Made by a program: the position numbers and the translations under genes. The notes beneath the pieces were generated by a model. That model was not told the origin of the DNA, did no database searches, and was given only the letters and a program-made list of their open reading frames with translations. Of a stretch of 41,758 bases of DNA, positions 1 to 41,758 are shown in pieces (within the stretch, counting starts at the first letter, position 1; each line of letters begins with the position of its first letter). The DNA comes from a virus. The DNA lies in IMG/VR virus record IMGVR_UViG_3300035523_000130, positions 1-41,758 of that record, one strand, 5' to 3'.

Positions 1-438
1 TTAATCCCAACCCTCGTTGGTGGCTTTTTTCATTTCAACGACCCATCGCTGCCATTGGAGGATGAGGATTGCGTCTGCTGCTCCATCGGCTGGGCTGCAT
101 TCACTTCCTTCAACACGTCTGGCGGGATCAAGTGCATCTGCCGAGGTTTCCGCATCAGCGCCGCCGGAGGATCGGGGAACTCCACTCGGCAAGCTTGGCT
201 GGCGCAGCCCCCAATAAGCATCACTGCGAGCAATAAGCCGATTAGTTTCATGATTGATCTCCTGTGTTTTGACGGTTTGGACAGCCTTGACCTTGGTCAT
301 GACGATCTTGTCAGCGGATACCATGGCATCCCACTGCTGCTGCACGTGCCCAGCCCCCTTAATCCAGCCAAAAGCGACAAGCGTGGTGGACAGCAGGCCA
401 ATGGCCAGCCAGCGGTAGTACCAAGGGATCAGGCTCAT
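1..438 (-). CDS. Rz-like i-spanin
   Basis: A 145-residue protein with one N-terminal membrane anchor (about residues 9-28), followed by a periplasmic region rich in charged and Gln residues. Rz-type inner-membrane spanins act in the last step of lysis, pairing with an outer-membrane lipoprotein to fuse the membranes. The identification rests on topology, position at the end of the lysis cassette and the embedded Rz1-like gene in another frame. Its ATG (438) overlaps the stop of the small gene upstream. The C-terminal half is unusually rich in Ser, Ala and Asp because it is constrained by the overlapping gene. Confidence 0.75.
   Translation of the reverse strand: MSLIPWYYRWLAIGLLSTTLVAFGWIKGAGHVQQQWDAMVSADKIVMTKVKAVQTVKTQEINHETNRLIARSDAYWGLRQPSLPSGVPRSSGGADAETSADALDPARRVEGSECSPADGAADAILILQWQRWVVEMKKATNEGWD
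30..251 (-). CDS. Rz1-like o-spanin lipoprotein, embedded in Rz
   Basis: A 73-residue protein read in a different frame wholly inside the Rz-like gene, the classic embedded Rz/Rz1 arrangement. It has a short basic start, a hydrophobic stretch and the lipobox LIGGC with the lipidated Cys at residue 16. A Pro-containing segment (FPDPPAALMRKP) follows, as is usual for outer-membrane spanins. It would be processed by signal peptidase II and sorted to the outer membrane, where it meets Rz. Confidence 0.8.
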   Translation of the reverse strand: MKLIGLLLAVMLIGGCASQACRVEFPDPPAALMRKPRQMHLIPPDVLKEVNAAQPMEQQTQSSSSNGSDGSLK

Positions 439-557
439 TTGACACTCCTAAACCCGCGCATCCGATAGCGGCGCCGGCGAGCGATCATGGACGGGAAAGG
501 CGCCCGGGGATTCAGGCGCAGGGTAGCTACACGGGAACGTAGGAGTCCTGATCTCAT
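435..557 (-). CDS. Small very basic protein (40 aa), coupled between lysis genes
   Basis: A 40-codon frame beginning at an ATG that overlaps the stop of the gene before it (ATGA) and ending in a TGA that overlaps the ATG of the Rz-like gene. The product is strongly basic (Arg-rich, RRRRYRMRG near the C-terminus) and has no membrane segment. The perfect start-stop overlaps on both sides argue for a translated, coupled gene; composition alone would not. It could equally be a translational bridge whose product has no function. Function unknown. Confidence 0.4.
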   Translation of the reverse strand: MRSGLLRSRVATLRLNPRAPFPSMIARRRRYRMRGFRSVK

Positions 558-718
558 GACCCGCTCCAGAACGCCATCGCAACAAGAAACAAAGGCCACA
601 ACAAACTGACCTTGAGGCTCTTGCTCTTCGCTCCGGCGTAGACCGCCCCGACCAGATAGATCGCAATGAGGATCACCAGTGCTATCTCCCACAACCCAAG
701 CTGAACATTGATCGTCAT
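554..718 (-). CDS. Small two-helix membrane protein in lysis cassette (54 aa)
   Basis: The ATG at 718 overlaps the endolysin stop (TGATG), giving translational coupling. The 54-residue product has two hydrophobic helices (about residues 9-29 and 38-51) joined by a short basic loop (GAKSKSLK). Size, topology and position between endolysin and Rz are compatible with a holin, antiholin or pinholin, but I see no signature that decides this. Confidence 0.6.
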   Translation of the reverse strand: MTINVQLGLWEIALVILIAIYLVGAVYAGAKSKSLKVSLLWPLFLVAMAFWSGS

Positions 719-1317
719 CACAAAACTCCCTTCGCTGCATCAAACAGAGCCAGGCGCTCAGCCCAGCCATTGGTATCGCCCACGGCCTTGGTCAGCCGGC
801 CCTTGTTGATCAGGTCGCATACCCCGTCGAAGTTGCCGGCGTCTGCAACTGCACCGATGCCATGGACCTGCCAGAACCAACCTGCTGACAGTGCGGCGTA
901 CTTGGCCAGCTCGAGTGATTCCGGCTGCGCCTCAAGGGGAAGCCCCAGGGCCTCGCCGACGTGGCGATAGTTAGTGCGGCCGGTGATCTGGATCAGCCCC
1001 CTGCCCTTGTACTTGATGCCGTCACCGATATGGTCGTTGCCTAAGCTGAAGGCCAGCCGGTTGCGCTGGTCCTCAGGCGTGGGCGGCCAGGCCGCGTCGA
1101 AGTTTCGCTCATAGCGGCGCTGGGCATCGGTGGGGCCCCACAGCTCACGCACGTAGGCCAGGTGGCCAGACTCATGGCCGATGTTGGCTAGGAAGGCGAC
1201 TTGCTGCGCCTGGGTGTAAATCTCGAAGCGGCCCATGGCCTCCTCAATGTGGGGCAGCCAGCTGGCAGCCGTGGTCACACGGCAGCCAACAGCTGCAGCT
1301 AGTTGTTCAGGTGTCAT
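718..1317 (-). CDS. GH19 chitinase-like endolysin
   Basis: A 199-residue muralytic enzyme of the glycoside hydrolase 19 family, which cleaves the glycan strands of peptidoglycan. The catalytic region shows NIGHESGH with Glu49 as the likely general acid and a second Glu near residue 58 (RELWGP). The family hallmarks YKGRGLIQITGR and NY occur around residues 110-125. There is no signal peptide, so release depends on a holin; two small membrane proteins lie directly upstream. The start ATG overlaps the end of the preceding gene by 11 bases. Confidence 0.93.
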   Translation of the reverse strand: MTPEQLAAAVGCRVTTAASWLPHIEEAMGRFEIYTQAQQVAFLANIGHESGHLAYVRELWGPTDAQRRYERNFDAAWPPTPEDQRNRLAFSLGNDHIGDGIKYKGRGLIQITGRTNYRHVGEALGLPLEAQPESLELAKYAALSAGWFWQVHGIGAVADAGNFDGVCDLINKGRLTKAVGDTNGWAERLALFDAAKGVL

Positions 1318-1585
1318 CGGTACGTCTCCGGTCGTAACAAAGAATCAGGAAGTCGCTGGCCAGCATGTAACCGAGGCCAAGCAATGGAATCGGGTGGCCA
1401 GCAAGGGCATCAGCTACCTGGAATATCGTGAGTCCGCCAAGGGCGGCGTAACCGATGGCAAAGCCCTGGTAACGAAGTGACCCACCATAGCCACGCCGGC
1501 TGGCTTTCCATAGGACGGTGACTGTCCGATAGAAAATCGGCCAAGCCAGAACCAGCGTGGCGATCAATGCAAGATGGCCTGTCAT
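1307..1585 (-). CDS. Putative holin or antiholin (92 aa, three TM segments)
   Basis: A short hydrophobic protein with three predicted membrane segments (about residues 4-26, 41-62 and 66-84) and a charged tail ending RRRTDDT. It sits between another multi-TM protein and the endolysin, with stop-start overlaps on both sides (TAATG upstream). Class I holins have this size and topology. The family was not recognised from sequence, so the assignment is by context. Confidence 0.6.
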   Translation of the reverse strand: MTGHLALIATLVLAWPIFYRTVTVLWKASRRGYGGSLRYQGFAIGYAALGGLTIFQVADALAGHPIPLLGLGYMLASDFLILCYDRRRTDDT

Positions 1586-2001
1586 TAATCAGCCCTCCCG
1601 CCGTACAGACTATTGAGCCACCGCCGCCCCAGGCGAATCAGCTCAGGCAAGAAAACTGTTGCCAGCGCCAGACCAATGACCGCCGGTACCCGCAACGATC
1701 CGGCATGGATCGCCAGGTTGGTTTTGGCTACAAGGAAATCAGCCCCAACGCTGGCCACCAGCTCGGCCAGGGCGGCGCTGACGCATGAGCCCACCACCAG
1801 GGTGGTGATGATCGCCAGCCAGAAGCGCCAGCCATCCCGCTCACGTGCAGATGTTTCCACGTTGGCTACGGCCAAGAGCACGACAAAGAATCCCCAGGCC
1901 AGCAGATCCGGCGCGATCCCCGTTGATACCCCCCACAGCATCAGCGGCGGGATCGAGGCCGCTGTCGAGTTCAATGCTGCAGTGGCTGGTGTTGCGGCCA
2001 T
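1585..2001 (-). CDS. Putative phage holin (138 aa)
   Basis: A membrane protein with an Ala/Thr/Ser-rich N-terminus and three hydrophobic segments (about residues 29-47, 60-83 and 105-120). It is the first gene of the lysis cassette, directly after a terminator hairpin, and overlaps the next membrane gene at TAATG. A holin role follows from position and topology. It could instead be the antiholin of the pair. Confidence 0.6.
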   Translation of the reverse strand: MAATPATAALNSTAASIPPLMLWGVSTGIAPDLLAWGFFVVLLAVANVETSARERDGWRFWLAIITTLVVGSCVSAALAELVASVGADFLVAKTNLAIHAGSLRVPAVIGLALATVFLPELIRLGRRWLNSLYGGRAD

Positions 2002-2041
2002 GACTTTCCCTTCTACCCTCTATGGGGCCGATGCAAATAAA

Positions 2042-2071
2042 AAAGCCGCCGAGGTTGCCCAGGGCGGCTTT
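2042..2071 (-). terminator. Intrinsic terminator between tail and lysis modules
   Basis: A 9-bp perfect stem (AAAGCCGCC / GGCGGCTTT) with a 12-nt loop, followed on the minus strand by a T-rich run. It would stop transcripts leaving the tail-fibre genes before the lysis cassette unless they are antiterminated. Confidence 0.85.
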
Positions 2072-2086
2072 GCACAATGTTAAAAA

Positions 2087-2329
2087 TTACTTAGGAAAGC
2101 GTTTTCTTATTTCTTCAACCTTCGCATTCCACGTCCCAGACGTTACCTCTCCGCGCTGTTCTTTGAAAAAGAGTGGGTCTGACTCCTCACGATATGCAGC
2201 AGCGCGAAGAATTGATGGATCTAGTTTTCTTGAGTTCCACTCTTCAATTTCTTCAGGTGTAGCTTCCCTATCACCAAAGGCGCAATGCCCTTCGTAAAGA
2301 TTTCCTTGAGTAATATTTTTCCACAACAT
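2087..2329 (-). CDS. Small tail-fibre-associated protein (80 aa)
   Basis: An 80-residue acidic-to-basic protein whose C-terminal half (YREESDPLFFKEQRGE) resembles a motif common in small proteins encoded after phage tail fibre genes. A role as a tail-fibre chaperone or accessory is inferred. The gene is AT-richer than the rest of the late region, like the fibre gene upstream. Confidence 0.6.
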   Translation of the reverse strand: MLWKNITQGNLYEGHCAFGDREATPEEIEEWNSRKLDPSILRAAAYREESDPLFFKEQRGEVTSGTWNAKVEEIRKRFPK

Positions 2330-2331
2330 GA

Positions 2332-3666
2332 TTAAGCCCCTCCCCAGCCACGCGTATGAATAAATCCATATTTTGCATCGGTCGTGGAAAGGTCATAGTT
2401 GCCGCCTCCACCTTTCAGAATTACGCGAATATTCCCAACATCTCGAGAGAATCCAGCCGTTTTATCTGTCCAAGTTGGGTTTATTGATACCGCGTATGAA
2501 CCATTAAGAATTGATAAATTTGTCACTCTATTACCGACCGAGTAACCACCCACCGATGCCATAAACTCAAAGTAGAGCTGTGGCGGTTGTGATGTTTTAA
2601 CGCCAAGGTTGTGATTAATATTCACCGAACCAGAAGCTCCAGGGATATTTCCAACAAGACCTGAGTCATATTTTCCGTTCAGGGCATACCAGATAATCGC
2701 AGTAACTACGCCTCCAGAAACAGTTACTTCACCCACTGCAACTCGGTAGGCTTGAGGTGCCGTTGTTCCGTTCCCGAGATAGCACTTACCCTCCTGCCAA
2801 TTAACAGTGAGCAAACCATTTGTTGTTGCTGGAGTTCCTCCTGGCTGAGCTACGTATTGCTGCGTAGAACTAGCTGTCGAAACTGCACCGCCGCTAGTGA
2901 TGTCGAGGAACAAATACATCGTTCCGTTTGTTGACAGACCCGTCCAGGACGGGTTTGTGATTGAACCGGTGTAGTCCTGATCACCACCGGCCATTGCGGT
3001 AGCTTTTAGCGTTCCAGTTGCAGTAACGGTTGTGCTTCCGGTAGATCCACCGAAGGCTGAATTTCCTGAGCTATCGACAGGGCCAGATCGAACAGTTTGG
3101 CGTACTCCGCTACTTGATCCAGAAGATGATGATGGCAGCGGATCAAGAATTACCACATCCGTACCATCAAAGATAATATCAGTTGAAAATCCAGCCGTAA
3201 TCACTGGCGCAACCTTATTACCGCCAGCGTCGTATTGCTTCAGATTCTTCGTGCCAAGTCCGGAAATATTAATTGTGTCGCTGCCATTCCCTGCCACATG
3301 GAACTTAACGTGGTAGCGCATCGGGGCAGAATAGGCTGAAATGGCGGGGAGCGGTGTCAGCGTGAAGGCTCCAGACGATCCACCAGTGGTGAAGGCAGTG
3401 TAGACCTGCCCAACTAGCTCGCTGATCATGTCTGCGTCAGCATGGCACATCCGCAACCAAGCCGAGTTACTGCTATTGCGCTTGCGTGCCCACGGGCCGC
3501 CTGTCGCGTCGATGGTCGTCCCGGTATCAACCCACCACTGCCCCGGGTATGTCACGGGAGGGGGAGTTGTCCCTAAAGAGTTACTAGCCAAGGACTGAAA
3601 GGCGTTATTGATATCACCCCGGAACGAAGCGCCGGCCTGGTTGGCAATTGACATTGAGTGTTGCAT
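2332..3666 (-). CDS. Tail fibre / receptor-binding protein
   Basis: A 444-residue protein rich in Gly, Ser and Thr. An N-terminal segment includes PPPVTYPGQWWVDT, a phrase typical of phage fibre proteins; a Ser-rich linker follows around residue 178 (SSSSGSSSG), then beta-rich repeats and a C-terminal domain. The start is the ATG at 3666, which overlaps the preceding stop (TGATG), rather than the GTG one codon earlier. Base composition is visibly AT-richer than the neighbouring structural genes, which suggests module exchange. It contains no variable repeat related to the DGR in this prophage. Confidence 0.75.
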   Translation of the reverse strand: MQHSMSIANQAGASFRGDINNAFQSLASNSLGTTPPPVTYPGQWWVDTGTTIDATGGPWARKRNSSNSAWLRMCHADADMISELVGQVYTAFTTGGSSGAFTLTPLPAISAYSAPMRYHVKFHVAGNGSDTINISGLGTKNLKQYDAGGNKVAPVITAGFSTDIIFDGTDVVILDPLPSSSSGSSSGVRQTVRSGPVDSSGNSAFGGSTGSTTVTATGTLKATAMAGGDQDYTGSITNPSWTGLSTNGTMYLFLDITSGGAVSTASSTQQYVAQPGGTPATTNGLLTVNWQEGKCYLGNGTTAPQAYRVAVGEVTVSGGVVTAIIWYALNGKYDSGLVGNIPGASGSVNINHNLGVKTSQPPQLYFEFMASVGGYSVGNRVTNLSILNGSYAVSINPTWTDKTAGFSRDVGNIRVILKGGGGNYDLSTTDAKYGFIHTRGWGGA

Positions 3667-4085
3667 CACAGACCCCGCTTTTCTTTGTAACGACGCAGCA
3701 TGTCAAATTCAGCAACAGTGCCTTTGCTTCCAACAAAATCAATGGAATTGACGTAGTAATCCAACCACTCCAGCGTCACAGTCGGCAGCGGAATTCCAGC
3801 ACTGTTGATAGCCAGCATCAGCCAGGCTTGAGCATTCAGGGCTACCGGGTCTGATGCTTTAGCTTCAAAGGGGTCATGAATGGGTAGAAAGCAGCCCTTT
3901 TCCCGATCAAGACGGTACTGATCCACAGGAAGATCGCAACCATCTGGCAGAGGGAAGTCAGCAGTAGTCATCTGGTCAGCCGGAATACGTTTTGTACCTT
4001 GATAGACACCCGCGGCATCGAGCATGGCCACTTCGACAAGAACAGGCTCATTTGTCGTATCTGGCGATTCATTTTCTGTAGTCAT
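3666..4085 (-). CDS. Tail-associated hypothetical protein (139 aa)
   Basis: An acidic 139-residue protein between the J-like protein and the tail fibre, joined to the fibre gene by a TGATG overlap. It has a Thr/Glu-rich start and a C-terminal region with Trp/Tyr (LEWLDYYVNS) and basic residues. Position suggests a role in attaching or folding the fibre. No family recognised. Confidence 0.6.
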   Translation of the reverse strand: MTTENESPDTTNEPVLVEVAMLDAAGVYQGTKRIPADQMTTADFPLPDGCDLPVDQYRLDREKGCFLPIHDPFEAKASDPVALNAQAWLMLAINSAGIPLPTVTLEWLDYYVNSIDFVGSKGTVAEFDMLRRYKEKRGL

Positions 4086-4095
4086 GGTGGTTTCC

Positions 4096-6690
4096 TTACC
4101 AGTTGGCAGTAACAGAGAGTTGGCTCACCCCGACGTTGTGAGTCGGCTGAGCGGATTCGTAAAGCAGGCGGAACTTGGCGGCGCGACAAGTAAAGTCGCC
4201 AGCCATGAAGGGGAACCAGGCACTGTAGGCAACGCCATCAGGGCTAAGGGCTGCCAGCAGGGTGACGGTGGCGTCGTTGATGGCAAGACCATCTACTGAG
4301 TCCCAGTCATCTACTGGGCCGCGGAAGTCGATGAAATCGCCGGTATCAAAGGCCAGGGCCTGAATGTTGGCCGTAAAGCGCCGAGTGCCTACCGTGCCGA
4401 AGTCCATCACGGCGGCAAAGTCGTAAGTGCCGGCACTATTGACGCCACCAAGGGAGTCCAGCATTCCCCAGGCATCCACAAGAGCGGCCATGGAGTCGAT
4501 GGGAACAGAGCCGTCTAACTGGAGGCTGCTACCGACTACCACCAAGCCAGACTTGCTACCTGCCCAGGTGGTGTTTTCTGTCAGCGTCTGACTGTTAGGC
4601 AGCGCCGTCAACGTGCCGGCCGTCAGCACCCAACTTGCAATTCCGGTGGACCAGTTGCCGGTGCTGTCCTTGAACTTTGCCATGTAGGTGCCAGTCAGCA
4701 TGGGCAGCTGGCCAGAAGTCGCATCACCATTGAATTCGCCAACGGGGATACCGTTTTCCCAGTGTGCCCCGGTAGTCATTGGGGTCCAGCGCAATACGGT
4801 GCGGCCGCCAATGCGGACATCAAGATCCGGGCTTAAGTCCCATTGACCGAGGGCAGTTCCGTTGCTGGCAACTATGGTGAGATTGGCGACGTCCGCAGGC
4901 GCCGCCGTCAAGCCAAGGATCTCGACATTGGTACGGCCGGCCCAGTCGCTGCTCTTGCCAAGGGCGTTGATGGCAGAGATCCGGAAGTCCCAGCGGTTGG
5001 GAGCCAGATCGAATAGCTCATAACTTGTGGCCGGCGTGTCTGTGCTTTGCCAATCGGTGTCGGATGTGAGCTTCCACTGCAGCTGATATCCCACGATGAA
5101 CGGTGCATCAGCAGAAGCCCAGGAGACAACAGCCTTGACCTTAACGCCAGCACTACCCGTGGTCTGATACTGCACCTCAGCGATGGCGGGAACCCCAGGG
5201 GCCGCAGGTTGAGCTGTCGGATTGGGAAGATTGGTGACCAAGGTTGAGCGCGACGGCGTTGCGAAGTCAAACACATACACGCTGGGGTCGTACTCGCGAA
5301 CGACGACTTCTACCTCATCGCTCGACTTCGGCGACATCTGCAGCACGCGGAAGGGCTTATTGATCCAGCCAGGCGTGGAGTGTGTGATCGTCACCACATC
5401 ACCTACCTCGGTCCGCAAACCTTCCGGCAGCGCTGTAAAGCTAGCCGTTAGGCCAAAACGACTTTGCCGTACTTCCTGGATGCCAATGTAATTGGCGATC
5501 TCCATCTTGCTGGTAAAAGGAAGCTCGAGGGCCAACTCAGATGGGTTTCCACCATCGAGAGCGGTGTAGGTATTGTTGATGAATGGCAGTATCTGTGGCT
5601 GGTAGCGGTTCAGCTCATCGTAAAAACGCAACTTGGCACGGTTGTATAGCGCCCGCTTCTGCGGCCCTCCGAATTTCCATCCGCCCGTGATGTTGTCTTC
5701 GGTGAAATCGAAGGTGCTGCTCAACGCTTCCTCGAGGCGGAGCTTGAACAAACCACCCGAGTAGATCAGCATGCCGCGGCAGCTGGTTAGCATTGTCTTG
5801 AGGTTGTCGAAAGCCGAAGAATCGACATTGACAACCCCGTTCGACACGTACTTTGGACCGGAATAGCTGCCCAAGGCGACTGGGGCATCGCAACTGTTCG
5901 CTGCGGCAATGAAAGTGGCGTCGTCTATAGATGATTCAGCCACTCCCCGACCATAGCGGCTGTTGGTCAGGTAATCCCTGATCATCAGCGAAGGGTTGCT
6001 GCTGAAAGCCGTCAGCCCCGTCCTCGGGTCATAGAGTTTGCGCCCTTTGACTGCCGCAGTGATCACCGGTAGTCCGTGGAAGGCATCCTTGTTGTAGGTC
6101 AGCCGCACGTAGATGTAGGCAACCCCTCGCAGCCTGCAGCTCGACGTCCAGTCGGGGATTTCAGCCATGAGGTCTGGATCTGCCAGTTGCTCATCGCTAC
6201 CCAGATACTTCTTGACACGAACTACACCGGAATATGTACCGGAGGTAGCCACACCGTTAGCATCCAGGGCCCCCACAGCATTGCCGTCGAGATAGATCTC
6301 GTCGATGGACTCGATCTCACCCTCACCCAGCACAAGCACTACGTGGAAGAACTCGTTACTGCTACCAGATGCAGCTGCGAAAACCCGGGAACCGCCGACA
6401 ATCCGAGACCCGTAAATAACAGGCAAGGGTTCCACGTTAGAGGAGACATTGACCAAAGCCCCCTGAGCCGCCTGAGTAGCAGCAGAGTTGATTTTAGGAG
6501 TCTCTGCGTCCGGCGCAAGCGCGGAAGCGACTAGACCGCCGGCCATCAACCCGGCAGCACCAGCAACCAGTTCAACAGCCAGGCCACTTGTGAACAAAAA
6601 CTCCCCGCCAACAACCGCTGTCAAAGCCCAATCAGTGACAGCCGTTTCCACGACACTGGAAACGACCATTGCAACTGCTGCGCCGGCCAT
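4096..6690 (-). CDS. J-like tail tip / host specificity protein
   Basis: An 864-residue protein in the lambda gpJ position. It starts with an Ala/Val/Gly-rich hydrophobic segment (residues 1-60), followed by a hub-like region (NVEPLPVIYGSRIVGG near residue 95 and KGRKLYDPRTG near residue 216). Two fibronectin type III-like modules follow (about residues 490-600), then a beta-rich C-terminal domain. Proteins of this kind form the tail tip, start tail assembly and contact the host receptor. The gene begins at an ATG overlapping the stop of the acetyltransferase-like gene (TAATG). Confidence 0.85.
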   Translation of the reverse strand: MAGAAVAMVVSSVVETAVTDWALTAVVGGEFLFTSGLAVELVAGAAGLMAGGLVASALAPDAETPKINSAATQAAQGALVNVSSNVEPLPVIYGSRIVGGSRVFAAASGSSNEFFHVVLVLGEGEIESIDEIYLDGNAVGALDANGVATSGTYSGVVRVKKYLGSDEQLADPDLMAEIPDWTSSCRLRGVAYIYVRLTYNKDAFHGLPVITAAVKGRKLYDPRTGLTAFSSNPSLMIRDYLTNSRYGRGVAESSIDDATFIAAANSCDAPVALGSYSGPKYVSNGVVNVDSSAFDNLKTMLTSCRGMLIYSGGLFKLRLEEALSSTFDFTEDNITGGWKFGGPQKRALYNRAKLRFYDELNRYQPQILPFINNTYTALDGGNPSELALELPFTSKMEIANYIGIQEVRQSRFGLTASFTALPEGLRTEVGDVVTITHSTPGWINKPFRVLQMSPKSSDEVEVVVREYDPSVYVFDFATPSRSTLVTNLPNPTAQPAAPGVPAIAEVQYQTTGSAGVKVKAVVSWASADAPFIVGYQLQWKLTSDTDWQSTDTPATSYELFDLAPNRWDFRISAINALGKSSDWAGRTNVEILGLTAAPADVANLTIVASNGTALGQWDLSPDLDVRIGGRTVLRWTPMTTGAHWENGIPVGEFNGDATSGQLPMLTGTYMAKFKDSTGNWSTGIASWVLTAGTLTALPNSQTLTENTTWAGSKSGLVVVGSSLQLDGSVPIDSMAALVDAWGMLDSLGGVNSAGTYDFAAVMDFGTVGTRRFTANIQALAFDTGDFIDFRGPVDDWDSVDGLAINDATVTLLAALSPDGVAYSAWFPFMAGDFTCRAAKFRLLYESAQPTHNVGVSQLSVTANW

Positions 6691-7145
6691 TACTTGAGCC
6701 TCCGCTCAAAGCACACCTCGGGCGCCTCGCCACAGAGGGCCGTCAGCAGGTCAGCCAGGACGCTACCCCGCTTGGCACGCCAATAGACTTTGTAGCAACC
6801 CATTGCGCCCAGCGCCCGCTCGGAATAGCCGATCAGCTTGAGCCCCAGGGAGCCTTGCCGATATTCAGGAAGAAGGAAGATAACGTCATTCTTTGCCACA
6901 AGGCGATGCTTGTAGTGGGCATGAGGGCCCACAATGAAGCCCGAGTAACCCACCAAGCGATCATCGGCATAAATACCAATGATCCAGGCTTTGCCAACAG
7001 CTTCCAAATCAGCCCAGAAAGCCCAGTCAGGATTGATGTCGCCCATGTCCTTCTGGCCGACCTCGGCATAGTGCGGAGCAAACAAGGCCTCCCCCTCGAT
7101 CCGCAGCGTCTGCAGGTCGATACGTTTGAACTTAGCGGATTTCAT
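6690..7145 (-). CDS. GNAT-like acetyltransferase in tail module
   Basis: A 151-residue protein with the pattern of a GNAT fold: beta strands around IIGIYADDRLVGYSGFIVGP, then VIFLLPEYRQGSLGLKLI (acetyl-CoA loop region, R/Q-x-G-x-x-x-x-L) and a C-terminal strand CYKVYWRAKRG. The family transfers acetyl groups from acetyl-CoA. Proteins like this recur between tail-tip genes in siphophages; the substrate is unknown and a structural or regulatory role is possible. It is tightly packed between the J-like gene and a tail protein. Confidence 0.6.
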   Translation of the reverse strand: MKSAKFKRIDLQTLRIEGEALFAPHYAEVGQKDMGDINPDWAFWADLEAVGKAWIIGIYADDRLVGYSGFIVGPHAHYKHRLVAKNDVIFLLPEYRQGSLGLKLIGYSERALGAMGCYKVYWRAKRGSVLADLLTALCGEAPEVCFERRLK

Positions 7146-7780
7146 CAGTCGTAGATGACAGTGCTGAGGGTGTCGCCGGTGGGCTGCACGCCTGGTACGG
7201 TGGAGCTTCCGTTGGTGGTGCCCCAGGACAGATTCAGATTGGCCAGGCCAGGAACAAACTGGAAGCCAGTATCGCCAGGAAAAAAAACTTGCTGGTCCTG
7301 GTGATTGGTATGACGACCAGGCTTACGGTCGAAGTCGGCCCACTGGTTGGAGCACTCCATCACTAACGCACACTTTCCGGCCTGAGGATCGTCTTCAATC
7401 GATAGGCCATCCATGCGCCCCTCGAAAATAAGACCTGGCGATGTGATTACGCTCATGGTGTAGTCCAGTAGGGCCTTATAGATGCGGATCGGGCGGCCGA
7501 TGTAGGGCTTGGTCAGGGAGATGGAAATCCAGGTCTGATCGACGGCGCTGATGGACACGGTGACGCGTGGGATCTGCATGTCGTAGCTCTCGGTCAACCC
7601 CTGGAAGTCGAGGAAATGGCCGTTGGCTTTCCATGTATTGCCATTCCATGAAATATCACGCCAGGCATCGCACTGGTAGTAGCTGATATCGTCAAACTGT
7701 TCCTGAACTAGATAGACTGGTTGGTTGCGCGACTGGAGAAGCTCGGCCAGGAACACTGGAGAAAAGCCACGGCCTGCCAT
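7145..7780 (-). CDS. Tail assembly protein after tape measure (211 aa)
   Basis: A 211-residue protein with beta-rich composition and a motif (GRMDGLSIEDDPQAGKCAL) followed by FDRKPGRHTN and PGDTGFQFVPGL. The latter resembles the region seen in phage minor tail and baseplate hub-type proteins encoded between tape measure and J. No catalytic motif is apparent. Its ATG touches the stop of the gene before it. A structural tail-tip role is inferred from context. Confidence 0.65.
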   Translation of the reverse strand: MAGRGFSPVFLAELLQSRNQPVYLVQEQFDDISYYQCDAWRDISWNGNTWKANGHFLDFQGLTESYDMQIPRVTVSISAVDQTWISISLTKPYIGRPIRIYKALLDYTMSVITSPGLIFEGRMDGLSIEDDPQAGKCALVMECSNQWADFDRKPGRHTNHQDQQVFFPGDTGFQFVPGLANLNLSWGTTNGSSTVPGVQPTGDTLSTVIYD

Positions 7781-8379
7781 TACCAGGTCTCCACGAAATC
7801 AAGGCTCAACGACACCATGTCGCCCGGCTCGTACTGGGGCTGCACGTCGTCGCTGGCTAGGGCTACGGTAAAACTTGGAGACGTCTGCACAGCGGCACCA
7901 TCAGCCGGGGATGCCAGCAGGGGCGGCTCAATGGTCAAGGTGGCATTGCCGGCGCCATCAGACGACGCGTCGGCAGTGACCATATAGACCTTGGTATGAC
8001 CGTAGAAGCTAATGTAGTCGCCAGCCTTGAGCACGCCTACGGCATTGGCAGTCCATCCCCGCGTAGCCACGGCATTACCGACGATGCCGCCACCATTTAC
8101 GACAGGAATACCGCTCAGGGTACCGAGGGGCGCAATCACAGCCGACGGCAGAGCTAACTGGAAACTCCCATACTGGCCGCGCTGGGCAAGGCAGAAGGCA
8201 ATGATTGACGCCAGCTGGGCGCGTGTCTTCCCCTGCCACGAAAGGGATATCTGCCAGCGCTGGATACCAACCGAGCGAGTAACACGCCGGAAGCTGTGGG
8301 CGGTAGAGACCCGGGTCGGCTGGGTACTCTTGATGCTCGCCTTAGCCGCCTTGGGCGTGGATGGGAATGTTCCGCTCAT
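7780..8379 (-). CDS. Distal tail / minor tail protein (199 aa)
   Basis: A 199-residue protein directly after the tape measure gene, with a 4-base ATGA overlap. A basic N-terminus is followed by a Trp-rich strand region (RWQISLSWQGKTRAQL), then Gly/Ala-rich beta segments (about residues 90-185). Position matches the first minor tail or distal tail protein of siphophages. One of four copies of a palindromic motif found in this window lies in the gene (7877-7890). Confidence 0.6.
   Translation of the reverse strand: MSGTFPSTPKAAKASIKSTQPTRVSTAHSFRRVTRSVGIQRWQISLSWQGKTRAQLASIIAFCLAQRGQYGSFQLALPSAVIAPLGTLSGIPVVNGGGIVGNAVATRGWTANAVGVLKAGDYISFYGHTKVYMVTADASSDGAGNATLTIEPPLLASPADGAAVQTSPSFTVALASDDVQPQYEPGDMVSLSLDFVETW
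7876..7889. repeat. Copy 1 of 14-bp palindromic motif TGSAGACGTCTGCA
   Basis: One-mismatch copy (TGGAGACGTCTGCA) of a palindrome that occurs perfectly at 29244-29257 and 34019-34032 and again with one mismatch at 22134-22147. This copy is inside a tail gene. Candidate site for a DNA-binding protein of the phage. Confidence 0.45.
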
Positions 8380-10853
8380 GCCGTAATCCCTGCCCTGCCC
8401 CGAGCATTCATGGTGCGATTGACGATTTGGACCACCATGTCGGCGTTCTGCGCTAGTGCCCCACGTACCAGACGGTCGAGGTTGGGCAGCACACTGCTGT
8501 CCGCATTGCGGGCATCGATCTGGATGGTCGGGTTGTAGTTGATTTGGGCGCCGGCGGACCCTACACCGCTAGTAGCGCCAGCCATAGGGATGACGTTGCC
8601 GTCCTGGCTTCCCATCATCAGGAAGGTCTTACCGCCAGACTGCAGCAGCTCGGGACCAGTCTCATTGACCTCATAGAAGCTTCCCGCCGAGGTTGGGCCG
8701 CCGGCAGCTCGGCCGCCGCCAAACAGATTGGTGATGAAGCTACCGACGCCAGACCCTTGCATCATCGAGAACAGCGGCTTGGTGACGCTCTCCTGGACCT
8801 GCATACGCACCAGATCATTGATGATGCTACTGGTCAGGCTGCTGAAATTGAGCTTTCCCTTGGTGACGAAGTTAGTCAGTGCGTCATCCATGTTTTTAAA
8901 ACCACGGGTGAACATGCCGCTCATGTTGTCGGCTGTAGCGCCTGCGGTCTGCTCATAGGTGCTGAAGGCCTTGTTGATTCCTACCTCAGCCTGGTTTGCA
9001 CTTTCCTCCAACCAAGTTTTAGTTGCTGCTGCGGCAGCGGCTTGGTCAGCCTTGGCCAACTTGTCCTGTACCTCGGCCATTTTGTTGGCTGCTTCGAGCC
9101 ATTCCTTAGTGCCAGCAACATAGTGCCCTTGGTATTCATCGATTGCCGCTATCTCTTTGGCATAGTAGCCACGGGTACTTGCTAAGGCATCACCATCAAC
9201 TTGATTACGCCGCTGGTAGTAATCCTCACGGGTGATATCACCTCGGTCATAGAACGACTTAAGCATGTCGTCCCGGGACTTCATTAAGTCAGCCTCGCCA
9301 GCGATGGAACGGTCGAGATCCTTAAGTTGCCCTTCTAGGATCAGCTTCCGAGGGTCAAAGACTGCCTGATTAGAACTATCTTTTTTGTCCGACTTCGGTA
9401 TAAATGTCTTGCCCTTCTTGATCTGATTGGCAGCGGCCTCATTGGCAGTTAGGCTGTCTGCGCCCCAGTTCAGCTTCATCGCTTCCACATTGTGCCGAGA
9501 CTGGGCAACGATGTTCTTTCCTGCCATATCCCAGCGCTTACTGAAGTCGTCAGGTACAGACATCAGCTCATTAACAGCACCTTTGAAGTCACCGCTAAGC
9601 GCCTTTGACATGGCATCCCCAACCCGCAGGACCACATCGCCGATTGCGCCGAATGATTCGAGAATGACTTCGGCGGTGATATACACCACCTCTTTCAAGC
9701 CGTAAAAAAGGGAAGTCAGGGTCGCCATGCTGTAGCGGAAGGAATTCACCACGAATGGAAAGCCATCCCTAAAGAAGTCAGCCAGATCAGTAAGTATCGG
9801 CATAATCTGATCGGCGATAGCTCGCTTGAAGCCCTGCCCTGTCAAATCGGATTCCCGCTGGAAGGCCCGCATCGAGGCTTCGTAAGCAGATACTGCGGCT
9901 TGAGTTCCCGGCCCGATGATCAGGTTGTAATCAATCAGCCGTTGTTTTGCTGTTTCGACCTTTTCCGATGTCACCAGAAGCGCATCGCCAATGTCCTTGT
10001 AGCTGCCCATACCTAACGCAGCTGCGGCTTGGTTTCTGTCCCACCCCTCGGTATAACCATCCAGAACGGTCTTGGCATTGGCCAGGGTTTCCTGAAACGG
10101 TAGCAAATTACCGTTGGCGTCTTTGTACTTGACGCCTAGCCGCTCAAGCTCTTCGGTATTTCCACGAGCAGCCTTTTCGGCAGCCTCGAGGGTGGAAACA
10201 TAGGCGCCACGATCTACCCCAAGCCCCTTAAGGGCCTCATTGAGTGCAGACGCCTCCACTGCCGTCAGATGCAGACGTTCCTGCAGTGTTTTGATTTCCT
10301 GATTCATGGCGATCAGGGCATCGATGTTGGCTGATTTGTAGCTGTCGCCAGTAATCAGCCCTTCCAAGAACCCAACCGAGGCAGAAACAATCTTGTAAGC
10401 CCCGTAGGCTGCGGCAGCAGTAGCTGACACCAAGCCAATAGCCAAGCCGATACCAATGGCCTTGAGTTTTGCTGAAGCAAACTCTTCAACCTTATCGAAC
10501 CATGTCTGTGCTGCCACAACCCCACCGCCTACCCCGGCACCAAAAGCTTCGGCGACCTTTTCCTGCCAGGTGCGTAGATCAACCTTGTTAGCGGAATCGG
10601 TAATGGTATTGATGGACTCAACGGTCTTTCCTGCAGACGACATGACACTATCGTTTGCAGCCTGAAACCGGCCAGCCATACGGTCAGCGGCTGATGCTGC
10701 CTGATCTGATGCACTTTCAAAAGCAGTTTGGAACTTGTCGGCATTGGCGGCCGCTGCGCTCATGCTTTGGTCAGCGACATCTGCCGCACGCCACATGGTG
10801 TTTTCAAACTTATCGACCGAGGCATGAACCTGGACGTTGATAAGTGAAAGCAT
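8376..10853 (-). CDS. Tail tape measure protein
   Basis: An 825-residue protein, the longest of the tail genes except the J-like protein. The N-terminus is Ala/Ser/Asp-rich and helical; hydrophobic segments lie near residues 135-170; a charged helical middle follows. The C-terminus carries GSFYEVNETGPELLQSGG, which is common in tape measures. Tape measure length sets tail length; at about 0.15 nm per residue this predicts a tail near 120-125 nm. The ATG at 10853, with GGAG 8 nt upstream, is preferred to an in-frame TTG two codons earlier. Confidence 0.9.
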   Translation of the reverse strand: MLSLINVQVHASVDKFENTMWRAADVADQSMSAAAANADKFQTAFESASDQAASAADRMAGRFQAANDSVMSSAGKTVESINTITDSANKVDLRTWQEKVAEAFGAGVGGGVVAAQTWFDKVEEFASAKLKAIGIGLAIGLVSATAAAAYGAYKIVSASVGFLEGLITGDSYKSANIDALIAMNQEIKTLQERLHLTAVEASALNEALKGLGVDRGAYVSTLEAAEKAARGNTEELERLGVKYKDANGNLLPFQETLANAKTVLDGYTEGWDRNQAAAALGMGSYKDIGDALLVTSEKVETAKQRLIDYNLIIGPGTQAAVSAYEASMRAFQRESDLTGQGFKRAIADQIMPILTDLADFFRDGFPFVVNSFRYSMATLTSLFYGLKEVVYITAEVILESFGAIGDVVLRVGDAMSKALSGDFKGAVNELMSVPDDFSKRWDMAGKNIVAQSRHNVEAMKLNWGADSLTANEAAANQIKKGKTFIPKSDKKDSSNQAVFDPRKLILEGQLKDLDRSIAGEADLMKSRDDMLKSFYDRGDITREDYYQRRNQVDGDALASTRGYYAKEIAAIDEYQGHYVAGTKEWLEAANKMAEVQDKLAKADQAAAAAATKTWLEESANQAEVGINKAFSTYEQTAGATADNMSGMFTRGFKNMDDALTNFVTKGKLNFSSLTSSIINDLVRMQVQESVTKPLFSMMQGSGVGSFITNLFGGGRAAGGPTSAGSFYEVNETGPELLQSGGKTFLMMGSQDGNVIPMAGATSGVGSAGAQINYNPTIQIDARNADSSVLPNLDRLVRGALAQNADMVVQIVNRTMNARGRAGITA

Positions 10854-10872
10854 AGTCAAGCTCCAAAATAAA

Positions 10873-10898
10873 AAGCACCCAGGACTCCCCGGGGGCTT
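10873..10898 (-). terminator. Probable terminator before tape measure
   Basis: An imperfect stem (AAGC-A-CCC / GGG-G-GCTT) with T-rich minus-strand sequence after it, between the tail chaperone and tape measure genes. It is weaker than the other hairpins because of one mismatch. Confidence 0.55.
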
Positions 10899-10907
10899 CG
10901 GTGGTAC

Positions 10908-11276
10908 TTATTGCGAATCGGGCGCGATACCGTAGATCGCGGCATCGGCCCAGGCTGCCAACTCGTCGTCGGTCAGGGTTCTTTCTTCAACTTCTTGTTG
11001 CTGCGGTTCAGGTTCTTCAACCTTTGGCATGAAGTCTGATGGACGCCATTTAGCTTCACCGGTGGCAAAGAGGCTATGAACATTTGCCACCGTTGAAGCG
11101 ATGACACCAGTCCTCAGATCATCCTGATACTTTCCCCAGGGCTCTTGGTTGTAGAACTGGCACCACTGGACAAACTCGGCATGGGAGAGAACCCCCGGGG
11201 CACTGAGCTCGCTTACCGTCCGACCCAGCGCAAGCGCCAGTCGGAACAGCATGCGACGCTCGGGGCCCCAGCCTAG
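10908..11276 (-). CDS. Tail assembly chaperone T part (read by -1 frameshift from G)
   Basis: A 122-codon frame overlapping the end of the G-like gene in the -1 frame. After slippage the first codons give LGWGPERRMLFRLALALGRTV, a phrase typical of gpT-like chaperones of the DUF4035 kind. It continues with FVQWCQFYNQEPWGKYQ and an acidic Glu/Pro-rich linker. In lambda-type phages the G and GT products hold the tape measure during tail assembly. No good Shine-Dalgarno precedes the internal ATG at 11252, so frameshifting is the likely route of expression. Confidence 0.82.
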   Translation of the reverse strand, partial: LGWGPERRMLFRLALALGRTVSELSAPGVLSHAEFVQWCQFYNQEPWGKYQDDLRTGVIASTVANVHSLFATGEAKWRPSDFMPKVEEPEPQQQEVEERTLTDDELAAWADAAIYGIAPDSQ

Positions 11277-11608
11277 TTTTTTGCTTCATCCCCCTGCACC
11301 TGGAAACCATTGTGTTTCATGACGGCAGAGACCAGCTTACCGATGGAGTTCTGGCCGGAGCCCTGCAGGGAAGCCAGGTCTTCATCGGCGAATATGGCGG
11401 CGCCGCTCTCATCCACCACGGACCTAATGACCAGATAGAAGCCGAAGTCGTCTTTTTTAGCCTTAGTAGTGTCGCGGATAGCCACCACTTCCGGGGCACT
11501 CAGTTCGCGCAGGCGCACTTTGCCCAAACCAGGGACAGGAACCACATCCATTTTTGGCTGTAGGCCAGCCATAAGCTGCTCTTTGTTCAGTATTTGCTCG
11601 GTGCTCAT
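11273..11608 (-). CDS. Tail assembly chaperone G-like protein
   Basis: A 111-residue protein between tail tube and tape measure, the standard place of gpG. It has a central GLGKVRLRELSAPEVVAIRD segment typical of tail assembly chaperones and ends EAKN just after a slippery heptamer. The unshifted product would be the major form; a minority of ribosomes would make the GT fusion. Confidence 0.82.
   Translation of the reverse strand: MSTEQILNKEQLMAGLQPKMDVVPVPGLGKVRLRELSAPEVVAIRDTTKAKKDDFGFYLVIRSVVDESGAAIFADEDLASLQGSGQNSIGKLVSAVMKHNGFQVQGDEAKN
11276..11282 (-). promoter_or_regulatory. -1 programmed frameshift slippery site A AAA AAC
   Basis: The heptamer A AAA AAC is read in zero frame as GCA AAA AAC, two codons before the G stop (TAG). 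Slipping back one base gives AAA AAA CTA GGC TGG, in frame with the T coding region. This is the textbook X XXY YYZ form. Confidence 0.85.
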
Positions 11609-11623
11609 TTCAGTGACCTCGTA

Positions 11624-12274
11624 TTAACCACGGGAGATGGGGCCAGTGACTACCAAGGTAGCCGTGGAACGCAGCACCTTATCTACGCCAGCGGCTGGCT
11701 CGGTGACCTTTTGCACGAAGCCCTGGAAAGCTCGGATCTTCATGTTGGTACCGGGATAGACCTGTTTGAACACTACGATGGCCTGAGCAGCACGAGCAGC
11801 GATCAGCGCCAGCTGGCCAACATCAGTGTCATCAGCATCGAAGGTCATGGCGTAGTTGCCATTGTCTTGCAGGCCTTGACGTTTTTCCTTGGCAGGGGAG
11901 TCCAGGTTCGTCACGTCGATCACATTGGAGGTGCCGCCGTCAGGGGTGAAGTCCTGGCAATTGCCGATCTTGCTGAACGTCTGCGGGGTAGCGGCGCCGG
12001 TGGTGCCGGCAGCAGCGAAACCAGACGAGTCAATATTGACGGAGAAACCTGAACCAGTAGGCGCAGGCGAGGCCTGGACAATGCCGATGAGGCCATTGAT
12101 CTCGGGCATGTTGGTAACAGCGCCGAAGATCACCACATCGCCAGCAGAAAGGGTATTGGTTGCAGATATAGCAGCCTTGGTGGCCTTGGTGATGGCGGTG
12201 ATGGACAGTGCAGCGCCCGGGGTGCCGGACACATAGAACTTTGACTGCTGAGCGACCTGAGCGGTACTGGTCAT
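11624..12274 (-). CDS. Major tail (tube) protein
   Basis: A 216-residue protein rich in Ala, Thr and Val with beta-strand character throughout and an LDSPAKEKRQGLQDNGNYAMTFD segment typical of tail tube proteins (discriminating loop then strand). It lies between the tail completion gene and the chaperones, matching siphophage gene order. A strong Shine-Dalgarno (AGGAG) precedes the ATG. A terminator hairpin just upstream suggests it may have its own mRNA. Confidence 0.82.
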   Translation of the reverse strand: MTSTAQVAQQSKFYVSGTPGAALSITAITKATKAAISATNTLSAGDVVIFGAVTNMPEINGLIGIVQASPAPTGSGFSVNIDSSGFAAAGTTGAATPQTFSKIGNCQDFTPDGGTSNVIDVTNLDSPAKEKRQGLQDNGNYAMTFDADDTDVGQLALIAARAAQAIVVFKQVYPGTNMKIRAFQGFVQKVTEPAAGVDKVLRSTATLVVTGPISRG

Positions 12275-12296
12275 GATGGCGATCTCCTAAATAAAA

Positions 12297-12317
12297 AAGC
12301 CGCCTTGCGGGCGGCTT
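12297..12317 (-). terminator. Intrinsic terminator upstream of tail tube gene
   Basis: A perfect 8-bp stem AAGCCGCC / GGCGGCTT with a 5-nt loop; the minus-strand product ends in a T run (12291-12298). It lies after the tail completion gene and before the tail tube gene. Confidence 0.88.
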
Positions 12318-12349
12318 GTAGCGATAAAACGATGGGTTAAACAGTGGGG

Positions 12350-12706
12350 TCAGTGGTACCAAAAGCTGTATTCGTAGATGATGCGGCGCAGCTTCACCTC
12401 GGGTTCGTACTGGCTGCGGCGGCTGCGTTGGACGCCCGTCAGCGTTCCTGAGGAAAAAGCCGCTGCAATGGCGTCTTCGACCGCTTTACCTGCAACGATG
12501 GCGTCCATGTACTTATCGGCATAGACATCGATCTGGATGATGCTTTGCTGAATCGGCACACCATCGGACAAGGTGTTTTCCGTAGGGCTGACGATCTCTT
12601 GATAGACGCCGTAAGGTTTGGATGGGCATTGGGGCGCAACGTGGTCATAAAAGTGATTGTTCAGGGCTGGAGAAACTACGCTGACAAGGGCTTCCTGGAA
12701 GATCAT
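12350..12706 (-). CDS. Tail completion protein, DUF3168-like
   Basis: A 118-residue protein with the features of the DUF3168 (gp17-like tail terminator) family: a conserved aromatic/proline segment (PSKPYGVYQEI), QSIIQIDVYA, then a C-terminal RRIIYEYSFWYH. These proteins cap the tail tube where it joins the head. It follows the gp10-like gene with a 4-base ATGA overlap. Confidence 0.75.
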   Translation of the reverse strand: MIFQEALVSVVSPALNNHFYDHVAPQCPSKPYGVYQEIVSPTENTLSDGVPIQQSIIQIDVYADKYMDAIVAGKAVEDAIAAAFSSGTLTGVQRSRRSQYEPEVKLRRIIYEYSFWYH

Positions 12707-13086
12707 GAGCCACCCCAGCTGTCGATAATGGTCTGCTCCATGGCCACAGGGATCTGAGGCTCGTGGCGATAGACGACCGGGCGCACAAAAGGCTTGGCAG
12801 GGGCTTCATGACCACCATGCCCGTACTCAACGTGAGGCGCGTAAAACACCGTCTTGTCTCCGACCTGTATCTCCAGGGACTCGCCATCATTGGTATCAAT
12901 AAGGATGTAACGAACGGTACTTGCCAGAGCGCCAGTTACCTTAGGGCAGCCCGCTTTGATTTCTACCGTCATCTGAACACCAAGGGCATTGAGCCTGTCT
13001 TTCAAGGCCTGCCGCTGATTGCGAAAACCGGCCTTCAATCCACTGCGGAAATCATCAACTCCGGTGACGGCGCTTTTATCAGCCAT
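12703..13086 (-). CDS. HK97 gp10-like tail / neck component
   Basis: A 127-residue protein with the pattern of HK97 gp10-family neck or tail proteins: a basic helical N-terminus, CPKVTGALASTVRY (usual P-x-x-TG-x-L-x-x-S), and VFYAPHVEYGHGG (Y-A-x-x-x-E-x-G). It overlaps the head closure gene before it. It probably acts at the head-tail joint. Confidence 0.85.
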   Translation of the reverse strand: MADKSAVTGVDDFRSGLKAGFRNQRQALKDRLNALGVQMTVEIKAGCPKVTGALASTVRYILIDTNDGESLEIQVGDKTVFYAPHVEYGHGGHEAPAKPFVRPVVYRHEPQIPVAMEQTIIDSWGGS

Positions 13087-13420
13087 TGTTCAAGCCCTCG
13101 GCAGCGATCAGGGCAATCTCACGATTGCGCTCATCAACGTTGTCGGAATACTGGATATTGAAAATGCGGCCTTGATAGACAGCACGCAGGGCAGCCACGA
13201 TCTTGGGGTCAGCTAGTTCTGGACGATAGCGAACGGTGATTTTGTGGGTCAGCTCAGTATTAATTGCCTGGGCAATCGCAAGCTCACGGCCAGAGAGGGT
13301 TTCGATAGAACCCCAGACTGGAGCGATATCAGTCCAAACTTGCTCCTGACCACCAACACTATCTGGAGTAGTACTTTGAGACTGGATGAGGATGCGCTTG
13401 CGCAGGTTTCCGGCTCTCAT
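13079..13420 (-). CDS. Head closure / head-tail adaptor protein
   Basis: A 113-residue protein of the SPP1 gp16-like head closure family. It begins MRAGNLRKRILIQ, then SVGGQEQVWTDIAPVWGSIE, with RYRPELADPKI and a late YQGRIFNIQYSDNVDERNREI. These short beta-barrel proteins sit below the connector and stop DNA leakage. Start and stop overlap neighbouring genes, as expected in this block. Confidence 0.88.
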   Translation of the reverse strand: MRAGNLRKRILIQSQSTTPDSVGGQEQVWTDIAPVWGSIETLSGRELAIAQAINTELTHKITVRYRPELADPKIVAALRAVYQGRIFNIQYSDNVDERNREIALIAAEGLNNG

Positions 13421-13596
13421 TTTTGCCGCACCTTGATTTCCAGCTTCATGCCACGCTTGATATCCGAAACGACGACTTCAGGGTTGAGCGGCAGACTAAT
13501 CCGTGCGCCGAAAGCTGTCAGCCACAGGTAGGGAGTTACCCACCAGGCGAAGTGAATTTTCACTTCAACTTTCAGCTCGAGCGTACCAATGGCCAT
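13417..13596 (-). CDS. Small head-tail joining region protein (59 aa)
   Basis: A 59-residue protein whose ATG at 13596 overlaps the stop of the connector gene (TGATG) and whose stop overlaps the head closure start (ATGA). It contains a Trp-rich stretch (HFAWWVTPYLWLTAFG) and basic ends. Tight coupling on both sides supports real expression. No family recognised. Confidence 0.7.
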   Translation of the reverse strand: MAIGTLELKVEVKIHFAWWVTPYLWLTAFGARISLPLNPEVVVSDIKRGMKLEIKVRQK

Positions 13597-14219
13597 CACA
13601 TCACCACCACACGCCAGGGATCAAGCAGCCGATCAACATAGGGAAGCTCGGCGACAGTAACCTTGGGGGCAACAATCAGCTCTTCCCGATTTTCATAGAG
13701 AGCACCAATGCGCAATAGCATCCAGTTCTTGATGCCCTGGGGAACATCGGTTGCTGCGCCATAGCCAGCCGTGAAATTGACCTGAACAGCTCCGATTTCA
13801 GGCAAGGTAATTGGCCAAATCTTGCCGAATCTTGGCGTAATGCGAGCTGGGGCACTGGTGAGGTCCGCTTTCCAGTCGGTATTCGGCATGGTTTGCAATG
13901 AGCCCCCCATATCCAGATACTGAATACTGGCGATGGCTTGGATAGGGGGATGCTCAAGCTGAATGGCGTGACCTGGGACGCTGTAGGCGACCCCTGCAGG
14001 GATGCCCAACAAGCTGGGACCGGGAAAGGCATCAAGGACGAGCTGCCATACCTGCGTGCAGAGGGCACGCTGGCATTCGGTCTCGGCAAACTGACGAGCG
14101 GCGGTAATGAGGGCCGTGATCAGCATGTCATCGTCGGAGATATCCACCCGCAGATGGGCCTTGGCCTCCAATAGGGAGACGGGCTCTTCTGTCGGCGCGG
14201 TAATCAGCTTGTAGGGCAT
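13596..14219 (-). CDS. Head-tail connector (phiE125 gp8 / gp6-like)
   Basis: A 207-residue protein with the helical N-terminal domain of connector adaptors: EPVSLLEAKAHLRVD followed by DDMLITALITAARQFAE (residues 12-45). Next comes a beta insertion with a PPIQAIASIQYLD strand, and then VNFTAGYG and DVPQGIKNWMLLRIGALYENRE. This matches phiE125 gp8-family connectors that attach to the portal. Confidence 0.88.
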   Translation of the reverse strand: MPYKLITAPTEEPVSLLEAKAHLRVDISDDDMLITALITAARQFAETECQRALCTQVWQLVLDAFPGPSLLGIPAGVAYSVPGHAIQLEHPPIQAIASIQYLDMGGSLQTMPNTDWKADLTSAPARITPRFGKIWPITLPEIGAVQVNFTAGYGAATDVPQGIKNWMLLRIGALYENREELIVAPKVTVAELPYVDRLLDPWRVVVM

Positions 14220-14234
14220 GGCGAGGGCGACCTA

Positions 14235-14753
14235 TCAGGGTGCAGGAGTCTGCAAAGCAGCGATCTGGTCAGTATCCAGGGAGGACAGTTGGTCCGTGTT
14301 CAGGGTGCTGACTTGATCGGTGGTCAGGGTAGCGATCTGGTCAGTGGTCAGACTGGTGAGATCATTGGTGACCAGGGAAGCGACCTGATCAGTAACCAGG
14401 GCATCTACCTGTTCTGTAGTAAGCACTGAAGGCTGCTGGCTGGTATCGGAAGAGGATTTGCTCCGACCTGACTTCTTGGCTTTGGCAGAGTCAGCCAGCT
14501 TCTGGGCGGATTTGTACTCGGCATAGGCCTGTTCAGCCAGACTTTCAGCTTCCTGGGCGCGGACTTTTGCAATATCAGCCAAAGCCTGAAGGGCCTCAAC
14601 GTGTTCGTTGCCATCTTCAGTATCGACCAGTTGAGCGAAGTTGAAATTAACCAAACTCTGAGTCTCAGAGTTAAGGGGGGCATAGCTGCCTGCAGGATAT
14701 TTGACGACACCTTCGTCGTAGTAGTCGTCGGGGAAGTAAACAATCTTGGCCAT
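14235..14753 (-). CDS. Head-module protein with octapeptide repeats
   Basis: A 172-residue protein in three parts: an N-terminal 50 residues with many Tyr (YFPDDYYDEG), an Ala/Glu/Lys helical stretch (about 50-95), a basic Ser-rich linker (KKSGRSKSSSD), and about seven tandem 8-residue repeats of the form L-x-T-D-Q-[VIL]-x-[TS] (about 110-170). Similar TDQ repeats occur in large surface proteins, where they are thought to build stacked turns. Its place between capsid and connector genes suggests a head-decoration or head-fibre role. Function not established. Confidence 0.65.
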   Translation of the reverse strand: MAKIVYFPDDYYDEGVVKYPAGSYAPLNSETQSLVNFNFAQLVDTEDGNEHVEALQALADIAKVRAQEAESLAEQAYAEYKSAQKLADSAKAKKSGRSKSSSDTSQQPSVLTTEQVDALVTDQVASLVTNDLTSLTTDQIATLTTDQVSTLNTDQLSSLDTDQIAALQTPAP

Positions 14754-14781
14754 GGCGGTGGCTCCTGTTCAGAAAATAAAA

Positions 14782-14803
14782 GGGCCGCGACAATGCGCGG
14801 CCC
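14782..14803 (-). terminator. Strong intrinsic terminator in head module
   Basis: A perfect 8-bp GC-only stem GGGCCGCG / CGCGGCCC with a 6-nt loop and a minus-strand TTTTATTTT tail. It separates the gene following capsid from the octapeptide-repeat gene. Confidence 0.92.
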
Positions 14804-14823
14804 GGCGGGTTGCTGCGGGAAAG

Positions 14824-15273
14824 TCAGGAGACGTTCTGAACAACACCGGCCTGGTTCAGCGCGGAAGCGGGGGCATTCTTTGCAACGCCACCCAGGACCG
14901 AGGCCGCAATCAGGCTAGCTGCGGTACCAACAGTCAGCGACAGGCGGAAGTAGGTGAAACCGTTGGCCAGATCCAGCTCTTCGGCACGGAGATTGATCTC
15001 GGCCTGTTTGTTGTCACCAGTAGCCTTGACGATCTGGGCCAGGGCCTTATTGGTGATGTCCTTGGCGCCGGTACCGGAGCTGTCCTGGGCCTGTTGCAGC
15101 TTGCCATCCAGGGTAGCGGAGGCACCCATGACGCCTGTCTGAATCAGGGCCATAAAGCGTTCGAAGCGAGAAGCCGAGATCCAGCCAGTGGTGATGGTGC
15201 CAGCAGCTTGGGACACTGGGTCGATAGTGGCGAGAATGCCGAGTTGTTCGGCGATGCGAGCATTGGGAAGCAT
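14824..15273 (-). CDS. Head protein following capsid (149 aa, unknown)
   Basis: A 149-residue mainly helical protein after the major capsid gene. Visible pieces are MLPNARIAEQLGILATIDP, an Ala/Gln-rich middle, AEINLRAEELDLANGFTYFRL, and a Gly/Ala/Val-rich tail. No signal peptide or catalytic motif. Position suggests a head accessory or decoration protein. It is bracketed by a hairpin upstream and a strong terminator downstream, so it may share an mRNA with capsid. Confidence 0.7.
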   Translation of the reverse strand: MLPNARIAEQLGILATIDPVSQAAGTITTGWISASRFERFMALIQTGVMGASATLDGKLQQAQDSSGTGAKDITNKALAQIVKATGDNKQAEINLRAEELDLANGFTYFRLSLTVGTAASLIAASVLGGVAKNAPASALNQAGVVQNVS

Positions 15274-15305
15274 GTGAGCCGTCCTTTCGTGTTTAACTGG
15301 GATAT

Positions 15306-15334
15306 CTCAATGCCTAGTCAGGCCAAGCATTGAG
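15306..15334 (-). other. Hairpin after capsid gene
   Basis: A perfect 8-bp inverted repeat CTCAATGC / GCATTGAG with a 13-nt loop, between the capsid stop and the next gene. There is no T run on either strand, so it is more likely an mRNA stabilising or processing element than a terminator. Confidence 0.5.
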
Positions 15335-15347
15335 TTTGGGCGCAGGA

Positions 15348-16655
15348 TTAGCGGGCTGCCAGGGTGATGAAATGGCTGCGGGTCTTGCCAGACTTGGGCG
15401 GCGTGACCGGGGCAGACAGGATGGGTTGGCCATTCATGCGGAAGGTGAACTTGAAGGCCGTGGCGTCGGCATCAAAGTACAGGTGCATGGAGGTAGATGT
15501 CTGGATTCCGCCCGCCTTGGTAATGGTGCGATAACCCTTGAGGGACAACAAATTGATATCTCCCTGTGAGCTGAAGGCCGAGGCATGCTCGGACAACATC
15601 AACGGACGACCCTTGAGCAGTCCATAGGGAGCGTTGGCGGCGGACTGGCCGGGGAGATAAATCGGGTATTGGCCGACCGTGAGGCCTTCCAACGGGGTGA
15701 GGATGTCAGGGATAGCCAGCCAAATGGCGTTCTTCAACTCGCCGACCAATAGGCGTGTCACCATGTTGCTCAGATTGGCAGACGAAACGGTCTGGGTGGC
15801 TTGGCCGCTGTCCTTGGCCTGAACGATAACAGAATCGCCCATCATGGCACCCAAGGGCTTGCCAGTACCATCACCGAAGAGGATGCCTTCATTTGCCTTC
15901 CATGTGATGCGATCGGGAGCAGTCTGATTGAGGTAGCTACCGATGGCAAAGCCGTCAGCAATCAACTCGTTGGTGACCGGAACCAGGGCAATCATCTTGT
16001 GCAGCACCATAGTATTGGTGCCAATGATCGGCTTTGACTGAGCCCCAGCTACTGCTTCGGACTGCCATTGCACTTGGACGCCAGATCCACCCCAGGGCGT
16101 GGATTCATCCTTGGGGAAGATCATGCTGTTACCAGTAATTTCGGTGTTCTGCGTGAGGGGAATCAGGGATTCCTCACCCAGGGCGAGACGCCAGATCTCT
16201 TCAGAGAACTGGGGGGGAATGGCAAAACCACCATCGGCGCCGCTGCCTTCGTTACCGAAGGTGGTGGGAGCAGCAGCTTGGCGATCCTGAAAACCAGCCA
16301 CGGCGGATGCGAAATTCAGACGCTCATCCCGCGCACCATGGATGGAGGAACCTGCTACAGCCTGGGCAAAGTCGCCGAAGCTGCGGAAGCCACGGGTGGG
16401 ATCATCTTCACGGCGGTCATGAACCTCGATGAAGTTACCTTGTCCGCTACCAGCAGCCAAGCCAGCGCCTTGCTCGATCAGGAAGTTTTCGGCTTCGATC
16501 TGGCGGTTGATGCCTTCGATCTGGGACTTGAGATCGTTAAACTCGGCTTGCTGGGCTTCGCTGAAGATACCGTCAGCGGCAGCAGCAGCGAGAGTGTTGG
16601 CTTGGGCGACCAGGGTGGCCTTTTTGGCCTTCAGTTCGCGCAGTTTCTTGCTCAT
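15348..16655 (-). CDS. HK97-fold major capsid protein
   Basis: A 435-residue protein with an N-terminal coiled-coil scaffold (delta) domain (about residues 1-105: KKLRELKAKKATLVAQANTL and later LKSQIEGINRQIEAE). The HK97-like shell domain starts near GGFAIPPQFSEEIWRLA (residue 142). The core includes VPVTNELIADG and GTGKPLGAMM (near 265). The delta domain should be removed by the protease encoded upstream. A strong AGGAG site precedes the ATG. Confidence 0.95.
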   Translation of the reverse strand: MSKKLRELKAKKATLVAQANTLAAAAADGIFSEAQQAEFNDLKSQIEGINRQIEAENFLIEQGAGLAAGSGQGNFIEVHDRREDDPTRGFRSFGDFAQAVAGSSIHGARDERLNFASAVAGFQDRQAAAPTTFGNEGSGADGGFAIPPQFSEEIWRLALGEESLIPLTQNTEITGNSMIFPKDESTPWGGSGVQVQWQSEAVAGAQSKPIIGTNTMVLHKMIALVPVTNELIADGFAIGSYLNQTAPDRITWKANEGILFGDGTGKPLGAMMGDSVIVQAKDSGQATQTVSSANLSNMVTRLLVGELKNAIWLAIPDILTPLEGLTVGQYPIYLPGQSAANAPYGLLKGRPLMLSEHASAFSSQGDINLLSLKGYRTITKAGGIQTSTSMHLYFDADATAFKFTFRMNGQPILSAPVTPPKSGKTRSHFITLAAR

Positions 16656-16751
16656 GGAATTTCTCCTAATGATTGAGGTGAGTTGACGCAGTGACCCCTG
16701 CCGCTCGACGGAGCAGCATCACGAATCGACGGACTCGGGATGTCGGGCGGG

Positions 16752-17696
16752 TCAGCCCAGATTGAGGATGTCCAGCTCGGCAGATGCCAAGGAAGCTGAA
16801 CGGGAACGGTTTACGGCTTTAGGCGCAGAGTTGCTGCTACGCATGTCGCGTTGCATTTTCTTGATGACTTCATCGAAAGTCATGACGCCATCGACCATGT
16901 TTTCGGCAACAGCAGCATCACCACCGAGGCAACGCCCCTGCCCCATGCCGTTGCGCACTTGTTCGATGGAGACGCCACGGCCTTTACTAACACCCTGCGA
17001 GAATGTGGCGTAATAATCTTTTACGCGAGACTCCATAAAAGCTTCAGCCTCTTCTCCAAGCGGCTCATATGGGTTTCCTTCAACCTTGTATTTCCCAGCT
17101 GAAATCAATTTCATATCGACCCCCTCCATTTCTAATGCCTTGGAGTAATCCGCATGGGCCTGCCAGACACCAATGCTGCCGACTTCACCACCGGGGGTAA
17201 CGTAGAACTCGCTAGCGGCGCAGCCGACCCAGTAGGCGGCACTGGCTGCGAGACTATTGGCAATGGCAACAATGGGCTTGGTGCCCCGAGCAGCAAGAAT
17301 TTCGGCAGCGAGCTCACCGGTGCCATAAACGCTGCCGCCAGGTGAGTCGATATCGATAAGGATGGCACCAATGGTGTCGTCAGCTAGGGCTTCGCGAAAG
17401 ACGGCAGTAAATTGCTGGGTACTGACGCTGCCAGGGCCACAGAGGTCACTAACTTCGCGCTGGGTAACGACACCATAGAAGGGAAGGACAGCAATTGCGC
17501 CGCTTCCTGCTCTAGTATTAGCTTCGCGCTTGGCGGTTCGAGCTTCACGATCAGCGGCGACGGTAGCCATTACGTCAGCAGAGGCAGACTGGCCGCTTGC
17601 CCAACGCAAGAGGACTCCACTGGCTGCTTGTAGGTGCTCGGGCATCAGGGCCCATGGGGTGGCCAGGAATTGGGTGAGGAGAAGTTGGCGTTTCAT
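16752..17696 (-). CDS. Prohead protease, S49 / SppA-ClpP fold
   Basis: A 314-residue serine protease of the S49 type used by many phages to mature the prohead. The fold landmarks are IDIDSPGGSV (oxyanion region), ANSLAASAAYWVGCAAS with the likely nucleophile Ser, and SAGKYKVEGNPYEPL with the likely base Lys. The C-terminal tail is Ser/Arg-rich and could be a scaffold-like extension. The ATG at 17696 overlaps the portal stop (ATGA). It precedes capsid, as in HK97-like phages. Confidence 0.92.
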   Translation of the reverse strand: MKRQLLLTQFLATPWALMPEHLQAASGVLLRWASGQSASADVMATVAADREARTAKREANTRAGSGAIAVLPFYGVVTQREVSDLCGPGSVSTQQFTAVFREALADDTIGAILIDIDSPGGSVYGTGELAAEILAARGTKPIVAIANSLAASAAYWVGCAASEFYVTPGGEVGSIGVWQAHADYSKALEMEGVDMKLISAGKYKVEGNPYEPLGEEAEAFMESRVKDYYATFSQGVSKGRGVSIEQVRNGMGQGRCLGGDAAVAENMVDGVMTFDEVIKKMQRDMRSSNSAPKAVNRSRSASLASAELDILNLG

Positions 17697-19168
17697 GATT
17701 GGTTCCCGAGGGCGATGAGTGAGGCGGTAAGGTCTTCGACGGAGGTACCGACTAGAGTTCCGGAACACCAGGAGGAAGCCTGTGCCGGAGTGACTGCCAG
17801 AGCTTCTGCAACAAGGCTGGAATCGATAGGGCCAGTGGCCTTGACTATCCGGCGAGCGAGGCGCGAGGCGTTGGAATGGAGCATGGCCTGAAAGCGCCGG
17901 GCGTTTTCGTCGGCATCGTCTTCGGGATCTTGAGCCGGCTTGTTTTTTCCTGGTGCGGTGCCTTTCTCTTCCTGGCTTTCTTCTTCGTCCTCTTCCTCTT
18001 CTGCATCGGACTCTTCGACCATATTGAGAGGGCGCAGGGGCTCATCGAGTCCGGGCAACGGCTCGCGGCCTTCGTCAGCCCGGGCTTCGTTGCGGGTGAT
18101 GATGCCGCTAGCGACGAGCTTCTGATTGTTTCCGGTACGTGTCTGGGAGTCACCACGCAAGAGCTTGCCAAAGTCGAGATCAACATCAATGTCTTCATCA
18201 TCAAAGAGCATGCAGTCTTCGATTCCAGCCTCCCATATTTCGGTCCAGATCATGAGGGAGTCGGTGATGTACTCCAGGGCCTGCTGCTCGATGTTGCTAA
18301 AGGTAGCGCGCTCGAGATCGGCGAGCTTATGGGGTGGGACGCCAAACCAGCGAGCAATGTCACTAATCTGGAATTTGCGGGTCTCCAAAAACTGGCTGTC
18401 TTTGTTAGTCAGGCCAACTTCGTGGTACTCCATGCCCTGGTCAAGGACCATGATCTTTCCGCGATTAGCATCGCTCTGAGCTTGCTGAACGGATTCTCGG
18501 AAGTTGGTGCGTGCGGTTTTATCGGAAAACTTTCCGGAATAACTGATCCAACCGCCAGTAGGCTTTGCATCATTAGCGAAAAAACGGGCGCCGTATTCCT
18601 GCGCAGCAAGACCGAGGCCGAAAGATTCACGGGCGCATTCGATGACGGAGAGGCCGGTGATGCCATTGCTCATAAGTCCACGCAAGTGCCAGACCTGACC
18701 ACGGGGGAGGATGCGCTCGGTGCCATCACTATTAGTGACGCGGTAGCGGTAGTCGGTGTTCCCGGGGTTCATTTCAACCTTGACGCGGTCAGGGTGTAGT
18801 GGAACCAGGGAGGTTATTTCTCCTCGGGAGTTGTCAATTATTTCGTTGTAGGCGTTGCCGCGCAGTAGAAGGTGGCCCTGCATCATCTGCCGCCATTCCA
18901 TGCCGTTCTGCCAGCTGTTAGGCTTTTTAAACAGAGTGAGCAAAGGATGCTTGTCGATCTTTTTGAGGCTTCCTCGCTTTTTGAGTGTGAGAGGCAACAA
19001 GGAGATATGACCGGAGAGCAACCATACTGCACGGAAAACAGCCGAGAGCCGCATTGCAGTATCGGCATTTACACGAGTACCACTGAGGGTACGTGTAGCA
19101 ACGGGCTCAAACCAGAAGTCACCCCAAGGGGAACGATCTGTACTTGCGCTTGGTGCAGTGAGGAACAT
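17693..19168 (-). CDS. HK97-family portal protein
   Basis: A 491-residue portal. Early landmarks are NADTAMRLSAVFRAVWLLSG and HPLLTLFKKPN; QNGMEWRQMMQGHLLLRGNAYNEI follows near residue 90. The stem region carries ISDIARWFGVPPHKLADLERATFSNIEQQA, typical of HK97 portals. A long acidic, low-complexity segment (EEEEDEEESQEEKG) lies near residue 390. Portals form the dodecameric DNA channel at one capsid vertex. The ATG at 19168 is 2 bases from the small membrane gene before it. Confidence 0.95.
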   Translation of the reverse strand: MFLTAPSASTDRSPWGDFWFEPVATRTLSGTRVNADTAMRLSAVFRAVWLLSGHISLLPLTLKKRGSLKKIDKHPLLTLFKKPNSWQNGMEWRQMMQGHLLLRGNAYNEIIDNSRGEITSLVPLHPDRVKVEMNPGNTDYRYRVTNSDGTERILPRGQVWHLRGLMSNGITGLSVIECARESFGLGLAAQEYGARFFANDAKPTGGWISYSGKFSDKTARTNFRESVQQAQSDANRGKIMVLDQGMEYHEVGLTNKDSQFLETRKFQISDIARWFGVPPHKLADLERATFSNIEQQALEYITDSLMIWTEIWEAGIEDCMLFDDEDIDVDLDFGKLLRGDSQTRTGNNQKLVASGIITRNEARADEGREPLPGLDEPLRPLNMVEESDAEEEEDEEESQEEKGTAPGKNKPAQDPEDDADENARRFQAMLHSNASRLARRIVKATGPIDSSLVAEALAVTPAQASSWCSGTLVGTSVEDLTASLIALGNQS

Positions 19169-19170
19169 TG

Positions 19171-19335
19171 TCAGTCCTTGCGCGGTGCGGTCAAGTAGAG
19201 ACCGACGAAGGTGAGGCCGATGATGAGGGTACCGAGGAGCATGGCGGCGATGGGCCAGCCCCATTGGGCTGCACTGCCAGCGCCAATGAGGAGCATGGCG
19301 ATCAGCAGGGAGAGGTTGTAGGCGAGGCGGCTCAT
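19171..19335 (-). CDS. Small membrane protein between terminase and portal (54 aa)
   Basis: A 54-residue frame starting at an ATG that overlaps the large terminase stop (TGATG) and ending two bases before the portal start. Two hydrophobic helices (about residues 7-22 and 26-46) flank a GWPIA turn, with a basic C-terminus (APRKD). The tight coupling argues strongly for translation. Role unknown; small membrane proteins at this position are seen in other siphophages. Confidence 0.72.
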   Translation of the reverse strand: MSRLAYNLSLLIAMLLIGAGSAAQWGWPIAAMLLGTLIIGLTFVGLYLTAPRKD

Positions 19336-21059
19336 CAGATCACCATGAGTTCGTAGTCAGCAGTGATGATGTCGCCATCTCCCCCCACCATGGCGCGGTT
19401 ATGGGCGACGATAGTGGCGACAGCGGCATCTATCTTGTTCTGGGGCATGAGCTTGCGGGGGAAGATGTTTTCGTTGCGGTCAGGCTTGCACTCGACATTG
19501 CTCAGTTGCCAGATGTAGCAGGGGTTTCCGTCATGATGGAAACGACCTGCGTCCACTAGGGCCTGGATATCCTTCATTGGCTCTGATAGATATCGAACGT
19601 TTTGTGGAATATCGACAACTTCAAGACCCTGCTCTTGCAAGTTCGATCCCATTTGCTGACCGCCATAAGGATCTTTGGCGACTTCGGCAATATGGACAAT
19701 CTCAGCACTGGCGAGAATTTCTTCTTCGATCTGGGCCAAGGCGATCATGTTTCCAGGCGTGGCGACAAGGTGTCCGGTATGTACCCAGGCCTGGTAGTGA
19801 CCATTTTCTGGTTTTTCTAAAGCGGCTTCTGGTATGAAGTTCCGGCTGATCGCGTAGTAGTGGTCGTGACCGTCGATATTGCGTTTGAACTCCCAGACGG
19901 CGCTGGCGATATCTTGCTTGCTGGCGAGGTCGAGGCCGATGACACAAGACTCACCCCGGAAATCATCCAGGCTGAGAGCAGGATCGCTTCCCTTTTGCAG
20001 ATGAAATAGGTTGAGCCAGGGCGAGGCAGCTGCGACCCAGATGTTGAGGTGTTTGGTCTTGAAGACGTTTTGCTTGCGGGGGTCTGCTTGGGCGTCGCGC
20101 TGCTGAGTTTTAAGAAAGTCGGCATCTACGGAAATGCCATAGTTTGGGTTGGCTTTCTTAAGGGCGTCTTCACTGGTCCAGTCATCGTCTTCGTCGATGG
20201 TGAAGACGATGCCGAAGCGCTGATCGTTTTCGATCATGCCTTCGAGGACTTTCTCCAACTCTTTCTGGTGCATGTAGCACGGGCCGGAAATATTAGACCC
20301 TGAGGTAGTGATCACAAGCATGAGGGGTTGGCTACGGGCGCCCATGCCGGTGGCCATGGTGTCGTAGAGCTCAGTAGTTTTGTGTTCGTGGTATTCATCC
20401 ACGATGGAGCAGCTGGGGGATGCGCCGTCACCAGGTTTACCGATGACGGGCTCCATCTTGGAGTTGTTCTCGGTGATGGAGAGGTTGCTGGCATTGACTG
20501 CTACGCCGTATTTCTGCCGGTACATTGGCGTGGCGCGAGCCATCAGGGCAGCAGGCCGGAATACTTCCATGGCCTGGTCTTGCGATGTGGCGCCGGAATA
20601 GACTTCGGCGCCAAACTCGCCATCGACTCCCAGCATGTAAAGGCCAATGCCGGCGGCAAGAGTGGACTTGGCGTTTTTGCGAGGGACGATGACGTCAGCG
20701 ACTCGGAAGCGGCGCTTGAGGGTGACTTTGTTGATCCAGCCAAAGATGCTGGCCAGAATGAAAACTTGCCAATCTTCCAGCTCGATGAGCTGGCCACGGC
20801 CTGCCCAGTCGCCCTTGATGTGAGGAAGGTTCTCGACAAAGCGGCAGATTCGCTCGGCTGGGTAGTACTGCTTGCCGGTGGCGTCAGTCAGCTCGGGATT
20901 CCAGACATACGGCCAATCGCCCAGGACGCTGCGGGCCAGGTCGTTGAGGTGACGTTGGCAAGCGAGCTTGTGCCATTTGCAGGCGACAATTTGCCCCTCT
21001 ACCACGGCCCGCGCGTAGTTCGTTGCGCGATCAGCAAAGGTGAGAGGAGTGGCAGTCAT
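19335..21059 (-). CDS. Terminase large subunit (HK97-type)
   Basis: A 574-residue packaging motor. The ATPase half shows the Walker A variant VPRKNAKST (about residue 125) and Walker B CSIVDEYHEH (about residue 220), then a coupling motif in LMLVITTSGSN. The nuclease half has acidic residues in VIGLDLASKQDIASAVW and near the end in NKIDAAVATIVAHNRA. It cuts concatemers and drives DNA into the prohead. The ATG at 21059 overlaps the small-subunit stop by one base. Confidence 0.96.
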   Translation of the reverse strand: MTATPLTFADRATNYARAVVEGQIVACKWHKLACQRHLNDLARSVLGDWPYVWNPELTDATGKQYYPAERICRFVENLPHIKGDWAGRGQLIELEDWQVFILASIFGWINKVTLKRRFRVADVIVPRKNAKSTLAAGIGLYMLGVDGEFGAEVYSGATSQDQAMEVFRPAALMARATPMYRQKYGVAVNASNLSITENNSKMEPVIGKPGDGASPSCSIVDEYHEHKTTELYDTMATGMGARSQPLMLVITTSGSNISGPCYMHQKELEKVLEGMIENDQRFGIVFTIDEDDDWTSEDALKKANPNYGISVDADFLKTQQRDAQADPRKQNVFKTKHLNIWVAAASPWLNLFHLQKGSDPALSLDDFRGESCVIGLDLASKQDIASAVWEFKRNIDGHDHYYAISRNFIPEAALEKPENGHYQAWVHTGHLVATPGNMIALAQIEEEILASAEIVHIAEVAKDPYGGQQMGSNLQEQGLEVVDIPQNVRYLSEPMKDIQALVDAGRFHHDGNPCYIWQLSNVECKPDRNENIFPRKLMPQNKIDAAVATIVAHNRAMVGGDGDIITADYELMVI

Positions 21060-21604
21060 CAGTAATCCCACTTGTCGTCGCCTGCCTCTTCAAAGAGGCC
21101 CTGCTGGCGATTGTCTGAGGTGGTAACGCGGGAACGGGCTGCAGGGTGCAGCCCAAACATATCCAGGTACATCTTGACTTCACGGGAGGCGTGACGTGAT
21201 CCAACCCAGTGGTGCGAATAGGTGAACCCGCCGTTAGGCGTGGGCACCATGACGCCATCACCACCGGTGTAGGTCTCGCCGCGATCCTCGGCTTCCTTGC
21301 GCTTCCGGGCGGCTTCGTTCTTGGCCCGGGTCAGCATCTGCTTGTGCCACACGTACTCGGCCCAGGCCTGGCAGTACAGCACCAGGGCGGAACGATCCAG
21401 CTTCGAGATCAGACCGTACTTTTCCAGCTCTGGTGAAATTCGCTTCCATTCCTTTTTCGCCTCTGCCCAGAGCCAGCTAGGAGCATCTGGAATTTCGACT
21501 TCAGGCTTGAACTCATCGAGCAAATCTTGCAGAGGCTTTTTGCTGGGGTTTCCGCGCAACAGATGCACGGTAGCCGACTGCGGCTGCGGTCCTCGTGATC
21601 CCAT
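21059..21604 (-). CDS. Terminase small subunit, P27 family
   Basis: A 181-residue DNA-recognition subunit. It begins MGSRGPQPQSATVHLLRGNPSKKPL, where RGNPxKxPL is the P27-family signature, followed by a helical domain (PSWLWAEAKKEWKRISPEL) and LDRSALVLYCQAWAEYV. It recruits the large subunit to the packaging site. A terminator-like hairpin lies just upstream, so its expression probably needs antitermination or its own promoter. Confidence 0.93.
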   Translation of the reverse strand: MGSRGPQPQSATVHLLRGNPSKKPLQDLLDEFKPEVEIPDAPSWLWAEAKKEWKRISPELEKYGLISKLDRSALVLYCQAWAEYVWHKQMLTRAKNEAARKRKEAEDRGETYTGGDGVMVPTPNGGFTYSHHWVGSRHASREVKMYLDMFGLHPAARSRVTTSDNRQQGLFEEAGDDKWDY

Positions 21605-21625
21605 GTGCGACTCCAGAAAAAGAAA

Positions 21626-21644
21626 AACCGCCCAGAAGGCGGTT
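21626..21644 (-). terminator. Terminator upstream of terminase small subunit
   Basis: A perfect 7-bp stem AACCGCC / GGCGGTT with a 5-nt loop, with T-rich tracts on both strands, so it may act in both directions. It separates the small P-loop-like gene from the packaging genes. Confidence 0.88.
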
Positions 21645-21690
21645 TGTTTTTGTTTTCCCCAGACCGGGGATATCTAAATATTCTCAGGCG

Positions 21691-22101
21691 TCAGCTAAGC
21701 CACGCTGCCTGTTCTTCAGCATGGCGCTTGGTTTCTCGGTGAGACTCACCATAACCGGATGCCTGGCGATCCAGGTGATCAATCTCCATCTGGATTCGTT
21801 CAAGCGATTGCAGATACCTCTGCTCAACCCATGAATGGTCGAAGATCGTTCGCCCATTGGACGTACCCCGCTCAAACACACGCTCAGATTCCTTGGGATC
21901 AATTACGATGCACTCAACCGTCACTCCGCGCTCAAGACACAACCGACGCACACGCTCAGCTTCTTTACTATCTGCAAAAACGACGCGGTCGCCGTCTTTG
22001 ACACTTTCAACCAAAGAGGCGGTACGTCCAGTTCGGCGGGATGACTGAAAGTAAGTCAGCGCCAGGCCTTTCATGGCATTTCCAATTCCAAAATGGTCCA
22101 T
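21691..22101 (-). CDS. Unknown protein with P-loop-like RRTGRT motif (136 aa)
   Basis: A 136-residue protein with SSRRTGRTASLVESVKDGDRVVF near the N-terminus, a form of phosphate-binding loop seen in small phage proteins. A Rossmann-like region (VVFADSKEAERVRRLCLERG) follows, and a basic/acidic helical C-terminus. The ATG at 22101 is preferred because AAAGGA lies 8 nt upstream; longer frames run into sequence without coding character. It lies between HNH endonuclease and terminase, so a packaging role is possible but unproven. Confidence 0.7.
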   Translation of the reverse strand: MDHFGIGNAMKGLALTYFQSSRRTGRTASLVESVKDGDRVVFADSKEAERVRRLCLERGVTVECIVIDPKESERVFERGTSNGRTIFDHSWVEQRYLQSLERIQMEIDHLDRQASGYGESHRETKRHAEEQAAWLS

Positions 22102-22133
22102 TACCATATCCTTTTGTAAATAATTTAATCCAG

Positions 22134-22147
22134 TGGAGACGTCTGCA
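22134..22147. repeat. Copy 2 of 14-bp palindromic motif
   Basis: TGGAGACGTCTGCA, one mismatch from the perfect palindrome, about 33 bp upstream of the start of the P-loop-like gene and within the 137-bp gap after the HNH gene. It is the only copy outside coding sequence, so here it could be an operator. Confidence 0.45.
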
Positions 22148-22238
22148 GAGGGGTACCCCCCCTCCCTAAAACTCCCGCACGTAAAAATTTGACTTCCCAC
22201 CCGGTCCCGAGCGGTCAGGTTGTAGGGATTTAACCCCC

Positions 22239-22613
22239 CTACCCCCTAGCCCGGCCACGCTGGGCTTCTGCTGCTGTCTTTCTGTCGTGGCAGATTTTGC
22301 AAAGCCACTGAAGGTTGTCATCATCATCAGACCCGCCCTCGAACTTCGGGGTGATATGGTCACAGATACAACCAACGGTCAGCAGTCCTTGCCGCGTACA
22401 TTCCTCACAAAGTCCATTCGCACGCTCAGCAGTCCGCTTCCGCTTCTCGTCCCACCCCTTGCCGTAGCCACGGGCCTGCCGGCTGCCGCGTCGGTCATCG
22501 GCGAACTTGCCGATCTTGCGATCCGACTGATGCGCCTGACAGTATCCAGAACCATCACGGACTAACTGGTGGCAACCACTATGTCGGCAGGGCTTGGCAG
22601 GTGCGCTTGGCAT
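22239..22613 (-). CDS. HNH endonuclease
   Basis: A 124-residue nuclease. A basic N-terminal half carries Cys/His pairs (CRHSGCHQLV and CQAHQSD) and is followed by the HNH core: CEECTRQG, CDHITPKFEGGSDDDDNLQWLC and KICHDRK, with His as general base and paired cysteines binding structural zinc. HNH proteins beside P27/HK97-type terminases assist cos cleavage in related phages. The ATG at 22613 lies just beyond a terminator, so this is the first gene after the putative late switch. An in-frame TTG three codons earlier is less likely. Confidence 0.92.
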   Translation of the reverse strand: MPSAPAKPCRHSGCHQLVRDGSGYCQAHQSDRKIGKFADDRRGSRQARGYGKGWDEKRKRTAERANGLCEECTRQGLLTVGCICDHITPKFEGGSDDDDNLQWLCKICHDRKTAAEAQRGRARG

Positions 22614-22623
22614 GGACAACAAA

Positions 22624-22652
22624 AAACCCGCTCACCTTGCGGCTGCGGGTTT
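22624..22652 (-). terminator. Intrinsic terminator between Q-like gene and late genes
   Basis: An 8-bp stem AAACCCGC / GCGGGTTT with a 13-nt loop; the minus-strand transcript then enters a T run (22619-22626). The Q-like stop codon lies in the loop side of the structure. Its location right before the late genes is where a Q-controlled terminator would be expected. Confidence 0.85.
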
Positions 22653-23120
22653 CATTTCCTCTTGACGCGACAAAGCAGCCATTTGGCTGCTCGACACACC
22701 AGACTCGGTGGATTCAAATTGTTGCCGCGAAATATAGGAGCGTGAAATTCGCGTGTCAACATTTATTTTCAGCAGCCCAACTGCAACCCGTAGCTCATGG
22801 TCGTAACGATCCCTGCGGATACCGTGATGAGCACGGCGTTGCAGTTGTCGCATTACAGCGTGAGGGGCAGCTTTGAAGATGTAATGCCACTTGATCATCC
22901 ACTTTGCCCAAGGCTGCATAATCGTGCGCCAGGCTTGCTCAATAACCCAAGCATCACCCATATCGACCATAACGCCGGAAACTACCTTAAAGCGATCACT
23001 GGGGCAACGATAGAACTTCTCAGCACTACCACAGCTAGCGGCACCCCCTTTCAAATAGGCAACGCCACGCCTCCAGTTTTCAAGTCTGGCTTCAATATCC
23101 CTGAAGTCCTGTTCAGTCAT
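22632..23120 (-). CDS. Putative Q-like late gene regulator (antiterminator)
   Basis: A 162-residue protein with the layout of small phage Q-like or sigma-like late regulators: an N-terminal RLENWRRGVAYLKGG, DAWVIEQAWRTIMQPWAKWMIKWHYI in the middle, and a basic helical segment (VMRQLQRRAHHGIRRDRYDHELRVAVGLL). It is the last early gene, and a terminator begins at its stop codon immediately before the HNH and terminase genes. The role is inferred from this layout and the weak pattern match. It could be another early DNA-binding protein. Confidence 0.5.
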   Translation of the reverse strand: MTEQDFRDIEARLENWRRGVAYLKGGAASCGSAEKFYRCPSDRFKVVSGVMVDMGDAWVIEQAWRTIMQPWAKWMIKWHYIFKAAPHAVMRQLQRRAHHGIRRDRYDHELRVAVGLLKINVDTRISRSYISRQQFESTESGVSSSQMAALSRQEEMKPAAAR

Positions 23121-23305
23121 TTCTGCCCTTTCATTTGCCGTGCCTTGGCCTGCTTCACCAGCTTGCGGATACGGCGGCGCTTGTTCCGCAACTCCACTTC
23201 CTTCAATCTTTTTTCCTCTGCCTCCATGCGCTTTCTCAGCTCACGGAGACGATCAAGGCAATTGGCAGGGTCGCCTTGCATCCACTTGAACGGGGGCATT
23301 GTCAT
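23117..23305 (-). CDS. Small basic helical protein (62 aa)
   Basis: A 62-residue protein made almost wholly of a charged helix (LRELRKRMEAEEKRLKEVELRNKRRRIRK), probably a coiled coil, with a highly basic end. It overlaps both neighbours by 4 bases, giving translational coupling. It may bind nucleic acid. No family recognised. Confidence 0.7.
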   Translation of the reverse strand: MTMPPFKWMQGDPANCLDRLRELRKRMEAEEKRLKEVELRNKRRRIRKLVKQAKARQMKGQK

Positions 23306-23547
23306 GGCGCATTCATCCTGTCAGCTACTGCCTGGTCTTTTCCATCGGCAATGCGGCAACGAGCGGCAGCCACATCAAGGCTAGAAAGATCAACAAGCCA
23401 ATCAAACCAGAGCTTGAGCACCTCTTCATCATCAGCAGCAATAGCCGCCCGGATCGCAGCATCAACATCACGCCGCTCATCGGCTGACCACTCATGCCAG
23501 AAAGCTGCCAGCCCAAAGGCTTTGCTCAATCGTTTTCGATCAATCAC
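23302..23547 (-). CDS. Hypothetical early protein (81 aa, GTG start)
   Basis: An 81-residue protein, mostly helical and acidic (DERRDVDAAIRAAIAADDEEVLKLWFDWLVDL). The GTG at 23547 is chosen because a perfect AGGAGG lies 7 nt upstream (23555-23560); an ATG eight codons earlier would bury that site. It is the first gene after the iteron region and is coupled to the next gene. Function unknown. Confidence 0.72.
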   Translation of the reverse strand: MIDRKRLSKAFGLAAFWHEWSADERRDVDAAIRAAIAADDEEVLKLWFDWLVDLSSLDVAAARCRIADGKDQAVADRMNAP

Positions 23548-23570
23548 CGTCTGACCTCCTATCAAAATCA

Positions 23571-23812
23571 AGGTTGGGCGGAAAGGTTGGACGAGCAGAA
23601 GCCTTGATATGACTAGCTCTGTCTAACCTCCTAACCTTGTCTAACCTAAAAATAAAAACACTCACGCGCGCGTATACGTGCGTGCGCGCACCTACGCCCA
23701 CGCATGCGGGCGGTTGAGGTCGGACGAGGTTAGGAGGTCGGACGGATGCCCTATCCATGCGGGTCTTGGCTGTCCGACCTTTTCCGGGCCGTCTAACCTT
23801 GAGGTTGGACGG
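23571..23812. repeat. Iteron cluster with Z-DNA-prone tract: candidate replication origin
   Basis: A non-coding segment holding about 11 copies of a motif near AGGTYRGACGR in both orientations. Copies begin at 23571, 23584, 23620, 23629, 23638, 23717, 23727, 23735, 23771, 23790 and 23802. The middle copies form two blocks (23620-23647 and 23717-23745) at about 9-bp spacing, inverted relative to each other. Between them lie an A-rich stretch (23648-23660) and 29 bases of strictly alternating purine-pyrimidine (23663-23691). It directly follows the primase-helicase gene. Repeats plus A-rich DNA beside a replication gene are typical of iteron origins. Confidence 0.7.
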
Positions 23813-23834
23813 GATCACCGATCCCTGGTCAAAA

Positions 23835-26408
23835 CTAACCATAAACACCCTCCTCTTCCACAGCAGGAGTGCTACTTACTGATGGAGATACCGCTACCCA
23901 ATCAGCCGGTCTTTCGTAGTAGTAGAGGCGGTCACCATCGGGCTCTCGTCTCTTTGCCCAGCCGATGCGTTTCATGGCGATACCAATCGCCGTACTCATT
24001 TGTTTGCCCCGGTCCGCCTTCCCGATTTCGATCTTCAGGCAATCCACCAGAATGTCTTCAGTGGTCACCCTGAGTGCAGTCGAGCTTCTCAACCATCGCG
24101 TAATACGCGGCTGCCAGGGGTCGCCAATCTCACGATCCGCCTGCTCAGGATCAAACAGGCGTTTCTGCTCATCAGATGTTGGATGCCACCGCTCACCGGC
24201 CTGGAATAGATGAACCGCCTCAGCGAAGAGCTGATCGCGGTACTCCGCCAAACCCTCAAGATTGATTGCCTCGATTTCTTCTGTTTTCAGCGGCCAGAAG
24301 CGGGTATTCCCTGTGGTGTCCTTGAAATATTCATCCTGGTTGGTACTGCCACCAAACACGCCCTGACGCTTCCAGTCACGAGGAACCGTGTCATAGGGCG
24401 CCCGGAACCGGTCTGTCTGGCTTGAAACGAACGCTTTGATCCGCGTTGCCTCAGCTCGATTGAAAGCATCCAGCTCACCGATCTCATACAGCCACTTACC
24501 CTGGATCAACTGGTAGCAATCCTTGTTATTGAGATCGAGTACCGTGTCGCCATACCACTGGCCACCCAGGATGCGTAAAGCCGACGACTTTCCTCGAAAC
24601 TGCTTACCCTCAAAGATCGGCATAAACCGCATCTGGCAGCCTGGGTGATAAATCCGCGCCACCATACCGATCAAGAAGAAATGTCCTACCAGAGCCGTGT
24701 ATTCCGACTCTTTGACGCCCATGTAATCCGTTAGCCAGCTGCGCGTTCTGGTAATTCCGTCCCACGTCAATGCCCCGAGGTAATCACGTACCGGATGGAA
24801 TCGATTGTCTGAAGCGCATAGCGCCACGCCTCGGGCGATGTTCTTTTCGTTGCGCACCAACAATCGCTCGCACTGGGCCAACCAAAGGCCCAAGCGGAAG
24901 TCGTCATCAGGCTCCCACTCCCGGCCCTCCTCAAAGGCTCCAGGCCTTTCCCATGGCGCGGGCTTGCGCACCACGATCTTGCGGGCGAACTCATCGGCCC
25001 AGACCACGCCTTTCAAGCGAGGGTGATGCTTCAGAAATAGGTAAACGTTTTCCCGGCAATCAACCAGCAACCCATCCCGGTAAAGCAGCACCTGGCGCCA
25101 AGCGTTCTGATCTGCCTCAACGTCATACACTGGGCCCGCGCTAGCATCTGTTGGGGTATAAACCGCTTCCAACTGTTCTGGCGGGATCGCATCTACAGCT
25201 GCAGGAGGAGCAACCTTGACCGCACGCTCGCGCATGAAGGTGACCAAGGAATCGCCCGTGAGCCCTTCCTCGACTGCGTCCGCAATATCCCACCCGTCCG
25301 GCTTTTCAAGAGGCAGAGGAATGCGGATGTTCCAGACCGTGCAGCCAATCTTATGCAGGTGCCCATGCACCTTGGCCATCGTCTTTACGCCTGGCTGATC
25401 AGCCTCTGGCAGTAAGGGTTTCTCAGCTTGTGCAGCAACCAAAGCATCTTGCTTTAGCTTCTTCAATTCTTTGACCAGGGCCGACTTCTCATTACCCTTG
25501 GGCATGCCAGCCAGACGGCCGTCATCAATGATGGCCTCGGTTTCCTCAGCATTCAGCGGAACCCGCTTGCCATCGCAATCTGCCCAAGTGATCACCGTCC
25601 GGCCAGCCAAGGGGGACCAATCAACCTTATCAACCGCCTTGCCACCACCCGGCCACGAAACTACGGCCAGGTCAGGGCGCTCAACATCACCGGCATCGGC
25701 GCACTTCTCGCCCTCAACAACCAGTACTACCGTATCAGGCTTTGCTGCCAACCGGTCCAGACCGTACAGAGGGCGCGGCTGGGGAAAGGAAATCCACTTC
25801 CAATCCCGCTTCGACTCATCACCCTCAAGATGGCACCAAGACAACGGCAGTGTTTCCTTGCCGCCGTCACTCGTCTTGAACCGATACACATACCCAAGCG
25901 CCCTGCCCTCGCCATCGCGATAGCACCAGGTACGCTCAGGGGTGCCACGGAACATGTGTGCCTTTGGTGGCTCAGGCGCAACATCTGGAATAGGCAGGAT
26001 AGGAAGCCAGACTGGCTCATCTTTCTTGGCCTTTACCGACTCCCGCCTCACGGCAGCGGGCGGCTTGATTACCCCAGTGGCCCTGCCTGATTCAGGAATA
26101 TCCGCACCCAGCTCGCGGCAGGCATCAAGAAAACCAACACCCCTGTAATTCATCAGGAAATTGATGGCATTTCCATTAGCACCGCAGCCAAAGCAGTTAT
26201 AAATCTGCTTTGATGGGCTCACCTTGAACGATGGCGTACTTTCTGTATGGAAGGGGCAGCAGGCCTGAAACTCAGCGCCGGATTTCTCAAGCGCCACATA
26301 GCCGTCGATGACCTTGACGATATCAACGTCTTCCAGAAGCGCATCAGTATCAACCCGTGGGTGATCCACTCCCCCTCCGGGTATAGCTACCTTTTTGCTA
26401 TCAGTCAT
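23835..26408 (-). CDS. Primase-helicase fusion (CHC2, Toprim, VapE-like)
   Basis: An 857-residue replication protein. The N-terminus has a DnaG-type zinc-binding domain (Cys50/Cys51, His54, Cys72, Cys75 in CCPFH and CFGCG). A Toprim domain follows, with Glu232 in VVEGEKCADAGD and acidic residues in ITWADCDG near 277-279. The C-terminal third resembles virulence-associated E (VapE) ATPases: DYLGALTWDGITRTRSWL, Walker A in EGKQFRGKSSALRILG, then YEIGELDAFNRAE and GVFGGSTNQDEYFKD. It would unwind and prime phage DNA, presumably at the iteron region just downstream. Confidence 0.93.
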   Translation of the reverse strand: MTDSKKVAIPGGGVDHPRVDTDALLEDVDIVKVIDGYVALEKSGAEFQACCPFHTESTPSFKVSPSKQIYNCFGCGANGNAINFLMNYRGVGFLDACRELGADIPESGRATGVIKPPAAVRRESVKAKKDEPVWLPILPIPDVAPEPPKAHMFRGTPERTWCYRDGEGRALGYVYRFKTSDGGKETLPLSWCHLEGDESKRDWKWISFPQPRPLYGLDRLAAKPDTVVLVVEGEKCADAGDVERPDLAVVSWPGGGKAVDKVDWSPLAGRTVITWADCDGKRVPLNAEETEAIIDDGRLAGMPKGNEKSALVKELKKLKQDALVAAQAEKPLLPEADQPGVKTMAKVHGHLHKIGCTVWNIRIPLPLEKPDGWDIADAVEEGLTGDSLVTFMRERAVKVAPPAAVDAIPPEQLEAVYTPTDASAGPVYDVEADQNAWRQVLLYRDGLLVDCRENVYLFLKHHPRLKGVVWADEFARKIVVRKPAPWERPGAFEEGREWEPDDDFRLGLWLAQCERLLVRNEKNIARGVALCASDNRFHPVRDYLGALTWDGITRTRSWLTDYMGVKESEYTALVGHFFLIGMVARIYHPGCQMRFMPIFEGKQFRGKSSALRILGGQWYGDTVLDLNNKDCYQLIQGKWLYEIGELDAFNRAEATRIKAFVSSQTDRFRAPYDTVPRDWKRQGVFGGSTNQDEYFKDTTGNTRFWPLKTEEIEAINLEGLAEYRDQLFAEAVHLFQAGERWHPTSDEQKRLFDPEQADREIGDPWQPRITRWLRSSTALRVTTEDILVDCLKIEIGKADRGKQMSTAIGIAMKRIGWAKRREPDGDRLYYYERPADWVAVSPSVSSTPAVEEEGVYG

Positions 26409-26411
26409 GAA

Positions 26412-26921
26412 TCAGCGCTTGCCCGCCTTGGCCTTGTCGGCGGCATGCTTTTGCCGAGCCTCATTCCGCACCGTCATCAAAGTTTCAGATGACTCCTGAA
26501 CTGCCTTTTCAATCCTGGCCAGCTCTTTATCATCAACAAAGTTGTCCTTATCGAGCGCCTTTCGTATCTGCTCAGCAAGCTGACCATCATGGGAAAATAG
26601 TTCAGCCACCAGGCTCAGCAACTTGTCACTATCAACGTCATCACCATGGGGCAAGCGAACCGATACTCGGTTCAACCGCCACATCAAGGCATCAACGGCC
26701 AGATCACCCGCATCCGGCTTGGTCGCATCCAGAAACTCAACGATCTCTGCAAAGTTTTCCAGCGTCGTGTGGTGCGTCTCAATGTCAGGCCGCAACTTGT
26801 TCCGCAGTACATTGGGGGAAATGCCCATACGCAGGGCCAGTGCCTCAATACCACCCGGGTAATCCCTCGCGGCAATGTAAAGCGCGTCATGGACGCCAAT
26901 TTCGCTATATCGCTTAACCAC
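26412..26921 (-). CDS. CII-family phage regulatory protein
   Basis: A 169-residue protein matching phage regulatory CII-family proteins: DALYIAARDYPGGIEALALRMGISPNVLRNKLRP (HTH, about residues 11-45), ETHHTTLENFAEIVEFL, and a charged helical C-terminus. The start is GTG at 26921 with GAGGAG about 8 nt upstream. It lies between the cro operon terminator and the primase gene. It probably activates a lysogeny or integrase promoter; the target site was not identified. Confidence 0.8.
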   Translation of the reverse strand: MVKRYSEIGVHDALYIAARDYPGGIEALALRMGISPNVLRNKLRPDIETHHTTLENFAEIVEFLDATKPDAGDLAVDALMWRLNRVSVRLPHGDDVDSDKLLSLVAELFSHDGQLAEQIRKALDKDNFVDDKELARIEKAVQESSETLMTVRNEARQKHAADKAKAGKR

Positions 26922-26981
26922 GGTTAAGGCTCCTCTCGGTTACCGTTTTTTATTGACACCCCTCGCCCCACAATAAAAAAA

Positions 26982-27007
26982 CGCCAGGGCCCAACTGCTG
27001 CCCGGCG
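26982..27007 (-). terminator. Early terminator (tR1-like) between cro operon and cII-like gene
   Basis: A stem of CGCC + GGGC against GCCC + GGCG with one bulged A, then a minus-strand run of seven Ts. It lies 60 bp before the cII-like start, the same relative place as lambda tR1. The surrounding 190-bp gap (26922-27111) contains no convincing gene. Confidence 0.82.
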
Positions 27008-27111
27008 CAAAACCCCACGAAGGGGCTGGAGGAGACGGTGATGCAAATGGAAAACTTGATACCCGGCTGGACACACCGGATAGAAATGGGATGTAGCGTT
27101 GAGCACGCACG

Positions 27112-27375
27112 TCATGGACGCCGATCCCTCTTCATTGCTCGTTCAGCACCGCGCATAAAAGCCGCCACGAGTTTGGAAGGTTCATTCCCTTTTCCTGCCA
27201 ACAACCAGCGAGTAAACGACACCACCGACGCAGATCCCTTATCGCCTGATGACGTCAATGCTGCGATTAGTCCATGGACAGAATCCATCCCTTTAGGGCC
27301 ATCGATGGAAACCTTCCCGGTTTTCAGATCGACACGGATCACCAGCTCAAGGGAAGACTTATCGGGCTCAGTCAT
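27112..27375 (-). CDS. Hypothetical early protein after cro (87 aa)
   Basis: An 87-residue protein beginning MTEPDKSSLELVIRVDLKTGKVSIDGPKG, then a helical region (SFTRWLLAGKGNEPSKLVAAFMRGAERAMKRDRRP). The ATG at 27375 overlaps the end of the Cro-like gene by 8 bases and has GGTGATCGG upstream. Second gene of the leftward immediate-early transcript. No family recognised. Confidence 0.65.
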   Translation of the reverse strand: MTEPDKSSLELVIRVDLKTGKVSIDGPKGMDSVHGLIAALTSSGDKGSASVVSFTRWLLAGKGNEPSKLVAAFMRGAERAMKRDRRP

Positions 27376-27616
27376 TCCGATCACCAGCAAGACCGAGTTG
27401 CTGCCGGGTAGTCTTTATGATTTTTCCAACCGGAGACTGGCAAAGCTCTGCATGGAGCGTTCGCAATGCCTCTCCGTCGGCCCACTTGATGTCTTGAAAC
27501 TTTCTGGCCAGCAAAGAGCCGACCCAAGCCTGAGATTTACCGAGACGAGCCCCAAGGGCTTGCTGGGTCAAGCCAGTTTCCAAAAGTTCTTGCACGAGTT
27601 TGATATGGGTATCCAT
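27368..27616 (-). CDS. Cro-like HTH regulator, leaderless mRNA
   Basis: An 82-residue DNA-binding protein with a classic helix-turn-helix: GLTQQALGARLGKSQAWVGSLLARK (about residues 15-39). A strong promoter lies so close upstream that the predicted transcript starts at or within one base of the ATG at 27616, leaving no room for a ribosome-binding site. The longer open frame to 27670 would include the promoter and operators, so it is rejected. It is the first gene of the lytic transcript and probably competes with the divergent repressor for the same operators. Confidence 0.8.
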   Translation of the reverse strand: MDTHIKLVQELLETGLTQQALGARLGKSQAWVGSLLARKFQDIKWADGEALRTLHAELCQSPVGKIIKTTRQQLGLAGDRND

Positions 27617-27622
27617 GCCCAC

Positions 27623-27651
27623 ATTATCACGTTCGTGTTTTTTTCTGTCAA
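27623..27651 (-). promoter_or_regulatory. Early lytic promoter (TTGACA-N17-GATAAT)
   Basis: On the minus strand TTGACA (27651-27646) is separated by exactly 17 bp from GATAAT (27628-27623). The start point should fall at about 27616-27617. Both hexamers overlap operator sequences, so binding of a repressor would block RNA polymerase directly. Confidence 0.9.
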
Positions 27652-27687
27652 CACCATCGTGATAGACCAAATCATCACAATTAGGTT
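27626..27687. promoter_or_regulatory. Three operators spaced 24 bp apart in the genetic switch
   Basis: Quasi-palindromic 14-mers begin at 27626 (ATCACGTTCGTGTT), 27650 (AACACCATCGTGAT) and 27674 (ATCACAATTAGGTT, degenerate right half). Spacing is exactly 24 bp, slightly more than two helical turns. The third abuts the start codon of the repressor gene and may serve in its autoregulation. The same motif pair recurs at 28785-28822. Confidence 0.82.
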
Positions 27688-28074
27688 ATGACGGAATTTA
27701 AGGAAAGACTCATTACAGCCCGCGAGACTGCAGGGCTAACACAAACGGAGCTAGCCAAGAAAGCTGGCTGCCGCCAGTCCGTCATTGGAATGCTTGAATC
27801 GGGGGCTCGCCGCAATACCAAACACCTGCTTGGGATAGCAAAAGCCCTATCAGTATCTCCAGAATGGCTAGAAACTGGTCAAACATCACTGACTGCTTGC
27901 GAACCAACAGCAAGTTATGGACTTCCTAGCCCAGAAGAGGCAATAGTCCTTCAGGCATTCCGCTTAGCCAGTCCAGATATGAGGCTAATGTGGCTAACCC
28001 AGGCAAAGATCATCATAGAGACAGCCGACACCCCCTCAATGCTCTCCGGCAAAAACGGGCCCAAGCCAGGATGA
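27688..28074 (+). CDS. Phage repressor, short XRE-family HTH
   Basis: A 128-residue protein with an N-terminal XRE-type HTH: RETAGLTQTELAKKAGCRQSVIGMLESGARR (about residues 10-40). The C-terminal part is short and has no S24/LexA-like Ser-Lys peptidase domain, so RecA-stimulated self-cleavage is not expected. Induction would need an antirepressor or another signal. It is divergent from the Cro-like gene across three operators. There is no clear Shine-Dalgarno before the ATG, so its mRNA too may be leaderless. Confidence 0.82.
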   Translation: MTEFKERLITARETAGLTQTELAKKAGCRQSVIGMLESGARRNTKHLLGIAKALSVSPEWLETGQTSLTACEPTASYGLPSPEEAIVLQAFRLASPDMRLMWLTQAKIIIETADTPSMLSGKNGPKPG

Positions 28075-28168
28075 GCGCAGGCGGGCCTAATACCAAAGGC
28101 ATATATACAGAGCCAATAAAAGCCGCTATCGTCAACTTCCCTACTCAGATCAAATTGGATTTTGATTA

Positions 28169-28720
28169 ATGGCTCTAATCAATTGTAAAGAATGCAACGC
28201 TCAAGTTAGTACAGAGGCCAAGAGCTGCCCGCATTGCGGCGCAAAAGTAAGTTTTAAGAAACCTGTAAGCCTACTTGTTAAGCTGTTTCTCATTGCGCTC
28301 GGTATTGGCATAGTTGGCGCCACCATAGACAGCAACAGAGTCAAGGAAGCCAGGGAGCAAGCTGAGGCTGCCAAAAGTCCCCAACAAAAAGTCAAAGAAG
28401 AATCAGACAGAAAAAAGCATGAAGTCCTGATCCAATGGGGAATCGCAGGGGCTATGCAACTTAAAAATGGCATGAAAGATCCAGCTACCTTCGAGCTAAC
28501 ATCTCTCTATCTAACCCCCACTGACTTTGCTTGCTATGAATACCGAGCAAAAAACAGCTTCGGTGCGATTCTCCCTAGCTCCGCAGTACTTACCCCTAAA
28601 GGGAAACTCCTATTAAGGGAAAGAGATAATGGGGCGTTTGCGACCAACTGGAACAAAGAATGTACTAAACCAGGCGGCGAAGAAATCAAGACTATTGCCG
28701 CCAGAACTGGGCTTCTTTAA
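28169..28720 (+). CDS. Zinc-ribbon membrane protein next to repressor
   Basis: A 183-residue protein with an N-terminal zinc ribbon (CKECNAQVSTEAKSCPHCG, four Cys within the first 23 residues). One membrane helix follows (about residues 33-52: LLVKLFLIALGIGIVGA), then a charged linker and a C-terminal domain (MKDPATFELTSLYLTPTDFACYEYRAKNSFGA). It lies with the repressor on the plus strand and is followed by a terminator, so it is probably expressed in the lysogen. A role in altering the host envelope or excluding other phages is possible but unproven. Confidence 0.75.
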   Translation: MALINCKECNAQVSTEAKSCPHCGAKVSFKKPVSLLVKLFLIALGIGIVGATIDSNRVKEAREQAEAAKSPQQKVKEESDRKKHEVLIQWGIAGAMQLKNGMKDPATFELTSLYLTPTDFACYEYRAKNSFGAILPSSAVLTPKGKLLLRERDNGAFATNWNKECTKPGGEEIKTIAARTGLL

Positions 28721-28742
28721 GCAATTATTCAGACCGATCCAC

Positions 28743-28764
28743 AACCCGCTGCGGCGGGGTTTTT
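28743..28764 (+). terminator. Terminator ending the repressor transcript
   Basis: Stem AACCCGC / GCGGGGTT with one bulged G and a 4-nt loop, followed on the plus strand by TTTTATT. It insulates the repressor transcript from the promoter-operator module 20 bp downstream. Confidence 0.82.
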
Positions 28765-28784
28765 ATTGCCTATTAAAATGAATT

Positions 28785-28825
28785 ATCACATTCGTGTTGA
28801 CACAGTAAAACACATTCGTGATAAT
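28785..28825 (+). promoter_or_regulatory. Second promoter-operator module, driving the DGR operon
   Basis: Operators ATCACATTCGTGTT (28785-28798) and AACACATTCGTGAT (28809-28822) are 24 bp apart and overlap TTGACA (28797-28802) and GATAAT (28820-28825), separated by exactly 17 bp. The layout is the same as the cro promoter read in the opposite direction, and the fixed positions are identical; only spacer bases differ. The start point should be near 28832, about 40 nt before the first gene. Confidence 0.9.
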
Positions 28826-28871
28826 TCACCCAAGCGCACCCCACCCCGGGGGCATTTCTTGGGAGAACGTC

Positions 28872-29081
28872 ATGGCAAAGCAGCACACACCCGCCCGGCA
28901 AATCCAGCAGGCCAAGCAGATTGCCCGCGACTACGGCATGCACATTGCCGAGTGCAAGACCAACTCAGGCACCGACTACGTCGTCTATCGGGATACCGAT
29001 ACCGGTGATGTTCGCTTAGGCAAGCGCTCCAGCCCCAGCGGCTTGTTTCAGTTCGTCAGCCGCTTGGCTTACACGCACTGA
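28872..29081 (+). CDS. First gene of DGR operon, small basic protein (69 aa)
   Basis: A 69-residue protein (MAKQHTPARQIQQAKQIARDYGMH onward) with TDYVVYRDTDTGDVRLGKR in the middle. The ATG at 28872 is preceded by GGGAG about 7 nt upstream and lies about 40 nt after the predicted start of transcription; upstream in-frame starts fall in or beside the promoter and are rejected. Function unknown. Confidence 0.72.
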   Translation: MAKQHTPARQIQQAKQIARDYGMHIAECKTNSGTDYVVYRDTDTGDVRLGKRSSPSGLFQFVSRLAYTH

Positions 29082-29092
29082 GGGAAGCGGAA

Positions 29093-29278
29093 ATGCCACT
29101 TCACTCCCTTCCCGAACTCCAGGCCGCCTACCAAACCGCCCATCTTGGCGACCGTGGCATCAGCCTTGAACTGGCCCTGGCTAACCCCTACCTGCGCGAC
29201 ACCCTTGAATCCGAAGCCGATCACACGGCCCCGGAGGCTGCTGTGCAGACGTCTGCAACCCAACCCAAGGCCCACTGA
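29093..29278 (+). CDS. Small hypothetical protein (61 aa)
   Basis: A 61-residue acidic protein (HSLPELQAAYQTAHLGDRG) with a low-complexity Ala/Thr/Pro tail. It starts 11 bases after the previous stop and ends one base before the next start. A perfect copy of the 14-bp palindrome lies in its 3' end (29244-29257). Family not recognised. Confidence 0.65.
   Translation: MPLHSLPELQAAYQTAHLGDRGISLELALANPYLRDTLESEADHTAPEAAVQTSATQPKAH
29244..29257. repeat. Copy 3 of 14-bp palindrome (perfect TGCAGACGTCTGCA)
   Basis: A perfect 14-bp palindrome, identical to the copy inside the ParB-like gene at 34019-34032. The two perfect copies flank the DGR cassette at a distance of 4.8 kb. Confidence 0.6.
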
Positions 29279-29279
29279 T

Positions 29280-29648
29280 ATGGCACTCATCCTCAAACTG
29301 CAAAAGCAGATCGTTGATCAGCAGACAAAACTGCTCAACGCCATTCCCCGGCTACGCATGGCTGAAGACCTTTCCGATCTGCTGCGCAATGCCGGCTTCA
29401 ATGCCCAAGCCCAGGCCAATCTGGACGAAATGGCCCTGACGGTCATTGTCTTCATCCTCTCCCCCTTTGCCCCGGCCATCAGCGCCATTGAGCATGCGGG
29501 CTTTGCCATGGTCCATGTTGGCACGGTAGATGGCGACTCCCTCAACCTGCGCAGCTTCCGCGCCGAGGCCAATGGCCTTGAGCTGTCAGTCGTCATTCAG
29601 GCGCCCAGCAAAACCACCCTGGAACTGGTCAAGCCATGCGCAGCCTGA
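29280..29648 (+). CDS. Hypothetical early protein (122 aa)
   Basis: A 122-residue protein with a helical N-terminus (LILKLQKQIVDQQTKLLNAIPRL) and a mixed C-terminal part (SAIEHAGFAMVHVGTVDGDSLNLRSF). The ATG at 29280 is chosen because it follows the preceding stop by one base; upstream in-frame codons lie within the other gene. No motif recognised. Confidence 0.65.
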   Translation: MALILKLQKQIVDQQTKLLNAIPRLRMAEDLSDLLRNAGFNAQAQANLDEMALTVIVFILSPFAPAISAIEHAGFAMVHVGTVDGDSLNLRSFRAEANGLELSVVIQAPSKTTLELVKPCAA

Positions 29649-29746
29649 CTGCCCTCCTCCACCGTGCCGCCGCTTGGCTGCGCGACTACCGCGTTTGGGT
29701 GCATGAGGTTGCCTCCAATCAGCGCATCGCCACTACTGATTATTAA
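29636..29746 (+). CDS. Very small overlapping protein (36 aa)
   Basis: A 36-codon frame overlapping the end of the previous gene by 13 bases and ending 15 bases before the P-loop gene. The product (MRSLTALLHRAAAWLRDYRVW onward) has an amphipathic basic helix. It fills an otherwise empty gap in a tightly packed operon. There is no strong ribosome-binding site, so translation by coupling is assumed. Confidence 0.4.
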   Translation: MRSLTALLHRAAAWLRDYRVWVHEVASNQRIATTDY

Positions 29747-29761
29747 TACTGAGGAATAGAT

Positions 29762-30139
29762 ATGGAACACGAACTAAAGCAAGGGCAAGCACTTGTCATC
29801 GTCGGGGCCCAGGGCAGCGGAAAGACCACATTGGCTCGGAAGATTGCCGAACGGTATGGTTCGTTTATCGAGGTCAGTGCTGATCGATTGGAATCGCATC
29901 AAGGACTGAACGATCTTCTGGCACACGCCAAGCAAACAGTAATTGTTGAAGGCTTCCCAGAGAACAAAGAACAGCAGTGCTGGCTTAAGGCACTAATTAC
30001 TACCCCCACCATCAAGGTAGAAAAAAAGTACGGCGTGGCGGAAACGGTCAAGGTGCCGAACTTCATCTTTTGTACCAGCGATGCTGATCCCCTTCCAAAG
30101 ATTGAGCCAGGCCGTCGCTTCCGAGTGATCAAGCTATGA
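29762..30139 (+). CDS. Small P-loop ATPase-like protein (125 aa)
   Basis: A 125-residue protein with a clear Walker A motif VGAQGSGKTTLARKIAERYG (about residues 15-34) and a Walker B-like strand KQTVIVEGFP (near 60). KVPNFIFCTSDADPLPKIEPGRRFRVIKL closes the protein, like the end of an AAA-type core. It is half the size of normal AAA proteins, so it may be a compact kinase-like or accessory ATPase. AGGAA precedes the ATG. It is two genes before the DGR target genes. Confidence 0.75.
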   Translation: MEHELKQGQALVIVGAQGSGKTTLARKIAERYGSFIEVSADRLESHQGLNDLLAHAKQTVIVEGFPENKEQQCWLKALITTPTIKVEKKYGVAETVKVPNFIFCTSDADPLPKIEPGRRFRVIKL

Positions 30140-30321
30140 ATCGGGCGATCACGATCATCAAGGACCGCAAGCCCGTCAGCGGCCCTCATCGCGCAGCCAC
30201 TAGCCGCAGGGAGCTAATCCCCTGCATGTGCTGCCTTAAGCCCTTCCCCAGCGAAGACCGGCAACGAAACCGCCTTTGCACTTCCTGCAAAAGCAAACCC
30301 ACCAGTCCTTATTCAATCTGA
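30136..30321 (+). CDS. Small zinc-finger-like protein (61 aa)
   Basis: A 61-residue basic protein with two Cys pairs spaced like a zinc ribbon (CMCC near residue 30-33 and CTSCK near 49-52). The ATG overlaps the preceding stop (ATGA). Probably a nucleic-acid or protein adaptor; function unknown. Confidence 0.7.
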   Translation: MNRAITIIKDRKPVSGPHRAATSRRELIPCMCCLKPFPSEDRQRNRLCTSCKSKPTSPYSI

Positions 30322-30332
30322 AAGGAATCACC

Positions 30333-30950
30333 ATGAATGCACCCGCACCAACCATCATCCCCGCCATTGGCGCTACCGTCCCTGGTGGCTTCTTTGCTGG
30401 CACCATTCTGATTGATGATCAACGTTATGGCTTGGCAGTACCGCCCAAAGCCTTGGGGGAACACAAGCCCACCATCTGGATTCCTAACTACAAGGATATC
30501 CCTGGTGCCAAATCTTTCTACGACGGCCTAGCTAATACCCGGGCAATGGCTGAGGCTGGCAGCAAGCTGGCCCAGTGGGCGCTTGAACTGGAAATCGATG
30601 GTTGCACCGATTTCTACATCCCAGCTCAAGATGAGAAGGAAATCATCTACCGGGTATTCAAGCCTGGTACTGCTAAGAACTCCCAGTACGCGCGCTCCGG
30701 CATCAACTTGTCAGCCCTGCCGCCGACTCGTCCTTATTCGCTGGAAAACCCTGCTCAGACGGTTATCGAGGCTTTCCAGGAGGGAGGTGTCGAGGCTTTT
30801 GAAGCTGATGCCTACTGGACATCCACGCAGCACGCAGCCATTTCCTATTTTGCCTGGTACCAGGGTTTCAGCTACGGCGTCCAGTACGGCCTCAACACCA
30901 ACCTCAAGCTGCCTGCTCGCGCCGTCCGCAGATTTCATTTACCCCTTTAA
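30333..30950 (+). CDS. DGR variable protein 1 (C-type-lectin-like, DUF1566/Lcl type)
   Basis: A 205-residue target protein. The N-terminal 150 residues contain an Ala/Pro-rich start, AGTILIDDQRYGLAVPP and LEIDGCTDFYIPAQDEKEIIY. The variable C-terminus has YWTSTQHAA, then AWYQGF and KLPARAVRR, the layout of DUF1566 (Lcl) domains that adopt a C-type-lectin fold. Residues altered relative to the template are I170, Y172, F173, G178, S180, Y181, V183, Y185, G186, L187, L191 and V198; N188 and N190 keep the template codon. No signal peptide. The ATG at 30333 has AAAGGA 7 nt upstream; a longer frame is rejected. Confidence 0.9.
   Translation: MNAPAPTIIPAIGATVPGGFFAGTILIDDQRYGLAVPPKALGEHKPTIWIPNYKDIPGAKSFYDGLANTRAMAEAGSKLAQWALELEIDGCTDFYIPAQDEKEIIYRVFKPGTAKNSQYARSGINLSALPPTRPYSLENPAQTVIEAFQEGGVEAFEADAYWTSTQHAAISYFAWYQGFSYGVQYGLNTNLKLPARAVRRFHLPL
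30826..30933 (+). repeat. Variable repeat VR1
   Basis: A 108-bp segment at the 3' end of target gene 1 aligned without gaps to TR 32032-32139. I count 17 differences, all at TR adenines (A to G, T or C). The GC-rich 3' part (CTGCCTGCTCGCGCC) is fully conserved and would serve as the initiation-of-mutagenic-homology region. Confidence 0.96.
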
Positions 30951-30982
30951 TCCTTCATCCATTTCTTTCAGGAGATAACGCC

Positions 30983-31471
30983 GTGCGCGTCAATCAAAAC
31001 GAGTCGATAACGCTGGCTGTTGCTGGCGCTGATGTCACCATCCCGGCGGCTACTTTGGCTGATCTGTGGATCAAGAAGCTATTAGCCAGCAGCGCGCAGA
31101 TGACTGATAGCAGCATGCTTATCAAGCAACCCCCTCTAGCCGATGGAGAGATTTACCTCGGCGCCATCATCACTCCCAAGATTCGTAAACACATCATCTT
31201 GCTGCCCGGTGAAAACGCTGATGCCAATTGGAAGCACCAAATGGAGTGGGCAGCCAGCATAGGTGGCCAGCTTTTCGACCGAGTAGAGGGGGCACTTCTC
31301 TTTGCCACCATGCCCGAGCAATTCAAGAAAGAAGCGTACTGGACCCGCGAGCAGCCCGCAGCCATTTCAGGTTGTGCCTGGTACCAGGGTTTCACCAGCG
31401 GCCTCCAGAGCAGCAGCGACACCGACGGCAAGCTGCCTGCTCGCGCCATCCGCAGCGAATCCATTGAGTAA
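30983..31471 (+). CDS. DGR variable protein 2 (DUF1566/Lcl type)
   Basis: A 162-residue second target, GTG start at 30983 with AGGAG upstream. IILLPGENADANWKHQMEWAASIGGQ and FDRVEGALLFATMPEQFK are typical of the family of lectin-fold DGR targets. The variable end begins after AYWTREQPAAI and has AWYQGF and KLPARAIRS. Altered residues include P125, I128, G130, C131, G136, T138, S139, L141, S143-S145, D146, D148 and G149. It shares only the fold and the VR with protein 1, so the two have distinct scaffolds fed by one template. Confidence 0.9.
   Translation: MRVNQNESITLAVAGADVTIPAATLADLWIKKLLASSAQMTDSSMLIKQPPLADGEIYLGAIITPKIRKHIILLPGENADANWKHQMEWAASIGGQLFDRVEGALLFATMPEQFKKEAYWTREQPAAISGCAWYQGFTSGLQSSSDTDGKLPARAIRSESIE
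31351..31455 (+). repeat. Variable repeat VR2
   Basis: A 105-bp segment aligned without gaps to TR 32033-32137. I count 17 differences, all at TR adenines. The 3' conserved GC-rich part matches TR exactly up to CGCAG. Confidence 0.96.
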
Positions 31472-31501
31472 TTCAGTCCTTTAACTATTTCCTTACTCAG
31501 C

Positions 31502-31873
31502 ATGGCACTCCACACCGAGCTACCGATACATAAGACAGCCTACGACCTGCTGGACATTGTCGTGGATCTCATAAAAAACATGCGCAGGGACTTTAAGCAC
31601 TCCCTGGGCGGTGAGTTGCGCGATGAATGTCTGGCAGTCCTAGTGTCCATCTTTCGAGCCAATGTCGCCCGAGAAAAAACGCCTCATCTGGACCAGCTCA
31701 TTGAGCATATTCAGGTAGCAGTTCTCCTCTTGCGCCTTGCACGGGATAAGCGATTCATTTCGACCGAGCAATTCGCTCGAACGATGCCGCTCACCCAAAG
31801 TATCGGTAAACAGGCTGTGGCATGGCGCCGTTCCGCCGCATCGCCCGATTCACGGGGGTCAAGGCTCCCATGA
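31502..31873 (+). CDS. avd: DGR accessory variability determinant (Avd-like)
   Basis: A 123-residue basic, all-helical protein of the four-helix-bundle type found in DGRs: YDLLDIVVDLIKNMRRDFKHSLGGELRD near the N-terminus, then FRANVAREK and HIQVAVLLLRLARDKRFISTEQFA. Avd forms a pentamer that binds the RT and the TR RNA and is needed for retrohoming. Its place between VR genes and TR matches the usual DGR order. The ATG at 31502 lacks a strong ribosome-binding site. The last few residues could be a read-on beyond the folded domain. Confidence 0.85.
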   Translation: MALHTELPIHKTAYDLLDIVVDLIKNMRRDFKHSLGGELRDECLAVLVSIFRANVAREKTPHLDQLIEHIQVAVLLLRLARDKRFISTEQFARTMPLTQSIGKQAVAWRRSAASPDSRGSRLP

Positions 31874-32031
31874 CTGTGCGAATTCTTGATCTGGTCGTGC
31901 CGCTGGCTCACAAGGCCACCGCTATGTGCATCACGGAGACTACCGGCAGCCTGCCGGAACAGTCCGGCGCAGTTTCCTTGCTGATCGGCCAGAACGGACT
32001 TCGGCAGGGCGACGTAGATAGCACGATAGGT
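31874..32031 (+). other. Non-coding leader between avd and TR
   Basis: 158 bases with no convincing gene and several GC-rich inverted repeats (for example around 31944-31970, where GGCAGCCTGCC is followed by GGAACAGTCCGGCG). In other DGRs the functional RNA extends beyond TR on both sides and folds to bind Avd-RT, so this is probably part of the template RNA. Confidence 0.5.
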
Positions 32032-32139
32032 CGCAGCACGCAGCCAATTCAAATTATGCCTGGTACCAGGATTTCAACAACGGCAACCAGAACAACAACA
32101 ACACCAACAACAAGCTGCCTGCTCGCGCCATCCGCAGAT
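32032..32139 (+). repeat. Template repeat TR
   Basis: A 108-bp template containing about 37 adenines. Read in the VR frame it encodes A-N-S-N-Y-A-W-Y-Q-D-F followed by nine AAC codons among ACC, GGC and CAG, then KLPARAIRR and a stop. AAC is the codon that adenine mutagenesis diversifies most widely without creating stops. TR lies upstream of, and partly inside, the RT reading frame. Confidence 0.96.
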
Positions 32140-33255
32140 GAAACACGGCACCACCCTGCTGATCTTTTTATTGCACTGGTACAGGCCTATTACGCCTGCC
32201 GGGAGAACAAACGCAATACCGAAAGCGCCCTGGACTTTGAGCAGCACCTAGAGCGAAACCTGTGCAACCTTTACGATGAACTGGTCGAGGGAACCTATCG
32301 TCCTGGTCGCAGCATCTGCTTTGTTGTCACCCGCCCGAAGCCTCGCGAGGTATGGGCTGCCGACTTCCGGGACCGCATCGTTCACCACCTGCTCTACAAC
32401 CATGTTGCGCCACGGTACTACGCCAGCTTCATCGCCGATTCCTGCGCTTGCATTCCGGGCCGGGGCACCCTCTACGCCGCCAAGCGGCTGGAATCAAAAG
32501 TGCGCAGCATTACCCAAAACTGGAGCAAGCCAGCCTTCTATCTCAAGATGGATGTGGCTAACTTCTTTGTCTCCATCAACAAGCAGGTTCTATATGAACT
32601 ACTAGCAGCCCGAATCACTGAGCCCTGGTGGTTAGGGCTGACCGATACCATCCTGTTTCATGACCCGCGCCAGAACTTTGAGTATAGGGGCCGTATCGAT
32701 CTGCTTGGCCTAGTGCCGGAACATAAGCGCCTGACCAACCAGCCAAGTCATCTAGGGCTACCCATCGGCAACCTGTCCAGCCAATTCTTTGCCAACGTTT
32801 TTCTCGACGTACTGGATCAGTTCTGCAAACACAAGATCGGCGCTAAGCACTACATCCGCTATGTGGATGATTTTGTCCTTCTGCATGAATCACCACAGTG
32901 GCTAAACGATGCGAAAGAGCAAATTGAAGCTTTTGTTATCAAACGCCTCGGTCTTCGCATCAACCCCACCAAGACCATTCTTCAACCAATAGATCGTGGG
33001 ATTGATTTTGTCGGGCACGTCATCAAGCCATGGCGTACTGAACCCCGCAAACGTACCGCCAACGCGGCCATGACACGGGTCATGACAGTACCTACCGATT
33101 CTTTGTTTGAAACCGCCAACAGCTACTTTGGCTTGTTCCGCCAAGCCACCGCCAGCCACCAGCAACGGTGCCGACTGGCAAATCACCTTCGCCGACGAGG
33201 CCACACCATCAACGGCGCCATCACCAAAACCTACCGCAGGAGAAACCACGCATGA
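32056..33255 (+). CDS. DGR reverse transcriptase
   Basis: A retron/group-II-like RT. Conserved blocks are RPKPREVWAADFRDRIVHHL (fingers), FYLKMDVANFFVSIN (catalytic Asp), GLPIGNLSSQFFANVFLD, and YIRYVDDFVLL with YVDD at 32860-32871. The SQ in place of QG in motif 4 is the DGR signature linked to low fidelity. The start is uncertain: the only downstream ATG before the conserved domain is at 32056, inside TR, and the frame stays open to 31822. If 32056 is used, TR is translated as a Thr-rich leader. The stop overlaps the ParB-like start (ATGA). Confidence 0.93.
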   Translation: MPGTRISTTATRTTTTPTTSCLLAPSADETRHHPADLFIALVQAYYACRENKRNTESALDFEQHLERNLCNLYDELVEGTYRPGRSICFVVTRPKPREVWAADFRDRIVHHLLYNHVAPRYYASFIADSCACIPGRGTLYAAKRLESKVRSITQNWSKPAFYLKMDVANFFVSINKQVLYELLAARITEPWWLGLTDTILFHDPRQNFEYRGRIDLLGLVPEHKRLTNQPSHLGLPIGNLSSQFFANVFLDVLDQFCKHKIGAKHYIRYVDDFVLLHESPQWLNDAKEQIEAFVIKRLGLRINPTKTILQPIDRGIDFVGHVIKPWRTEPRKRTANAAMTRVMTVPTDSLFETANSYFGLFRQATASHQQRCRLANHLRRRGHTINGAITKTYRRRNHA

Positions 33256-35792
33256 ACGCACCTACCCCGGCTGGCGCCTTGGCGCTGCCAAGCATCCCCC
33301 TGGTCGACATTACCCCCTCGCCCACCAACCCCCGCAAGCATTTCGACGAGGGCGCTCTAGCTGAACTGGCAGCTACCATCAAGGATCATGGCGTCATCCA
33401 GCCCATTACTGTGCGCCCTAACCCCAAGGGCGAACCGCTTTATGAAATTGTGGTGGGCGAGCGGCGCTGGCGTGCTTCCCGGCTCGCTGGCATGACGGAC
33501 ATTCCCGCCTTCTGGCGCGAACTCACCGACCAGCAGGTGCTTGAGATCCAGATCATCGAAAACCTGCAGCGCAACGACGTGCATCCCCTGGAAGAAGCCG
33601 AGGGCTACCGTTTACTGATGGAAGAGCACGGCTATACGGTCGAACAGATCGCCAACAAGATCGGCAAGGACTTGCAGAAGAAGTCCTACGTCTATGCCCG
33701 CCTCAAACTGCTGGACCTATGCCAGGAAGCCCGCAACATCATGTTCGAGCGCAAGCTCGATGCCTCCACCGCCCTGCTAATCGCCCGCATCCCGACCCCA
33801 GGCTTGCAGAAACAGGCACTGAAGCAAATCGCGGTCGAAGGCGCAGAACCAATGTCCTACCGGGCTGCCAAAAACCACATTCAGCATAACTTCACCATCA
33901 GCCTCAAACAGGCTACCTTTAGCCTGACCGATGCCAGCCTGGTGGAAACCGTGGGCAGCTGCCAGGACTGCACCAAGCGTAGCGGAAATGCCCCTGAGCT
34001 TTTCGGCGATACCGACGATGCAGACGTCTGCAGTGACACCAAGTGCTTCGATGCCAAGAAAGCCGCCAAGCAACAGAAGCTGATTGATGAAGCCTCCGCC
34101 AACAGCATCCCCATTTTGCGCGGTGACGATGCCAAGGCTGTCATGCCATGGGGCCGTAATACCCTTGACGATGAAAAGTACATCGACCTGGACGATGTGG
34201 CTGATGGTGATGTAGAGGAACGTACCTACCGCGAGATCCTTGGCGACACTGCTCCAGTGTCAGCCCTCATTGAGTCGAATGGACACCAAGAGAAGGGCAT
34301 TCTGATTGAAGTAGCAGAACCCTCTGCCTTGGCCGAGGCCTTACAAAAGGCAGGCTGGAAGCCGCAAGAGCAACCCGAGGAAAACACTGGCGACACGCCA
34401 CGCTTCCCGACAGTTCGCGTCATTACCCCAGAGCAGATCGAGGCCGAGCACAAGGAACGGGAAGCCAAAGAGCGCGAGAACAAGATCGAATCCGCATGGC
34501 GCGAACGGCTGATTGATCAGTGCCTATTTACCCTACCCGACACCCTGTTCGACCAGGACACCCTGGAAAAGACTATCAAGATCTTTGCTGGCCAATGGGT
34601 CGACATGGAAGCCGAGTTTTCTGGCATCGACGAGGATTTAGTTGCTAAGTACGGTCACCACATCCCAGAAGAGTGCGACCAAGAAGAAGCAGCGGCCACA
34701 TTGATCAAAGCGATGCAGCAGTGGGATCTCGGCAAGGTGATCACCTACCTGTTCGAGTCCATCATTCGACAACGCTCCGAAAAGATCGTCGGCTTCTACT
34801 GGAAAGATGGGCAGCAATTCCGCGATCAGCCCAATACCACCATGGCACTGGCCGAATTCCTTGGCATTGACCATACCCGCATCCGCGCTCAGGTAGTTTC
34901 AGAGATCAACGGCGATTCCCAGCCGAAAACCAACGGGAACCCCTCTAAAAAGCCCAAGAAAACCACCAAATCGACCCCTTCTGGCCTTGCCGAAACTGCC
35001 CCTACCCCAAAAATGGCTGCGCCGGCGGCGAGGATAGGTGACGCGGAGGATGGACTGGAAGCCCGCCCGAACATCCGCTACGCCCTATGGGGCTCCGCTG
35101 GCTGGATAACCTGGAGCGGTAAGGGGAAGAAGCCCGCTTGGATCGAGCAATGGCTGGCGAATGGAAAAACCCTGGAAGACCTGGAAGCAAAGGCAGATCC
35201 AGCGCCCGCTGCGCAGGCGAACGAAAACCCCACCTCCGACGCGACCGGGGATAACTCCGGCGAAGAAGAGAATCTAGCCCAGGCTGCGCCTGGGAACGAG
35301 TCGCCTGTGGCGACGGGTGCAGACTCAACCAATGGCGACCTCTTCGGCCAGGTCAGCGGCGACTGGCCCCAGCCCAACGAGCACGGTGTCTATGCCGCCG
35401 ACCAGGCCGAGCTGATCACTATCGACACGAAGAAGGCCAAGATAGAGGGCTACGTGCTGCAGATCGGCGCCGAGTCCTGGATCTGGGCCGTGGACACAAC
35501 GCGCAAGGGAGCAACCACCGGAGGCAGTTCGTCCCCCCTCACCGCTCACCAGGTCACCGCCACGCGTGATGGAGCGATCGCCATAGTCGGCCAGGAAGCC
35601 TCTCAGCACGTCTACCGCTGGATCGATAGCGATGGCATCAATGCTGACTTCAAGCGCATCAAGGCCTGGGCCGATGAGCTGCTGGTGAATGGCGAGAACG
35701 CCGAGTGCCTGGCTAAGAAACCAGAGGAGAAGAAAGCCACGATCTCCGTGCCCGTCAGTGAGTGGCCCTTCCCCACGGGGAGCCGGCCATGA
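33252..35792 (+). CDS. Very large ParB-like protein (846 aa)
   Basis: An N-terminal ParB/Spo0J domain (about residues 12-110) contains PSPTNPRKHFDEGALAEL, VGERRWRASRLAGM and ENLQRNDVHPLEEAEGYRLL. An HTH follows (YTVEQIANKIGKDLQKKSYVYARLKLL) and a Cys-containing segment (SCQDCTKRS ... CSDTKCFD, about 230-265). After that comes an unusual long region with charged helices and two low-complexity linkers (about 560-610 and 640-710). Ordinary ParB proteins have about 300 residues, so the C-terminal half is extra. It may bind the palindromes listed here. No ParA-like gene is present. The ATG at 33252 overlaps the RT stop. Confidence 0.85.
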   Translation: MNAPTPAGALALPSIPLVDITPSPTNPRKHFDEGALAELAATIKDHGVIQPITVRPNPKGEPLYEIVVGERRWRASRLAGMTDIPAFWRELTDQQVLEIQIIENLQRNDVHPLEEAEGYRLLMEEHGYTVEQIANKIGKDLQKKSYVYARLKLLDLCQEARNIMFERKLDASTALLIARIPTPGLQKQALKQIAVEGAEPMSYRAAKNHIQHNFTISLKQATFSLTDASLVETVGSCQDCTKRSGNAPELFGDTDDADVCSDTKCFDAKKAAKQQKLIDEASANSIPILRGDDAKAVMPWGRNTLDDEKYIDLDDVADGDVEERTYREILGDTAPVSALIESNGHQEKGILIEVAEPSALAEALQKAGWKPQEQPEENTGDTPRFPTVRVITPEQIEAEHKEREAKERENKIESAWRERLIDQCLFTLPDTLFDQDTLEKTIKIFAGQWVDMEAEFSGIDEDLVAKYGHHIPEECDQEEAAATLIKAMQQWDLGKVITYLFESIIRQRSEKIVGFYWKDGQQFRDQPNTTMALAEFLGIDHTRIRAQVVSEINGDSQPKTNGNPSKKPKKTTKSTPSGLAETAPTPKMAAPAARIGDAEDGLEARPNIRYALWGSAGWITWSGKGKKPAWIEQWLANGKTLEDLEAKADPAPAAQANENPTSDATGDNSGEEENLAQAAPGNESPVATGADSTNGDLFGQVSGDWPQPNEHGVYAADQAELITIDTKKAKIEGYVLQIGAESWIWAVDTTRKGATTGGSSSPLTAHQVTATRDGAIAIVGQEASQHVYRWIDSDGINADFKRIKAWADELLVNGENAECLAKKPEEKKATISVPVSEWPFPTGSRP
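34019..34032. repeat. Copy 4 of 14-bp palindrome (perfect TGCAGACGTCTGCA)
   Basis: A perfect palindrome inside the ParB-like gene, in the codons just before the CSDTKC motif. Many chromosomal and plasmid parS sites are short palindromes near or in par genes. Confidence 0.6.
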
Positions 35793-36304
35793 GCATCAAC
35801 ATCACACTGCGCCAGGCTAAGGCGCTGGTCGAGTTCTTTGGTGGCCACGACTGCGAAGTCACAATTGCGGACTACGCGCGCGGACTGCTGGCCTACTGCT
35901 CCGAATACCCCGATGAGGGCGGAAACTACATCGGCGACACTGAAGTTGATGACAACCTTGCCATCAACGGAGAACCCGCTGCTTTCGATCTGATCGCCCA
36001 CCTGCACCGGCAACGGGAATTCTCTGAACGAACCTTCGGCCCAGGCGCGCGCCTCAAGGGCGTCACCGACCACATCACCAAGGAACTCATCGAGGTCCGC
36101 GACAGCGGCGGCGATCTAAGCGAATGGGTTGATGTCATCCTGCTCGCGCTCGATGGCGCGTGGCGCAGTGGGGCAACCCCCGAGCAGATCGCCACCGCGA
36201 TCTCCACCAAGCAGACCAAGAATGAGGGGCGCAACTGGCCAGACTGGCGAACAGCGCCGGCGGACACCGCCATCGAGCATGACCGCACCGGGGAAACTGC
36301 ATGA
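35789..36304 (+). CDS. DUF550-type dATP/dGTP diphosphohydrolase
   Basis: A 171-residue protein with a DUF550 (MazG-like) domain in its C-terminal half: FSERTFGPGARLKGVTDHITKELIEV, then DLSEWVDVILLALDGAWRSGATPEQIATAI, with Glu and Asp residues expected to bind metal, and the closing NWPDWR. The family hydrolyses dATP/dGTP to monophosphates. The ATG at 35789 overlaps the ParB-like stop (ATGA) and is preferred to an ATG nine codons earlier. It may adjust the nucleotide pool or favour modified bases. Confidence 0.82.
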   Translation: MSINITLRQAKALVEFFGGHDCEVTIADYARGLLAYCSEYPDEGGNYIGDTEVDDNLAINGEPAAFDLIAHLHRQREFSERTFGPGARLKGVTDHITKELIEVRDSGGDLSEWVDVILLALDGAWRSGATPEQIATAISTKQTKNEGRNWPDWRTAPADTAIEHDRTGETA

Positions 36305-36603
36305 AGCGCATCTACATCAGCGGCCCCATGTCAGGCCTTCCCGAGCATAACTTCCCCGCCTTCCATGCCGAAGCCGCAAGGCTTCGCGACCTAGGCTACG
36401 AGGTGGTGAATCCCGCCGAGATCCAGGTGCCCGAAGGTGCTGACTGGCACGCCTGCCTACGCCTCGACTTAAAAGAGCTACTCGACTGCGACGGCCTGGT
36501 GCTGATCGACGGCTGGGAAGACTCCAACGGCGCCCACCTGGAAATGCACCTGGCGCACCGTGTCGGCATCAAGGTCAAGATAGCCCGGGAGGTGCTGGCA
36601 TGA
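36301..36603 (+). CDS. DUF4406 nucleoside deoxyribosyltransferase-like protein
   Basis: A 100-residue protein: RIYISGPMSGLPEHNFPAFH at the start, LGYEVVNPAEI in the middle and CDGLVLIDGWEDSNGAHLEMHLAHRVGI later. This is the Rossmann-like fold of nucleoside 2-deoxyribosyltransferases (DUF4406), common in phages. The ATG overlaps the previous stop. Neighbouring the dNTP hydrolase, it probably works in nucleotide salvage. Confidence 0.85.
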   Translation: MKRIYISGPMSGLPEHNFPAFHAEAARLRDLGYEVVNPAEIQVPEGADWHACLRLDLKELLDCDGLVLIDGWEDSNGAHLEMHLAHRVGIKVKIAREVLA

Positions 36604-36854
36604 CTGCCATCGCCCTCCTCGCCAGCACCTTTAGCCTGGTGTTTTTTCTCGGCAAGCAGTCCCTGGTGGTCAATTCAGGCCACCGGGCCATGGCCTTCTG
36701 CAACAGCCTGATGATCGGCCTTTGCCAGCTCATGCTCTACAAGCTGGCTCCTGACGCCACCGGTATCGAGATCGGCGCCTATCTGATTGGCGGACCATTC
36801 GGCATTGTGGCTGCCATGGCTACCTTCAAATGGTGGAAAGCGAGGAAGGGATGA
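36600..36854 (+). CDS. Small membrane protein (84 aa)
   Basis: An 84-residue protein with two to three hydrophobic segments (about residues 3-24, 31-48 and 57-76) and a basic end (KWWKARKG). Overlaps both neighbours by 4 bases. It resembles small phage transmembrane proteins of unknown role. Confidence 0.65.
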   Translation: MTAIALLASTFSLVFFLGKQSLVVNSGHRAMAFCNSLMIGLCQLMLYKLAPDATGIEIGAYLIGGPFGIVAAMATFKWWKARKG

Positions 36855-37267
36855 GACGCATAAAACGCCGCGTTCCCACCCTGGTAGCCATGACACTCAA
36901 CCCAACCTATGAAATGAGTCAACTGGCCGCGCTACTGCGATTGAGAACAGGCGCAGCGACCGTTGAGCAGCTCGACGTACTGATCGACTGCCGGAACCTA
37001 CTGGCCCTGGGCGCCAATAAACGCAACGAACCCAGCGTGACCATGGTGGCTGATATGGCGTCCGTTACCGTTAGGGAAATTCGTGAGCGCTACGAGAATA
37101 CCGGGGCAATCACCGCCACCGAGGATGATCTACAGACCTTGCACGCCATGATTGATGTCTCCCAGGACTTCTGGCGCCGGCAAGGCGGTGGAACCTTCAC
37201 CGAATGCCACAACGAGCTGACAGACTCGTGCAATAAACAGGGTCACGATCAGGAGGCAATAGCGTGA
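36851..37267 (+). CDS. Hypothetical protein (138 aa)
   Basis: A 138-residue protein with a basic N-terminus (MRRIKRRVPTLVAMTLNPTY), an acidic helical middle (GAATVEQLDVLIDCRNLLALGANKRN) and an Asp/Glu-rich tail. The ATG at 36851 overlaps the membrane gene's stop (ATGA). No motif recognised. Confidence 0.68.
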   Translation: MRRIKRRVPTLVAMTLNPTYEMSQLAALLRLRTGAATVEQLDVLIDCRNLLALGANKRNEPSVTMVADMASVTVREIRERYENTGAITATEDDLQTLHAMIDVSQDFWRRQGGGTFTECHNELTDSCNKQGHDQEAIA

Positions 37268-37533
37268 CCAAAAAACTGCCGGCCTGCGACTGCCTTAACT
37301 ACTGCGGTGATGACCCGTGGCTAAAGTCTGGTAAATCCAGATATTGCCAAGAGTATCTAGCTAAGCAACAAAAAATTGCTGAGAACATTGCCATTCAGCT
37401 AGACAACAAAAAGTGCATTGCTCGCTATAAAGCGCTGCGCCTGCTTGGCCGCACTACCGATGATGAAGCAGACAAACTAGTCGAACACATAGCCGCTGAA
37501 GTCAACGGTAATCAGGCGCTGCCTTTACCGTAG
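37264..37533 (+). CDS. Hypothetical protein with Cys-rich start (89 aa, GTG start)
   Basis: An 89-residue protein starting at GTG with the overlap GTGA. The first 30 residues hold four Cys (CDCLNYC and YCQEYL), perhaps a zinc site; the rest is helical. It is AT-richer than its neighbours. Function unknown. Confidence 0.65.
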   Translation: MTKKLPACDCLNYCGDDPWLKSGKSRYCQEYLAKQQKIAENIAIQLDNKKCIARYKALRLLGRTTDDEADKLVEHIAAEVNGNQALPLP

Positions 37534-37560
37534 GTGCAACCAAGGGCTGATGGAAGAATC

Positions 37561-37941
37561 ATGAATACACTCGACCTCCAGGCTGCTGCCGACTTCTTGG
37601 GGCTGCATAAAAACACCCTCCAGGCCAGAGCCAAGGCCGGAGAGATACCTGGTGCAAAGATCGGGAAGGAATGGCGATTCATCGACGTGGATCTGGCCCA
37701 GTACCTTCGTGATCAATACCCGGCGAATAAGATCGAGGAGAAGCAGTCGTGTCGCTCTACAAAGTCGAAGACATCTGGTACGTCTATATCACGCCACCTA
37801 AAGGGGGCCAGCGAATTAGACGCACTACTGGAACATCCGACAAAAAGGAAGCCCAGCGCATCCACGACGAACTCAAGGCAGAACTCTGGAATCGGAAAGT
37901 CAGTGGTTCGTATCTTTCCGACGCTCTCACACGGTGGCTGA
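37561..37941 (+). CDS. Excisionase-like MerR/HTH DNA-binding protein
   Basis: A 126-residue frame whose first 60 residues form an excisionase-type winged helix: LDLQAAADFLGLHKNTLQARAKAGEIPGAKIGKEWRF and VDLAQYLRDQYP. The family bends DNA at att sites to favour excision. The frame continues 64 codons past the integrase start, where its composition becomes Ser/Thr/Lys-rich, so the true functional part may be just the N-terminus. The ATG at 37561 is preferred to a start nine codons earlier. Confidence 0.72.
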   Translation: MNTLDLQAAADFLGLHKNTLQARAKAGEIPGAKIGKEWRFIDVDLAQYLRDQYPANKIEEKQSCRSTKSKTSGTSISRHLKGASELDALLEHPTKRKPSASTTNSRQNSGIGKSVVRIFPTLSHGG

Positions 37942-38819
37942 AGCAGAAGCCGAGATCCAGGAACGAAAAAAACGCCCTTAAGCAGTTTCTCCGGCTCTAT
38001 CCTGATCGCCCTATCAATGACATCACCGGGCCAGATATCGCTGAGGCCCTGGAAGACAAGTCAGCGGCTACAGCAAACCGCACTATCTCGATAGTGAGGG
38101 CTGCGCTCAACCTTGAGCATGAAGCCCAAAAGATCGGCAAGCCACCCAAAATCCCCACCAGAAGCGTCAGCAATGCCAGATTGCGCTGGCTGACTCGGGC
38201 TGAGTGGGATCGCCTCTATAAAGCCCTTCCGGCCCATATCAAGCCGATGGCCAAGTTTGCGGTATCCACAGGATTGCGCCAGGCCAATGTATTTTCATTA
38301 CGCTGGGCCGATGTGGATATGGGGCGCCGCGTGATGTGGGTTGAAGCAACCCAGGCCAAGGCCAGGAAGGCTATTGGCATTCCTCTGTCGGACGACGCGA
38401 TGGAAGCCTTGGCTTCTGTTAGTGGACAGCATGAGGATTTCGTTTTTACCTACCGAGGAAAACCTGTCGAATCAGTCAAAACAGCCTTTGGCAAAGCCCT
38501 GGCCAGGGCCGGCCTTGGTCAATGGGTTGCTGCAGACGATCCCAAGGATGAAAACGACAAGGTATTTGAGCCCAACACCACCTGGCACGATTTACGTCAC
38601 ACCTGGGCAAGCTGGCATGTGCAAGCCGGAACACCTCTGGCCGTGCTCAAGGAATTAGGTGGTTGGGCTACAATGGATATGGTTCTGCGCTATGCACATC
38701 TGGCGCCGGACCATTTGGCTTCCTGGGCGAACAATGCCACAAAGTACGCCATAGGAAATCAGGAAACCCAGGCAGCCTCGGTAGCTCAGTGGATAGAGCG
38801 ACCCCCTCCTAAGGGGTAG
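37749..38819 (+). CDS. Tyrosine-recombinase integrase, ends inside tRNA-Arg
   Basis: A 356-residue site-specific recombinase. The N-terminal arm-binding region (LYKVEDIWYVYITPP) is followed by a core-binding domain (about 50-130) and the catalytic domain. Catalytic residues are Arg177 (STGLRQANVFSLRW), His280 and Arg283 (WHDLRHTW), Trp306 and Tyr315 (LRYAHLAP). The GTG at 37749 has GGAG about 8 nt upstream. The last 14 codons (VAQWIERPPPKG and two before) are read through the 5' half of the tRNA gene, so that tail is set by the attachment site and is unlikely to matter. Confidence 0.95.
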   Translation: MSLYKVEDIWYVYITPPKGGQRIRRTTGTSDKKEAQRIHDELKAELWNRKVSGSYLSDALTRWLKQKPRSRNEKNALKQFLRLYPDRPINDITGPDIAEALEDKSAATANRTISIVRAALNLEHEAQKIGKPPKIPTRSVSNARLRWLTRAEWDRLYKALPAHIKPMAKFAVSTGLRQANVFSLRWADVDMGRRVMWVEATQAKARKAIGIPLSDDAMEALASVSGQHEDFVFTYRGKPVESVKTAFGKALARAGLGQWVAADDPKDENDKVFEPNTTWHDLRHTWASWHVQAGTPLAVLKELGGWATMDMVLRYAHLAPDHLASWANNATKYAIGNQETQAASVAQWIERPPPKG

Positions 38820-38850
38820 GTCGGACGTTCGATTCGTCTCCGGGGCACCA
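38775..38850 (+). tRNA. tRNA-Arg (anticodon CCT), prophage attachment site
   Basis: A 76-nt cloverleaf with encoded CCA: acceptor GCCTCGG pairs with CCGGGGC (one G-U), the D arm contains GCTC/GAGC, and the anticodon stem ACCCC/GGGGT encloses CTCCTAA with anticodon CCT for Arg AGG codons. The T arm carries GTTCGATTC. Because the prophage lies on the 5' side, the 5' part and upstream promoter region in this lysogen are phage-derived. The exact att core cannot be fixed without the left junction. Confidence 0.95.
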
Positions 38851-38888
38851 CAACCTCCATCATCTCCATTCGCGCAGGGGAACCTCAA

Positions 38889-39458
38889 GTGGCTGATTCG
38901 GAAGAAGCACTTCCGCTGGAGCAGGAACTCTTCTTGGCCAAAGCCGAGCTTCGCGACTTGAAGCGTACTGTACTGGCACTGCGAGAGGCCATGGAGCAAA
39001 CCTGCCACGATGCCCGCAGCCAGGTTTTGCATGCCACGCAAGGTGCTGCAACAGAAATTTCCCAGCTAAAAACAACAATCAGTAGCCTCCGTGACGCTCT
39101 TGAGCTTGCCAGCCAAGAACGAGAAAAAGCCCTTCAGCACGAAAGAGCACTGGCTCATCAGGAGTCCCTCCAGCTCAAGGCAACGGCCTCCGCACTGAGG
39201 GATGAGCTTGAGCGGACAAAAGAGGAAAATGAATCGGTGACACAACGGACAGTCGCCACCTCCCTTGCCGAAATAGGGCAACTCAAGGCGACCGTCGCTT
39301 CATTACGAGAGGCACTGGAACTCGCCTCTTTTGATAAAGAAAACCTTCTGCAAAAAGAACGACTCCTTTGTGCAGAAGAGTCAGAGCAACTACGCCAGAC
39401 CATTTACCAGCTCAGGGAAGCCTTGGAAGGCTCCCGCCATCAGGACACGACCCCATGA
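38889..39458 (+). CDS. Host coiled-coil protein (189 aa)
   Basis: A 189-residue chromosomal protein that is almost all coiled coil, with recurring pieces of the form QLK-[TA]-T-[IV]-[AS]-SLR-[DE]-AL-E (near residues 58, 97, 135 and 167), about 38-40 residues apart. GTG start with AGGGGA about 10 nt upstream. Its stop overlaps the cyclase start (ATGA), so the two are one operon; it could be a scaffold or regulator of the cyclase. Confidence 0.8.
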   Translation: MADSEEALPLEQELFLAKAELRDLKRTVLALREAMEQTCHDARSQVLHATQGAATEISQLKTTISSLRDALELASQEREKALQHERALAHQESLQLKATASALRDELERTKEENESVTQRTVATSLAEIGQLKATVASLREALELASFDKENLLQKERLLCAEESEQLRQTIYQLREALEGSRHQDTTP

Positions 39459-41758
39459 GTACTTCTGTCCCGGAAAAGCGCAGCACCAAAGACACGGAAA
39501 AAGAAAGCTCATCTGCCCTGCAAAAGCGGCGCCTGCGCCATGCAGAACTGCTACTGGAAGTTACCCGCCGCATGGCCGGCTACGAAACTCTGGATGAGGT
39601 TTTGCAGGCGCTGGTAGAAATGACGACCCAGGAACTGAATGCTGAACGCGGCTCCCTGTTCCTCAATGACCCGGATAGCAACGAACTGTATTCCCGTGTT
39701 GCCCAAGGCAATATCCAGCGGGAAATCCGTCTGCTTAACAACAGCGGCATCGCTGGTTACGTTTTCACTACGGGTGAAGCCCTGATCATTCAGGATGCCT
39801 ACTCGGATGATCGCTTCAACCGGTCCATTGATGAACAAACCGGTTTCACTACCCGGAACATTCTTTGTGTACCAATCAAGACCGTTAAGGGAGAAGTCAT
39901 CGGTGTCGCCCAAACACTGAACAAACGGACGGGCAAGTTTTCCCGGCAAGACCTTAACCTTCTTGAAGCCATGACCAGCCAGGGCACGCTGGCTTTGCAA
40001 AGCGCGCAGTTCATTGAGCGTATGAAAGCCATACGGCGTCAGGAGATGGAATTCATTGATGTGGTTTCTGAGGTCACCGCCGACATCAAACTGGGATCAT
40101 TGCTGCAAAAGGTTATGGGCGAAGCGACACGCTTGCTTAACGCCGAACGTTCCACCCTCTTTCTTAATGACGAAAAGTCCAATGAGCTGTGGTCTGAGGT
40201 GGGGCAAGGACTTGAGTCCATGCAGATCAGATTACCTAACCACGTGGGCATAGCCGGGGCGGTATTCAGCTCGAGCAAGTCCATCAACATTCCCTACGCT
40301 TACGCTGACCTGCGTTTCAATCCCGCTTTCGACAAGAAGACCGGTTACTTCACCCGCTCGATCCTTTGTGTCCCCATCATCAACAAGCATGGCAAAACCA
40401 TCGGTGTTACCCAGGTTCTGAACAAGCGTGGTGGTCCATTCACCAATGAGGACGAGTCCCGGCTGCGTGCGTTCACCGCACAAATTTCCATAGCCCTCGA
40501 AAACGCCAAGCTGTTTGCCGACGTTCAGTCGATGAAAAATTACAACGAGGCTATGCTCGAATCCATGTCCAATGGCGTAGTGACATTGGATGAAAGTGAA
40601 CGGATTGTGACTTGCAATGCGGCCGGCCTTCGTATCCTGCGAACGCAACCCCAAGCGATCCTGCAAAAACAGGCCTCCGAGTTTTTTGCTGGTGCAAATA
40701 CGTGGCTTCAGGAAAAGATTCAGCGCGTCGGAGCAAGCCAGGTTTCCGAACTGACGATGGATGCCAGCTTGATTTTTGGTGAGGCCCCCCTTTCCGTTAA
40801 CGTCACAGTCCTGCCTCTTCAATCCACCGAAAAGAAACGCATTGGCTCCATGCTGCTGCTGGAAGACATCAGTAACGAGAAACGCCTCAAATCAACCATG
40901 TCCCGTTACATGGACCCAGGCATTGCCGACAAACTGGTTGCAAATGGTGCAGAGATGCTGGGGGGCCAAAGTGTTACGGCCACCGTTCTTTTCTCTGACG
41001 TGCGCAGCTTTACAACGATCACCGAACAGCTTGGTGCCCAAGGCACGGTTGCCTTGCTCAATGAGTACTTCACATTGATGGTGGACTGCATCCAGCGCGA
41101 AGAAGGGATGCTGGACAAGTTCATTGGTGACGCCATCATGGCGGCATTCGGTATTCCCGTGCCCCACGAGGACGACACGGACCGGGCCGTACGTGCCGCT
41201 GTTGCAATGATGAAAGAACTCCATCAATGGAACAAGCTACGCGTGGCCGATGGCAAGTTACCCGTGGATATTGGTATTGGCCTGAATACCGATCAAGTTG
41301 TCTCCGGCAATATTGGCTCGAAGAAACGCATGGACTACACCATCATCGGTGACGGTGTTAACTTGGCGGCCCGCCTGGAGTCAGCTTGCAAACAGTATGG
41401 CGCCCATATTCTTGTTAGTGAATTCACCTACAAGCAACTCAAGGGCACTTACTACAGCCGAGAAATGGACGTGGTCATTGTCAAAGGCAAGACCAAGCCA
41501 GTGTCCATCTACGAAATCCTTGATTACCACACCGAAGAAACCTACCCGAATCTCAACGAAGCATTGCGCCAATTCAAATCAGGGCTGCAGTTCTACCGGC
41601 AGCAACGCTGGGATGAGGCCATGTCAGCTTTTGATGAAGTACAAAATCTGAACCCGGCCGACAAGGCTGCTCTTATTTACCGCGAACGATGCCAGCACCT
41701 CAAGCAACAGCCTCCTGGTAAGGATTGGGATGGCGTCTGGGTGATGGAGTCCAAATAA
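39455..41758 (+). CDS. Class III adenylate/guanylate cyclase with two GAF domains
   Basis: A 767-residue soluble signalling enzyme. GAF 1 spans about residues 40-190 and GAF 2 about 215-365, both with LNAERSTLFLND-type openings and R[NS]ILCVPI. A PAS-like region follows (375-480), then the cyclase domain (510-690). Metal-binding Asp are in LFSDVRSFT and FIGDAIMAAFG; DYTIIGDGVNLAARLES carries the transition-state Asn and Arg. The C-terminus looks like a short TPR-type helical repeat (LRQFKSGLQFYRQQRWDEAMSAF). Makes cAMP or cGMP on ligand binding to the GAFs. The ATG at 39455 overlaps the upstream stop. Confidence 0.93.
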   Translation: MSTSVPEKRSTKDTEKESSSALQKRRLRHAELLLEVTRRMAGYETLDEVLQALVEMTTQELNAERGSLFLNDPDSNELYSRVAQGNIQREIRLLNNSGIAGYVFTTGEALIIQDAYSDDRFNRSIDEQTGFTTRNILCVPIKTVKGEVIGVAQTLNKRTGKFSRQDLNLLEAMTSQGTLALQSAQFIERMKAIRRQEMEFIDVVSEVTADIKLGSLLQKVMGEATRLLNAERSTLFLNDEKSNELWSEVGQGLESMQIRLPNHVGIAGAVFSSSKSINIPYAYADLRFNPAFDKKTGYFTRSILCVPIINKHGKTIGVTQVLNKRGGPFTNEDESRLRAFTAQISIALENAKLFADVQSMKNYNEAMLESMSNGVVTLDESERIVTCNAAGLRILRTQPQAILQKQASEFFAGANTWLQEKIQRVGASQVSELTMDASLIFGEAPLSVNVTVLPLQSTEKKRIGSMLLLEDISNEKRLKSTMSRYMDPGIADKLVANGAEMLGGQSVTATVLFSDVRSFTTITEQLGAQGTVALLNEYFTLMVDCIQREEGMLDKFIGDAIMAAFGIPVPHEDDTDRAVRAAVAMMKELHQWNKLRVADGKLPVDIGIGLNTDQVVSGNIGSKKRMDYTIIGDGVNLAARLESACKQYGAHILVSEFTYKQLKGTYYSREMDVVIVKGKTKPVSIYEILDYHTEETYPNLNEALRQFKSGLQFYRQQRWDEAMSAFDEVQNLNPADKAALIYRERCQHLKQQPPGKDWDGVWVMESK

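Follow-up and report, generated by a model that had tools for sequence, protein, structure and literature searches.

Directly 3' of the primase-helicase gene of a temperate phage lies a candidate replication origin, in which mirrored sets of short repeats (iterons) enclose a tract of strictly alternating purines and pyrimidines (R/Y). Its anatomy, its association with the initiator gene, the mirrored symmetry of its flanks, the homology of the initiator and, for part of the family, conservation of the tract at the level of base class are shown by the comparisons reported here. On balance, and without any replication or binding data, we lean towards a two-sided origin of the self-loading-helicase kind represented by SaPI and P4, in which the alternating core switches to Z-DNA. 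Binding of the iterons, loading of the helicase rings, the Z transition, strand opening and a bidirectional start are all inferred. The DNA analysed, called the window throughout, is IMG/VR record IMGVR_UViG_3300035523_000130 with a length of 41,758 nt, and the phage it represents carries terminase, portal, head, tail and integrase genes.

Anatomy of the candidate origin

The motif AGGTYRGACR occurs in the whole window at 10 exact sites and at 9 further sites with one mismatch. Nine of the exact sites fall inside positions 23548-23811, together with the one-mismatch site at 23571; the tenth exact site, at 38818, is roughly what chance would provide. With seven fixed and three two-fold positions, about 0.004 such sites are expected per 265 bp when both strands are counted, so the density is far above chance. 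Two degenerate middle copies bring the number of repeats to 12: AGGTTAGG is found at 23727-23734 and its reverse complement at 23630-23637, each completing a three-copy block with steps of 8-10 bp. These blocks, 23620-23647 on the minus strand and 23717-23744 on the plus strand, form an inverted pair with 33-nt arms that are 79% complementary. Between them lie the A-rich AAAAATAAAAA (23648-23658) and the strictly alternating CACGCGCGCGTATACGTGCGTGCGCGCAC (23663-23691, 29 nt), the latter being the sole alternating run of at least 13 nt in the window. The features are as follows.

23302-23547, minus strand: small gene on the far side of the candidate origin, probably starting at GTG, which weakly matches PHROG 29193 (unknown function)
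23548-23811, no strand: candidate origin in full, its alternating core and A-rich patch set among 10 AGGTYRGACR sites and 2 degenerate middle copies
23548-23557, minus strand: outer iteron AGGTCAGACG, sharing bases with the probable Shine-Dalgarno region of the gene that follows (GTG at 23547)
23571-23580, plus strand: outer iteron AGGTTGGGCG, one mismatch
23584-23593, plus strand: outer iteron AGGTTGGACG
23620-23647, minus strand: inner block with iterons at 23620-23629 and 23638-23647 (AGGTTAGACA) and degenerate AGGTTAGG at 23630-23637
23648-23658, no strand: A-rich patch AAAAATAAAAA, 11 nt, candidate unwinding patch
23663-23691, no strand: strictly alternating purine-pyrimidine run, 29 nt, Z-prone
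23663-23708, no strand: full alternating tract including interruptions
23717-23744, plus strand: inner block with AGGTCGGACG at 23717-23726 and 23735-23744 and degenerate AGGTTAGG at 23727-23734
23759-23767, minus strand: AAGACCCGC, an element of the AAACCCGC type that separates the inner block from an outer iteron and recurs in relatives
23771-23780, minus strand: outer iteron AGGTCGGACA
23790-23799, minus strand: outer iteron AGGTTAGACG
23802-23811, plus strand: outer iteron AGGTTGGACG

A previous reading of this DNA from sequence alone had described about 11 AGGTYRGACGR-like repeats in two orientations, a central pair of inverted blocks and, between these, an A-rich tract next to a strictly alternating 29-nt tract. 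All of this held, with 12 repeats now counted (10 AGGTYRGACR sites and 2 degenerate copies) and a broader, interrupted alternation continuing to 23708. The extent it had given, 23571-23812, had to be corrected, since the repeats reach 23548 and thus pass that left limit by 23 bp.

Searches for other elements gave little. No Rfam family matched at E<=0.1 in 23200-24200, no sigma-70-like promoter was found in 23400-24000, and the single terminator-like match (5 pairs) is at chance level (0.6 expected). GC skew shows no switch at the candidate origin.

The presumed initiator

The adjoining gene encodes a fusion of primase and helicase, for which two features are relevant here.

23835-26408, minus strand: primase-helicase, 857 aa, presumed initiator, with CHC2 zinc finger, probable TOPRIM region and VapE/PriRep1-type helicase
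23904-24176, minus strand: presumed iteron reader, the C-terminal domain of the initiator (residues ~745-835), made of helices and then two strands

The structure model (mean pLDDT 86, pTM 0.52) comprises the zinc-finger domain, a middle part at the TOPRIM position, the helicase and the C-terminal domain. The TOPRIM assignment rests on position and on this model, as no Pfam match was obtained. By sequence as well as by fold, the best solved match is 7pds, PriRep1 with dsDNA (hmmsearch E 5e-86; Foldseek E 4e-28, TM(target) 0.73), and the primase-helicase is related to PriRep1 of SaPI5. No plasmid Rep family appears among its Pfam or PDB sequence matches. The model predicts a C-terminal fold that would be compatible with a winged helix; that this domain binds the iterons is inferred, as binding data are lacking.

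Across the loci, the similarity of iterons follows that of the C-terminal domains, with a partial rank correlation of 0.32, a value reached in 0 of 200 label permutations; the other domains give 0.25 and 0.25. Pairs with helicase identity >75% and locus L097 were excluded, and L060 had no repeated 7-mers. Being only slightly above the other domains, this covariation is a weak hint of a link that remains possible. Binding of the repeats by the CII-like protein (26412-26921), which had also been suggested, stays conjectural, as no evidence for it arose.

The module in related phages and prophages

Relatives were collected by a protein search, yielding 36 viral loci, and by alignment, from which the best 80 of 525 confirmed bacterial-genome relatives and the best 80 of 589 viral ones were kept; this choice tilts the sample towards closer relatives. 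After five partial matches (L037, L103, L105, L110, L142) had been left out of the 201 relatives fetched, there were 197 sequences with the window included. Removal of four without downstream sequence and one with runs of N left 192, and the grouping of near-identical loci resulted in 163 clusters, used below as non-redundant loci with the window counted.

Past the primase stop codon, most of the relatives inspected follow one plan: an outer iteron, an element of the GAAACCCGC type, an inner iteron block and the alternating tract come first; a short AT-rich patch follows, and then block, element and outer iterons again in mirrored form. The iterons vary by clade, AGGTTGGACG being that of the window's clade and GGTATGGAA, GGTTAGGAA, GTGGGACAG, GGGACATTG and others occurring elsewhere; tract and layout stay. 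In Pseudomonas and similar phages the module lies ~470-490 bp further out, past a small gene. Among named phages, Pseudomonas phage LPPA36 has a clear alternating tract. The tracts of Acidovorax phage Aval (39/49 steps) and Variovorax phage VarioGold (weaker, 37/49 steps) are each the best of their stretch; the flanks of Aval failed the inverted-repeat test. Marinobacter phage PS3 shows facing iterons and a 14-nt run, the latter not being the best window of its stretch.

The placement of the tract is far from random. The best 50-bp R/Y window of a locus lies between 30 bp before and 600 bp after the primase stop codon in 117 of 163 loci, compared with 10.2 expected by area; 9 loci are ties and 37 have it elsewhere. 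L012, whose stop codon was misplaced, was counted as a miss in this test. Tract composition, symmetry and breaks, as well as the R/Y set of the Z-energy estimate, refer to those 111 of the 163 clusters whose window score was >=39, and weaker loci are not described by these statistics. In 103 of the 111 tract-bearing loci the inverted repeats of the flanks beat all 50 shuffles, which shows that the flanks are mirrored.

A search that did not depend on the gene gave the same picture. Using the triple iteron of one clade as query in viral contigs, we obtained 27 loci, all of which have an alternating run >=12; an inverted partner lies 73-103 bp away in 26 of them, and a primase of the window's family adjoins 26, the remaining contig stopping 26 bases past the repeat. 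Twelve of these 27 contigs were already among the relatives from the protein search and alignment, and some are near-duplicates.

The tract is not universal, as the 37 of 163 loci with a better R/Y window elsewhere already indicate. Burkholderia phage Mica has no such module beside the gene, a Corynebacterium phage has facing iterons without the alternating tract, and a Paenibacillus phage shows only a weak tract (38/49 steps). The low-GC relative L075 carries a T-rich spacer where the tract would be, and in the AT-rich relative L157 the alternation is TATA-like with poor Z energy. Of 369 genomes drawn from one class, 19 matched, of which the 8 weakest or already known loci were left out of the downstream reading. 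Among the 10 family matches with readable downstream sequence a clear tract was seen solely in L237; several of the other matches are distant homologues or cut contigs. Altogether, the comparison with relatives that the sequence-only reading had proposed shows that the module accompanies the primase-helicase gene even in phages and prophages that have diverged widely. Its placement of the replication start beside this gene is hence supported by comparison and not by experiment, and the start itself remains unshown.

Side observations were made on two parts of these loci. The GAAACCCGC-type element between outer iteron and inner block occurs in loci with quite different iterons, and its reader is unknown; AAACCCGC with <=1 mismatch is present on the left in 42% and on the right in 32% of the halves of 111 loci, compared with 4% of random 70-mers. 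In L040, L042 and L150 (Acidovorax/Variovorax type) a small frame overlaps the primase end on the downstream side, and the peptide it apparently encodes has, when read by eye, QQTRR and CGAVAGKS..HAPMT-like motifs.

What the alternating tract conserves

In 11 independent close pairs of loci, the tract differs by 87 transitions and 26 transversions and the flanks by 89 and 86 (Fisher p=8e-6); all 14 qualifying pairs give 113:37 for the tract versus 117:107 for the flanks. The excess of transitions is seen at CpG sites (p=3e-4) as well as at non-CpG sites (p=0.02), and 6 of the 9 tract indels are of even length. These pairs were restricted to tracts near the gene with few gaps and identity >=0.68, a restriction set after a null result: 132 overlapping pairs, mostly of Pseudomonas phages with weaker tracts, show no excess, the transition share being 0.608 in the tract and 0.596 in the flanks. 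Outside the Pseudomonas group, the tract is thus conserved at the level of base class (R or Y).

Where the alternation breaks, class runs of three (208) outnumber runs of two (158), compared with 1814 and 4265, respectively, in control stretches of the same loci. Breaks thus tend to keep the phase, which shows coherence and not its cause, as substitutions in an alternating sequence would give the same effect. At the breaks AA is scarce (23 seen, 48 expected) and TT is not (25 seen, 22 expected). Which base is used within a class is free: YR steps within the tracts follow composition, with 1188 CG steps seen versus 1211 expected and 282 TA steps versus 265; since TA is found at the frequency predicted by composition, the Z energy is not finely optimised.

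With a mean GC content of 68% versus 58% for the loci (n=111), the tracts are GC-rich, and in four of five locus-GC bins tract GC exceeds the upper bound of the bin. Most of the spacer between the iteron sets is alternating and GC-rich, and its AT patch is short, measuring 11 nt in the window. This patch keeps to a fixed side: the right side, meaning 3' in the sense of the primase gene, is richer in AT in 85 of 111 loci and the left in 11, and the 20 nt to the right of the tract have an AT content of 60% (versus 45%; n=111).

A selected hairpin or priming structure in the tract was considered separately and rejected. The fold energy does not differ from that of R/Y-preserving shuffles (mean z 0.03, n=111, p=0.77), which makes such a hairpin unlikely.

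Z-DNA propensity

Strict alternation rich in CG and CA/TG is one criterion for a Z-forming element, and the 29-nt run fulfils it. Based on dinucleotide energies from the Z-DNA literature, we estimate that the tract of the window would flip at a superhelical density of about -0.041, the lowest threshold in the window, the best elsewhere being -0.046. A density of about -0.041 is stronger than the free supercoiling usually quoted for cells. By the same estimate, 125 of 163 loci reach their lowest Z threshold in the region 3' of the primase gene. The Z-DNA-prone core claimed by the sequence-only reading is thus confirmed as a propensity of the sequence, which recurs in relatives; formation of Z-DNA itself has not been shown.

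Other genes in the window

Away from the candidate origin, the window holds a diversity-generating retroelement (30807-30931, 31331-31455, 31502-31873 and 31822-33255), in which a reverse transcriptase (RVT_1, PHROG 1423) and an accessory protein resembling bAvd accompany three copies of a 125-nt repeat. If 32013-32137 is taken to be the template, an A in the template underlies 22 of the 33 mismatches to one of the remaining copies and 22 of the 34 to the other, so that one template seems to serve two variable repeats. An 874-residue ParB-like protein (33168-35792, plus strand) combines ParB_N and ParB HTH domains with the C-terminal DNA-binding motif of H-NS (residues 648-673), an arrangement that is new to us. 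After the integrase, an open frame (39368-41758, plus strand) with GAF, PAS and adenylate/guanylate cyclase domains runs off the end of the window. Going by the resemblance of this GAF/cyclase frame to a bacterial protein, the DNA past the integrase is likely to be host sequence beyond the prophage end.

Proposed mechanism and alternative readings

In the mechanism we favour, the primase-helicase from the adjoining gene would bind the iterons via its C-terminal winged-helix-like domain and build two opposed rings, one per mirrored half-site, each half-site comprising an outer iteron, a AAACCCGC-type element and a three-iteron inner block. Between the rings would lie the mostly GC-rich, strictly alternating tract with the short AT-rich patch at one side, and selection would keep the alternation itself. 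Negative supercoiling or torsion driven by the initiator may then flip the tract towards left-handed Z-DNA or another torsion-absorbing form, the junction beside the AT patch would be the place of first strand opening and the entry point of the helicase rings, and the primase half would prime both forks. We consider a B-to-Z role the most likely because a simple melting or hinge element is not expected to be GC-rich.

The most serious alternative, which is possible, is that the tract belongs to the origin but stays right-handed, acting as a deformable hinge rich in YR steps, as a spacer of fixed length between rings, or as a stretch for entry or priming by the helicase-primase, without any Z-DNA. 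In its favour, no other arrangement holds more of the flexible YR steps than alternation does, TA is no rarer than composition predicts, the low-GC relatives L157 and L036 retain alternation despite poor Z energy, and the spacing of the inner blocks is 73-103 bp in all 26 loci of the iteron-first search that have a partner. However, TA/CA and AT-rich sequence would be expected of a hinge or melting element, whereas the tracts are GC-richer than their loci (68% vs 58%). A hinge or spacer also need not keep phase at breaks, although substitutions would tend to do likewise, and no priming hairpin is seen beyond the R/Y pattern. The repeats might instead be an operator through which the primase-helicase or a regulator of the phage governs the operon that follows, with replication starting elsewhere. 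The region indeed lies between co-directional genes, the last iteron runs into the start of the gene beyond it, and terminal iterons beside a start codon recur in 42 of 72 loci. We consider this reading unlikely, as no sigma-70-like promoter was found in 23400-24000, overlap with the start codon is no commoner than on the mirrored control side (41 of 76), and mirrored repeat blocks beside an initiator helicase gene are the layout of SaPI and P4. On the same counts (42/72 versus 41/76) we do not claim that a terminal iteron doubles as a ribosome-binding site.

Translation of 23540-23848 or an equivalent frame, which would make the repeats coding and had been named as the observation that would refute the sequence-only reading, was examined in relatives and is not supported. 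A stop-free frame of 88-103 codons does span the region in 18 of 18 checked loci of the window's iteron type; this is partly explained by the fact that strict R/Y alternation rules out stop codons whatever the frame. Nine pairs, some of them not independent of each other, were compared by codon position: differences at the three positions number 54/69/44 to the left of the tract, 37/31/29 within it and 71/55/72 to its right, without third-position excess, whereas the primase shows one (175/153/573). Indels of 1, 2, 4, 5 and other frame-shifting lengths occur, and the frame has no family match. Thus, although the frame is open, the codon-position and indel evidence leads us to reject the coding reading, which is very improbable. 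Hardly more credible is the tract as a functionless by-product of mutation, through dinucleotide slippage or CpG hypermutation. It could draw on the slightly high lag-2 identity (3096 seen vs 2972 expected of 5016), on the richness of the tract in CG, CA and TG, and on the lack of a transition excess in the Pseudomonas-dominated set. Yet the lag-2 excess is merely 4%, the position of the tract is fixed within the mirrored layout in >100 loci, and transversions are rarer than in the flanks both inside and outside CpG (11 pairs).

A bolder version of the Z-DNA reading, which we are mildly inclined to doubt, is that these loci represent a widespread class of phage and prophage origins with a dedicated Z-DNA or torsion-switch core. 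Selection would then hold the R/Y phase over ~55 bp while the letters, and even the flanking iterons, get replaced, and a B-to-Z transition driven by the initiator or by supercoiling would set the position of strand opening. If true, the replication of bacterial DNA would include a functional Z-DNA element. AT-rich DNA is where an origin is expected to open, and >100 related loci hold a mostly GC-rich alternating core there. That different letters occupy the same place in >100 related phages and prophages suggests that DNA shape, perhaps that of Z-DNA, is what matters, and the better preservation of base class than of bases in close pairs outside the Pseudomonas group is the signature expected of a DNA-shape element. 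The natural variants in letters, GC content and iterons offer a ready series for asking whether Z-DNA acts in bacteria, and the fixed layout could help in finding the origins of prophages that lack annotation and in deciphering the iteron code of PriRep1-type helicases. We found no description of a GC-rich alternating core in such origins in the literature searched, a search whose scope left out most subscription journals.

Comparison with known origins

Origins of the RK2, pSC101 and R6K type consist of short direct or inverted repeats with a winged-helix initiator and an AT-rich DUE. The candidate origin resembles these iteron plasmids in having many short repeats, both direct and inverted, beside an AT patch, and differs in that its presumed initiator is itself a helicase-primase and its core is alternating and mostly GC-rich.

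Phage P4 likewise has a primase-helicase fusion, the alpha protein, and its crr lies directly 3' of the alpha gene with type 1 repeats facing inverted ones; P4 replication requires two separate sites. The crr spacer, in contrast, is T/A-rich and not alternating (<=29/49 steps), the ori1 region reaches 35/49 steps versus 36 for the whole P4 genome, and neither crr nor ori1 has an alternating run >=11. The criterion for a P4-type origin, a type 1 iteron with a T/A-rich spacer, is thus not met, as the iteron of the phage is different and its spacer is alternating and GC-rich.

The SaPI origins are two iteron sets around an AT-rich region. In the SaPI family the iterons immediately follow the helicase gene and are recognised by a C-terminal domain (PMC7581432, citing Ubeda et al. 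2007); in the SaPI/Cch2 system two hexamers are apparently bound, and for the SCCmec Cch2 homologue the isolated C-terminal domain bound its site (PMC7581432). SaPI and PriRep1 provide the best match of the helicase in sequence and fold, and their iterons, too, directly follow the helicase gene. Of the criteria for a SaPI-type origin, a PriRep1/D5-type SF3 helicase encoded beside it and two sets of iterons just past the helicase gene are fulfilled; of the AT-rich region between the sets a short patch is present, and iteron binding by the C-terminal domain and autonomous replication from the site would belong to such an origin too. Differences concern the spacer, which in the phage is mostly GC-rich and strictly alternating with a short AT patch only, the iterons themselves, and the primase half, which starts with a CHC2 zinc finger, whereas the SaPI primases are AEPs (PMC7581432). 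An iteron origin beside the gene of a self-loading helicase is a kind already known, and it is to this kind that the candidate origin of the phage is most similar.

Follow-up and report, generated by a model that had tools for sequence, protein, structure and literature searches.

Phage DGRs are usually discussed together with late tail genes. The DGR of Bordetella phage BPP-1 consists of a reverse transcriptase (RT), Avd and TR/VR repeats with adenine mutagenesis, and its target is a tail fibre. To our knowledge, the timing of phage DGR mutagenesis, and the state of the virus in which it takes place, are mostly unknown. In the hankyphage of Bacteroides, most phage genes were upregulated when the CI-like repressor RepC-HP was silenced, and the study reports induced DGR activity (PMC12135933). 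Roux et al. 2021 inferred a seemingly constant DGR activity in populations (PMC8144416). Burkholderia phage Magia (NC_070954), with an RT 66% identical to the one described here, likewise carries its DGR between a C2-like repressor and the integrase, on the exo/RecT/xis/int strand and with two short lectin-fold targets; the available part of its announcement reports the DGR and is silent on its control (PMC7883833). No description of a DGR in a pL operon was found in open-licence papers. For the genetic switch itself, the reference is lambda (J02459), with the gene order oL/pL - rex - cI - oR/pR - cro.

The window (the whole stretch of viral DNA analysed, 41,758 nt) reads as a prophage. Its late genes run leftward, in an arm headed by the cro-like regulator, CII and a primase-helicase. 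The cI-like repressor gene and a gene with a zinc ribbon point rightward and are followed by an operon of about 10 kb up to the integrase. A GAF/adenylate-cyclase-like gene, read from the translation, lies 3' of the integrase at the right end, where the DNA looks like that of the host. The immunity region contains the following features:

26412-26921, minus strand: CII-like activator (PF06892, E 8e-29), in the pR operon
27368-27616, minus strand: cro-like regulator (remote match to PHROG 6831), start codon 6 nt 3' of the pR -10
27623-27664, minus strand: module A, predicted oR/pR, facing the cro-like gene; operators 27626-27639 and 27650-27663
27674-27687, plus strand: candidate oR3, ATCACAATTAGGTT; 8/10 match in the exact 24-bp register, abutting the cI start codon
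27688-28074, plus strand: cI-like repressor, 128 aa (HTH_3)
28169-28720, plus strand: gene in the position of lambda rexAB, with a zinc ribbon and an apparent membrane segment
28745-28766, plus strand: terminator-like hairpin closing the cI operon just 5' of oL
28784-28825, plus strand: module B, predicted oL/pL; operators 28785-28798 and 28809-28822
28826-28865, plus strand: pL leader hairpin (CCCAAG...CTTGGG), its 3' arm adjoining the first pL gene's ribosome-binding site

Modules A (minus, 27664-27623; TATCACGATGGTGTTGACAGAAAAAAACACGAACGTGATAAT) and B (plus, 28784-28825; TATCACATTCGTGTTGACACAGTAAAACACATTCGTGATAAT) are divergent and lie on either side of cI. Each contains TTGACA-N17-GATAAT and two inverted 14-mers at a spacing of 24 bp, which overlap the -35 (GTGTTGACA) and the -10 (GTGATAAT); the consensus of the two 42-bp modules is ATCACN4GTGTTGACA-N6-AACACN4GTGATAAT. 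In module B the hexamers TTGACA (28797-28802) and GATAAT (28820-28825) are each overlapped by an operator. The original prediction, whose coordinate 28785 falls one base inside module B, had described two near-copies with this spacing, these hexamers and equal overlaps, and all of this was confirmed. In an inverted 42-mer pair search the identity of A and B was 33/42, compared with 29/42 for the runner-up in 21.7 kb and 28/42 for the best pair in 300 dinucleotide shuffles of 26800-29800. The two promoters are the top two sigma-70 matches in 27-39 kb (11/12 each). ATCACN4GTGTT occurs four times without mismatch in 41.8 kb, each time inside one of the two modules, and a relaxed 21-base module pattern matched the window twice, at the modules, where none was expected by chance. 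The operator count is two at oL and, at oR, two plus the weak site at 27674-27687; operator matches of at least 8/10 have a per-position frequency of 0.0009.

Judged from its sequence, the pair is a lambda-type oR/pR and oL/pL around cI in mirror image, and module B is the predicted pL, a standard lambda part. Common to lambda and the window are the divergent promoters, one operator sequence at oL and oR and an integrase in the pL arm, as well as cro and then CII after pR, although the cro match is remote. The J02459 annotation gives the same 24-bp spacing for oL1-oL2 and oR1-oR2. Aligned by the hexamers, with N17 counted from the end of the -35, lambda pR reads GCGTGTTGACT-N17-GATAAT and lambda pL GGTGTTGACA-N17-GATACT, to which GGTGTTGACA or CGTGTTGACA-N17-GATAAT corresponds in the window modules; shared are thus TTGAC[A/T]-N17-GATA[A/C]T with its N17 spacer and the GTGTTGAC and GTGATAAT operator/hexamer overlaps. 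Run on lambda, the inverted-pair search returned oL/oR as the top pair (29/42). The half-site TATCAC is that of lambda, whereas the operator centre has 4 bp in the window and 5 in lambda, and the window has 2+3 recognisable operators (oL+oR) compared with 3+3 in lambda. Three operators per side are a detail of lambda and not general. A domain search of the short cI-like protein found the HTH alone and no S24 peptidase domain. Lambda CI has this domain, but not all lambda relatives do; an S24-like C-terminus was read by eye in the cI proteins of G043, G031 and G041. Since the domain was not found, the trigger here is probably not SOS or RecA-stimulated self-cleavage. Also unlike lambda are the DGR in the pL operon and the predicted leaderless cro mRNA. 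The cro start lies 5-7 nt past the pR -10 in the window and in G003, G026, G031, G041, G042, G043, G045, L037 and L060, so that leaderless cro mRNAs are predicted across this group.

The module pair is not peculiar to the window. The 21-base pattern matched 40 viral contigs and 10 genomes (from Variovorax, Polaromonas, Pseudacidovorax, Mitsuaria, Propionivibrio, Massilia and Giesbergeria), and most matched contigs of sufficient length have a second operator cluster beyond the cI-like gene. Most module-bearing relatives, many of them Burkholderiales prophages, have no DGR in the sequence examined. This makes the switch generic, with the DGR as its cargo, and the proposal that a cro promoter had been duplicated specially for the DGR gives way to the ordinary oL/pL-oR/pR arrangement of lambda. 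CI relatives found by protein similarity (L002-L012) served as controls and showed no module pair above background (27-30/42), and none above background was seen in Aval and VarioGold, which have related ParB genes. With the cro-like protein as query, one relative was found. Related phages repeatedly have ParB-like genes in the pL arm, whether or not a DGR is present. Across 39 loci, pL transcripts seem to open with a hairpin whose 3' arm often includes GGAG, the first gene's ribosome-binding site; the arms co-vary, with a mean stem of 5.95 bp compared with 4.67 bp when the 5' arms were swapped among leaders (1000 swaps, maximum mean stem 5.28 bp).

The rightward operon contains the DGR 1.5-4.4 kb 3' of pL:

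28872-30321, plus strand: small early genes of the pL operon, with starts at 28872, 29093, 29280, 29762 (P-loop) and 30136
30333-30950, plus strand: DGR target 1, VR within about 30842-30932
30983-31471, plus strand: DGR target 2, VR within about 31365-31455
31502-31873, plus strand: Avd (bAvd PF22296; NCBIfam DivGenRetAVD)
31822-33255, plus strand: reverse transcriptase (RVT_1), DGR type assigned from relatives and context
31839-32033, plus strand: RT-15 structured RNA (RF03018, E 1.6e-43), just 5' of the TR
32048-32139, plus strand: TR, template repeat for both VRs
33252-35792, plus strand: ParB-like protein (ParB_N, HTH_ParB) with an H-NS-type motif at the C-terminus
37749-38819, plus strand: tyrosine integrase, at the distal end of the pL operon

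Over the best 90 nt, the TR differs from VR1 at 16 positions and from VR2 at 15, and every one of these mismatches (16/16 and 15/15) is at a TR adenine; the DGR is therefore genuine. It has the same components as that of BPP-1, whereas its targets are small, probably lectin-fold proteins of an early operon. The model of target 1 (pLDDT 74) had as best PDB match the C-type-lectin-like C-terminal domain of Legionella Lcl (E 1.7e-3, probability 1.00), and no tail domain was recognised in this protein. The true RT start is probably 3' of the TR. The RT-15 RNA is placed between Avd and TR, as it is in Cruim01, and RF03018 probably belongs to the template RNA of the DGR. The original prediction had put the DGR, ParB-like and integrase genes under module B, and they do follow it on one strand; its label of DGR operon promoter is right in that module B heads the DGR and too narrow in that the operon extends over about 10 kb to the integrase.

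The placement recurs. Close RT relatives were collected by scanning viral contigs with the RT, and in all eight other records that combine an RT 54-70% identical with an immunity region that could be located, chosen by RT or operator similarity and thus not a random sample, the DGR is on the pL side of cI. The modules flank cI and the identified DGR genes are on the pL strand, a statement that covers the identified homologues in these GC-rich relatives. In G042, G043, G044 and G045 the module pair was found de novo (31-36/42), and G003, G014, G026 and G031 have TCAC-type operators. Four fragmentary or more distant records (L073, L075, L076 and L077) were left out of this count. Close relatives of the zinc-ribbon gene in the rex position were present in 3/8 of the other DGR-bearing records (G014, G044, G031) and in 0/24 other records; a connection of this gene to the DGR, or ancestry in common, is possible.

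We regard the locus as a CI-repressed lambda-type switch in mirror image with the DGR as cargo of the early pL operon, to which we assign a probability of roughly 85%. The cI-like protein (27688-28074) would bind the 14-bp operators at oR and oL, and weakly that at 27674-27687, and would thereby cover the -35 and -10 of pR and pL together, so that neither the rightward early arm nor the cro-CII-replication-late arm would be expressed in the lysogen. Upon loss of repressor or fresh infection, pL would fire rightward near 28832 and give a transcript of about 10 kb that covers the small early genes, every part of the DGR (the two targets, probably of lectin fold, with Avd, RT-15 RNA, TR and RT), the ParB-like and further genes and the integrase. 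That transcription continues from pL as far as the RT is an assumption, since no match to an N-like antiterminator family was recognised among the scanned pL-operon proteins. The DGR would then probably be silent in the dormant virus and on when the virus wakes, and the targets would be diversified in the lytic or early-infection state and not in the quiet prophage. By analogy, the hankyphage may serve as a precedent for repressor-linked DGR induction. It is likewise a temperate phage with a DGR and a CI-like repressor; in contrast to the window, it is Mu-like and transposable, its DGR diversifies a tail fibre and the consulted portions of the study report no oL/oR pair (PMC12135933).

It is unlikely, although it deserves the most weight among the alternatives, that pL is repressed in the lysogen while an internal promoter, non-consensus or CII-type, expresses the DGR from the prophage for lysogenic conversion or surface variation. 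Target 1, as a small, probably lectin-fold protein with no recognised tail domain, could act in a lysogen, the window encodes a CII homologue, and there is a 113-bp gap 5' of the gene at 29762. The constant activity inferred in populations (PMC8144416) also points this way and fits poorly with strict silence in the lysogen; spontaneous induction could reconcile the two. On the other hand, a promoter scan across the operon found no further consensus sigma-70 promoter on the plus strand from pL to the integrase, the window genes are tightly packed, and in G042 and G026 a DGR-type target is among the earliest genes 3' of pL.

With two HTH genes at the modules, binding cannot be assigned from sequence alone, and lambda CI and Cro both bind all operator sites; the cro-like protein might serve one module and cI the other, their likeness being a relic of duplication without shared control. 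The operators of the relatives make this very improbable. At least five operator types occur across the DGR-bearing records, including TCACN4GTG, a 434-like ACAA...TTGT (G044), TTTAGAGT...TATA (G042), TTAAACA...TGTTTAA (G043) and TTATTAGCC (G045); inside each record oL and oR are of the same type, and there is no match between types. When oL and oR of 11 records including lambda were scored against each other, the matched sum was 235 compared with 107 for permuted pairs and was reached in 0/20000 permutations; for the DGR-bearing records alone the values were 194 and 94 (1/20000). Among TCAC-family operators, the centre class at oL correlated with that at oR (r = 0.97, n = 28, 0/20000 permutations). 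Because oL and oR change together across operator types, and thus appear to keep the same specificity, a single repressor per phage for both modules is well supported, and the one repressor originally proposed for the window very probably acts on both. This covariation is the best available stand-in for a binding experiment. Chance likeness of the modules, to which the letters shared by consensus hexamers contribute, is negligible given 33/42 against a shuffle maximum of 28 and the fact that all four exact operators lie in the modules, and is already refuted by the conservation of the pair in relatives.

The switch itself is mostly textbook lambda; what is new, and can be tested, is that the DGRs of one clade repeatedly occupy the pL arm. 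This offers a concrete answer on DGR timing for the whole clade, namely CI repression through oL. On this reading, the diversified proteins should function at an early stage of infection or upon induction and not as tail fibres. We see about even odds that this clade has been kept as CI-repressed pL cargo through repeated immunity swaps, with small lectin-fold, non-tail proteins hypermutated only at induction or new infection. In the cultured phages Magia, Cruim01, Haboob, LPPA56 and QDWS the RT is 61-67% identical and is encoded on the integrase strand, between the repressor and the integrase, the LPPA56 repressor being assigned from position alone as the record has no gene names. The same pair search gave a clear module pair in QDWS (33/42), pairs of borderline score where expected in Magia (29) and Haboob (26), and none in Cruim01, LPPA56 and SC_8. 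Two lectin-fold targets are annotated in the Magia record, and the DGR arm begins with one of these. Magia, QDWS and Haboob are suited to testing the prediction. More distant DGRs (RT 30-39% identical, L078-L095) include some module pairs of up to 38/42, but these are 3' of the RT, so that DGRs as a whole do not share the pL placement. The record G031 (L104, L064; a prophage like that of Polaromonas sp. OV174) carries a DGR in the pL arm and, separate from it, a second one at 33.7-37 kb, and in G026 (L101, about 554-1961) the RT relative is broken by one in-frame TGA.

Follow-up and report, generated by a model that had tools for sequence, protein, structure and literature searches.

How does a DGR begin to copy its template when the structured RNA beside that template lies on the opposite side from the one in BPP-1? 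This question is raised by the locus at 30333-33255 of the IMG/VR record IMGVR_UViG_3300035523_000130, of which positions 1 to 41,758 (41,758 nt, here called the window) were analysed. The reading that we regard as probable is that the locus is a complete phage DGR in which the template (TR) would be tied to a 5' scaffold, the RT-15 RNA, by a closing helix, and in which cDNA would be started near the TR 3' end. Judged from the sequence, the architecture of the template RNA appears to differ from that of BPP-1, with structured RNA 5' of TR instead of 3'. The features of the locus are as follows.

30333..30950, + strand: variable protein 1, 205 aa, Lcl_C/DUF1566-like, VR at the C-terminus (Pfam, PHROG, model)
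30826..30933, + strand: VR1, differing from TR at 17 sites, each a TR adenine; the 3'-most difference probably ancestral
30983..31471, + strand: variable protein 2, a C-type-lectin-fold protein of 162 aa with a C-terminal VR (model, Foldseek, VIA-align)
31351..31455, + strand: VR2, differing from TR at 17 sites, each a TR adenine
31502..31873, + strand: avd (Pfam bAvd, PHROG Avd)
31839..32033, + strand: RT-15, a structured RNA proposed to serve the template RNA as its 5' scaffold (Rfam RF03018)
31885..31893, + strand: proposed closing helix, 5' strand, in the RT-15 linker (covariation)
31894, + strand: G between the closing helix and P2, a candidate priming nucleotide by inference only (invariant in 67/67 aligned sequences)
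31895..31900, + strand: P2 5' strand of the RT-15 multibranch domain, partner 32021-32026 (Rfam match, consensus fold)
32021..32026, + strand: P2 3' strand (Rfam match, consensus fold)
32032..32139, + strand: TR, the template (alignment to the VRs)
32135..32143, + strand: proposed closing helix, 3' strand, made up of the final 5 TR nt and the 4 nt that follow (covariation)
31870..33255, + strand: open frame holding RT, with the RT core taken from 32170 (candidate start codon: an in-frame ATG within TR at 32056)

The first-pass annotation described a prophage DGR with one TR, two adjacent variable genes, avd and RT, and all of these were recovered inside a provirus by alignment, Pfam, PHROG and the integrase/tRNA context; the locus can be taken as a real and complete phage DGR. 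The provirus is evident from an integrase frame (37749-38819) that overlaps a tRNA-Arg (38775-38850) and is followed by a bacterial GAF/PAS/cyclase gene. No left provirus boundary was found in the window, and no repeats marking the provirus ends, the only direct repeats of at least 40 nt in the window being the three copies VR1, VR2 and TR. RT has YVDD in its translation and matches RVT_1 (Pfam, 3.3e-16) and PHROG 1423 reverse transcriptase (2.2e-115), and Avd matches Pfam bAvd over the cut-off (2.6e-11) and PHROG Avd (4.7e-30); its match to NCBIfam DivGenRetAVD (6.2e-13) is under that model's cut-off. None of the NCBIfam RT models exceeded its own cut-off for this RT. The sole retron RT model matched, retron_St85, reached 45.9 bits against a cut-off of 235. 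The best solved chain is 8ub7 (E 2e-36), named there 'Reverse transcriptase', which we take to be BPP-1 bRT. Among defence-system models RT matches 68 PADLOC families, which was taken as general RT similarity.

Program alignment of TR to both VRs reproduced the hand counts of the annotation, with 17 differences for VR1 and 17 for VR2, no gaps and 0 differences at non-adenines. Adenines make up 37 of the 108 TR positions compared with VR1 and 36 of the 105 compared with VR2, and the chance of all 34 changes falling on adenines is 1.5e-16. The nine AAC codons of TR in the VR frame, also noted earlier, are changed in 7/9 cases in VR1 and 9/9 in VR2, and the outcomes are G, T and C as described (8 T, 6 G and 3 C in VR1; 12 G, 3 C and 2 T in VR2). 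Both strands were scanned across the window for TR-like sites, and none turned up besides VR1, VR2 and TR. The 3'-most difference in VR1, at TR 32130, is A in TR and VR2 and G in VR1, and it lies within the 3' initiation stretch. Since TR has A at the equivalent position in only 2 of 260 TR-VR pairs, both from this window (76 of 336 pairs had no 3' anchor and were left out), this G is more likely to be ancestral than made by the DGR, so that the DGR-made differences in VR1 probably number 16. Elsewhere in this mostly unchanged stretch a few A sites are altered (3/14 at -9, 1/9 at -7 and 1/4 at -11), and the limit of mutagenesis there is thus steep but not absolute. Across the family 4206 TR-VR changes are at adenines and 73 elsewhere, a ratio that is partly a matter of construction, since the finder discards pairs with more than 3 non-adenine mismatches in 60 nt; the counts of the window itself are unaffected. 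Having two targets is usual for this family, 144 of 166 sequences containing at least two VRs. The two locus searches took the best 80 of 290 and the best 80 of 110 relatives; eight of the 166 sequences, some of them contig ends, gave no TR-VR pair (L027, L037, L094, L107, L113, L145, L153 and L168). BPP-1 has stem-loops downstream of VR. In the window no stem-loop of at least 7 nt was found after VR1, and one 7-bp repeat was found after VR2.

Modelling suggests that variable protein 2 is a C-type-lectin-fold target with a C-terminal VR, and the case is weaker for variable protein 1. The target of BPP-1 has a lectin fold. The model of variable protein 2 (pLDDT 92.5, pTM 0.71) has the Lcl C-terminal domain as its best Foldseek match (E 1.4e-3), and VIA-align gave Z 13.6 for the Bd2740 C-terminal domain (rmsd 2.2, 101 aligned) and Z 13.2 for the Lcl C-terminal domain (rmsd 4.1, 113 aligned). 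Variable protein 1 matches PHROG 4245 (3.8e-24) and Pfam Lcl_C below the cut-off (0.0052); its model (pLDDT 82.5) is also closest to the Lcl C-terminal domain in Foldseek (E 0.066, prob 0.91). The suggestion that both targets are currently or recently diversified stands through relatives only. VR differences were seen in 5 of 13 near-identical locus pairs and none in the other 8, some of which are probably one record present in two collections. In the clearest pair (L011/L012) the RT (900 nt compared), RT-15, TR and the 240-nt VR flanks are identical, as are two VRs, and the third VR differs at 14 sites, all at TR adenines.

What was overlooked in the annotation is the position of TR within the RT frame and an RNA layout unlike that of BPP-1. 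Rfam RT-15 (RF03018) matches 31839-32033 over its full length at 175.1 bits against a gathering cut-off of 82 (E 1.2e-43). It abuts the 5' side of TR: the Rfam model ends at the TR start, and its linker is unpaired in the model. RT-15 was present in 15/15 further loci scanned with Rfam. Whole-genome searches of the families and order of Pseudomonas cichorii (G001), Paraburkholderia silvatlantica (G002) and a Zoogloea oleivorans MAG (G007) gave 12 matches in 10 of 198 genomes, 27 over the cut-off in 26 of 398, and 6 in 6 of 300, counts that take in G001, G002, G004 and G007, reached through loci already found by RT search. RT and avd adjoin RT-15 in all 45 matches above the cut-off, and in 44 of them the TR start falls between -5 and +3 nt relative to the end of RT-15. 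Members of the RT-15 DGR family occur in many Beta- and Gammaproteobacteria as well as in phages of these bacteria. The Rfam entry is named only 'RT-15 RNA', and neither RT-15 nor RF03018 is mentioned in the DGR literature searched, though a published link may still exist; the RT-numbered RNA motifs are said to come from a 2017 paper. Substitution in the RT-15 region (pS 0.27, pN 0.23; in the RT core pS 0.62 to 0.66 and pN 0.20 to 0.24) fits conservation of an RNA and not of a protein. A consensus fold of 67 sequences has 50 pairs, 46 of them in RT-15 and 35 with changes on both sides somewhere; no pair lies wholly inside TR, where paired bases occur only at the 3' end. Alignment columns G64 and G65 (31893 and 31894) are invariant.

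How might TR be held on this scaffold? A covarying helix between 31885-31893 and 32135-32143 is proposed to close the template into a loop. Seven of its nine positions pair in the window. In the alignment 85.3% of cells are paired, against 74.8% after shuffling and 25.5 to 43.5% when slid, and the covariation score is 0.283, against 0.100 shuffled (0/500) and at most 0.114 slid; the helix was first spotted by eye in this same alignment, and the number of further pair types there shows no excess (15 against 13.9 shuffled, 172/500). A hold-out consisted of 28 dereplicated loci fetched later with RT-15, with less than 95% RT identity to earlier loci and less than 90% to each other and with stricter anchors (L206, L217, L218, L219 and L221 were dropped for lack of an anchor; L194, in which no TR was found, was kept). 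Here positions 6-9 form 3.11 pairs against 2.27 with swapped partners (0/5000 as high), and position 7 is paired in 28/28 with four pair types. Without dereplication, 34 loci gave 2.91 against 2.31 pairs (0/5000), a set that includes four mis-anchored loci (L187 and L217-L219) and leaves out 8 loci identical to earlier ones as well as L194, L206 and L221, which had no helix data. The excess was smaller among 57 dereplicated loci of the earlier set outside the alignment (2.46 against 2.11 pairs, sd 0.096), where the highest of 5000 shuffles, 2.54, is above the observed value. At position 6, TR pairs in 56%, below the 82% of the VR flank (L061 and L124, with no linker anchor, and L148, with no TR-end anchor, were left out of this count). 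Energy-based folding gave the closing helix in 16/67 sequences, and in 10/67 when RT codons were folded as well; extending the folded stretch to 32215 removes it in the window.

TR, which sits within the open RT frame, stops about 30 nt short of the RT core. Three other accounts of the locus have to be weighed. A dual-coding TR appealed initially, given an uninterrupted 477-aa frame along which relatives align without a break; it was rejected on codon-position variability, pN/pS and the closed frames. That the RT protein truly begins with an N-terminal extension encoded across RT-15 and TR, with the upstream conservation that of a protein, is barely credible, even though the frame is open over 31822-33255 with an ATGA overlap with avd, many tblastn relatives align from residue 1, and 75 of 133 dereplicated loci have at least 100 open codons ahead of the core. 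In the other 58 the frame is closed, and the RT-frame pN/pS of 0.85 in RT-15, slightly under the 0.99 and 1.05 of the other frames, and of 0.94 in TR compares with 0.33 to 0.36 for the RT core. Moreover, pN/pS in TR is 0.44 in the VR frame, and the three codon positions in RT-15 are near-equally variable (0.259, 0.263 and 0.284). No clear protein-level selection was seen in the part of the frame ahead of the RT core, the overlap with TR included. Its place between avd and rt would also suit RT-15 as a regulatory leader of rt, controlling translation or transcription from outside the template RNA, but its end at TR in 44/45 matches and the covariation of its linker with the TR 3' edge make this unlikely; RT-15 may have a double role, as rt leader and as part of the template RNA. 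Finally, only one copy of this prophage was seen and two of the nine helix positions are unpaired, as might be expected of a relic, yet both targets, avd and RT are open frames, neither VR has a non-adenine change and relatives are diversifying. We consider a relic very unlikely.

The 3' side of TR bears on where copying starts. In BPP-1, according to the part of the report available, a folded spacer 3' of TR brings in RT-Avd and also provides the primer, and this DGR has been reconstituted in E. coli (PMC12875486). The priming site of BPP-1 is an adenine in the spacer. The window resembles BPP-1 in its avd-TR-RT order, adenine mutagenesis, C-terminal VR and DGR RT. However, avd abuts TR in BPP-1, with 144 nt between TR and brt that are matched by Phage_DGR, whereas in the window avd and TR are 158 nt apart and RT-15 takes up most of this distance; its TR lies inside the RT frame, and its two targets are not beside tail genes. 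Phage_DGR (RF03022) has no match in 29500-34000, and a BPP-1-type structured spacer between TR and RT was not found in the window. The distance from the TR end to the RT core is 14-61 nt in 158 loci of the RT-15 family; of 12 other DGRs with TR by RT, 11 have 147-333 nt there. Distances from avd to TR are 9 to 231 nt, save for one avd that was placed wrongly (-1201) and three values of -34. An RNA recognised by Rfam 3' of TR was found in only 2 of 13 comparison loci, so the 3' layout of other DGRs rests mainly on spacing. It is possible, if doubtful, that RT-15 does no more than recruit Avd-RT and that an unconserved 3' segment within rt serves for priming, in the way known from BPP-1. The BPP-1 precedent favors this, and any transcript that includes rt has RNA 3' of TR. 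On the other hand, the stretch from TR to the RT core is the most variable of 345 nt (heterozygosity 0.42 to 0.46 in open-frame loci), and a predicted 4-bp helix of the TR end with RT codons hardly covaries. The first RT codons likewise show no excess synonymous conservation that would point to a hidden spacer within the gene: codon identity among same-residue pairs in 134 representatives was 1.00 to 1.19 in six windows over codons 1-40 and 0.96 to 1.32 over the whole gene.

Under the preferred reading, with TR tied to a 5' RT-15 scaffold, one transcript across avd, RT-15, TR and rt would serve as both mRNA and template. RT with Avd would bind RT-15, and the closing helix would present the TR 3' end. 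cDNA would start in the GC-rich stretch just 5' of the closing helix and run through the adenines to RT-15, and the mutated cDNA would then replace VR1 or VR2. A 2'-OH within the closing helix or next to it could act as the primer, as in retrons, but this is a guess. Retron RNAs are ordered stem, scaffold, template, stem. The RNA of the window has the same order, its closing stem being proposed from covariation; the likeness is an analogy only, and the RT is not of the retron family, falling far below the retron RT model cut-off. Priming from the 5' scaffold is inferred. More tentatively, it is possible, if doubtful, that RT-15 DGRs form a second mechanistic class, in which retron-like priming from a 2'-OH of the 5' scaffold, with the invariant G at 31893/31894 as candidate, would yield a branched RNA-cDNA carrying the mutated VR copy.

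Related systems have been described from other angles. DGRs of DiGReF structural group 3 have a TR that overlaps the annotated RT ORF, as in the window, and multiple VRs have been reported for them; in the portion of that paper available, the group is classed by annotation with no 5' RNA or helix described, and the authors hold spatial arrangement to be irrelevant to mechanism (PMC3521204). The DGR of Burkholderia phage Magia belongs to the same family as that of the window, with an RT 63.6% identical, Avd and small lectin-fold targets; its announcement, in the text available, places targets in genes 47 and 57 and mentions no RNA element (PMC7883833). A third VR was found in the Magia DGR by TR-VR search.

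As far as the literature searched tells, in the parts available, knowledge of where DGR copying starts comes from BPP-1. The RT-15 family appears to manage without a 3' spacer of the BPP-1 type and to have its structured RNA on the opposite side. The priming question can be reduced to a simple compensatory-mutation test. If the proposed architecture is true, RT-15, an RNA family without a stated function, would gain one, and a 5'-scaffold DGR would be a candidate for targeted-diversification tools. If priming is indeed retron-like, retrons and DGRs would be joined mechanistically. The essential design of a DGR would be a closed loop that holds the template 3' end on a scaffold, provided that the architecture is as proposed, and not the order of its parts.

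The first-pass annotation had described a complete prophage DGR with one template and two adjacent variable genes, and program alignment bears this out. The template repeat (TR) aligns without gaps to both variable repeats (VRs), each of which differs from it at 17 positions, and all of these (17/17 and 17/17) are TR adenines, which has a probability of 1.5e-16 by chance. VR1 and VR2 lie close to the C-termini of two small proteins, VP1 and VP2, and Avd and the reverse transcriptase (RT) are both present in the cassette. No additional TR-like copies were found within the window beyond the following three.

30826-30933, plus strand: VR1
31351-31455, plus strand: VR2
32032-32139, plus strand: TR

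The VP2 model (pLDDT 92.5) is predicted with high confidence to have a C-type-lectin fold. Its top Foldseek match is the Lcl C-terminal domain (E 1.4e-3), and VIA-align pairs it with the Bd2740 C-terminal domain (Z 13.6, rmsd 2.2 over 101). Pfam Lcl_C is matched at E 0.01 by 23 of the 27 members of the VP2 alignment but not by the window's own VP2. VP1 gave only weak matches to Lcl_C/lectin-like references.

The window is a provirus plus its right-hand host flank, since the frame of the integrase overlaps a tRNA-Arg and is followed by a bacterial GAF/PAS/cyclase gene. Genes for terminase, portal, major head protein, tape measure, fibre J and endolysin are on the minus strand. The DGR, a plus-strand cassette, is flanked by a repressor-like gene (27688-28074) and a ParB-like gene, the latter preceding the integrase, and thus neither DGR target is adjacent to tail genes. 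The ParB-like frame (33168-35792, 874 aa; Pfam ParB_N and HTH_ParB) overlaps the end of the RT frame and also matches Pfam Histone_HNS, the H-NS C-terminal domain, at residues 648-673. Upstream of the cassette, a short AAA/VapE-like ATPase frame (29762-30139, 125 aa) matches part of larger primase-type families.

Relatives were collected by RT search as the best 80 of 290 viral loci and the best 80 of 110 genome loci. Those listed are labelled mostly Beta- and Gammaproteobacteria, with a few MAGs labelled otherwise, and include isolated phages such as Cruim01, Magia, QDWS and LPPA56. Among the loci listed, window included, a TR-VR pair is found at the RT 5' end in 158 of 166 sequences and two or more VRs in 144 of 166, therefore two targets are the norm; some of the 166 are mutual copies, and dereplication at 90% identity leaves 134 of the 165 whose RT was usable. 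In L102, L109, L115, L134, L143, L154 and other loci, extra VRs lie roughly 2 to 5.6 kb ahead of the RT core, and in phage Magia (L085) 7.2 kb ahead of it, so that a single TR can serve distant targets too. The third VR of Magia (~7497-7584) is inside gene 46, annotated as hypothetical; the available text of the genome announcement names DGR targets in genes 47 and 57 only (PMC7883833). An Ideonella plasmid (L180, 4346-7745) carries a tandem pair of avd and RT genes, two of each.

The window in full is a single virus record, and the earlier proposal that its targets are currently or recently diversified has support from relatives only. Among 13 near-identical locus pairs, 5 differ in their VRs and 8 do not. 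L011 and L012 are identical in 900 nt of RT, RT-15, TR and 240-nt VR flanks, yet in one of their three VRs 14 sites differ, each of them a TR adenine. VR differences fall at TR adenines at 19/19 sites in L045/L046 and at 19/20 in L035/L036, two pairs whose VR flanks were not measurable; VRs also differ in L040/L084 and L026/L039, where flanks are less alike. In the relatives the adenine changes drop steeply toward the 3' side: counted from the conserved GCCGTCCGCA stretch, changes affect 40% of A sites at 15 nt upstream (40 sites), 3% at 14 nt upstream (218 sites) and 1% at the A inside it (260 sites), with a few altered sites in between. The TR position of VR1's 3'-most difference is A in only 2 of 260 TR-VR pairs, both from the window, so this last difference was probably not made by the DGR.

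The structured RNA RT-15 (Rfam RF03018) matches the window at full length at 31839-32033 (175.1 bits, E 1.2e-43) and ends at the first TR bases. RT-15 was found in all 15 further loci scanned. Whole-genome searches gave 45 matches over the cut-off (12 in 10 of 198 genomes, 27 in 26 of 398 and 6 in 6 of 300, counts that include four genomes reached via RT-found loci) and none in 14 control genomes. Both avd and RT adjoin RT-15 in 45/45, and TR starts -5 to +3 nt from the RT-15 end in 44/45, the sole exception being L194, where no TR was found. Four RT-15-like matches below the cut-off (L220, L228, L229, L230) have no RT or avd nearby and are probably due to chance. Judged from sequence, RT-15 behaves as an RNA accompanying the DGR RT and Avd. 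Its pS is 0.27, compared with 0.62 to 0.66 in the RT core; of 50 consensus pairs 46 are in RT-15, and 35 of the 50 have changes on both sides in at least one sequence.

The same region might instead encode an extension of the RT. In the window the RT frame stays open from 31822 across TR to 33255 and overlaps avd at an ATGA; a group with TR overlapping the annotated RT ORF is already defined in DiGReF (PMC3521204). Across 75 dereplicated loci with an open RT frame, pN/pS in the RT-15 part is 0.85 in the RT frame and 0.99 and 1.05 in the other two; TR gives 0.94 in the RT frame and 0.44 in the VR frame, and the RT core 0.33 to 0.36. Because of these values, the almost flat variability of codon positions in RT-15 (0.259, 0.263, 0.284) and the closure of the RT frame upstream of the core in 58/133 loci, the extension does not clearly appear to be protein. 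An in-frame ATG, GTG or TTG within TR is a candidate start in 140/158 loci.

In BPP-1, the Bordetella phage with the textbook DGR, avd abuts TR and Rfam Phage_DGR matches in the 144-nt gap between TR and the RT gene brt. A 2026 paper describes this spacer 3' of TR as folded, as recruiting RT-Avd and as the site of cDNA priming by an internal adenine (PMC12875486), and a review mentions a trailing RNA of ~200 bp with predicted structure in DGRs (PMC8867640). In BalMu-1 (L171), Rfam RT-14 (4786-4929) is directly 3' of TR, which ends at 4784, and so resembles a 3' DGR spacer. In the remaining 11 of the 13 comparison loci no Rfam model scores over its threshold, thus spacing is the sole evidence for them. 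TR is near the RT in 12/13, and the distance from TR end to RT core is 147-333 nt in 11 of these 12, whereas it is 14-61 nt (median 29; 158 of the loci listed) in the window's RT-15 family, where the avd-TR gap has a median of 156 nt. The RT-15 family has no excess synonymous conservation in the first RT codons, and within the 345 nt upstream of the core variability is highest in the stretch that separates TR from the core. For these reasons the structured domain appears to be 5' of TR rather than 3' in this family. Bacteroides phage F2 (L170, 4731-4997), with an avd-TR gap of 113 nt, an RT core just 50 nt past TR and no Rfam match there, is a possible independent case of a 5' scaffold.

In a 67-sequence alignment, an unpaired RT-15 linker ahead of an invariant GG is complementary to the TR 3' edge and following bases (31885-31893 with 32135-32143 in the window). 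This proposed closing helix was noticed by reading the alignment and then counted on the same 67 sequences: 85.3% of cells pair, vs 74.8% when shuffled and 25.5 to 43.5% in slid registers; changes on both sides occur in 65 cells vs 23.5 expected; and the covariation score is 0.283 vs 0.100 shuffled (0/500), with slid registers reaching no more than 0.114. Pair types in these sequences are no more numerous than in shuffles. Position 7 pairs in 90% of 123 dereplicated loci vs 43% with swapped partners, but position 6 pairs in only 56%, where the VR flank would give 82%. Among 51 non-overlapping sister pairs, 32 helix positions changed on both sides, and pairing is kept in both sisters at 18, in one at 10 and in neither at 4; slid registers keep 2 to 5 of 13 to 27, and VR flanks 9/29 and 5/26. 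A hold-out of loci fetched later by RT-15 search (28 after dereplication) has 3.11 pairs at positions 6-9 vs 2.27 with swapped partners (sd 0.116; 0/5000 as high), and all 28 loci pair at position 7 (9 G-C, 9 C-G, 7 U-A, 3 A-U). The 57 loci outside the first alignment are weaker, with 2.46 vs 2.11 pairs and 2.54 in the best of 5000 shuffles. Energy-based folding forms the helix in only 16/67 sequences, 10/67 with RT codons added and 0 for slid registers. In the window 7/9 positions pair, and the helix is in the minimum-energy fold of 31830-~32147 but absent from that of 31830-32215.

DGRs with two targets and DGRs with TR-RT overlap are already known. RT-15 as a 5' template scaffold with a covarying closing helix was not found in the literature searched, a search that lacked key papers, and the window system is classed as a DGR with a variant template-RNA architecture. 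As predicted from the alignments, the helix would enclose the RT-15 multibranch domain and TR in the order stem, scaffold, template, stem. Retron RNA has the same layout. The window RT itself scores far below the cut-off of the sole retron RT model matched. In the simplest mechanism RT-Avd would bind the 5' scaffold, and the closing helix would position the template 3' end for copying, which must begin immediately 5' of the helix, a start point that would fit the steep 3' limit of the adenine changes.

Follow-up and report, generated by a model that had tools for sequence, protein, structure and literature searches.

A DGR with two lectin-fold targets in the repressor–integrase arm of temperate phages

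In the textbook account, phage DGRs vary the tail tip so that it keeps pace with receptor changes. The 41,758-base prophage fragment analysed here (the whole stretch, called the window) carries a DGR whose two targets lie between a CI-like repressor gene and the integrase gene. The question is what diversified lectins do when they are encoded there.

The DGR and its place in the prophage

The minus strand of the window carries, leftwards from about 27.6 kb, a Cro-like gene and genes for a CII-like activator, primase/helicase, HNH protein and terminase. The terminase, portal, capsid, tail tube, tape measure, distal tail and J-type central fibre genes are all on this strand, at 1–22 kb, and so are the lysis genes. 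The plus-strand arm runs from the repressor gene to the excisionase and integrase genes, and what looks like host DNA follows beyond integrase and tRNA-Arg. Both DGR targets lie in this arm (Table 1), so the claim of an earlier sequence-only reading that they are outside the tail module was borne out. Since the record begins within the lysis cassette (1–438), the left attachment site is absent from it. An acetyltransferase-like gene (6690–7145) was seen inside the tail module, adjoining the J fibre gene.

Table 1. Positions of the DGR and of the control and arm features in the window
Feature	Position	Strand	Remarks
oR/pR	27623..27663	-	same promoter and operator layout as oL/pL, opposite direction; pR hexamers 27651-27623
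CI-like HTH repressor	27688..28074	+	HTH_3 6.9e-11; phrog_4 transcriptional repressor
Terminator-like hairpin	28745..28758	+	between repressor unit and pL; sequence match
oL	28784..28825	+	two operator-like sites, 28786-28798 and 28810-28822, over pL; 42-nt inverted copy of oR region
pL-type promoter	28797..28825	+	TTGACA-17-GATAAT, 11/12 consensus, sigma-70-like; heads DGR arm
P-loop protein, DUF5906/VapE-like	29762..30139	+	Pfam; just 5' of targets
CxxC-pair protein	30136-30321		target neighbour, upstream of target 1
DGR target 1	30333..30950	+	205 aa; single compact C-type lectin (Lcl_C-like) domain, predicted; phrog_4245 E 4e-24
VR1	30826-30933	+	within target 1
DGR target 2	30983..31471	+	162 aa, GTG start; beta-beta-alpha extension (8-42) and C-type lectin domain (50-162), predicted
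VR2	31351-31455	+	within target 2
Avd accessory protein	31502..31873	+	PF22296 bAvd 2.6e-11 (above gathering score); phrog_3206 'Avd protein of DGR' 4.7e-30
RT-15 structured RNA (RF03018)	31839..32033	+	175 bits vs gathering score 82; directly 5' of TR, overlaps avd end
Template repeat (TR)	32032..32139	+	ungapped A-tolerant comparison with both VRs; non-A mismatches = 0
DGR reverse transcriptase (RT)	32056..33255	+	RVT_1 3.6e-16; phrog_1423 2.5e-115
Excisionase (xis)	starts 37534	+	
Tyrosine integrase	37749..38819	+	arm end; 3' end overlaps tRNA-Arg
tRNA-Arg	38775-38850		likely attachment site

The cassette contains a DGR-type RT, Avd, a TR that differs from the VRs at adenines only, and C-terminal VRs in a C-type lectin fold. 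When each VR was compared with the TR over 104 nt, all 17 mismatches of VR1 and all 17 of VR2 faced TR adenines. This excludes chance as the source of the pattern, and it agrees with the earlier assignment of both open reading frames, at these places, as DGR targets. A scan of both strands found no further VR in the window (VR scores 91 and 88, next best 18).

The first in-frame ATG of the RT past the RT-15 element is at 32056, and the conserved domain starts at about 32167. As the RT reading frame passes through the TR and this ATG lies within it (32056–32139), the TR may encode the RT N-terminus; a TR of this kind has been reported in phage ACA1. All 15 clade relatives tested had RT-15 in the same place, immediately 5′ of the TR, and a relative at 50% identity gave a weaker match. 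In the BPP-1-type control, RF03022 is on the 3′ side of the TR (TR 7672–7790, RNA 7810–7942), as it is in BPP-1, whereas the window has RT-15 on the 5′ side and no match to the Phage_DGR RNA (RF03022) at gathering score. Thus, the lineage differs from the BPP-1 type in structured-RNA position too. The Rfam short description of RT-15 does not name it as a DGR RNA.

The promoters, operators and terminator of Table 1 are sequence matches. The exact promoter pattern occurred at pL and pR only and 0 times in shuffles, and the operator-like WCACNNNCGTGWT was matched 5 times, at 4 window positions, where 0.31 matches were expected; all are at pL/pR. No other sigma-70-like plus-strand promoter was found between pL and the RT gene, and gene spacing is tight from 28.8 kb to that gene, a stretch that includes a 122-aa open reading frame at 29280–29648. 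As in a lambdoid pL (left) operon, and judged from sequence alone, the repressor gene lies between two divergent promoters sharing operator-like sites, and the arm ends in excisionase and integrase genes beside the attachment site. The DGR presumably sits in a pL-type operon repressed by CI. Given such a lambdoid immunity layout, the CI-like repressor should silence the DGR in the lysogen.

These elements strengthen the earlier description of the operon as an early one. The same reading had given the targets P-loop and zinc-finger neighbours; Pfam supports the former, but the CxxC-pair protein had no zinc-finger family match in Pfam and PHROG profile searches. Directly 3′ of the RT gene, a single protein (33168–35792) combines ParB N-terminal and HTH domains with an H-NS C-terminal domain, and similar ParB-like genes occur in the arms of about 26 relatives.

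Related loci, their mobility and their activity

A search with an RT alignment found 80 bacterial-genome loci and 80 viral-contig loci. The RT score used was passed by 135 loci (bacterial, viral and named phages), with the window counted twice, as L001. Some surveyed loci are cut by contig ends, and since the survey includes some near-identical contigs, the locus counts are not independent events. The related RTs, from about 130 loci, are mostly 60–73% identical, nearly all at least 60%, and most of the loci are in beta- and gammaproteobacterial prophages. Two VRs were present in 88 of the 135 loci, three in 27, four in 1 and one in 9, and none was found in 10; the extra VRs are on the same strand, 2–10 kb upstream.

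In all 26 loci with a detected repressor, its gene lay upstream of the DGR on the DGR strand, and in all 52 with a detected integrase, that gene lay downstream, mostly (46 of 52) on the same strand. All 21 matches to late genes, from a small reference set, were on the opposite strand and at least 6.5 kb from the DGR. On the evidence of these sequences the arrangement recurs in more than 100 loci. We also looked for a hidden tail VR, but no locus had a VR on its minus strand. A search for partner genes conserved across the arms gave Avd, RT and targets as the only widely conserved neighbours.

The controls showed a different location. In the BPP-1-type phage control PV330005 the target–avd–RT set belongs to the late block, immediately ahead of the lysis genes, and the baseplate cluster of the ACA1 control holds an antireceptor–avd–RT set; the DGRs of the BPP-1-type and VHML-type controls are in late or baseplate clusters. 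The window, by contrast, has its target genes between pL and integrase and not in the late structural operon, in agreement with the contrast to BPP-1 drawn from the sequence alone.

Inverted oR copies between repressor and DGR were clear also in QDWS, L147 and L167, and in L167 an inverted copy is close 5′ of a target. The signal in L056, L133 and L170 was also above that of their own shuffles, and duplicated operators in the remaining loci were at chance level. The L130 signal was discarded as an artefact, the repressor of that locus being at the edge of its contig. The annotators of Magia mark a terminator just 5′ of gene 47. Both this terminator and the chance-level operator signal in most other loci count against the reading of the targets proposed below.

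The same DGR occupies the repressor–integrase interval of phages Magia, QDWS, LPPA56, Cruim01 and Haboob. Of these, Magia and QDWS are contractile and possess baseplate J genes (Magia also has a sheath gene); Haboob and Cruim01 are non-contractile by annotation, and the window is of the non-contractile type as well. Between Burkholderia phage Magia and Shewanella phage QDWS, Avd is 96%, RT 92% and one target 90% identical, whereas the late proteins compared had no BLAST match at E 1e-3. The cassette has therefore moved between phages with unrelated virions. Magia, QDWS, Haboob, Cruim01 and the window each have their own fibre or tip genes. The host of QDWS is uncertain, as its record and that of 'Hujiaoplasma phage zrk29-1' (OP650936.1) have equal length and equal matches under two stated hosts.

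Pairs of near-identical relatives differed only at TR adenines, which indicates that the DGR is active in relatives. In L142 and L145 the RT, TR and upstream DNA are identical, while one of the three VRs shows 14 differing sites, each of them a TR adenine; L148 and L149 likewise differ at 14 such sites. In both pairs there was no other difference in that VR, the TR or the 300 nt upstream. Between L134 and L168 there were 17 and 14 TR-adenine differences.

In the phages Medea1, Aurca01 and U7, paired targets persist in the arm with neither Avd nor RT beside them, and this retention without the mutator suggests that the targets have a function of their own. Pseudomonas phage D3 has an orphan, frameshifted gene of the target family, orf68 (30081–30641 of its locus, minus strand), just downstream of cI at a distance of about 0.7 kb and related to genes of Haboob and U7. 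These findings bear on the idea that the arm only offers the mobile cassette a safe place to land, and that the targets work either extracellularly once the cell has lysed or together with another arm protein. The cassette is indeed mobile and self-contained, but the same arm is used in unrelated phages, and orphan target pairs have persisted in it where RT and Avd were lost. Both observations indicate a function in the arm, and we regard the landing-site idea as very improbable.

Structure and possible role of the targets

AlphaFold2 models built on alignments of 35 (target 1) and 36 (target 2) relatives had pLDDT values of 94.6 and 92.5. According to the models, target 1 consists of a lone C-type lectin domain and lacks any N-terminal domain, and target 2 is a lectin domain preceded by a beta-beta-alpha extension. 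Among the best solved matches (Foldseek/VIA) was the C-terminal domain of Legionella Lcl (8q4e), with Z 12.4 for target 1 and 13.2 for target 2; target 2 also matched Bdellovibrio Bd2740 (Z 13.4). Both predicted models have the Lcl_C/DUF1566 (PF07603) fold. Neither sequence reached the Pfam gathering cut-off for that family (target 1, 17.5 bits vs 34.9; target 2, no match); 31 of the 36 members of the target 2 alignment matched it at E <= 0.01. All 258 VR-bearing open reading frames in the survey matched C-type lectin profiles. Their median lengths are 137 aa for the T2 type and 195–204 aa for the T1 types, the longest has 342 aa, and 42 of the 258 have 125 aa or fewer, the shortest ranging over 103–125 aa. 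Fusion of targets to fibre shafts was looked for and was seen in 0 of 258.

A crude test found no lipobox or signal-peptide-like N-terminus in targets 1 and 2, and no lipobox was found among the 258. The lectin fold and the lack of signal peptides were thus as first read from the sequence. The two N-terminal domains that had been described as different fared less well: target 2 has its short extension, target 1 has none, and the 42 shortest relatives are bare domains. By the models, no tail-docking domain precedes the lectin domain in target 1, and target 2 adds only the short extension.

The location in a block presumably shut by the repressor suggests that the targets act inside the cell soon after infection. 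The window holds a two-target DGR of an RT clade that occupies the repressor–integrase arm of temperate phages of Beta- and Gammaproteobacteria, and we give about even chances to the reading that its products are early, probably cytoplasmic, mutable binders of a factor from the host or a rival. The operon would come on when the phage infects or is induced, and the lectins would be made early and probably stay in the cytoplasm. One TR feeds the two VRs (two to four in relatives) with adenine-only changes, and the RT, made from the same transcript, would re-edit the targets in replicating genomes, so that progeny could carry new binding surfaces. The lectins would then most likely be binders that block a variable intracellular protein, the putative ligand being a host defence factor or a protein of a competing phage. 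The wider proposal, an antibody-like intracellular system in which early, CI-repressed, self-mutating lectins block host defence or rival phage proteins and DGRs serve counter-defence besides adsorption, is more tentative, and we hold it to be somewhat doubtful.

Some findings count against cytoplasmic binders. Relatives of target 1 that are not DGR targets occur in tail or late modules: QHH_30 of Halomonas phage QHHSV-1 lies in the tail gene cluster, and a PMBT3 protein is flanked by a minor tail protein on one side and by the lysis genes on the other. In other phages the same fold is also a component of long tail-fibre proteins (BFVD), and phage DGR targets known so far are mostly receptor binders (PMC8144416). 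The lectins could accordingly be virion accessories, made early from pL and later attached to tail or capsid, where they would widen adsorption like Mtd without docking domains; transcription of the pL operon may last long enough for the products to reach virions. A scan with the PMBT3 protein for further tail-module relatives returned the PMBT3 phage alone, tblastn with the QHHSV-1 protein returned, besides itself, arm genes only, and the PMBT3 paper holds no virion proteomics. Against a virion role, the same cassette is carried by phages with contractile and with non-contractile virions between which no shared tail proteins were detected, no VR is in or near any late gene, and the repressor–integrase location is conserved. 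Targets as short as 103–125 aa leave no room for a docking module. Because of the QHHSV-1 and PMBT3 relatives and the fold in tail-fibre proteins, we keep a virion role as the main alternative, though a rather unlikely one.

The lectins could also be made in the lysogen and serve superinfection exclusion or act on host factors, by analogy with rexAB in lambda. Extra targets can sit near the repressor gene (Magia gene 57; D3 orf68), and read-through past the hairpin at 28745 is possible. However, the repressor unit of the window ends in this terminator-like hairpin, the DGR lies beyond oL/pL, and the only sigma-70-like plus-strand promoter upstream of the DGR beyond the repressor carries operators. 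This weakens a role in the lysogen, which we consider improbable. Thus, among the roles first offered for the targets, intracellular binders and separately expressed virion attachments are both retained, and lysogenic proteins have lost ground.

Whichever role applies, this is a large, active and mobile DGR lineage that places small lectin-domain products in the repressor–integrase arm and moves between phages with unrelated tails. If the targets are cytoplasmic binders, phages diversify intracellular proteins, which would be a new arm of the phage–defence conflict and a natural source of evolvable binders. The isolated phages Magia, Haboob, LPPA56 and Cruim01, together with the orphan-target phages Medea1, Aurca01 and U7, make the question testable.

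Comparison with known systems

We found no paper describing DGR targets in a CI–integrase arm; the search covered few subscription papers and PMC8144416 without its supplements, and an earlier notice is possible. In PMC8144416, the viral targets of clades 1, 4 and 6 are assigned mostly to tails and those of clade 3 are mixed.

The BPP-1 DGR (mtd-avd-TR-brt) shares with the window RT, Avd, TR, a C-terminal VR in a C-type lectin fold and adenine-only changes. Its target, however, is a multi-domain tail tropism protein of the late block, whereas the window targets are bare or nearly bare lectin domains of the repressor–integrase arm.

The DUF1566/Lcl_C targets of bacterial DGRs have their domain family in common with the window targets, and DUF1566 is reported as the commonest DGR target domain (PMC6642488, PMC8144416). 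The cellular DUF1566 targets described there are mostly membrane-anchored or exported, whereas those of the window are not and belong to a phage operon. D3 orf68 is of the same lectin family and shares the integrase arm and the place just downstream of cI; it differs in that no RT or Avd was found in the part of D3 examined and in that its frameshift falls within the VR-like end.

Burkholderia phage Magia is a myophage. Its announcement names genes 47 and 57 as targets, suggests adaptation or host-range change, and does not discuss the early location (PMC7883833); gene 46 (12163–12627 of the Magia locus), unnamed there, is a third VR-bearing target. The DGRs of Magia and the window have RTs of the same clade (67% identity), lie in the same repressor–integrase arm and diversify short lectin-fold targets.
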